From the NCBI GenBank assembly GCA_029862205.1, contig JAOTXT010000051.1, forward strand, positions 1-33,137: a stretch of DNA of 33,137 nucleotides, in the 5' to 3' direction. Source of the stretch: Paracoccaceae bacterium (GTDB taxonomy: Bacteria > Pseudomonadota > Alphaproteobacteria > Rhodobacterales > Rhodobacteraceae). The notes under the pieces are model-generated. The model was not told the origin of the DNA and ran no database searches. It saw only the letters and a list, made by a program, of their open reading frames with translations. The position numbers and the translations under genes were made by a program. Positions 1-33,137 of this stretch are shown here, one piece after another (position 1 is the first letter of the stretch; each line of letters starts with the position of its first letter).

Positions 1-1
1 C

Positions 2-58
2 CAGTGGTGGATCGACCCGGAGAAGCACGCCCGGCTGAAGGATCTGGTGGGCGGCTGA
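2..58 (+). CDS. yejA: 3' end of a probable peptide-binding protein (YejA-like), partial
   Basis: Only the last 18 codons and the TGA are inside the window. The tail contains QWWIDPEKHARL, which resembles the Trp-rich C-terminus of family 5 extracellular solute-binding proteins of the YejA type. It ends three bases before the yejB start, as expected for the periplasmic binding component of a yejABEF operon. The identification rests mainly on this position and the short tail, because the rest of the gene is upstream of the window. Confidence 0.6.
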   Translation, partial: QWWIDPEKHARLKDLVGG

Positions 59-61
59 TCC

Positions 62-1162
62 ATGGGCGCCTATATCCTCCGCCGCCTGCTGCTGATCATC
101 CCGACCCTGTTCGGGATCATGCTGCTGAACTTCATCATCATCCAGTTCGCCCCTGGTGGTCCGGTCGAACAAATCATCCAACAGCTCGAGAGTGCCGGGA
201 CTGGAGCGACCGACCGCTTCACCGGCGCGGGCGACGGGGTGCAAGCGCCGGCCACCCCGGGGGATAGCGGCGAATCCAGCAGTTATCGCGGCTCGCAGGG
301 GCTGGAACAGGAGCTCAAAGACGAGCTGACCCGGCAATTCGGTCTCGACAAGCCGGCGCATGAACGTTTTCTCCTAATGCTTTGGAATTACGCAAGATTC
401 GATTTTGGAGAGAGCTTTTTCCGCTCGGTCAGCGTGATCGACCTGATCATCGAGAAAATGGATGTCTCGATCTCGCTGGGTCTCTGGACCACGCTAATCG
501 CCTACCTGGTGTCGATCCCGCTGGGTATCGCCAAGGCGGTACGCGACGGCACGCGCTTCGACGCGATCACGTCGGGCATCATCGTCGCGGCCTATGCTAT
601 CCCCAGCTTCCTTTTCGCCGTCGTCTTGCTAGTGGTTTTCGCGGGTGGCAGCTATTTGGATTGGTTCCCGTTGAGGGGCCTCACGTCCGAGAATTGGGAG
701 GAGTTCTCGATTTTCGGCAAGATCGTCGATTATCTCTGGCATATCGCCCTGCCCGTCTCGGCGATGATGATCTCCGGCTTCGCCACACTGACGCTGCTGA
801 CGCGGAACTCGTTTCTCGACGAGATCCGCAAGCAATACGTGATGACTGCGCGCGCGAAGGGGCTAAGCGAGCGGGGTGTGCTATATGGCCATGTCTTCCG
901 CAATGCGATGCTGATCGTGATCGCGGGATTTCCGGGGACCTTCCTGGCCGCCTTCTGCGCGGGCGCACTGATCGTGGAGACGGTCTTCTCGCTGGACGGG
1001 CTGGGGCTGTTGGGCTTCGAGTCGGTGGTGAACCGCGACTACCCGGTGGTGCTGGGCACGCTCTACATCTTCGGCCTGATGGGTCTGGTCGTGAAGCTGA
1101 TCTCGGACTTGATGTATGTCTGGATCGATCCGCGGATCGACTTCGAACGGCGCGAGGGGTGA
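62..1162 (+). CDS. yejB: ABC transporter permease YejB (peptide / microcin C-type importer)
   Basis: Inner-membrane permease of a binding-protein-dependent importer that, in the Yej family, takes up short peptides and microcin C-like compounds. The 366-residue protein starts with a DppB/OppB-type N-terminus ([19 protein letters not shown]) whose first membrane segment is about residues 6-27. A long periplasmic loop (about 30-115) precedes the binding-protein-dependent permease core. The cytoplasmic EAA loop is recognisable around [16 protein letters not shown], which contacts the ATPase. The ATG lies three bases after the upstream stop, so translation is probably coupled. Length and order (yejA tail, yejB, yejE, yejF) fit the family well. 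The substrate is inferred from family membership only. Confidence 0.93.
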
Positions 1163-1193
1163 GGTGATTAAATTGCCTCGATCGCCCGTGCAC

Positions 1194-1270
1194 GTCATCT
1201 CTGCGAAGGCGGGCATCCCTGATCTCGGTATTGCGATCCCCGCCTTCGCGGGGATGTGGGCGAGGATGAC
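1194..1270 (+). repeat. Dispersed palindromic repeat (GTCATC...GATGAC type) between yejB and yejE
   Basis: The outer arms are GTCATC (1194-1199) and GATGAC (1265-1270). The inner arms GCGAAGGCGGGCATC (1203-1217) and GATCCCCGCCTTCGC (1235-1249) are complementary except for one position, separated by a short loop. This architecture is that of a common intergenic palindromic repeat of alphaproteobacteria whose typical ends read GTCATCCCCGCGAAGGCGGG. Only this copy is seen in the window. It fills most of the 111-base yejB-yejE gap and runs to within three bases of the preferred yejE start. Confidence 0.75.
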
Positions 1271-1273
1271 ACT

Positions 1274-2332
1274 TTGATCCACCTCTCGCCCCTAAACCAG
1301 CGCCGGCTGCAGAACTTCCGCGCCAACCGCCGGGCGGTCTGGTCGCTGAGGATCTTCACGGTCCTCTTCCTGGTCTGCCTCTTCGCCGAGCTGGTCGCGA
1401 ACGACAAACCGTTCCTGGTAAAGTTCCAGGGCAGCTATCTTTCGCCGCTGCTGAGCGACTATCCCGAGACACATTTTGGCGGCGATTTCCTGACGCCCGC
1501 AGACTACAAGGACCCCTTCGTCCAGGACCTGATCCGCAGCAACGGAGACGAGCAGTTTGATCCGGGCGAGAGCCCCGGCTGGATCCTGTGGCCGCTGATC
1601 CCATTCAAATACGACACGGTCGACTACGACGTTGCTACCGCGCCCTCGGCGCCCGACGGCACCCACCTGCTCGGCACCGACGACCAGGCGCGCGACGTGA
1701 TGGCCCGGGTGATCTACGGGTTTCGGCTGAGTGTGCTCTTTGGCTTCGGCGTCACCATCTGCTCGGCGCTGATCGGTGTCACTGCGGGCGCCGCTCAGGG
1801 CTTCTTCGGCGGCTGGGTCGACCTCTTCTTCCAACGGATCGAAGAGGTCTGGTCCTCGATGAACCTGCTCTACGTGATCTTGATCATCTCAGCGGTTCTG
1901 ACGCCGAATCTTTGGGTCATGTTCTTCATCTTCATCGCATTTTCCTGGACCGGGCTGATCGGCGTGGTACGTGCGGAGTTTTTGCGCGCGCGAAACTTCG
2001 AATACGTGCGCGCCGCACGCGCGCTGGGTGTAGGCGACTGGACCATCATGTTCCGTCATGTGCTGCCAAACGCCATGGTGGCGACGCTGACGTTCCTGCC
2101 CTTCCTTCTGACCGGCTCGATCAGCCTTCTGGCCGGGCTCGACTTCCTGGGCTTCGGGTTGGAGCAGGGCTATCCGTCGCTTGGTGAACTAGCGCTCCAA
2201 GGCAAGAAATACCTCCAAGACCCGCATCTGGCGATCACTGCCTTCTTCACCTTCGCCATCATGCTGTCGCTGATGGTCTTCGTCTTCGAGGGCGTGCGCG
2301 ACGCCTTCGATCCCCGCAAGACGTTCCGTTGA
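1274..2332 (+). CDS. yejE: ABC transporter permease YejE
   Basis: Second membrane permease of the Yej peptide importer, an OppC/DppC-type subunit. From the TTG at 1274 it is 352 residues; the N-terminus IHLSPLNQRRLQNFRANRR matches the usual YejE start, followed by a membrane segment at about residues 23-43 and a long extracytoplasmic loop. The EAA loop is in the second half (VRAARALGVGDWTIMFRH). A GTG at 1256 is also in frame, but it lies inside the palindromic repeat and has poor ribosome-binding-site spacing. TTG at 1274 has GAGGA (1262-1266) seven bases upstream, so it is preferred. The C-terminal DAFDPRKTFR is typical. The unusual start is treated under findings. Confidence 0.92.
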   Translation: MIHLSPLNQRRLQNFRANRRAVWSLRIFTVLFLVCLFAELVANDKPFLVKFQGSYLSPLLSDYPETHFGGDFLTPADYKDPFVQDLIRSNGDEQFDPGESPGWILWPLIPFKYDTVDYDVATAPSAPDGTHLLGTDDQARDVMARVIYGFRLSVLFGFGVTICSALIGVTAGAAQGFFGGWVDLFFQRIEEVWSSMNLLYVILIISAVLTPNLWVMFFIFIAFSWTGLIGVVRAEFLRARNFEYVRAARALGVGDWTIMFRHVLPNAMVATLTFLPFLLTGSISLLAGLDFLGFGLEQGYPSLGELALQGKKYLQDPHLAITAFFTFAIMLSLMVFVFEGVRDAFDPRKTFR

Positions 2333-2348
2333 TGGGCAGGGGCCGTAA

Positions 2349-3977
2349 ATGACCGATCCGCTGCTCCGCGTCGACAACCTCACGGTCCAGTTTCCGAGCG
2401 ATGAACGCACCGTGACGGCGGTCGACGACGTCTCGTTCGAGGTCGGCCGCGGCGAGACCCTGGCGCTGGTGGGCGAGTCGGGGTCGGGAAAATCCGTCAC
2501 CGCGCTCTCGACCGTGGGGCTCTTGCCCGACTCAGCTGCAGTCAACGGATCGGTCGACTATCACGGCACCCAGATGATCGGCGCCGATCCGCGTGAGTTG
2601 ATGCATGTGCGCGGCAACGACATCAGCTTCATCTTCCAAGAACCGATGACTTCGCTGAACCCGCTCCACACGATCGAGCGTCAGATCGGCGAAAGCCTGG
2701 CGCTGCATCAGGGGGTCACCGGCCAGGCGGCGCGCGGGCGCATCATCGAGCTTTTGCAGCATGTGGGCCTGCGCGACCCGGAGGAGCGCCTGGGCGCCTG
2801 GCCGCACCAGCTCTCGGGCGGGCAGCGCCAGCGGGTGATGATCGCCATGGCGCTGGCCAACAAGCCCGAACTGCTGATTGCGGACGAGCCGACGACGGCG
2901 CTGGATGTGACGATCCAGGCTCAGATCCTGGAGCTCTTGGCTGAGTTGCAGAAGGCCGAGGGGCTCTCGATGCTCTTCATCACACATGACCTCGGCATCG
3001 TGCGCAAGGTTGCCCAACGAGTTGCGGTGATGAAGGAAGGCAAAATCGTCGAAACCGGGCCCACCGCCCGGGTATTCGACGCGCCCCAGCACGACTACAC
3101 CAAGATGCTGCTGGCCGCCGAGCCGACCGGCCATGCCGAGCCGATACCATCCGGCTCGAAGCCCCTGCTAAACGGCGAGGACGTGCGGGTCTGGTTCCCG
3201 ATCAAACGTGGCTTCTTCAAACAAACTGTCGGTCATATCAAGGCCTGCACGGATATCGACGTGGACCTGGCGAGCGGTGAGACGCTGGGCGTGGTTGGCG
3301 AGTCGGGTTCGGGCAAGACAACGCTTGCCCTGGCCCTGATGCGCCTGATCTCGTCCGAGGGGCGGATCACCTTCGAGGGCCGCGATATCCACGCACTGCC
3401 GAAACGTGAACTACGCGCGCTCAGGCGCCATATGCAGGTCGTCTTCCAGGACCCCTATGGCTCGCTGAGCCCGCGCATGTCGGTGGCGGAGATCGTCGCC
3501 GAGGGCCTGGGCGTGCACCCATTGGAGGAGCTGACGGGTTCGACCACGCTCTCGAAACGGGACGCGGTGGCCGAAGCCCTGACCGAGGTGGGCCTCGATC
3601 CGGATACCATGGACCGCTATCCGCACGAATTCTCGGGCGGTCAGCGCCAGCGGATCGCGATCGCACGGGCGATGATCCTGAAGCCGAAATTCGTGGTTCT
3701 GGACGAGCCGACCTCTGCCCTCGATATGACCGTGCAGACGCAGATCGTGGACTTGCTGCGCGATCTGCAGGCACGGCACGAACTGGCCTATCTCTTCATC
3801 AGTCACGACCTGCGCGTCGTGCGCGCCATGTCGCACAAGATCATCGTGATGCGGAACGGCGACGTGGTCGAGGCCGGCGACGCGGATCAGGTCTTCAACG
3901 CGCCGCGCACCGACTATGCCCGGGCACTGATTGCCGCTGCCTTCGACATGAAAGTCCTGACCGGTGTCGCTGACTGA
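2349..3977 (+). CDS. yejF: ABC transporter ATP-binding protein YejF (two fused nucleotide-binding domains)
   Basis: Energises the Yej peptide importer by ATP hydrolysis on the cytoplasmic face. The 542-residue protein holds two complete ABC domains. The first has Walker A GESGSGKS (about 42-49), signature LSGGQRQR (about 156) and Walker [13 protein letters not shown] (about 174-185). The second has GESGSGKT (about 317-324), FSGGQRQR (about 428) and [12 protein letters not shown] (about 448-459). Both contain the oligopeptide-type switch region FITHDL/FISHDL. A fused double ATPase is the usual form of YejF, unlike the separate DppD/DppF pair. It follows yejE by 16 bases with an AGGGG ribosome-binding site, and its 3' end overlaps mmcB by 14 bases. 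Confidence 0.95.
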
Positions 3978-4416
3978 CGAGCAACCGGGGGTGATCCTGG
4001 CACGCGGCGTCTGCCGGATGCTTGCCCAGCGCGGCTTTGCCAGCCTGGCCGAGTTTTCCACCCGCGACGGCCTGCGCATGGACGTCTGTGCACTGGGGGC
4101 CAAGGGCGAGGTCTGGTGCATCGAGGTCAAGTCCTCGCGCCAGGATTTCATGACCGATCGGAAGTGGGAGGGCTATCTGGGCTGGTGCGACCGGTTCTTC
4201 TTCGCGGTGCCCGAAAGCTTCCCGGATGAAATCTTGCCGCCCGAGCAGGGGCTGATCCGCGCCGACGCCTATGGCGCCGACATCCTGCGCTGGGGGCCAG
4301 AGGAGAAACTCGTCGGCGCCCGCCGCAAAGCGATGACCCTGCAATTCGCGCGCAACGCCGCCCAAAGGGTTCTGGTTCTGACCGATCCCCGGCCCCGGGG
4401 GCCGATCAACGCCTAG
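3964..4416 (+). CDS. mmcB: MmcB-family DNA repair protein
   Basis: A 150-residue cytoplasmic protein of the MmcB family, described in Caulobacter as part of the DNA damage response and related to the PD-(D/E)XK nuclease fold. The nuclease-like core is visible as RMDVCALGAKGEVWCIEVKSS, where the Asp (about residue 40) and the EVK triad (about 54-56) are the presumed metal-binding residues. The typical KWEGYLGWCDRFFFAVP segment follows. The GTG start overlaps the end of yejF by 14 bases and has no strong ribosome-binding site, suggesting coupling to yejF translation. The association with a peptide transporter is probably positional; no functional link is evident. Confidence 0.88.
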   Translation: MSLTDEQPGVILARGVCRMLAQRGFASLAEFSTRDGLRMDVCALGAKGEVWCIEVKSSRQDFMTDRKWEGYLGWCDRFFFAVPESFPDEILPPEQGLIRADAYGADILRWGPEEKLVGARRKAMTLQFARNAAQRVLVLTDPRPRGPINA

Positions 4417-4507
4417 CCGCGCAAGGCCGGGAACCGTCACCAATACGTTCCCTTAACCAATTTGCCGATACGCTTCCATGGTGCGAGTGCGCAGCAGGGG
4501 GCAGCAC

Positions 4508-6121
4508 ATGTCTTCCGAGAGAACTTCAAAGCAGGGTCTGTCGAACCTGCGTTTGTCTTACTATCTTTCGCTCTTCCTCTTTGGCGGTTTCATCCTGGTC
4601 GCCGTGGTCGTCGCGGCGACATCCTACATGATGGCGTCAGAGCAAAACCGCGTGGCGGCCGAGAAAACGAGGGAATTGATCGCGACCGCCATTGGCGGGG
4701 TGGAGAATCAGTTGCGTGTCCTGATCCGCGACTATTCGAACTGGACGGCGATCTACGATGCAGTGCGCGCCCGGGATTATGAATGGATCTATGAGAATTC
4801 GGGCAGTTCGGCGACCAACGAGGACTACCTGGACCTCAATCTCGTGGTCGAACCAGGCGGACAGGCAAATTACGGCTGGGTCTACAACGGCGACGAGAAA
4901 CCGCAACCCGGTCTGCTGGAGGCTGAGATCATGGCGCAGATGGCGGCGCTGTTGGAACCGACTCCAGTCAACGGCGACAGCGTGACGCACGCATACGCGA
5001 CCGCGCGCGGCGAGATCTGGCTCCTGGCGACCACGCGCATTGTGTTGACCGACGGCTCGGCGCCGGTTGCAGACGGGGAGCTCGCACGGCACGTCTTCGG
5101 CCTGCGCGTGTCCGACGAGTTGATCTCGGGCTTGGGCGATCAGTTCCTGATTGAAGGCGTCAGCCTGTCGCGCGAGCCGATCGAGGGCAGCGACAATCTG
5201 GCGCTCAACGCCCATGAGGGCGCACCAGTTGCATATGTGACCTGGCGGGCGCCGCGCCCGGGTACCGCGACGCTGGAAAAGATCTCGATACCCCTGATCA
5301 CGGTGATGGCGCTGTTGGCGCTGGCGACCGCCATGACCGGGCGCATGATGGTCCGCTCCGCCACGCGGCTGGAGCGCGCCTTGGTGATGGCCCGGGCGGC
5401 GGACCAGGCAAAGACCGATTTTCTGGCCAATATCAGCCACGAGCTGCGTACGCCGATGAACGGCGTCATTGGCGTCATGGGGATCCTGAAAGCGACGGAT
5501 CTCAGCGAGAAGCAACAGCAGATGGTTCAGCTGGTCACGAACTCCGCCGAGGCGCAGATGCGGATCATCGAGGATCTGGTCGATATTTCGCGCATCGAAT
5601 CCGGCACCGCATCGCTGGATCTTGTACCGTTCCGCCCGGATGAAGAGCTTCGGAACGTGGTCGATCTGCTGCGCCTGGACGCGGACAAGAAAGATCTGAA
5701 TTTCGCTTTCCAGACCGACATCGAGGCGATCGATATGGTTTTGGGCGATCCCAACGCATTCCGGCAGATCGCGACCAATCTGATCGGCAATGCGATCAAA
5801 TTCACCGAGACCGGGCAGGTTTCGGTGCATCTCGACGGCACAACGCGCGGCGACGAAGCGCTGCTGAGCCTGTCGGTCAGCGACACCGGGCCAGGCATTG
5901 CGCCGGAGCACCAGCGTCTGATCTTCGAGCGGTTCGCGCAGGTCGATTCAAGCAAATCGCGGCAGAAGGGCGGCTCGGGCCTTGGCTTGTCGATCTCGAA
6001 GGCCCTGGTCGAAATGATCGGCGGCACGATCGAGGTGAAAAGCTCACCAGGTCAGGGCGCGACCTTCACGGTCCGCTTGGCACTCGAACTGCCACGCCAG
6101 AAAATGAACGAGGCCGCGTGA
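4508..6121 (+). CDS. Membrane sensor histidine kinase with CHASE4 domain
   Basis: Senses an unknown extracytoplasmic signal and autophosphorylates on His. From ATG 4508 it is 537 residues: membrane segment about 17-41, a periplasmic CHASE4-type domain about 45-258 (with DYSNWTAIYDAV), a second membrane segment about 260-278, then the kinase core. The H-box SHELRTPMNGVIG carries His311. The N-box ATNLIGNAIKFT and the G-boxes DTGPGIAP and GSGLGLSIS are intact, so the enzyme should be active. The ATG at 4508 is chosen over 4478 because AGGGGG (4496-4501) stands six bases upstream. There is no receiver domain; the response regulator 39 bases downstream is the likely partner. Confidence 0.92.
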   Translation: MSSERTSKQGLSNLRLSYYLSLFLFGGFILVAVVVAATSYMMASEQNRVAAEKTRELIATAIGGVENQLRVLIRDYSNWTAIYDAVRARDYEWIYENSGSSATNEDYLDLNLVVEPGGQANYGWVYNGDEKPQPGLLEAEIMAQMAALLEPTPVNGDSVTHAYATARGEIWLLATTRIVLTDGSAPVADGELARHVFGLRVSDELISGLGDQFLIEGVSLSREPIEGSDNLALNAHEGAPVAYVTWRAPRPGTATLEKISIPLITVMALLALATAMTGRMMVRSATRLERALVMARAADQAKTDFLANISHELRTPMNGVIGVMGILKATDLSEKQQQMVQLVTNSAEAQMRIIEDLVDISRIESGTASLDLVPFRPDEELRNVVDLLRLDADKKDLNFAFQTDIEAIDMVLGDPNAFRQIATNLIGNAIKFTETGQVSVHLDGTTRGDEALLSLSVSDTGPGIAPEHQRLIFERFAQVDSSKSRQKGGSGLGLSISKALVEMIGGTIEVKSSPGQGATFTVRLALELPRQKMNEAA

Positions 6122-6160
6122 CTCTCCTCATCGTCCCTTCTTTGCCCCGGAAGACCTGAC

Positions 6161-6532
6161 ATGACACCGACGCCGGATATCCTGGTGGCCGAAGACGACC
6201 CAACCAATCTGTTCGTGATCCAAACGCTGCTCGAGACCTATGGCTGCGTGATCGTCTCGGCCGGGGACGGCGAGCAAGCGGTTCAGATGGCGCTTGAGCA
6301 ACCGCCAAAGCTTATCCTGATGGATATCAGCATGCCAAAGATGGACGGCGTCGAAGCGACGCGAAAAATCCGGACCGAAATGCCATCGCGGCGCGTCCCG
6401 ATCGTGGCAGTCACCGCGAACGCAACCAGTCAGCAGCGGCGGGAATGCGAGGCGGCCGGGTTTGACGGCTTCTTGAGCAAGCCAGTCGATCTGGAACAAT
6501 TGCGCGCGGTCGTTCGGGAATTTGTCGGCTGA
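6161..6532 (+). CDS. Single-domain response regulator (CheY-like receiver)
   Basis: A 123-residue stand-alone receiver domain with no output domain. Visible signature residues are the acidic pair D12/D13 (VAEDDPTN), phosphoacceptor Asp55 (LILMDISMPKMDG), the switch Thr85 (AVTANA) and Lys107 (LSKPVD). The sequence is most like receivers found in hybrid kinases or their phosphorelay partners. It lies 39 bases after the CHASE4 kinase and in the same direction, so it is probably co-transcribed and phosphorylated by it. Without an output domain it presumably acts through protein interaction or as a phosphate shuttle. The downstream target cannot be read from the sequence. Confidence 0.92.
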   Translation: MTPTPDILVAEDDPTNLFVIQTLLETYGCVIVSAGDGEQAVQMALEQPPKLILMDISMPKMDGVEATRKIRTEMPSRRVPIVAVTANATSQQRRECEAAGFDGFLSKPVDLEQLRAVVREFVG

Positions 6533-6567
6533 TCCGGGCGACAAACGCCGGTCCGATCCATTCGCTC

Positions 6568-6759
6568 TCACCCCCGCACGATACACAGACCCTGGAACCA
6601 TTGTCTGAAATCGATCACCTCGCCGGCCGGGCCGTCCATGCTCCTTTGGGGGCTCATGGTCTTCAGATGCGCGCCCTCGGCCACGTCAAACGGATATCCG
6701 TCAGGCGTGACCGCCGCGATCCGCAGTGCCGATCGGGAGCGTGGATCACCGATCCGCAA
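6568..6759 (-). CDS. Possible small protein downstream of the degenerate kinase
   Basis: A 63-codon frame starting at TTG 6759. It is the continuation, in the same frame, of the kinase gene beyond its TAG stop (6781-6783). The product looks protein-like: LRIAAVTPDGYPFDVAEGAH, then a short polar segment and IDFRQWFQGLCIVRG. No convincing ribosome-binding site precedes the TTG. It could be a real micro-gene, a C-terminal domain cut off from the kinase by the stop codon, or chance open sequence on the strand opposite 248 non-coding bases. I do not recognise the family. Confidence 0.35.
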   Translation of the reverse strand: MRIGDPRSRSALRIAAVTPDGYPFDVAEGAHLKTMSPQRSMDGPAGEVIDFRQWFQGLCIVRG

Positions 6760-6780
6760 ATTGATCGATCGCTTGATCCG

Positions 6781-7875
6781 CTAGGGTAGGTTCAAAACCC
6801 GGCTACGTGGAAAGCAAAGCCGCGCCGTCACGCCATTGCCCGGATCCGACCGGACCTCGAGTTCCGCGCCATTGGCGCGCGCCATTTGCCGGCAAAAACC
6901 GAGGCCGCGGCCCGGCGCGTCGTCCTGAAGCGCCTGGGCCAACGCCTCCGGCGCCATCCCTGGCCCGGTATCTGTAACCTCGACGGCTAACACTTCATCT
7001 TCGTCGCGCAAAGTCAGGTGCACCTTCGCGCCGGAGCCAGCATGGCGTAGGGCCGTGTGCACCAGGGTATCGATTACGCTCCACAGCATTCCGTCGTCGC
7101 CCAGCACCGAGGCGTCCGTCGCTTCGCGATCATCCAATTCGACGGTCACCCCGGCGGCCCGCGCCACAGGCTCGGCCAGGCGCGCGACCCGGCCGAGCAT
7201 ACGGGCGAGCGGAATTTCGCCTAACCGAGGCGTGGGAGACCTCCCGCTGCTGCGGGCGGCGGCTTCCAAGTCGTCCGCGATCCCAGCAATGCGCCAAGCT
7301 GCGGCGATGACGCTCGCCGCATGCGAGGAAACGGTCCCGGGAGCGCAGTCCTCAGCACGATCACCGCCATTGCACGCACCGCGTATCAGTTCGGCAAACC
7401 CCATTGCGGCCGCCAAGGGCGAACGCAGGTCCTGGCTCAGCCGGGCAAGCGTCCGGTCGGCACCGGTCAGATCGATTCTGGATTGGATCGCGGCAAACGC
7501 GGCGGTCAGACGAATGCGCTCGCCACCGCGCTGGCGCCAGAGGCTGACTTGAAACTGCTGCTGACCGGACGGGGTGATCAGCCATGCGGTCGCGTCGGCA
7601 CTTCCGTCGGTCGCTGCCCGGGCAAGCAGCTCTTGACCGATGAGCGGATCGATGAAGCGATCTGTGAGCCGCCCCGCCTCGGCGCCAAATATCGCGCTGT
7701 CTGCGGGGCTGCGCTCGCGGATCTGGCCAGCTACGTCAATTGCCAAAAGCGCCAACGGCAAAGCCGGCAGAGATTCGGAGCCCCGGTCCGATGTCATCAG
7801 ATCGCTCGCCGTGAGCTCGGCCTGGGCGTCCCCCGGCTGGATCGCTGGTGGCGTGTCAGCCACTGCCTCCGCCAC
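6781..7875 (-). CDS. Degenerate (pseudo) histidine kinase, soluble
   Basis: A 364-residue protein with a PAS-like N-terminal region (about 35-130), a DHp-like helix and an ATPase-like domain, but no membrane segment. The H-box reads LARLSQDLRSPLAAAMGF, so the phosphoacceptor His is replaced by Gln148. The N-box region is WSVIDTLVHTALRHA, with Thr274 where the ATP/Mg-binding Asn is expected. G-boxes DTGPGMAP (302-309) and GRGLGF (322-327) remain. Conventional autokinase activity is therefore unlikely; a scaffolding, sensing or phosphatase-like role is possible. The GTG start overlaps the upstream DUF6324-like gene by 20 bases, indicating coupled translation. Confidence 0.82.
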   Translation of the reverse strand: MAEAVADTPPAIQPGDAQAELTASDLMTSDRGSESLPALPLALLAIDVAGQIRERSPADSAIFGAEAGRLTDRFIDPLIGQELLARAATDGSADATAWLITPSGQQQFQVSLWRQRGGERIRLTAAFAAIQSRIDLTGADRTLARLSQDLRSPLAAAMGFAELIRGACNGGDRAEDCAPGTVSSHAASVIAAAWRIAGIADDLEAAARSSGRSPTPRLGEIPLARMLGRVARLAEPVARAAGVTVELDDREATDASVLGDDGMLWSVIDTLVHTALRHAGSGAKVHLTLRDEDEVLAVEVTDTGPGMAPEALAQALQDDAPGRGLGFCRQMARANGAELEVRSDPGNGVTARLCFPRSRVLNLP

Positions 7876-8101
7876 CTTTCTTGCGGTTCGTTTTCTTGGA
7901 GGTGCCGTTTGAGCCTTGGGTGAGGGCCTGTGCCCGTTCGGCCGCGGCCCTTAGCTCGCTGGCGATTTCCAGCGCCTCGCCGGGCTCGAAGTCCATCGGA
8001 ATCTCTAGGCCGTCCGACTCGATGTAGATCCGCACCATGCCCAGCGAGGTTGGCCCGATCACCAAACTAGCTGCCCGATCGCTCTCGCTATCGATCCCCA
8101 A
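7856..8101 (-). CDS. DUF6324-like small conserved protein
   Basis: An 81-residue protein from TTG 8101, which is preceded by a GGGGGAG ribosome-binding site seven bases upstream; the longer frame from 8185 lacks such support and adds an Arg-rich stretch that looks non-coding. The core MGIDSESDRAASLVIGP and MVRIYIESDGLEIPMDFEP resembles a short family of unknown function, DUF6324 as I recall it, common in Rhodobacterales. A helix (about 43-60) and a Lys/Gly-rich tail follow. The 3' end overlaps the degenerate kinase gene by 20 bases, so the two are probably expressed together. The function is unknown; family assignment is from memory of the motif. Confidence 0.75.
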   Translation of the reverse strand: MGIDSESDRAASLVIGPTSLGMVRIYIESDGLEIPMDFEPGEALEIASELRAAAERAQALTQGSNGTSKKTNRKKGGGGSG

Positions 8102-8342
8102 TGCGTATCTCCCCCGAGGACGCGGCCGACGCGGTCTGGAACACAAGAAACGAGAATAAGCACATTGTCGGCCCGGATTGACCATGAAACACGACTGTCA
8201 TCCGCGTCGTCAAGGAAGCGGCGGAACCCCTTGGCCGGATTTCTGGACACCTGATGCTTGAAAAACCCGGCAACCGCTTGTAGAGGAACAATCCACACCG
8301 TGGGCGGCGCATCCCCGCGCCGCATCCTGTGTCGTTTTCTGG

Positions 8343-8419
8343 GCCGCCTTAGCTCAGTAGGTTAGAGCGCTAGATTGTGGATCTAGAGGTCCCCCGTTCG
8401 AGCCGGGGAGGCGGTACCA
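8343..8419 (+). tRNA. tRNA-His (anticodon GTG)
   Basis: A full cloverleaf can be drawn. Acceptor 5' GCCGCCT (8343-8349) pairs with AGGCGGT (8409-8415), the first pair being G-U. The D arm contains AGCTCAGTAGGTTAGAGC. The anticodon arm is CTAGA / TTGTGGA / TCTAG (8370-8386) with anticodon GTG at 8377-8379. The T arm has GTTCGAGCC, and CCA (8417-8419) is encoded. Discriminator base is A73 rather than the C73 that pairs with G-1 in most bacterial tRNA-His, in keeping with alphaproteobacteria that have lost the G-1:C73 identity pair. Confidence 0.95.
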
Positions 8420-8635
8420 AATCAAATCAGATTGCTGGGTTTCTTGCCTGACAAGCGTGGGATCAGTCACGTTTGCCGCACAGGCTTGTGTTCATGCTTG
8501 ATGCGCGCGCATGGCGGCCCGGCAGCGCGTCCGTAGTATACTGGTTCTGTTGCACCCTCCGGGACTGCGGCCACCAGGGTGACATGCCACAGCGCACCGC
8601 CGTGGCGGCCGTTCAGCAAAGGTAATGGACGGCCA

Positions 8636-9256
8636 ATGTTCAAACCATCATCCTTCGTCAGATGCCTCGCGCTGGGCGCGGCACTGGTGCCTCTTTCCAG
8701 CACGGCCCAGGAATGCAAGGCCACGAACGCCGCCTACGAGATCAGCCAGGACGAGGCCAACCAGCTTTACAATTGCCTGGCAGAAAGGCTTGCGGCCCTG
8801 CCGGAGAACGTCACGGGCATTCCAGGCGTGCCCGATTATCGGGATTGGGAGGTCGTCTCCACTGCGCCTCTGCCCTCGGCTACCCACGGCTCGATGCTGG
8901 TTAACCACATCGTCAGCCCTGAGGCGGCAGCGCTATACAAGCAGTGGGAGCAAATGAGCGGAAAGAAATTTCCGCCCGGCGCGATCCTGGCCAAGGAATC
9001 CCTGATGATCGATTCCGATGGCAACACGTCACCTGGTCCCTTGTTCCTAATGGAGAAAACCGCAGCTGGGACCGCGCCTGACACTGACGACTGGATCTAT
9101 TCGCGGATCTTTACCGATGGGCGGATTCAGCGGACACTGGGTCCGGGCAGCGCGAATTTGGACTTCTGCCACGATTGCCACGCGGCGACGATTGATCAGT
9201 TCGACGCCATGTTCTTTCCGCCCGAGCGTTACCGCATCGAGACTTCGCAAGATTGA
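8636..9256 (+). CDS. Cytochrome P460-family c-type haem protein
   Basis: A 206-residue exported protein, beginning with a signal peptide (about 1-25, cleavage near STAQE). The C-terminal region carries one c-type haem motif, CHDCH (178-182, CxxCH). The preceding domain contains PPGAILAKESLM and PLFLMEK followed by DDWIYSRIF, the pattern of cytochrome P460 and cytochrome c'-beta proteins. By analogy Lys120 may be the haem-crosslinking lysine, but this is inference. P460 proteins oxidise hydroxylamine or bind NO; no nitrification or denitrification gene lies nearby. The ATG at 8636 is chosen because it begins the signal peptide. It stands alone between tRNA-His and a convergent operon. Confidence 0.78.
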   Translation: MFKPSSFVRCLALGAALVPLSSTAQECKATNAAYEISQDEANQLYNCLAERLAALPENVTGIPGVPDYRDWEVVSTAPLPSATHGSMLVNHIVSPEAAALYKQWEQMSGKKFPPGAILAKESLMIDSDGNTSPGPLFLMEKTAAGTAPDTDDWIYSRIFTDGRIQRTLGPGSANLDFCHDCHAATIDQFDAMFFPPERYRIETSQD

Positions 9257-9280
9257 ACCCGGAACCGAGGGACTGAAGCG

Positions 9281-9308
9281 AAAAAAAGGCGGGACCCGAG
9301 GGCCCCGC
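9281..9308 (-). terminator. Rho-independent terminator, minus strand
   Basis: Read on the minus strand: GCGGGGCCC, a 2-base turn, GGGTCCCGC, then CTTTTTTT. The stem has nine positions with one mismatch and is followed by seven T. It would end transcripts coming from the DUF4170 gene, whose stop is about 150 bases upstream of the stem. Confidence 0.85.
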
Positions 9309-9428
9309 AGTTGGCTCCAGCTCTTGCATGTCGCTAAGGGACATACGGATTTGTGGCACCGAAACATGGCGCCAAACCGGTAAGGAATAAGGCATTTCAA
9401 CCTAAAGTTGGGCGGAACCATGGTTTCC

Positions 9429-9448
9429 TGGCGCCCGGCCAGGCGCCA
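9429..9448. repeat. Inverted repeat just beyond the DUF4170 gene
   Basis: TGGCGCC and GGCGCCA separated by six bases form a perfect 7-bp hairpin, nine bases after the DUF4170 stop codon. It has no T-tract on either strand, so it may be an mRNA-stabilising or partial termination structure rather than a full terminator. Confidence 0.5.
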
Positions 9449-9456
9449 AAACCCGA

Positions 9457-9705
9457 TCAGCGCGTCTGCGCTTCATCCTCGGCGCTTTCCTCGTTCTGCT
9501 CGTCGCGCAGGCGGTGCAGATGGGCGATGAAATAGCGAGTATGTGCGTCATCGACAGTGGCCTGCGCCTTACCCTTCCATGCCGCATAAGCACTTGCATA
9601 GTCAGGAAAAATTCCCACGATATCAATCTCGTCAACGTCCTTGAACTCGTTGCGCTGCGGGTCGACAAGCTCGCCACCGAAGACGAGATGCAAAAGCATG
9701 GCCAT
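9457..9705 (-). CDS. DUF4170 domain protein
   Basis: A short (82-residue) cytoplasmic protein matching the DUF4170 pattern: LHLVFGGELVDP near the N-terminus, then EIDIVGIFPDYASAYAAWKG and VDDAHTRYFIAHLHRL. The function is unknown. The start at 9705 is preferred to 9762 because GAGG lies five bases upstream and the N-terminus then matches the family; the longer frame would overlap the preceding gene's end. It is 53 bases downstream of the inositol-phosphatase-family gene and probably the last gene of the minus-strand operon ending at the terminator near 9281. The C-terminal tail is acidic and variable. Confidence 0.88.
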   Translation of the reverse strand: MAMLLHLVFGGELVDPQRNEFKDVDEIDIVGIFPDYASAYAAWKGKAQATVDDAHTRYFIAHLHRLRDEQNEESAEDEAQTR

Positions 9706-9758
9706 GGATGCCTCATAAAACTGCGGGTTGGGGGAAAATACCGAGCAGGTGTTGCCAG

Positions 9759-10553
9759 TCAATTGCTTCCAGCCGACGCGCGCAGCGCCATCAACGCCTT
9801 ATGCAGCGGCTCCGGTGCCACGATCACGCCGGTGGCGCGATTCGGATGGCGATTGAACACCAGGGGCGCGCCGTCAGCGTCCGTCACCGCAGCGCCGGCC
9901 TCGGCGGCGATCAGGCTGCCCGCGGCGATGTCCCATTCATAGGCGGGCCTTAGCGTCACCATCAGATCGAAGCGCCCTTGCGCGACAAGGCATATGCGCC
10001 AGGCAAGCGAGGGGCGGTAATGGCGGTCAACTGGGGGCGCGCCACCCGGCCAAAGCTCGGGCTTGAGCTGCGCCGCGGCGGCAAGCGCCCTCGCGCCGGA
10101 CAACTCGGTCCGCGTCGAAGACCGGATCGGCGCGCCGTTCAGCGACGCACCCCGGCCCAGAGCCGCAGCATAGGTCTCTCCCCGGGCCGGTAGATGCATC
10201 GCCGCCGCAACGATCCTCCCCTGCTCGGCGACGGCGAGCGCCGTGCCCCAACCCTCCTCGCCCGCCAGGAAGGCGCGTGTGCCGTCGATCGGGTCAACGA
10301 TGAAGACCCGCTCGCGATCCGCGCGCCCGGCGGCGTCGGTGCTTTCCTCCGAAATCCAGCCATAGCCCGGCCGCGCGGCGCAGAGCTTTTGCCGCACCAT
10401 GTCGTCGATGACCAGGTCGGCCTCGCTGACAGGGCCTTCGCCCGGCTTCTCCCAGATATCGACATCCGACTTGAAGCGCGCCATGGCAAGCGGGCCGGCC
10501 GCTTTGGCAACGTCGATCAGCAGCGCCAGGTCGTCGGCCGGATCAGGCGCCAA
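9759..10553 (-). CDS. Inositol monophosphatase-family enzyme, possibly CysQ-like 3'(2'),5'-bisphosphate nucleotidase
   Basis: A 264-residue Mg-dependent phosphatase of the IMPase superfamily. The metal-binding motifs are all present: SEES (68-71), DPIDGT (87-92) and WDIAAG (207-212). Size and divergence fit either a CysQ-type nucleotidase, which removes 3'-phosphoadenosine 5'-phosphate from sulfate assimilation, or another inositol/histidinol phosphatase; sequence reading alone does not decide. The start is TTG 10553 inside the end of tldE, giving an 11-base overlap, and it has an excellent GAGGGG site seven bases upstream. The overlap suggests translational coupling with tldE. Confidence 0.9.
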   Translation of the reverse strand: MAPDPADDLALLIDVAKAAGPLAMARFKSDVDIWEKPGEGPVSEADLVIDDMVRQKLCAARPGYGWISEESTDAAGRADRERVFIVDPIDGTRAFLAGEEGWGTALAVAEQGRIVAAAMHLPARGETYAAALGRGASLNGAPIRSSTRTELSGARALAAAAQLKPELWPGGAPPVDRHYRPSLAWRICLVAQGRFDLMVTLRPAYEWDIAAGSLIAAEAGAAVTDADGAPLVFNRHPNRATGVIVAPEPLHKALMALRASAGSN

Positions 10554-11877
10554 CAGTCAGCCCCTCGACCAGCAACGAAGGGACCGAGACGGCACGGTGC
10601 GGGTCCGCGTCGTTGGCCGGGATCACGCTCACGATCATCTCGGAAAGACTGCCGGCGACAGTAATCTCGTTCACGGGATAGGCGATCTCGCCCCCTTCGA
10701 CCCAAAAGCCCGACGCGCCGCGGCTATACGCGCCGGTCGTCGGGCTGATCGACGCACCGATCATCGAGGTGATCAGAAGGCCCGTATCCATTTGCCGGAT
10801 CAGGTCGTTTCGCGTCGCAGCGCCCTCGGTCACCCTGATATTGGCGGTGCCTGGACTCGGCGGCGCAGCCACACCGCGGCGGGCATTGCCGGTGGTCTTC
10901 AGCCCTAATTGCCGGGCGGTGGCCAGATCAAGAACCCAGGACTGTAGAACGCCGTCCTGGACAAGCGCCTTTGCTCTGGCAGCGAACCCCTCGGCGTCGA
11001 AGGGGCGGCTCGCGGATCCACGCGGGATCAGCGAATCTTCGTTCACATCGAACCCTTTTGGAAAAATCTGCGCGTCCATGCGGTCGCGCAGCCAACTCGA
11101 ACCGCGGGCGATTGCACTGCCGTTGATTGCGCTCAGCACATGGCCGATCAGGCTCGAGGCCACCCGCTCGTCGAAAAGCACCGGAACCTTGCCGCCCGGC
11201 GGTTTGCGCGGGCCCAATCGTTCGACCGCCCGGCGCGCGGCCCTGGCGCCAATCTCGGCCACGGGCGGCAAGTCGGACCAATAGGCCCGCGACTCGCCCG
11301 CATAGTCGCGCTCGCGGCCCAGCCCCTCGCCAGCGATCGCCGAAACCCAAACGCCGGAGCGCGTCCGTGCGTAGGAGCCGCTGAAACCGTTGCTGGCCGC
11401 GAGCGTGATCCGGTCCTGGCCCCAGCTTGCGCTCGCCTGTTCGACCTGAGTGACACCGTCGATCTCAAGTGCCGCCGCCTCTGCGTCAAGCGCCGTGGAT
11501 TCGAGCGTGGAGGGAGCTGGCGGCTGAGCGGGGTCCGCCAAGTCCAGTGGGCCGGGATCGGGCGCGGCGTCTGGATCATCCGCCAGGCCGCACCAGGGAT
11601 CCTCGGGCGCCGCATTCGCCATCGCGACCGCACGGACCGCCATTTCCTCGAGCGATGCAGGCCGCCGGTCCGAGGTTGAGACGCAGGCTTGCCGCTGGCC
11701 CATCAGAACCCGCAGCCCCAGATCTGTTCCCTCGGCGCGCTCGGCTTCTTCAAACTGGCCACCCGAGACTCCGACCACATTGCTGATCGCCGAGATTACC
11801 AGCGCGTCGGCAGCTTCGGCGCCGGCGCGTTTTGCTGCCGCAAGCAAGTCGTCGGCCAGGCTCAGATCATCTTCCAT
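10543..11877 (-). CDS. pmbA: TldE/PmbA-family protein (metalloprotease partner subunit)
   Basis: A 444-residue member of the TldD/PmbA family. TldE (PmbA) forms a heterodimeric protease with TldD, known for peptide-antibiotic maturation, degradation of CcdA and quinone-cofactor precursors. Recognisable stretches are the N-terminal segment ending GTDLGLRVLMGQRQACVSTS, the central SGSYARTRSGVWVSAI, and the C-terminal GLLITSMIGAS with GASGFWVEGGEIAYPV. No HExxxH zinc motif is seen, as expected for the TldE rather than the TldD subunit; no tldD gene is in the window. Its ATG directly abuts the TGA of the MAPEG gene (TGAATG), and its end overlaps the phosphatase gene. Confidence 0.92.
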   Translation of the reverse strand: MEDDLSLADDLLAAAKRAGAEAADALVISAISNVVGVSGGQFEEAERAEGTDLGLRVLMGQRQACVSTSDRRPASLEEMAVRAVAMANAAPEDPWCGLADDPDAAPDPGPLDLADPAQPPAPSTLESTALDAEAAALEIDGVTQVEQASASWGQDRITLAASNGFSGSYARTRSGVWVSAIAGEGLGRERDYAGESRAYWSDLPPVAEIGARAARRAVERLGPRKPPGGKVPVLFDERVASSLIGHVLSAINGSAIARGSSWLRDRMDAQIFPKGFDVNEDSLIPRGSASRPFDAEGFAARAKALVQDGVLQSWVLDLATARQLGLKTTGNARRGVAAPPSPGTANIRVTEGAATRNDLIRQMDTGLLITSMIGASISPTTGAYSRGASGFWVEGGEIAYPVNEITVAGSLSEMIVSVIPANDADPHRAVSVPSLLVEGLTVGA

Positions 11878-12276
11878 TCAAGCCATCCCCGCCAATCCGT
11901 GGAAGACGACGCCCAGCGCCAAGACGGCGATGACGGTGACAGTTAGCATCATGCCGATAACGCGCACGCGCAGGACGTGCGCACCGGTCAGAAAATACCA
12001 ACCATGCATCAGCCGTCCTGCAACGAGGGCCAGGCCGAAGACCATCAACAGCCAAACGGGCATCCCTAGCCCCTCGGCCAGACCCATCAGGATCAGCGCG
12101 ATCGGCAGGTATTCGCAAGCATTTCCGTGGGCACGGATCGCACATTCCAAGTCGCCTCGCCCGCCATCACCGGTCGAGACATCATAGCGCCGCCGAAGTC
12201 GGATCACGGCGAAGCCGAGAAACAGCACCCAAAGCGCCATAAGACCCGCGAATACCGCGGTGACCGGCAGGGACAT
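11878..12276 (-). CDS. MAPEG-family integral membrane protein
   Basis: A 132-residue protein with four predicted membrane helices (about 3-24, 53-70, 72-95 and 105-128). The loop between helices 1 and 2 carries RAHGNACEYLPIALIL, the hallmark of bacterial MAPEG proteins (membrane-associated proteins in eicosanoid and glutathione metabolism), with the conserved Arg, Asn and Glu. Bacterial members may have glutathione transferase or peroxidase activity, but the substrate is unknown. The ATG is preceded by GGGAG at seven bases. It lies between the mannose-1-phosphate guanylyltransferase and tldE in the same direction; its stop codon touches the tldE start. Confidence 0.9.
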   Translation of the reverse strand: MSLPVTAVFAGLMALWVLFLGFAVIRLRRRYDVSTGDGGRGDLECAIRAHGNACEYLPIALILMGLAEGLGMPVWLLMVFGLALVAGRLMHGWYFLTGAHVLRVRVIGMMLTVTVIAVLALGVVFHGLAGMA

Positions 12277-12351
12277 CGATTTGCTCCCGAAAGGTTCCTT
12301 CCGCCGACATAGCGCCGAAGCCGGTCAATGGAAAGGGAGGCGCCGCCCCCG

Positions 12352-13797
12352 TCATTCGGCGGCACTGTCGCGGGCGTAGACGTCGTCGTAGCGAGTGATG
12401 TCGTCCTCGCCCAGATAGTCGCCGCTTTGAACCTCGATCAGATGCAGGTCGCTTTCGCCAGGGTTCTCCAAGCGGTGGCGTTCACCCAAAGGCACATAGC
12501 AGGACTGGTTGACCCCGAGCGCCCGCACCGTATCGCCGACCGTCACCTGCGCGGCGCCGCTGACCACGACCCAATGCTCTGCCCGGTGACGGTGCGATTG
12601 CAGGGACAGCTTGCCGCCCGGGTGCACCATGATCCGCTTGACCTGAAATCCCGGCGCCTTGGCGAGCGACTCGTACCAGCCCCAGGGGCGATGGAACCGT
12701 GGATGCTCGTCGGCCTGGGCGGCGCCCTTGTCGCGCAATAGCGCGACCGCTTGGCCAACCTCTTGCGCCCGGTCCATCGTGCTAACCAAAACCGCGTCGC
12801 GCATTGCCACGACGATCGCATCATTCAGACCCAGCCCGACAAGCTCGAGCCCCGGTTCGGCGGAAATCAGAAGACTGTCGGCGCAATCGATGCCTTGCGC
12901 CGCGCCCATGACCGCCAGACCGTCCTGGCCGCGCTCGGCCTCTTGCCAAACCGTGCGCCACGATCCCAGGTCGTTCCAGCCGCAATCGACAGGCACCACC
13001 ACGCCACCGTCGAGCCGCTCCATCACCGCGTAGTCGAGCGATATGGTGGGGTTCGCCGCATAGGCCTCCTCGCCCGGGCGGAAGAAGCATAGATCCTCGC
13101 GACCGGTCACCAGCGCCTCGGCACAGGCGGCCTTAACCTCGGGCCCATGGGCCTCAAACGCGGCCAGGATGTCACTTGCGCGGAACAGGAAGATGCCCGA
13201 GTTCCACAGATACCGCCCGGACGCCAGCATCCGTTCGGCGGTCACGAGGTCGGGCTTTTCGACGAAGCGCTCAAACGCAACGGCGGCCGAGCCAGTCCGA
13301 GGCGGCGCGGAAAGCTCCAGATAGCCATAACCCGTCTCTGGCCGGGTCGGCGCCACGCCGAAAGTGACCACATGCCCGGTGCTCGCCGCCTTCGCCCCTT
13401 GCGCGACCGCGTCATGAAACGCCGCAACGCCGCGAATTATATGGTCCGATGGCAGGACCAGCATCAGGCCATTGGGATCGATCTCGGACACCATCATCGC
13501 TGCCAGACAAACCGCGGGCGCGGTGTTGCGCATCTCGGGCTCGATCACGATCCGGGTGGCTTCCATTCCGAGATCGGAAAGCTGCTCGGCGGCAAGGAAC
13601 CGGAAATCACTGGTCGTCAGCAAGAGGGGCGGCGCGAATGGCGCTGCGTGAACGCGTTCGAGCGTACGCTGGAACAGGCTGCCCCCGGGTAAGAGCGGGC
13701 CGAACTGTTTCGGATAGGATTTGCGCGACAGTGGCCAAAGCCGCGTGCCGGCGCCCCCGCATAAAATAACGGGAAAGATTCGTGCGGTGTCAGTCAA
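12352..13797 (-). CDS. Mannose-1-phosphate guanylyltransferase / mannose-6-phosphate isomerase
   Basis: Bifunctional enzyme of the AlgA/ManC/XanB type that makes GDP-mannose for polysaccharide synthesis. At 481 residues it has the usual length. The N-terminal nucleotidyltransferase domain has VILCGGAGTRLWPLSRKSYP (about 10-29) with the pyrophosphorylase signature, then EPEMRNTAPA and WNSGIFLF. The C-terminal cupin isomerase domain contains HPGGKLSLQSHRHRAEHW, with the metal-binding histidines. The start is TTG 13797, with only a weak site upstream; no better in-frame start is visible. No other polysaccharide genes are adjacent, so it may serve an exopolysaccharide locus elsewhere. Confidence 0.93.
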   Translation of the reverse strand: MTDTARIFPVILCGGAGTRLWPLSRKSYPKQFGPLLPGGSLFQRTLERVHAAPFAPPLLLTTSDFRFLAAEQLSDLGMEATRIVIEPEMRNTAPAVCLAAMMVSEIDPNGLMLVLPSDHIIRGVAAFHDAVAQGAKAASTGHVVTFGVAPTRPETGYGYLELSAPPRTGSAAVAFERFVEKPDLVTAERMLASGRYLWNSGIFLFRASDILAAFEAHGPEVKAACAEALVTGREDLCFFRPGEEAYAANPTISLDYAVMERLDGGVVVPVDCGWNDLGSWRTVWQEAERGQDGLAVMGAAQGIDCADSLLISAEPGLELVGLGLNDAIVVAMRDAVLVSTMDRAQEVGQAVALLRDKGAAQADEHPRFHRPWGWYESLAKAPGFQVKRIMVHPGGKLSLQSHRHRAEHWVVVSGAAQVTVGDTVRALGVNQSCYVPLGERHRLENPGESDLHLIEVQSGDYLGEDDITRYDDVYARDSAAE

Positions 13798-13833
13798 CTG
13801 GTCCGGCCCCGCGCGGCACCGTCACCTTGCCCA

Positions 13834-14145
13834 TCAGTGCGTCCAGACGCCCCTTCGGTTATGGGCGAAATTGCCGCCATAGCCCATCGGCCGGATATTC
13901 GCACGGCGTTTCTTCGGCGTCTCGACCGTGTAGGCGAGGCCGTGATCGCGCGCGTAATCCTCGGCCGCTTCGCGTGTCCCGAACCGAAGGCGGACCTGTC
14001 GGTTCATGTCGCCCGATCCCGTCCAACCCATCAGCGGGTCGATCCGGCGCGCCTCGCTGGGTGCGAATTCCAGAACCCAATCCTTGGAATTCCCCATGCC
14101 CGAAGTCATTGCGCTTCTCGACGGCTGGTAGATTCGCGCCTGCAT
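13834..14145 (-). CDS. NADH-ubiquinone oxidoreductase accessory subunit (NDUFS4-like)
   Basis: A 103-residue homologue of the 18-kDa NDUFS4 accessory subunit of respiratory complex I (ETC complex I subunit conserved region), which in alphaproteobacteria is a supernumerary peripheral-arm subunit. Diagnostic stretches are [16 protein letters not shown] at the N-terminus, [18 protein letters not shown] and the C-terminal [16 protein letters not shown]. It is encoded away from the nuo operon, as is usual for this subunit. The ATG at 14145 has AGGGA close upstream. The guanylyltransferase gene follows after 36 bases in the same direction, so it may be the first gene of the long minus-strand operon. 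Confidence 0.93.
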
Positions 14146-14164
14146 TGTTCCCTACTCCAACCTG

Positions 14165-14189
14165 CTCTCGGGGCTCGAACCCCCGATCT
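14165..14189 (-). other. tRNA T-arm-like hairpin in the 5' leader of the complex I subunit gene
   Basis: On the minus strand the leader contains GGGGGTTCGAGCCCC, forming a CGGGG / GTTCGAG / CCCCG stem-loop with the TTCGAGC look of a tRNA T-loop. No acceptor, D or anticodon arms can be built around it, so it is not a functional tRNA. It ends about 20 bases upstream of the ATG at 14145. Confidence 0.4.
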
Positions 14190-14280
14190 TATCTGAATCT
14201 TACCCCGGTCCCATATCGCTCAGCAATCCGCACCAAGGCAAGAGCACAGCGCGAGCGTTAAATTTCGTTTAAAATTGAGA

Positions 14281-14406
14281 CTAACGGAGCAATAGGTAAA
14301 GTGCCACCGCGACGGCCAACCCAATGAACGGCGCAACCACCATTACCGCCGCAGGACGGTCATTCGTGCACCCAGCGGGTGCAGAAGGTTGACTCCGTTG
14401 ACTCAT
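14281..14406 (-). CDS. Possible small membrane protein (41 residues)
   Basis: A short frame from ATG 14406 encoding MSQRSQPSAPAGCTNDRPAA followed by a single hydrophobic helix (about residues 19-40) ending LYLLLR. The hydrophobic segment and its Arg end are typical of one-pass small membrane proteins. The ribosome-binding site is weak (GGGAT before the ATG). The region is more AT-rich than its neighbours. It is the only plausible gene in the 552 bases between the complex I subunit gene and uvrB; the rest shows the T-arm-like hairpin and the uvrB upstream region. Unknown function; could be chance. Confidence 0.45.
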   Translation of the reverse strand: MSQRSQPSAPAGCTNDRPAAVMVVAPFIGLAVAVALYLLLR

Positions 14407-14663
14407 GTTTATCCCGCAAGCCGAGTGCTTTAGCTGATTATATTCGGAAACCGCACAAAAGTCACGCCGCCAGCTCGGTGCAGGGAGCGAGGGTGGGGTG
14501 GATGTTGCACCAAGCTGACGGCGATCTGCTGCTTGCACCACAATTAATACACCCTTAAGGCGAGTCGGGTCAATCGAACTCTACTTTTCTCAGCGATTTT
14601 GACTCGTTAATGGTGAATGTTCACTTAATGTGCTTCTTTAAGTCGCGCCCATTGGGAACACGA

Positions 14664-14675
14664 CTCATATATGAG
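14664..14675. promoter_or_regulatory. 12-base palindrome upstream of uvrB
   Basis: CTCATATATGAG is a perfect palindrome 22 bases before the uvrB ATG, just upstream of its ribosome-binding site. A promoter-like TTGACT at 14599-14604 lies further upstream with a poor -10 partner. The direct-repeat GTTC-N7-GTTC SOS box known from alphaproteobacteria was looked for by eye and not found here. Confidence 0.35.
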
Positions 14676-14697
14676 ACCGCTTCGACCGGAGTTCCAG

Positions 14698-16875
14698 ATG
14701 AACGATTCCACCATGACCGCGATTCGGCCCGGCGCGCGCGCGGGCCACGAAAAACTCGAGGGCGGCCATCGGCTGGTCATGAAGACCGAGTTCGAGCCGG
14801 CCGGCGATCAGCCTCAGGCAATCGCGGAACTGACCGAAGGCGTGCTTTCGGGCGAGCGGGATCAAGTCCTTTTGGGCGCCACAGGCACCGGTAAGACCTT
14901 CACAATGGCGAAGGTCATCGAGGCGACCCAGCGCCCAGCCATCATCCTCGCGCCTAACAAAACGCTCGCCGCCCAGCTCTACGGCGAGTTCAAAAGCTTC
15001 TTCCCGGAGAACGCGGTCGAGTATTTCGTCTCCTACTACGACTACTACCAGCCCGAGGCCTATGTGCCTCGGTCGGACACCTATATCGAGAAGGAAGCTC
15101 AGATCAACGAACAGATCGACCGGATGCGCCACTCGGCGACCCGGGCGCTGCTGGAGCGCGACGATGTGGTGATCGTCGCCTCGGTCAGTTGCATCTACGG
15201 CATCGGCGCGGCCGAGACCTACTCGGCGATGACCCAGGACTTGATCGTGGGCCAGGACTACGACCAACAGGCGGTGATGCGGGAACTGGTCACCCAGCAG
15301 TATCGGCGGAACGACAGTGCCTTCATGCGTGGCTGCTTCAGGGTTCGGGGCGATAGCCTCGAGATCTGGCCCGCCCATTTGGAGGACCGCGCATGGCGCC
15401 TTTCTTTCTTCGGCGAGGAGATCGAGTCGATTCACGAATTCGATCCACTGACCGGCGAACGCTCGGGTACGCTGGAGCGGGTGCGCATCTACGCGAACTC
15501 GCACTATGTGACACCACGCCCGACGCTCAATCAGGCAATGAAGGGGATCAAGGACGAGCTGAAGCTGCGCCTGGATCAGCTTCTCAAGGAGGGCCGGCTG
15601 CTGGAAGCACAGCGGCTGGAACAGCGGACGAATTTCGATCTGGAAATGATCGAGGCCACGGGCTCGTGCAACGGGATCGAGAACTATTCCCGCTACTTGA
15701 CGGGCCGCAAACCGGGCGAACCGCCGCCGACCTTATTCGAATACATTCCCGACAATGCCATGGTCTTTGCGGACGAGAGCCACGTGTCGGTGCCGCAGCT
15801 TGGCGGCATGTACCGGGGCGACTACCGGCGCAAGTTCACGCTCGCCGAGCACGGCTTCCGCCTGCCGTCCTGCATGGACAACCGGCCCCTGAAGTTCGAG
15901 GAATGGGACGCGATGCGCCCGCAATCCATCTTCGTCTCGGCGACGCCTGGGTCTTGGGAGCTCGAGCGCACCGGTGGCGTCTTCGTCGAACAGGTGATCC
16001 GCCCCACGGGCCTGATCGACCCGCCGATCGAGATCAGGCCGGTATCTAGCCAGGTCGATGACCTGATCGACGAATGCCGTCAGGTCGCGCAAGCAGGCAA
16101 CCGGGCGCTGGTGACCACACTGACCAAGCGGATGGCCGAGGACCTGACCGAATACATGCACGAGCAGGGCATCCGCGTGCGCTATATGCATTCCGAAATC
16201 GACACGCTGGAGCGGATCGAGATCCTCCGTGATCTCAGGCTCGGCGCTTTCGACGTGCTGGTGGGGATTAACCTGCTGCGCGAAGGCCTGGACATCCCGG
16301 AATGTGCTTTGGTGGCGATTCTCGACGCGGACAAAGAAGGGTTCTTGCGCTCCGAGACGTCACTGATCCAGACCACTGGCCGTGCGGCTCGCAACGTGGA
16401 CGGTCGCGTGATCATGTATGCGGATTCGATAACCGGGTCGATGGAGCGCGCCATCGGCGAGACCGACCGCCGCCGCGCCCGGCAGAGCGCCTATAACCAG
16501 GCCAACGGCATCACGCCCGCGACGATCCGCAAGAACGTGGCCGATATCCTGGAGGGGACCTACGCGGGTGACACCGACATGTCCCGGGTTACCGCCAAGG
16601 TCGACAAGGCCCAGATCGGCGCAAACCTGCAGGCCCATCTCGAGGGCCTGCGCAAGGACATGCTGAAGGCGGCCGAAAACCTGGAATTCGAGGAAGCGGC
16701 GTGGATCCGCGACGAGGTCAAGCGGCTGGAGGCGGTAGACTTGGCCGTCGCCGACGACCCGCTGGCACGTCAATCAGCGATCGAGGAACGATCCGCACCT
16801 GGAGCGCGATCGTCCTCGGGCAAGCCCGGGACGCGAACCTACCGGGGCAAGGGACAAAGACGGAAGGGCCCATAA
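14698..16875 (+). CDS. uvrB: Excinuclease ABC subunit UvrB
   Basis: DNA damage-verification helicase of nucleotide excision repair; it is loaded by UvrA and positions UvrC for incision. From ATG 14698 the protein is 725 residues, slightly longer than usual because of extensions at both ends. Motifs: Walker A GATGTGKT (60-67), the beta-hairpin [12 protein letters not shown] that inserts between DNA strands, DESH as motif II, the helicase motifs LREGLDIPE and TTGRAARN, and a C-terminal UVR domain ([17 protein letters not shown]). ATG 14698 is preferred to 14671 because GGAG lies six bases upstream. It is monocistronic; the C-terminal tail is basic and Ser/Gly-rich. Confidence 0.97.
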
Positions 16876-16980
16876 TTTCAATCTTACACTTCAGCCGCGA
16901 AGTACCGGCCGAAATAGATCGAGTACATATCGATGTGGAAAGGTTCTCTCCGCAGGGAGCCGGCGCCACCGCCGGTCAAC

Positions 16981-17009
16981 TTGACAGCATTCTGGAAAGG
17001 CGGGATATT
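16981..17009 (+). promoter_or_regulatory. Probable sigma-70-type promoter of aapJ
   Basis: TTGACA (16981-16986) is a perfect -35 box, followed after exactly 17 bases by GATATT (17004-17009), which matches four of six -10 positions. Transcription would begin near 17016, about 53 bases before the aapJ ATG, within a locally AT-rich stretch. Read by eye only. Confidence 0.65.
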
Positions 17010-17018
17010 TCAATTATT

Positions 17019-17032
17019 AGCACGATTGTGCT
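17019..17032. promoter_or_regulatory. Inverted repeat at the aapJ transcription start region
   Basis: AGCACGATTGTGCT is a perfect 5-bp inverted repeat with a 4-base centre, placed immediately downstream of the putative -10 box. It may be an operator or an RNA stem at the 5' end of the transcript. The spacing between half-sites is too short for a standard NtrC site. Confidence 0.45.
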
Positions 17033-17068
17033 GATATTCAGAACAATTTAAAAATACGGGGAGAGACA

Positions 17069-18109
17069 ATGCGCACCTGGAAATCGGTACTCGTGGTCGC
17101 GGCATCGGCCGCCAGCATCGCCTTGGCACCCATGGCGGCCTCGGCCGAGAGCGCGACGCTCAAGACGGCCAAGGACCGGGGCACGTTACTCTGCAGCGGC
17201 CATAACGGCAGCTATTTCGGCTTTGTCGAGGTGAACGACAAGAACGAGTGGAAGGGGCTCGACATCGACCTCTGCCGCGCCTTGGCCATCGCCGTCCTTG
17301 GCTCGCAGGACAAGGTTCAGATCGTGCCGCTCAGCTGGGCTCAGCGCTTCCCGGCATTGCAGTCGGGCGACGTGGACGTGGTCATCAAGGCGACCGGCTG
17401 GACCATGGGCCGCGATACCGAGCTGGGTCTGCAATTCTCGCTACCCTACTTCTTCGGTGGCGCTCAGATCATGGTGCGCAAGGAGCTTGATATCACGACC
17501 GCTGAAGGGTTGGACGGAGGCACCGTCTGCGTAGCCGCGGGCACCACCATCGAGCGGATCGTCGCCGACCACCTGAAGACCATCGGAATCGAACACAAGA
17601 TGGTCAGCTACGAGAAAACCGCCGAGGTGATCTCGGGCTACACCTCGGGCCGCTGCGACGCCTATGCCGCCTGGGGTCCGAACCTGGCGGTTCTGCGCGC
17701 GACCCAAATCGACGCTCCGGACGAGCATGTAATTCTCGAGGACAAGCTGAGTTCCGAGCCGATTGCCGCCGCCATGCGCCAGGGTGATGACGAGTGGGTC
17801 GATATCGTCAACTGGATGCTGGCCGCGCTGATCAAGGCCGAGGAACTGGGCGTAACCTCGGCGAATGTCGAAGAGATGACCGCCAACCCGCCCAACCCGA
17901 CGGTTGCGCGCCATTTGGGCGTCGATGCGGGCATGGGCGAGCGCCTGGGCCTGCGTGACACCTGGGCACGCGAGATGATCACGGCGATGGGCAATTTCGG
18001 CGAGATCTACGAGCGCAACCTCGGCCAGGGTTCGCCCTACAAGCTGGACCGCGGCCTGAACAATCTCTGGAGCAATGGCGGGGTTCTATACGCGCCGATC
18101 CTCGACTAG
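17069..18109 (+). CDS. aapJ: General amino acid ABC transporter, periplasmic binding protein (AapJ/BztA)
   Basis: A 346-residue periplasmic solute-binding protein of a broad-specificity L-amino acid importer. A signal peptide (about 1-26, ending ASAES) is followed by the family 3 binding domain: LCSGHNGSYFGF, EWKGLDIDLCRALA and ALQSGDVDVVIKATGWTMGR are typical of AapJ/BztA proteins, which bind glutamate, aspartate and related amino acids. The ATG has a strong GGGGAGAG site. It is the first gene of the aapJ-aapQ-aapM operon and is separated from aapQ by a stable hairpin, which usually lets the binding protein be made in excess over the permeases. Confidence 0.95.
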   Translation: MRTWKSVLVVAASAASIALAPMAASAESATLKTAKDRGTLLCSGHNGSYFGFVEVNDKNEWKGLDIDLCRALAIAVLGSQDKVQIVPLSWAQRFPALQSGDVDVVIKATGWTMGRDTELGLQFSLPYFFGGAQIMVRKELDITTAEGLDGGTVCVAAGTTIERIVADHLKTIGIEHKMVSYEKTAEVISGYTSGRCDAYAAWGPNLAVLRATQIDAPDEHVILEDKLSSEPIAAAMRQGDDEWVDIVNWMLAALIKAEELGVTSANVEEMTANPPNPTVARHLGVDAGMGERLGLRDTWAREMITAMGNFGEIYERNLGQGSPYKLDRGLNNLWSNGGVLYAPILD

Positions 18110-18129
18110 GCTCTGGCGAAAGTCGAGGG

Positions 18130-18160
18130 CCGCCCCGGATAATGGGGCGGTCCGTCTTTT
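18130..18160 (+). terminator. Intercistronic hairpin / attenuator between aapJ and aapQ
   Basis: CCGCCCC (18130-18136) and GGGGCGG (18144-18150) form a perfect 7-bp stem around GGATAAT, followed by TCCGTCTTTT. Partial termination here, plus 3'-end protection, would reduce permease expression relative to the binding protein. Confidence 0.75.
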
Positions 18161-18172
18161 CGGGGGGCCAAG

Positions 18173-19306
18173 ATGTTCGACAAGGAGCGCTGGCAGCGGC
18201 TGACCCTCTGGGATTGGATCGTTCAACTGGCTCTTGTCGCCCTGGTCGTCGTCATCGTTTGGGGCGCGATCGAAAGCGCCCGCGTCAACCTAGCGGCCCT
18301 AGGAGTGACCAGCGGGTTCTGGTTTCTCGACCGCTCGACCGGCTGGAGCTACTCCTTCGCCTTGATCGAGCAAAGCATCGACGACAGCTACGCCCGAACG
18401 CTTCTGATCGGGTTCCTGAACACTCTGCTTGTTGGTCTGATATCGATCGTGTTTGCGACGATCGTGGGCTTCATCATCGGGACAGCGCGTGACAGCCGGA
18501 ATCTGGGCCTACAGACATTCGCGGGCACGTTTGTGCAGACCTTTCGCAATATCCCGCTGATCCTGCAGATCGTGTTTCTATACTCGATCCTGATCCATCT
18601 GCCGGGGCCGAAGCAGTCGCTGACCGTCCTTGACCTCGCCTTCATGTCGAACCGGGGACTGATGCTGCCCACACCGGACCTGCCGGGCTTCGCGATTGTG
18701 CTGGGGCTGGCCGCCGCGGTTGGGCTGGGGGTGGCGGTCAGGCGCCATGTTGATGGCGTCCTGCGCGGGCTGGCGCTTGGGTTCGGTGGGACCGTGCTGG
18801 CATTGGCCCTCGTCGCCTTGGCTTTCGGACCCGCGGGCGAACCGCTTCTGTCGGTACCGCAATTGAAAGGATTGCGCTTCCGGGGTGGCGTGACCCTGTC
18901 GGTCGAATTGGTGGCGATGATCCTCGGGATCGTGCTTTACGGCTCGGCCTATATCGCCGAGGTCGTGCGCGGTGGGCTGAACGAGGTGCCGAAAGGCCTG
19001 ACCGAAGCCGGACAGGCGCTGGGCATGCATGCCTGGGCGGTGTGGTTCAAGATCAAGATGCCCATGGCCTTGCGCTCGATCATCCCGCCGCTGGGCAACC
19101 AGTGGATCTTCATCATGAAGGCCACGACGGTGGGCGTCGCCATCGGGTTCAGCGATCTCTTCTACATCGTCTCGACCTCGATCACGCAATCGGGCCAAAC
19201 CTTGGAGCTGATCTTCATCCTGATGTCGGCTTTCCTATTAGTGAATTTCACCATCGCGCAATTGGTGAACCTGTTGAACGCTCATCTGGCGCTGAAGGGG
19301 CACTGA
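18173..19306 (+). CDS. aapQ: General amino acid ABC transporter permease (AapQ/BztB)
   Basis: A 377-residue inner-membrane permease of the HisM/GlnP type. Membrane segments lie near residues 17-37, 83-104 and 125-140, then around 170-230 and in the C-terminal half. The conserved EAA-type sequence EVPKGLTEAGQALGMHAW (around 265) contacts the ATPase. The N-terminal ERWQRLTLWDW and the long loop with GFWFLDRSTGWSYSF distinguish the AapQ/BztB branch. The ATG has a GGGGGG site. It ends four bases before aapM and must act as a heterodimer with it. Confidence 0.94.
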   Translation: MFDKERWQRLTLWDWIVQLALVALVVVIVWGAIESARVNLAALGVTSGFWFLDRSTGWSYSFALIEQSIDDSYARTLLIGFLNTLLVGLISIVFATIVGFIIGTARDSRNLGLQTFAGTFVQTFRNIPLILQIVFLYSILIHLPGPKQSLTVLDLAFMSNRGLMLPTPDLPGFAIVLGLAAAVGLGVAVRRHVDGVLRGLALGFGGTVLALALVALAFGPAGEPLLSVPQLKGLRFRGGVTLSVELVAMILGIVLYGSAYIAEVVRGGLNEVPKGLTEAGQALGMHAWAVWFKIKMPMALRSIIPPLGNQWIFIMKATTVGVAIGFSDLFYIVSTSITQSGQTLELIFILMSAFLLVNFTIAQLVNLLNAHLALKGH

Positions 19307-19310
19307 GGGC

Positions 19311-20390
19311 ATGGCCGCGCCGCCCACAATGAGCCGGCTGGAATGGCTGCGCCACGAACTGACGCGACGCGCTTTTGCAACGCCCGCCGATACAGCCATC
19401 ACATTGGCGGTCGCGGCCATTCTGGCATGGTTGATCTGGCTGGACCTGGATTGGGCGGTCGTCCGGGCGGTCTGGTCAGCGGAGGCAGTCGATACCTGCC
19501 GGGCCAAGGATGCCGGTGCATGCTGGTCGGTGATCGCCGCGCGCCACCGGCTGATCCTGTTCGGGCTCTACCCCTACGAGGAGCATTGGCGCTCGACGCT
19601 GGCTTGCGGCGCGATCATCGCCACCGTCGTTCTGTCCTGCATCCCTTGGTTTTGGGCCTTGCGGCGGCTGGCAACGCTGTGGGTCACAGGGTTTGCCGGT
19701 TACTTCCTGCTGATGGAGGGTAGCCCTATTGGACTGACCCAGGTCACCACGGATCAATGGGGCGGGCTGTCGCTGACGCTGTTCCTATTCGCTTCAGTGG
19801 TACTACTCGGGATGCCGATGGGGCTTGGCCTGGCCCTGATGCGCCGCTCAAGCCTGCCGCTGGTGCAGCTCGTGGCCTCGCTGGTAATCGACTTCATCCG
19901 CTCGCTGCCCCTGCTAACGACGCTCTTCACGGCGGCGGTGGTGGTGCCGATCCTGCTGCCCGACTGGCTGCAGGGTGACAAGATCTGGCGGGTCATCATC
20001 GCTTTCGCTCTGTTCTTCGCCTGCTATCAGGCCGAGGTTTTCCGGGGTGGCTTCCAGGCGATCCCAAAGGGACAATTCGAGGCCGGCCAGGCCATGGGGT
20101 TGGGATATTGGCGGGTGTTGGCGCTAATCGCCCTGCCCCAGGTCTTCCGTAATGCGCTGCCCTCGACGATCAACATGGTGGTGATCACGTTCAAAGAAAC
20201 CGCGATCGTCGTCATCATCGGATTTTTCGATATCCTGGCCTCGGCCAACGCGGCGTTCGGAACCGGCGATTGGGCGCCCTATTACATGGAGGTCTACGTC
20301 TTCGTCGGCCTGATCTACTGGGGGTTCATCTTCTCGCTGGGGCAATACGGTGAGTATCTGAAGGACCGGATGGCGGTCGCGAGGCATTGA
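19311..20390 (+). CDS. aapM: General amino acid ABC transporter permease (AapM/BztC)
   Basis: The second permease subunit, 359 residues, starting four bases after aapQ. The C-terminal half has the conserved core: DFIRSLPLLTTLF, then QAIPKGQFEAGQAMGLGYWR (the EAA loop) and VITFKETAIVVIIGFFDILA. The N-terminal half carries AapM-type extra helices (about 22-42 and 95-128). In the Aap and Bzt operons an ATPase gene (aapP/bztD) normally follows directly; here there is only a GC-rich inverted repeat and then a convergent unrelated gene, so the ATP-binding subunit must be encoded elsewhere or shared with another transporter. Confidence 0.94.
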   Translation: MAAPPTMSRLEWLRHELTRRAFATPADTAITLAVAAILAWLIWLDLDWAVVRAVWSAEAVDTCRAKDAGACWSVIAARHRLILFGLYPYEEHWRSTLACGAIIATVVLSCIPWFWALRRLATLWVTGFAGYFLLMEGSPIGLTQVTTDQWGGLSLTLFLFASVVLLGMPMGLGLALMRRSSLPLVQLVASLVIDFIRSLPLLTTLFTAAVVVPILLPDWLQGDKIWRVIIAFALFFACYQAEVFRGGFQAIPKGQFEAGQAMGLGYWRVLALIALPQVFRNALPSTINMVVITFKETAIVVIIGFFDILASANAAFGTGDWAPYYMEVYVFVGLIYWGFIFSLGQYGEYLKDRMAVARH

Positions 20391-20417
20391 CGTTGATGGA
20401 TCTGATCGCGAGATCCG

Positions 20418-20440
20418 GCAGGCCCGGCAGCCGGGCCTGC
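20418..20440 (+). terminator. Strong inverted repeat after aapM (possible terminator without T-tract)
   Basis: GCAGGCCCGGC and GCCGGGCCTGC are perfectly complementary 11-base arms around a single A. It sits between the converging aapM and the small exported-protein gene. Neither strand has a T-run, so it may be a two-way stop or stabiliser rather than a standard intrinsic terminator. Confidence 0.55.
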
Positions 20441-20465
20441 AGATCATTGCGGCATTTCGGGATTC

Positions 20466-20780
20466 TCAGGCCGGGTCGCCGACCTTCGACAACTCGCCGC
20501 CATCGTCATGCCAGCCATCGCCGACGGCCATGACGCAGCTCAATCCGTCGGGAGTGGTCTTGAGGATGGTCCAGGTACCGGTCGCGTCCGAGGCCCAGAC
20601 CTCGAAGATCGCGGTCGATCCGGTAAGCCCCCCACCGCGGCGCACCTCGCCGTATTTCTCGCCCAGCTTCGCGACCACCGCATCGCGCTGCCCACAGGCA
20701 ACTTGGGCGTCGGCTCCAATGCTCGTGAGCGTGACGACACCCACTGCAAGCGCAGATATGCTAAGAAAACGTTTCAACAT
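20466..20780 (-). CDS. Small exported protein of unknown function
   Basis: A 104-residue protein from ATG 20780 with a clear signal peptide (MLKRFLSISALAVGVVTLTS, cleavage about ADAQ). The mature part holds two Cys (ACGQRD and LSCVMAVG), which could form a disulfide, and the stretch KYGEVRRGGGL then VFEVW-like IFEVWASDATGTWTILKT. I recognise this as a recurring small periplasmic protein in alphaproteobacteria without an assigned role. The longer frame from 20840 only adds an unlikely N-terminal extension before the signal peptide. It is transcribed divergently from the ppk2 leader and convergent with aapM. Confidence 0.8.
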   Translation of the reverse strand: MLKRFLSISALAVGVVTLTSIGADAQVACGQRDAVVAKLGEKYGEVRRGGGLTGSTAIFEVWASDATGTWTILKTTPDGLSCVMAVGDGWHDDGGELSKVGDPA

Positions 20781-20948
20781 GACGGCCCCCACCGCTTTTC
20801 GCGTGGAACCGCCGGAGACGGAATTGTCAGGCAGTCCCAACGCGGGTCTGACACTCTACGCGTCTCATAACGTCCTCCCTTAAAAGAACGCGATTTCTGT
20901 TTGTTTAAGCTGGCATGTTACGGTTCGAATGTGGCGACAAAAGGTCCA

Positions 20949-21036
20949 GTTGAACCACGATTAGTTTCCCCCTGTGGCTGAACTCACGCACTTGCAATCG
21001 CCCTCGAACGGCGCCATCTTTGCCTCCGAGTTCAAC
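20949..21036 (+). promoter_or_regulatory. Alternative stem elements ahead of micro-ORF 1
   Basis: GAGTTCAAC (21028-21036) lies just upstream of the extended ribosome-binding site. Part of it can pair with GTTGAAC (20949-20955) or, alternatively, with TGAACTC (20979-20985), each over seven bases. GCCTCC (21022-21027) is complementary to the ribosome-binding site itself, allowing a G-U pair. Mutually exclusive pairings like these are a feature of switching leaders. Short matches can arise by chance in GC-rich DNA. Confidence 0.35.
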
Positions 21037-21056
21037 CAGAGAAAGGAGGTGATCCA

Positions 21057-21113
21057 ATGTCGAGTGAGACCTTGGAGATGGTGGTGATGGGTTTGCGGGG
21101 AATCTGCCGCTAG
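21057..21113 (+). CDS. Micro-ORF 1 (18 aa leader peptide) with an extended Shine-Dalgarno sequence
   Basis: The ORF encodes MSSETLEMVVMGLRGICR and stops at TAG 21111-21113. It is preceded by AGAAAGGAGGTGATCCA (21040-21056), complementary over 17 bases to the expected 3' end of alphaproteobacterial 16S rRNA (TGGATCACCTCCTTTCT), with GGAGG placed seven bases before the ATG. Such a site should recruit ribosomes very strongly. Right after the stop, CCTCCTTTC (21121-21129) is the exact complement of GAAAGGAGG (21041-21049). I do not recognise the peptide. It may be a regulatory leader peptide for the downstream genes or a free-standing micropeptide. Translation is inferred, not shown. Confidence 0.6.
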   Translation: MSSETLEMVVMGLRGICR

Positions 21114-21120
21114 GGAGCAG

Positions 21121-21170
21121 CCTCCTTTCCGGCCGGACCGCATGAGGGGCGCATGCCTCACCGCCCGGCC
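21121..21170 (+). promoter_or_regulatory. Anti-Shine-Dalgarno element and hairpin after micro-ORF 1
   Basis: CCTCCTTTC (21121-21129) can sequester the ribosome-binding site of micro-ORF 1. It is followed at once by a two-part stem: GGCCGG (21131-21136) with CCGGCC (21165-21170), and inside it TGAGG (21143-21147) with CCTCA (21156-21160). There is no T-tract. A ribosome stopped at the TAG (21111) would cover part of the anti-Shine-Dalgarno element. Confidence 0.45.
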
Positions 21171-21307
21171 ATCTCAAGCTCACGGAAGGCCGCGTCCGCG
21201 CGGCCATCTTTGCATTTGGCGCTTGATTTCAGAGGCATGGTTGCCTGACAGGCCCACATGCAAGCATAATCGCGCAGCGGATGAAGGTGTATTTCAGGGA
21301 GAAGGTC

Positions 21308-21367
21308 ATGCGCAACGATATCCAAATCGCACAGCGCGCCGCGCGTCAAACGGAGGCCGCGCGATGA
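21308..21367 (+). CDS. Micro-ORF 2 (19 aa), translationally coupled to ppk2
   Basis: ATG 21308 has an excellent ribosome-binding site, GGAG at 21298-21301 with six bases of spacing. It encodes MRNDIQIAQRAARQTEAAR and stops at TGA 21365-21367, overlapping the ppk2 ATG as ATGA. The ppk2 ribosome-binding site GGAGG (21352-21356) is inside this ORF, so ribosomes finishing the peptide can restart on ppk2. I see no relation to a named family. Confidence 0.55.
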   Translation: MRNDIQIAQRAARQTEAAR

Positions 21368-22209
21368 CCGATTGGAGCGCCGACCTGGCCAAGACCTTTG
21401 GACAGGGAGACCCAGAGGCGGATGCCGATGCAACCGCCGACAAAAAAGCCGACAAGAAGAAAGGCTACAAGCAGGAGCTGCTGGACTTACAGATCAAGCT
21501 GGTGATCCTGCAAAAGCACCTGATCGAGCACGATCTCCAGGTTTTGGTGATCTTCGAAGGCCGCGACGCCGCCGGCAAGGACGGGGTGATCAAGCGTATC
21601 ACCCAGCACTTGAGTCCCCGCGAGACGCGGGTCGTGGCGCTGGGCAAGCCTTCGGACCGCGAACAGGCCTCGTGGTACTTCCAGCGCCATGTGGCGCATC
21701 TGCCGGCCGAGCAGGAAATGGTGCTGATGAACCGGTCCTGGTACAATCGCGCCGGGGTCGAACGGGTGATGGGGTTCTGCAACGAGCTTGAATATCAGGC
21801 GTTCCTGCGCGGTGTTGTGCCGTTCGAGCACAACCTGGTGCGCGCTGGGATCCAGGTTTTGAAATACTATCTCGACATTTCGCGTGATGAGCAGGCCGAA
21901 CGATTGGAAGACCGGAGGGTGAATCCGCTGAAGCAGTGGAAGATCAGCCCGATCGACGCCGTGGCGCTGGAGAAGTTCGACGCCTATTCAGCCGCCCGCG
22001 ACGCGATGTTCGTTGGCACCCACAACGAGCTGACCCCTTGGACAATCGTGCGCACAGACGACAAGAAGACCGCGCGGCTGAACATCATCCGCGACATGCT
22101 GGCACGGATCGAGTCGCCCGAGCGGCACGAATATGCCGAAGTCCCCGACCGAAGCGTGGTCTTCGAGTTCGCCGAGGAGTGTCTGACCGACGGGCGGCTG
22201 GCGCGCTAG
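21364..22209 (+). CDS. ppk2: Polyphosphate kinase 2 (PPK2 family)
   Basis: Transfers phosphate between polyphosphate and nucleotides, usually making GTP or ATP from GDP or ADP. The 281-residue single-domain protein has Walker A GRDAAGKDG (66-74), the lid segment RSWYNRAGVE (124-133) and the conserved LKYYLDISRDEQAERL and KQWKISPIDA motifs. Length and the charged N-terminal extension fit class I PPK2. The start is ATG 21364, with GGAGG seven bases upstream; the frame is open upstream to 21142 but without support. A 523-base leader with two micro-ORFs precedes it, and it ends eight bases from the convergent IalB-family gene. Confidence 0.95.
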   Translation: MTDWSADLAKTFGQGDPEADADATADKKADKKKGYKQELLDLQIKLVILQKHLIEHDLQVLVIFEGRDAAGKDGVIKRITQHLSPRETRVVALGKPSDREQASWYFQRHVAHLPAEQEMVLMNRSWYNRAGVERVMGFCNELEYQAFLRGVVPFEHNLVRAGIQVLKYYLDISRDEQAERLEDRRVNPLKQWKISPIDAVALEKFDAYSAARDAMFVGTHNELTPWTIVRTDDKKTARLNIIRDMLARIESPERHEYAEVPDRSVVFEFAEECLTDGRLAR

Positions 22210-22217
22210 GCTGGCGT

Positions 22218-22751
22218 TTAGAGCGACTTGAACGCCTTGGTGAAGCCTTTCAGCGAGATCTCGACGTTCAGCGCACCCTGCTGAAGGACGTTGAAAGACA
22301 TCGTGGCCACGTTGCCGCCCTGCAACTGATGCAGAAATGGCTCTGAGATCGGCTCGCTGACGATGCAGCCGCTGGGGACGCAGACATTGAACAGTCCAGT
22401 CTGTTCTTTGCCGCTGTCGATCTTCAGGCGCAGGCCCTCTCGCAGCAAGGTGCCGAGCGGCGTCGTGATCCGGATCGCCGCCGGGATAGCTTGGCCATCC
22501 GAAGTCTTGGCGTCCTTCAGTTTGCCGACATGGACCACCAAGGCCCGCTTGCCATCGGCGGTTTTGCCGATCTGACGCATTCGGCATTGATCGGGTTTCT
22601 CAGCCAGGCAAACGACCTCCCAATCACCATGCGTCGCCTTGACGGATTCGGGCGGCGCTTCCTGGTCCTGTGCCAAAGCCGTGCCCGAGAATGCCGCCAA
22701 GGCCAGTGCGGTGCCCGCGGCGATGAAGCCTTGCCTAATGTTGCGATTCAA
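22218..22751 (-). CDS. Invasion-associated locus B (IalB) family protein
   Basis: A 177-residue exported protein with a signal peptide (hydrophobic stretch IAAGTALALAAFSGTALAQ, about 10-28) followed by the IalB-type domain: HGDWEVVCL, DQCRMRQ, and the C-terminal FNVCVPSGCIVSEPI with a pair of Cys. The family is named after a Bartonella invasion factor but is widespread in free-living alphaproteobacteria, where the role is unknown; the name does not imply virulence. TTG 22751 is chosen because AGGA lies eight bases upstream and it places the signal peptide at the N-terminus; the frame continues to 22868 without a credible start. Confidence 0.88.
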   Translation of the reverse strand: MNRNIRQGFIAAGTALALAAFSGTALAQDQEAPPESVKATHGDWEVVCLAEKPDQCRMRQIGKTADGKRALVVHVGKLKDAKTSDGQAIPAAIRITTPLGTLLREGLRLKIDSGKEQTGLFNVCVPSGCIVSEPISEPFLHQLQGGNVATMSFNVLQQGALNVEISLKGFTKAFKSL

Positions 22752-22889
22752 CGTTTCGATCCTACTCTGATTCGCCTGTTTCTGGTCCGCCCATTTCTGG
22801 GTCTTCCGCGATCGTTGCGCGCAGTGATGCCAAGGGGAAGCTTTGGAATCAAGGCATACAGAAGTCACTAGCTAATCTAGCAGAATCCA

Positions 22890-22914
22890 GAGGGGGCGCC
22901 CATGGCGCCCCCTC
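22890..22914. repeat. Perfect 25-base inverted repeat
   Basis: GAGGGGGCGCC, CAT, GGCGCCCCCTC: 11-base perfect arms around a 3-base centre, in the 470-base gap between the divergent IalB-family gene and the HerA-like gene. No T-tract follows on either strand. Confidence 0.6.
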
Positions 22915-23046
22915 GAAGATCGGTGATCCGATATATTGTCGTGTTCCCTGTCGAACCGGCCGTGCCGATTACGCGCGCCATCCTACTTCTGTCGAGTTGC
23001 GGGTCAACAGGCCTATCTCGCACTGCAACATCATGTAAGCACGTGC

Positions 23047-23074
23047 AAAAAAAGACCGCGCCCAGAGGGCACGG
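23047..23074 (-). terminator. Orphan Rho-independent terminator, minus strand
   Basis: On the minus strand: CCGTGCCC, TCT, GGGCGCGG, then TCTTTTTTT. The 8-bp stem contains one G-T pair and is followed by seven T. No minus-strand gene lies upstream of it (the next gene to the right, at 23222, is on the plus strand), so it probably ends an unannotated RNA. Apart from this and the repeat at 22890 I see nothing clear in the 22752-23221 gap. Confidence 0.75.
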
Positions 23075-23221
23075 CCAGTTCAACAGGGAGGAAGTAAATC
23101 ACGACAACCAGCATAGATTACCAATCGCCGCGCCGTTAAGGTAAGGGCAAAACGTAAACAACTCGATACCCGCGCCCGATAGGCAGCGGGATCAAAAAGG
23201 GGAACGGGGGACGACCGCGAG

Positions 23222-24733
23222 ATGACGACGGAAGCGACTCAGTTATTTCTGGGCGGTGGCGGAGTCGACTATGCCGAACCGCAATTCTTGCAGCTTAAAT
23301 ACGCCAACCGCCACGGCCTGATTGCCGGCGCGACCGGCACCGGCAAGACCGTCAGCCTTCAGATCCTAGCCGAAAGTTTCTCGAACGCCGGCACGCCGGT
23401 TTTCCTGTCGGATGTGAAAGGCGATCTCTCCGGCCTGGCACAGCCCGGCTCACCCGAGCATAAGCTGCATGACAAGCTGATCGAGCGGGCGGAGAAGATC
23501 GGTTTCGCAGATTACGGCTACGACGACTTTCCCGTCGTCTTCTGGGATCTCTTCGGCGAAAAAGGCCATCCGATCCGCACGACCGTGACCGAGATGGGGC
23601 CACTGCTGCTGGCCCGGCTCCTCGAGCTCAATGACACCCAAGAGGGGGTCCTGAATATCGCCTTCCGGTTGGCCGAGGACGAGGGGCTGGCACTGCTCGA
23701 TCTCAAGGACCTGCGCGCGCTTTTGGTGCATGTGGGCGAGCAGGCCAAGGAACTTTCGCTGACCTACGGCAATGTCTCGAAGGCAAGTATAGGGGCGATT
23801 CAGCGCCGGCTTCTGGTACTGGACAATCAAGGCGCCACCCGATTCTTTGGCGAACCGGCGCTGGAGCTTTCAGACATGATCGCCACGACGCCAGACGGGC
23901 GCGGGCGGGTCAATATTCTGGCCGCCGATCGGCTGATGCACAATCCGCGGCTTTATTCGACGTTTCTGCTATGGCTGCTGAGCGAGCTGTTCGAGACCCT
24001 GCCCGAGGTCGGTGATCCGGACCGCCCGAAATTCGTCTTCTTCTTCGACGAGGCGCACCTGCTGTTCGATGACGCGCCCAAGGCGCTGGTCGACAAGGTC
24101 GAGCAGGTTGCTCGGCTGATCCGCTCGAAGGGCGTCGGGGTCTTCTTCATCACCCAGCAGCCCGACGATGTGCCGCAAGACATCCTGGCTCAGCTCGGCA
24201 ACCGGGTGCAGCATGCGTTGCGCGCCTTCACTCCGCGCGACCGCAAGGCACTGAAGCTGGCGGCAGAGACCTTCCGGCCGAACCCCCGCTTCAAGACCGA
24301 CACCGCGATCACCGAGGTCGGCGTCGGCGAGGCCCTGGTCTCGACCCTTGTCAAGAAGGGCACGCCCTCGGTCGTCGAGCGTACCCTGATCCGCCCGCCT
24401 TCGTCACGTCTTGGCCCCTGCGATGAAGAGGTTCGGGACCGTGCCATGCGGCGCTCACCCGTTGGGGGGCTCTATGACAAGACGGTCGATCGCGAATCCG
24501 CGTTCGAGATGCTGCGCGAACGCGCCGAGCGGCGCGCCCGCGAGCATGAAGCCGCGGCCGAGCGTGAGGAGATGGAACGCGAGCGCGAGCGGAAGACCCG
24601 CGGCTCGGGCCGCCGGCGCTCATCGCGCTCTGACACGATGGGAGAGGCAGTGATGAAATCCGTCCTGCGATCCGCCGGGTCGCAACTTGGCCGCACCGTC
24701 GTGCGCAACCTGATCCGGGGGCTGTTCCGCTAG
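23222..24733 (+). CDS. HerA-like helicase-domain ATPase (DUF853 / YjgR family)
   Basis: A 503-residue P-loop ATPase of the HerA/FtsK superfamily, of the DUF853 (YjgR) type. Walker A GATGTGKT is at 36-43, the conserved [16 protein letters not shown] follows (about 60-75), and Walker [13 protein letters not shown] is near 269-280. [20 protein letters not shown] is sensor-like, and [20 protein letters not shown] completes the domain. A highly charged coiled-coil stretch rich in Glu and Arg (about 415-465) precedes a C-terminal amphipathic segment. The cellular role of this family is unknown; no NurA-type nuclease gene is adjacent, which argues against a classical HerA-NurA pair. The TauE gene starts two bases after its stop. 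Confidence 0.92.
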
Positions 24734-24735
24734 AC

Positions 24736-25491
24736 ATGATCGCTGCCCTGCCCGATCCGGCCGCCATGGCTTTTGTCCTGGCCGGGGCGTTGGTTGCTGG
24801 CTTCACGACCGGATTTGCCGGCTTCGGAACCGGGCTCGTCGCTTCCGGTCTTTGGTTCCACGCGCTGCCCGCGCCGATGGTGCCGCCCCTGGTGGCGCTT
24901 GCATCCGTGGCCGCGCAGCTTATGGGACTGGTCGCGATACGCCGCTCGTTCGAATGGCGCCGGGCCCGGCCCTTTCTGATCGGCGGCGTGATCGGGTTGC
25001 CGTTTGGCGTGCTGGTGCTCGGCCTTGCGAGCCCAGAGCTGCTAAAGCTCACGGTCGGCGCGTTTCTTGCGGTCTACGCGGCGGGGCACCTTTTGGGGCT
25101 CGCGCGGATGAATATCGGCAATTGGGGCGGTCAGCCTGCCGATGGCGCGATCGGGGTGGCGGGCGGCTGGCTGGGTGGCTTCGCGGGGCTATCCGGCGCC
25201 CTGCCCCTGGTCTGGCTGCAAATGCGAGGCGGCCCCTCTGCTCAACAGCGCGCGACTTATCAGCCCTTCAATCTGATCGTATTGTCGCTTGCGAGTCTCG
25301 GCATGGCGGCGACCGGCAGCCTCGACCAGGAGGTCGCCACCATCGCCCTGCTCTGTCTGCCGGCGACCCTTGGGGGTGCCTGGCTCGGGGTCCGGCTCTA
25401 TTCCGCGGTCGACGACACACTTTTCCGGCGAGTGGTGCTTTTGCTGTTGCTCGTTTCGGGTGTTTTCCTGGTGCTTCAAAGCGCATTGTGA
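24736..25491 (+). CDS. TauE/SafE-family membrane permease
   Basis: A 251-residue polytopic protein of the sulfite exporter TauE/SafE family, with about eight hydrophobic segments. The first repeat has AGFTTGFAGFGTGLVASGLW, the second GWLGGFAGLSGALPLVWLQM, the internal Gly-rich duplication typical of the family. Members export or import sulfite, sulfoacetate and similar organosulfur anions; the substrate here is unknown. The start lies two bases downstream of the HerA-like gene, so they are probably co-transcribed, although a functional link is not obvious. No sulfonate-degrading genes are in the window. Confidence 0.88.
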   Translation: MIAALPDPAAMAFVLAGALVAGFTTGFAGFGTGLVASGLWFHALPAPMVPPLVALASVAAQLMGLVAIRRSFEWRRARPFLIGGVIGLPFGVLVLGLASPELLKLTVGAFLAVYAAGHLLGLARMNIGNWGGQPADGAIGVAGGWLGGFAGLSGALPLVWLQMRGGPSAQQRATYQPFNLIVLSLASLGMAATGSLDQEVATIALLCLPATLGGAWLGVRLYSAVDDTLFRRVVLLLLLVSGVFLVLQSAL

Positions 25492-25602
25492 ATTTGTCAC
25501 AGCTTGCATTCGATCGACAGACCGCCCCAGACACACCTCGACGACCAAGGACAATTTTTCTATAGATTTCATGGGGATTCTAATGATTGAGCGGGGCAGA
25601 GC

Positions 25603-26394
25603 ATGACACACTTGCACATCCTTAAATCGACGACGTTTTCGCTGATTTTAGCGGCGGTCATCGGCGCGGTCACGGCCACTGGCGCCAATGCGCAGAGCGC
25701 TCCGGCGGTATCGGCCATCAACGGCAAGGCCGCGATCGGCGGTGGCGGGTTCGACGACAATGCGTTCGGGTTCGCCGAGGGCTCGTTCACCACGCCTCTG
25801 TCACAGAGTTTCGGATTCCAGGCGGACGGCCTGGTCGGCGTGGCAGATGATGGAGAGTTCTACGGCGCTGCCGGGCACTTGTTCTGGCGCGACCCATCGG
25901 CGGGGCTCTTGGGGCTCTACGGCGGTGTGACCCATGTCGATATCTCGCGCGACTTCACGCAATACGTCCTGGCGGGCGAAGGCGAGCTCTATATGGACCA
26001 GGTCTCGATCGAGACGCTGATCGGCTATGGAACCGGCGAGCGGATCGACGACGATATCGTGGCGCTGGGCAATGTCGCCTTCTACGCAACCGACGATCTG
26101 CGCATCTTCGGGGGCGCACGCTATCTGGCCGAGGATTTGCATGGTGCCGCGGGGACCGAGATTCAGCTCTCCCAAGGATCGGGCGCGGCCTTCTTTGCCG
26201 AGGGGCGCTACCACGACAGTGACCGGTGGCAGGCCTTCGCCGGCATCCGGTTCTACTTCGGTGCACCGAAATCGCTGATCCGCCGGCATCGCGAGGATGA
26301 CCCCGGCACCTACGGGACCGATTTCCTGGTGCAGCCCAAGACCGGGCGGCGTCGGATCGAGGAAGAGCGAGAGCGCGAGATTTTCTTCGATTGA
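25603..26394 (+). CDS. Exported beta-strand-rich (outer-membrane-like) protein, unknown function
   Basis: A 263-residue protein with a signal peptide (about 1-31, cleavage after ANAQS). The mature region is a series of alternating short segments ending in aromatic residues (FGFAEGSF, FGFQADGLVGV, FYGAAGHLFW, LLGLYGGVTHV, FFAEGRYHD, WQAFAGIRFYFG), the look of an 8- to 12-stranded outer-membrane beta-barrel. The tail after the last strand (about residue 225 on) is charged and rich in Arg and Glu, so the usual terminal Phe of a barrel is not at the C-terminus. I do not recognise the family. It stands alone, convergent with the CoA-transferase gene six bases away. Confidence 0.75.
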   Translation: MTHLHILKSTTFSLILAAVIGAVTATGANAQSAPAVSAINGKAAIGGGGFDDNAFGFAEGSFTTPLSQSFGFQADGLVGVADDGEFYGAAGHLFWRDPSAGLLGLYGGVTHVDISRDFTQYVLAGEGELYMDQVSIETLIGYGTGERIDDDIVALGNVAFYATDDLRIFGGARYLAEDLHGAAGTEIQLSQGSGAAFFAEGRYHDSDRWQAFAGIRFYFGAPKSLIRRHREDDPGTYGTDFLVQPKTGRRRIEEEREREIFFD

Positions 26395-26400
26395 TTTTCT

Positions 26401-27597
26401 TCAGATCGCACCCTCGTCAGAAAGGGCGGCGATCTCGGCCTCGGTCAGTCCTAGCTTGGCCAGAACTTCGCTGGTGTGCTGACCGAGCGTGGGTGGCGGC
26501 GTCGCGACACGCGGCGACACGCCGTCCAGTTTGACGCCGGTGCGGACGATCTTCACCTCCTGATCGACGCGCGGCACTTCGCTGAATGTCTCCAGGAACC
26601 CGCGATCGGCGATCTGCTGATGCGCCAGAACCTCGGGGACCGTCAACACGGCACCGGCCGGCACGCCCAGCGCGCTCAGCTCATCCGCCCAGGCGGTAGC
26701 GGTCTTGGCCGCCAGGTGCCGCTCCAGGGCGGCCCGCAAGGCATACCGGTTGGCGATCCGGTCATCGCGGGTCACGAACTCGGACTGGTCGACCAATTCC
26801 GGGCACCCCAAATGGCCGCATAGAACCTCCCACTGCTCTTGCTTGTTGGCGGAGATATTGAGCAGGCCCTCGGCGGTCTTGAAGGTTGCCGAGGGCGAGG
26901 CGGTGACGTTCTCGTTGCCCTTGGGCTCGGGCGCGACGCCGGAGATCAGCCAATTCGAAACCGCCCAACCCATGGTCGCCAGCACCGCTTCCAGCATTGA
27001 GACGTCGATGAAAGTGCCGCCTTTCGTCTCGCGCGCGTTCAAGGCGGCCGCGACGGCAAACGCGGCGGTCAGCCCGCCGATCGTGTCCGCGATCGGATAG
27101 CCCACGCGCAAGGGCGCGCTCTTCGCATCGCCAGTGATCGACATGACCCCGGAGGCACCTTGGATGATTTGGTCGTAGGCTGGCCGGTCGCGCCATGGCC
27201 CGTCCTGGCCAAAGCCGGAGATCGCCGCGTAGACAAGCCGCGAGTTGACCTCGCGCAACACCTCCCAACCCAGGTCCAGCCGGTCCATGACCCCAGGCCG
27301 GAAATTCTCGATCAGCACATCTGCCTTGGCGGCCATCCGCTTTAGCAGATCCTTTCCCTGGGGGTGTTTCAGGTTGATCGTGACTGACTTCTTCCCCGCG
27401 TTCTGGGCCAGGAAGGACGTGCCCATACCACGTGCGTTCAGCTCGGGATCGGGGCCCAAATCGCGCGCCAGATCGCCGCGGCCCGGTGCCTCGACTTTGA
27501 TCACCTCGGCGCCCATATGCACGAGTTGATGGCCGCAAAAAGGGCCTGCCAGCACGTTGGTTAGATCCAGGACCCTGATGCCTGACAGTGGGGCCAT
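26401..27597 (-). CDS. CaiB/BaiF (family III) CoA-transferase
   Basis: A 398-residue family III CoA-transferase, which moves CoA from an acyl-CoA donor to a carboxylic acid. Family features are LSGIRVLDLTNVLAGPFCG at the N-terminus, AEVIKVEAPGRGDLAR, SVTINLKHPQGKDLLKR, ADVLIENFRPGVMDRLDLG, and GPWRDRPAYDQIIQGASG. The Asp in the last motif (residue 142) is the likely catalytic nucleophile, by analogy with Frc and CaiB. Donor and acceptor are unknown. It is transcribed divergently from an MmgE/PrpD gene and an Ldh-family gene with only 106 bases between, suggesting a shared pathway and possibly a shared control region. Confidence 0.92.
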   Translation of the reverse strand: MAPLSGIRVLDLTNVLAGPFCGHQLVHMGAEVIKVEAPGRGDLARDLGPDPELNARGMGTSFLAQNAGKKSVTINLKHPQGKDLLKRMAAKADVLIENFRPGVMDRLDLGWEVLREVNSRLVYAAISGFGQDGPWRDRPAYDQIIQGASGVMSITGDAKSAPLRVGYPIADTIGGLTAAFAVAAALNARETKGGTFIDVSMLEAVLATMGWAVSNWLISGVAPEPKGNENVTASPSATFKTAEGLLNISANKQEQWEVLCGHLGCPELVDQSEFVTRDDRIANRYALRAALERHLAAKTATAWADELSALGVPAGAVLTVPEVLAHQQIADRGFLETFSEVPRVDQEVKIVRTGVKLDGVSPRVATPPPTLGQHTSEVLAKLGLTEAEIAALSDEGAI

Positions 27598-27703
27598 GCG
27601 CTACCTCGAATTTCTGCTGCCAGGCCGTTCTAGCGGCTGCGGCCCCGCGTGAGAACCGCTATTCGGCATGGTTCCGCGGCGCCCGATCCCCTAGGCTTGG
27701 GAG

Positions 27704-29089
27704 ATGGACGGAGCCGAGCCTCAAACCACGACGATTCTGCGGAACCTCGCCCGTGAGATCGCGCGATTTGATCCGGGCCGGATCACGCATCGCGGCCTCG
27801 CGACCGCGAAGGCGGGGATCGCAGACACGGTCGGGGTGACGCTGGCCGGGATGAGCGAGCCCTCCGTCCAGATCCTGCTGGCGACGCCCGGCATCGGTGA
27901 CGGGCCAGGGCCAGCGGCCATCCTGGGCACCGGCCGGTGCACCAGCCTGTTGGACGCGGCCTTGATCAACGGCACGGCCTCGCACGCACAGGATTTCGAC
28001 GATTTCAGCGACGTGCTGGGTGGACACCAATCGGTGCCGCTGGTGGCACCTTTGTTGGCCCAGGCGAGCGAGCGGACATTTTCCGGGGCCGATCTGATCG
28101 CCGCTTATGCCGTCGGATTGGAGGTCGAGCACCGCTTCGCCCGCGCGGTCCACCCGACCCACTACGACAAGGGTTGGCATCCGACCGCGACGCTGGGGAT
28201 TTTCGGCACCGTGGCGGCCGTGGCCCATGCCCGGCAGTTGGAGCCAGACCGGACGACGATCGCGCTCGCCCTGGCCGCCTCGATGGCCAGCGGCCTGAAG
28301 AGCAATTTCGGCACCATGACCAAGCCGTTGCATGTTGGCCATTCGGCGCGCAGCGGTCTGATGGCGGTGCTGCTGGCCGAGCAGGGCTTTACCGCCAATC
28401 CGGGCACGATCGAGCACGATCAAGGGTTCCTACGCGTCTTCAATGGGGCGGACGCGTTTGACAGCGGCCCTTTGACCGAAACGTGGCGCGACCCTTTGCA
28501 CCTCGACCTGCCCAGCCTGGCGATCAAGCAGTTCCCCTGTTGCGGTAGCACCCATCACGCGATCGCCGCCGCGCTGAGCTTGCGCGACGGCGAGGCGGTC
28601 GATCCGGCGCGGATTCAGGCGATCGAGATTGCGGTCCACGCACGGCGATTGCGCCATACGGACACGCCATTGCCAGAGACGCCTCTGCAGGCCAAGTTCA
28701 GCGTTCAATATGCCGTGGCGCGCGCGTTGTTGGATGGGACGGTGCGGTTGCAGGATTTCAATGATGGCGCATACGCCGAACCGCCCATCCGGCGCTTGCT
28801 GGCATGCACCAAGGCAGTGGCGGCGCATTTGGGAACCTGGGACGCCGAGGTTTCCGTCGCTCTGACGGATGGGCGCCGCCTTACGCGCAGGATCGAGAAC
28901 ATAGTTGGGCGCAGCGGCGCGAATGCGATGAGCAAGACGGAACTCGGCGAAAAGTTTTTCGATTGCGCGGATCCGGTTCTGGGCCGCGCGCGCGCCGAAC
29001 GGGCGTTCAGCGCCTTGATGGCGCTCGAGACGGTGCCTGACATGGCCGCGCTGGTCGACCGCGATCTGACCTTGACCGAGGACCCTTAA
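27704..29089 (+). CDS. MmgE/PrpD-family protein
   Basis: A 461-residue member of the family that includes 2-methylcitrate dehydratase (PrpD) and cis-aconitate decarboxylase. Typical segments are GTASHAQDFDDF with the catalytic-region His/Asp near residue 95, HYDKGWHPTATLGIFGTVAA, SGLKSNFGTMTKPLHVGHSA and the C-terminal KQFPCCGSTHHAI. The exact substrate cannot be told, but a hydroxy- or unsaturated polycarboxylate is likely. Start ATG 27704 is the only in-frame ATG near the upstream TAG; its GGGAG site is unusually close (adjacent). The Ldh-family gene follows after three bases. Confidence 0.93.
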   Translation: MDGAEPQTTTILRNLAREIARFDPGRITHRGLATAKAGIADTVGVTLAGMSEPSVQILLATPGIGDGPGPAAILGTGRCTSLLDAALINGTASHAQDFDDFSDVLGGHQSVPLVAPLLAQASERTFSGADLIAAYAVGLEVEHRFARAVHPTHYDKGWHPTATLGIFGTVAAVAHARQLEPDRTTIALALAASMASGLKSNFGTMTKPLHVGHSARSGLMAVLLAEQGFTANPGTIEHDQGFLRVFNGADAFDSGPLTETWRDPLHLDLPSLAIKQFPCCGSTHHAIAAALSLRDGEAVDPARIQAIEIAVHARRLRHTDTPLPETPLQAKFSVQYAVARALLDGTVRLQDFNDGAYAEPPIRRLLACTKAVAAHLGTWDAEVSVALTDGRRLTRRIENIVGRSGANAMSKTELGEKFFDCADPVLGRARAERAFSALMALETVPDMAALVDRDLTLTEDP

Positions 29090-29092
29090 CCG

Positions 29093-30097
29093 ATGCCAAC
29101 GATCACTCCTGAGGACGCCCGCACCCTGGCCCGCGCGGCACTGGTTGCCCATGGCTGCGATGCCGCCAACGCAGACGCGGTCGCCGACACCATCGCCCGT
29201 GCCGAGCGCGACGGAGCGGCCTCGCATGGCCTGTTTCGCTTGCCCGGTTATGTCGCCTCGCTCAAAAGCGGCAAGGTCAACGGCGCCAGCCGGCCCAAGA
29301 TCACCAACCGGGCGCCGGCGGTTCTGCATGTGGACGGCGATGGCGGCTACGCGCCGGTTGCGCACCAAGCGCTCGCCGGGCCACTAGCGGCGGCGGCGAA
29401 GACGGAGGGGCTGGCGTTGGCGGCGGTGACCAATACCCATCACTTCAGCGCCCTTTGGGCCGAAGTCGAGCTTCTTTCCGAACGCGGCGTCGCCGCGATT
29501 GCCTGCGTGTCGTTCAAACCCGCCCTGCCCCCGGCCGGCGGCACCACGCCGCTTTATGGCACCAACCCGATAGCTTTCGCCTGGCCGCGGCCCGGCCGCG
29601 ATCCCGTGGTCTTCGACCAGGCAAGTTCGGTGATGGCGCGCGGCGAGGTGATGATCGCCGCGCGCGATGGGCACGCACTGCCGCCAGGCGCCGGGATCGG
29701 CCCGGACGGCCAGCCCTCGACCGACCCGGCCGAGGTTTTGAGGGGCGCGCTTTTGCCGTTTGGCGGCTACAAAGGCGCCTCACTGGCGATGATGGTCGAG
29801 TTGCTCGCCGGACCGCTGATCGGCGAGAACCTCAGCCTCGAGGCTGCCGAGACCGACCCGGCGGATGGCGGCCCACCGCGCGGCGGCGAGTTCATCCTGA
29901 CGATCGATCCGGATTCGGCGCGCGGCTCGACCGATTGGGCGCAGCACGCCGAGAAGCTCTTCGAAGCAATCGCCAGTCAGGAGGGCGCCCGCCTGCCGGG
30001 CCAGGGCCGCGCCGCCCGCCGCGCGCGGATTGCCGAACAGGGGATCGACATCGCCGAGGATCGGCTACAGGAACTGCGCGCCCTGGCAGAGGGCTAA
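29093..30097 (+). CDS. Ldh-family (malate/L-lactate dehydrogenase-like) oxidoreductase
   Basis: A 334-residue NAD(P)H-dependent oxidoreductase of the sulfolactate/malate dehydrogenase type (YlbC/YiaK/DpkA superfamily). The N-terminal GAASHGLFRLPGYVASLKSG carries the conserved Ser-His-Gly; ALAAVTNTHHFSALWAEVE, GTNPIAFAWP and LLPFGGYKGASLAMMVELLA are also diagnostic. Members reduce 2-oxoacids or cyclic imines such as delta-1-piperideine-2-carboxylate; the substrate here is not determinable. It begins three bases after the MmgE/PrpD gene, hence co-transcribed and likely a step of the same pathway. Its end converges on tdh with a four-base gap. Confidence 0.9.
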   Translation: MPTITPEDARTLARAALVAHGCDAANADAVADTIARAERDGAASHGLFRLPGYVASLKSGKVNGASRPKITNRAPAVLHVDGDGGYAPVAHQALAGPLAAAAKTEGLALAAVTNTHHFSALWAEVELLSERGVAAIACVSFKPALPPAGGTTPLYGTNPIAFAWPRPGRDPVVFDQASSVMARGEVMIAARDGHALPPGAGIGPDGQPSTDPAEVLRGALLPFGGYKGASLAMMVELLAGPLIGENLSLEAAETDPADGGPPRGGEFILTIDPDSARGSTDWAQHAEKLFEAIASQEGARLPGQGRAARRARIAEQGIDIAEDRLQELRALAEG

Positions 30098-30101
30098 GCC
30101 G

Positions 30102-31130
30102 CTAGCCGCGCAAGTCCAGCACCACCTTGCAGGCATGGCCCTCAGCCACCGCCTCGAAGGCCTTTGCATAATCCTCGAATGGCAATTGGTGGGAAATGAC
30201 CGGGCTCACGTCGAGGCCCGATTCCAGCATCGCCAACATCTTGTGCCAAGTCTCGTACATCTTGCGCCCGTAGATGCCCTCGAAGGTGATGCCCTTGAAG
30301 ATCGCGGTGTTGAGATCGACTTGTGGTTTCTTGCCGAAGAGGCCCAAGAGCGCGACCTTGGCGCCGCAGATCACCGCATGGATCATGGAATCCAGCGCGG
30401 CGCCGGCGCCAGACATCTCGAGCCCCACATCGAAGCCCTCTTTCATGCCGAGATCGCGCATCACCTCGTCGAGGCCAACACGATCGGCGCGCACGCCCCG
30501 GGTCGCGCCCATACGCTCGGCCAGCTCCAAGCGCTCGTCGTTGAGGTCGGTGACCACGATGTGGCGCGCGCCCGCATGACGACAGACCGCCGCCGCCATC
30601 AGGCCGATCGGCCCGGCGCCGGTGATCAGCACATCCTCGCCCACCAGATCGAAGGCGAGCGCCGTGTGGACGGCATTGCCGAGCGGATCGAGGATCGCGC
30701 CGATCTCGTCCGGGATCTGGTCCGGGACGGGTCGCACGTTCGCCTCGGGGATCACCACATATTCGGCGAAGGCGCCGGGGCGGTTCACGCCGACCCCCTT
30801 AGTGCGGGCGCAGATATGAGCGCGGCCGCTCAGGCAGTTGCGGCAATGGCCACAAGGCAGATGCCCCTCGCCCGAGACCCGCTCGCCGGGTTTGACCTCC
30901 TCGACGTCTTCGCCCACCGCTTCGACCACGCCGACATATTCGTGGCCGACCACCAGGGGCACGGGCACGGTCTTCTGCGCCCAGTCGTCCCATTTCCAGA
31001 TGTGCATGTCGGTGCCGCAGATCGAGGCCATGCGCACCTTGATCAACACGTCCTCGGGCCCGATCTCGGGCTTCGGCACGTCCTGCATGACCAGGCCGGG
31101 AGCGGATTCGGCTTTGACCAGGGCTTTCAT
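30102..31130 (-). CDS. tdh: L-threonine 3-dehydrogenase
   Basis: Oxidises L-threonine with NAD+ to 2-amino-3-ketobutyrate, the first step of threonine degradation to glycine. The 342-residue zinc-dependent medium-chain dehydrogenase has catalytic zinc ligands Cys38, His63 and Glu64 ([17 protein letters not shown]) and structural zinc cysteines 93, 96, 99 and 107. The Rossmann motif GAGPIG is at 171-176. [14 protein letters not shown] near the C-terminus is characteristic of Tdh. It is the last gene of the kbl operon; its start overlaps the preceding gene's stop by four bases (ATGA). Confidence 0.96.
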
Positions 31131-32118
31131 GGAGCGTCCTCCGTCCAGAGGTCAGTGCTGAGGTACTTCAGCCCCGAGTCGCAGATTATCACAGCCACGG
31201 TCCCGCCCCGATGCGGCCCCGCCAACAGCTGAAGCGCCGCGGCGAGATTGGCGCCAGCGGAATAGCCCGCAAAGATACCCTCTTCCCGGGCGAGGCGGCG
31301 GGCGGCGTCCCGCGCTTGCGCGCCACTGACCTTGAGATAGCCGTCAAGCGCCACGTCTTCCAGATGGTCGAGCTGTGCCATCGAGTAACCGCCGCCCTGG
31401 ATCGGGTGATCGGGCCTTGTCATCTCGCATCCAGCCAGTGCCTCGGCGCCTTCAGGCTCGACAGCGTAACACTTCACCTGCGGGGCGCTGGTACGGAAGA
31501 ACGCGGCGCAGCCGGCAAGTGTGCCCGCCGAACCCACAAAGTCGCAGAAAGCGTCGATCTGACCACCGGATTGCAGCCAGATCTCCGGGCCTGTGCCGTC
31601 GCGATGGGCCTCCGGGTTCCCAGGCCGTTGAAACTGGTCAGCCCGGAAGGCGCCCCGCTCGGCGGTGATCCGCTGCGCCGCTTCCTCGACCAGCGCCAGA
31701 TCAGCGCCCGAGACCTCGCCCGGGCGCGAAACCGGGGCCTGATCGACCAGCACCACCTCGGCCCCTAGCGCCCGCATCATCCGCGCGCGCTCGGCCGAGT
31801 TGCCCCGCGACATGACCGCGACGAAGGGGTAACCTTTGACCCCGCAGACGATGGCGAGCCCGGTGCCCATATTTCCCGAGGTCAACTCGACGACCGTCTG
31901 GCCGGGCGCAAGCTCGCCCGCGCGTTCCGCATTCTCGATGATCCTCAACGCGGCCCGGTCCTTTTTCGAGAACCCGGGCAGCAGATAGTCGAGCTTGGCA
32001 AGAATCCGGCCATCGACCCCGGCCGTGAGGCGGTCCAGCGCCACCAGGGGGGTCGCGGCCATTGCCTCGGTGACCGAGGCCAGCACGCCCTCGCGGCGGC
32101 GGAAGCTTTCCAGGGCAT

Positions 32119-32122
<4 letters not shown>
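31127..32122 (-). CDS. PLP-dependent cysteine synthase-family protein
   Basis: A 331-residue fold-type II PLP enzyme related to cysteine synthase and cystathionine beta-synthase. The PLP-lysine motif is GFSKKDRAA (Lys54 likely the Schiff-base residue), the substrate-carboxylate loop is TSGNMG (81-86), and the phosphate-binding loop is VGSAGTLAG. The N-terminal [15 protein letters not shown] fits the family. The asparagine loop has Met where cysteine synthase has Thr (TSGNTG), so a substrate other than O-acetylserine is possible. It overlaps both kbl and tdh by four bases, so it belongs to the threonine operon. The exact reaction is unknown. Confidence 0.88.

Positions 32123-33137
<1,015 letters not shown>

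Follow-up and report, generated by a model that had tools for sequence, protein, structure and literature searches.

A candidate alphaproteobacterial RNA gene, apparently related to CC2171, with an extended Shine-Dalgarno sequence and a short reading frame

Why a ribosome-binding site of exceptional length should precede a reading frame of just 18 codons is the question raised by a stretch of 33,137 nucleotides from a Paracoccaceae bacterium, which is referred to as the window. The sequence AGAAAGGAGGTGATCCA occupies positions 21040-21056 of the forward strand and is directly followed by an ATG at 21057; the encoded peptide reads MSSETLEMVVMGLRGICR and ends at a TAG codon (21111-21113). A first-pass annotation had proposed both an exact 17-base complement of the 16S rRNA tail and the 18-codon ORF at these positions, and both were confirmed in the sequence. 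Its assertion that such a match exceeds chance also stands, since the site is the only match in the window at up to three mismatches, compared with 0.04 expected, and the 15-base core AAAGGAGGTGATCCA was found once in the 4.44-Mb draft genome. The 16S gene itself gave no match in the organism's own draft, where its tail is therefore unreadable. A 16S end reading CTGGATCACCTCCTTTCT was obtained from 4 of the 41 genomes searched (two of the same family, two of the same class), the other 37, including the organism's own, giving no match; the alphaproteobacterial tail assumed beforehand agrees with these four. Pairing of the 17 bases with CTGGATCACCTCCTTTCT is predicted at -30.0 kcal/mol. We take the edge of helix 45 to be the inner limit of the single-stranded tail, in which case the complement runs from there to the mature end.

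As judged from its sequence, the site seems to be part of a self-contained RNA gene, some 180 nt long, with promoter-like boxes and a terminator (Table 1). Inspection by eye showed CTTG or TTGACA boxes in the upstream regions of relatives at about the same distance as the -35 box of the window, and in many relatives promoter-like boxes and then CAAC precede the Shine-Dalgarno (SD) sequence; a script recorded the terminator in 282 of 314 copies. The sequence CCATCTTTGC occurs twice in the window, once in the -10 region (21014-21023) and once in the terminator tail (21204-21213). In minimum-energy folds, the body of the window ORF folds onto 21169-21183, and the stability of the window fold is no greater than that of shuffled sequences (z -1.05; 29 of 200 shuffles as good).

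Table 1. Features of the candidate RNA gene, in window coordinates.
Feature	Coordinates	Strand	Basis or remark
Promoter-like -35 box CTTGCA	20991..20996	+	putative; boxes of relatives at similar distance, by eye
Promoter-like -10 box CATCTT	21015..21020	+	putative; 18 nt past the -35 box
Predicted sRNA transcript, about 180 nt	21028..21212	+	RF01867 and R1 matches; 5' end putative
CAAC block just 5' of the SD sequence	21033..21036	+	frequent in relatives; opens the RF01867 consensus
Extended SD sequence complementing the 16S 3' tail	21040..21056	+	pattern match; -30.0 kcal/mol
18-codon ORF, stop TAG	21057..21113	+	start and stop kept in relatives
5' strand of long helix (GTGAG, CTTG, AGATGG), within the ORF	21064..21081	+	minimum-energy folds
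Hairpin GGAG-CAGC-CTCC right after the stop	21114..21125	+	fold probability 0.98; Rhodobacterales-type equivalent covaries
CCTCCTTTC, complement of SD bases 21041-21049	21121..21129	+	exact reverse complement
3' strand of long helix (CCATCT, CAAG, CTCAC)	21169..21183	+	minimum-energy folds
Terminator hairpin GGCCGCGTCCGCGCGGCC, then ATCTTT	21188..21205	+	sequence, R1 match; T-run weak

The element is widespread. A blastn search with 21000-21180 gave matches in 29 of 61 genomes from several families (its own included), and a pattern of SD sequence plus start codon was detected in 75 of 385 genomes of the class with one control match, the class being taken as Alphaproteobacteria although one of the 80 loci named is a Gemmatimonadetes MAG (L098). 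A slightly shorter version of this pattern matched in 47 of 86 alphaproteobacterial genomes and in one (G732) among 213 from elsewhere in the phylum, as split by hand count. No plasmid-borne relatives were matched in one blastn search. The copy set used below, picked by SD sequence plus start codon, comprises 330 loci reduced to 319 distinct copies, 311 of them with enough downstream sequence; these copies are related, so that counts exaggerate their independence. Copy groups were defined by scripted peptide or nucleotide motifs, and the orders assigned to them are in part our presumption. That the site is a chance match devoid of function, for which its short length is the one argument, can be practically dismissed, being already contradicted by the SD-plus-start pattern, which occurs as a single copy in each of 132 genomes out of 295 of the family, with no match in the controls.

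Homology extends beyond the SD sequence. A match to the Rfam family RF01867 (CC2171) was recorded at 21033-21206, covering model positions 1-159 of 159 (E 0.0011-0.0044); because its score of 25.1 bits does not reach the gathering cut-off of 75, the element is best regarded as a probable distant relative of the Caulobacter sRNA CC2171 below the curated threshold and not as a curated member of the family. The whole model is collinear with the window element, in which both the 5' block CAAC..GAAAGGAGGUGAUCC..UGUC and the 3' terminator hairpin (21188-21205, with a weak T-run) are present. The two differ in their helix sequences, and 2 of the 7 pairs of the RF01867 closing helix UCAUUGUC/GACAAUG are broken in the window, GTGAG/CTCAC being available at a shifted place; moreover, Rfam lists the family as "Gene; sRNA", while the present element has a conserved start and stop. 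Compensatory support for the CC2171-type closing helix amounts to 8 cells, a value reached in 1 of 500 shuffles, or 3 pairs, reached in 83 of 500. At E<=0.01, RF01867 has no match in the organism's genome apart from the window element, and the cut-off was reached by 3 of 20 loci tested. Among 142 genomes of the class, 31 match at E<=0.01 and 5 reach the cut-off; of the 14 control genomes, Caulobacter vibrioides and Deinobacterium chartae match, one of them above the cut-off (presumably Caulobacter). Eleven of 34 RF01867 matches fall outside the places of the class SD-plus-start pattern: of the seven of these that were read, five carry a variant SD sequence with D-TG (L392, L404, L406, L408, L414), one (L410) sits in an apparent coding sequence, and another (L407) is without an SD block in the part scanned.

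A second model, R1, was built from 20 relatives that were selected by the SD pattern and include near relatives, the window being excluded; with nine pairs it consists mostly of sequence. Its sole match in the 33 kb lies at 21033-21211 (98.8 bits, E 2.5e-22; MSSE-type subgroup). In a scan of 14 loci out of several hundred, which yielded 15 matches, R1 also detected copies of the Rhodobacterales type, at 63.7 and 66.5 bits, and of the CC2171 type, at 42.5 and 44.4 bits or, weakly, at 18.0 and 19.3. The weak matches of 18-19 bits, including L154 and L138, were discounted because an opposite-strand match at E 0.00076 looks false. One genome (G048) harbors two copies of different types, MSHCH (L392 1501-1652, 68.9 bits with RF01867) and MSHGSA (L018). 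As far as the accessible text of the respective articles goes, MH_s33 of Mesorhizobium huakuii has been assigned to RF01867 (PMC5596092), RF01867 is among the families with a revised structure (PMC11701678), and CC2171 does not appear in three further articles (PMC5082802, PMC5988900, PMC11005374). In the part of the literature that was covered, no account of the ORF or of a 16S complement in CC2171 was recognised.

The short ORF looks real. An in-frame stop follows after 14-36 codons in 305 of the 311 copies, six being longer and none shorter than 14, as compared with 125 and 127 of 311 (about 40%) in the other two frames; the six copies exceeding 36 codons, which were retained in the count, resemble longer or ordinary genes with a strong SD sequence (e.g., L073). 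With the Rhodobacterales type excluded, the corresponding numbers are 168 of 174 in frame versus 55 and 59. The Bradyrhizobium-type copies (L131, L141, L145, and five others) have a 14-codon ORF, and their codons 5-14 are invariant among seven distinct sequences. Among 116 Rhodobacterales-type copies chosen by nucleotides, all except one have exactly 18 codons, and codon 19 is TAG in 59, TGA in 34, TAA in 22, and CAG in a single copy; TGG is absent, whereas 17.4 cases are expected under independent columns. Nor does TGG occur in the 40 copies of the Sphingomonadales type, where only 1.6 cases are expected. Since a start codon had been required in selecting the copies, the start was tested separately by a pattern lacking it, which matched in 44 genomes of the class and once in the controls: 43 of the 44 coincide with SD-plus-start places, D-TG following the SD sequence, and the 44th resembles an antisense 16S end. 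D-TG is likewise found in all 25 RF01867 matches with an SD block, five of which have an imperfect 16S complement (30 loci were scanned; L410 and the second row of L385 were dropped, and four gave no row). The codons themselves show no protein-type selection: pooled dN/dS values are 0.88 (n=137), 1.35 (n=30), 1.07 (n=42, a rough value owing to varying lengths), and 1.73 (n=9), and third codon positions show no excess variability in these four groups. In several groups, dN/dS is lower in the false frame +2 (0.61, 0.61, 0.76), which indicates constraint at the RNA level that could hide protein selection. The 17-base site and the ORF, whose comparison across relatives the first-pass annotation had called for, are conserved. 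Because start and stop are kept while the codons show no protein-type selection, the act of translation seems to be selected for and to be of greater importance than its product.

These data bear on what the element may be. If it simply encoded a functional microprotein (14-36 residues) that a strong SD sequence brings to high output, the maintenance of the ORF and the similar peptides within groups (VGT, MSHGSA, and KRCHLAGIAR types) would be accounted for, but the codons, which show no protein-type selection, would not, nor would the constancy of Bradyrhizobium-type codons 5-14 even at silent positions (7 distinct sequences), the retention of the GGAGCAGCC motif both where it is in frame and where it lies beyond the stop, or the unlike peptides of the different groups. 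We consider this reading unlikely, and the earlier suggestion of an autoregulated micropeptide is weakened on account of the codons. A slightly poorer candidate is a sponge for 30S subunits or a partner of the 16S tail, acting in hibernation or 3'-end maturation with incidental translation: the complementarity does cover the single-stranded tail up to the mature end, yet such a function needs neither a start at fixed spacing nor a TGG-free, swapping stop or a minimum of 14 codons, and five RF01867 matches keep D-TG despite an imperfect SD sequence.

The gene neighborhood speaks to a further possibility, namely a leader or attenuator acting in cis on the next gene, which would be ppk2 in the window and an ArfB-like gene in Rhodobacterales. 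In its favor, the window ppk2 begins about 160 nt past the terminator hairpin, and 116 of 138 Rhodobacterales-type copies are followed in the same orientation by a gene with an RF-1 domain, which we take to be ArfB-like. Such a gene is, however, found downstream in just 4 of 181 other copies, most loci reaching about 1.5 kb, and the organism's own arfB (G000 C8:10048, L061) lies elsewhere, with no element in the upstream stretch read, in contrast to most copies of the Rhodobacterales type. A tblastn search with the window PPK2 against the loci, most of which extend about 1.5 kb or more per side, had its matches confined to the stretch of the window itself (L001, L002, L412), and most copies have a terminator of their own. 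Upstream, a Vut_1 gene, presumably yhhQ, is present in 134 of 138 Rhodobacterales-type copies compared with 5 of 181 others, and the minus-strand gene that lies upstream in the window has a relative downstream of the L003 copy. As neighbors depend on the group and PPK2 occurs near the window copy only, the element is taken as an independent unit. The control of the downstream polyphosphate kinase envisaged in the first-pass annotation is thus not upheld, given the element's own promoter-like boxes and terminator and an adjacency to PPK2 that is not conserved; a ppk2 leader was rejected for the latter reason and a general arfB leader because that adjacency is almost confined to Rhodobacterales-type copies, which makes regulation in cis very improbable as a whole. 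Two further observations concern the window: a 19-codon ORF (MRNDIQIAQRAARQTEAAR, 21308-21367) overlaps the ppk2 start as ATGA, which suggests translational coupling, and positions 17069-20390 encode a substrate-binding-like protein and two permeases (BPD_transp_1) of an ABC transporter, beside which no adjoining ATPase gene was noticed in the ORF list.

As had been claimed, the window sequence CCTCCTTTC corresponds without mismatch to the reverse complement of the SD at 21041-21049. Relatives in the subgroup of the window hardly vary in GGAGCAGCCTC, and pairing with the SD sequence is possible in 175 of 180 cells, although an invariant SD sequence leaves no covariation to score and makes the shuffle control uninformative. 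The anti-SD extends to CCTCCTTTC in the window, L003, and L006, whose duplexes are unusually strong (z -4.7, -3.9, and -4.7, respectively), while the mean duplex z is -1.5 for Rhodobacterales-type and -0.2 for Sphingomonadales-type copies. However, in the window and most relatives the fold favors a separate hairpin (21114-21125 in the window), the 3' arm of which overlaps the proposed anti-SD: the mean probability of the anti-SD being in its own hairpin is 0.71 over 19 relatives plus the window, with 0.98 for the window, and the SD pairing probability is near 1 in 2 of the 19 relatives scored (L005, L302). In the window, SD/anti-SD pairing has a probability of about 0 if the RNA starts at 21033 and about 0.16 if it starts at 21028. 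In the equivalent hairpin of the Rhodobacterales type, both sides of the outer pair are changed in a compensatory manner in 13 of 39 sequences. Transitions make up 387 of 406 pairwise differences in the motif arms versus 1712 of 5179 in ORF columns, which is compatible with the hairpin as well as with SD pairing. When the probability of an unpaired SD sequence was compared with shuffles in two-base blocks, values of 0.05 versus 0.34 were obtained for the Rhodobacterales type, 0.13 versus 0.29 for the Bradyrhizobium type, 0.49 versus 0.28 for the MSHC/R group (which includes the CC2171-type copies), 0.54 versus 0.33 for the MSSDF group, 0.37 versus 0.31 for the Sphingomonadales type, and 0.39 versus 0.32 for the remaining copies. 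Masking of the SD sequence is therefore predicted clearly only for the Rhodobacterales and Bradyrhizobium types among the groups tested, and by other sequences; a universal gate by the anti-SD was rejected, as SD accessibility tends in opposite directions between groups.

The reading we prefer, to which we assign about an even chance, is a free-standing sRNA gene that is a divergent relative of CC2171 and at the same time a minimal mRNA, giving a translation-gated RNA that would act in trans with the peptide as a by-product. It draws on the homology, the conserved start and stop, the lack of codon-type selection, and the terminator present in most copies. That the element is transcribed and loaded with ribosomes, that it switches, and that it has a target is what we infer from these, as is the step from translation being kept to translation being the input of a regulator. 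In such a scheme, the RNA would load 30S subunits by pairing of its 5' end with the single-stranded tail of 16S rRNA, and the ribosome would read 14-36 codons (18 in the window) and halt at the hairpin. Loading and translation would keep the folded RNA body open, and an untranslated form, arising on failed capture of 30S subunits, would act differently. A role in reporting ribosome or 30S availability, as suggested in the first-pass annotation, is possible in trans rather than in cis. A tentative extension, more doubtful than not, is that this alphaproteobacterial RNA senses 30S initiation capacity, with the strongest possible SD sequence and a throw-away ORF as input and translated and untranslated forms that differ in their effects on other RNAs or ribosomes.

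Published data provide both cautions and parallels, as far as the accessible parts of the articles show. Ribosome profiling in Caulobacter found ncRNA regions to be untranslated except for two formerly predicted ncRNAs, which counts against translation of the element, and SD strength correlates poorly with translation efficiency in this organism (PMC4117421). In Sinorhizobium, a third of 54 new sORFs are located on annotated sRNAs, and most sRNAs look untranslated (PMC10117765). The extended SD sequence of rpsU in Flavobacteriales likewise represents an exceptionally strong SD sequence that reads the state of the ribosome, and the element may work in a similar way; rpsU differs in that a ribosomal protein is controlled in cis, whereas the RNA described here stands on its own, lacking both a common gene downstream and a conserved protein (PMC9976891). 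The dual-function attenuator rnTrpL/peTrpL of Sinorhizobium is also a small alphaproteobacterial RNA, with a 14-residue ORF, but it is leaderless and derives from trp attenuation, and the accessible text does not mention a 16S complement (PMC7298713, PMC10117765).

RNAs related to CC2171 thus appear to keep a start, a stop, and a complement of the free 16S tail in many alphaproteobacteria, apparently without keeping the peptide. Should the function lie in translation itself, such an RNA would take ribosome loading as its input.
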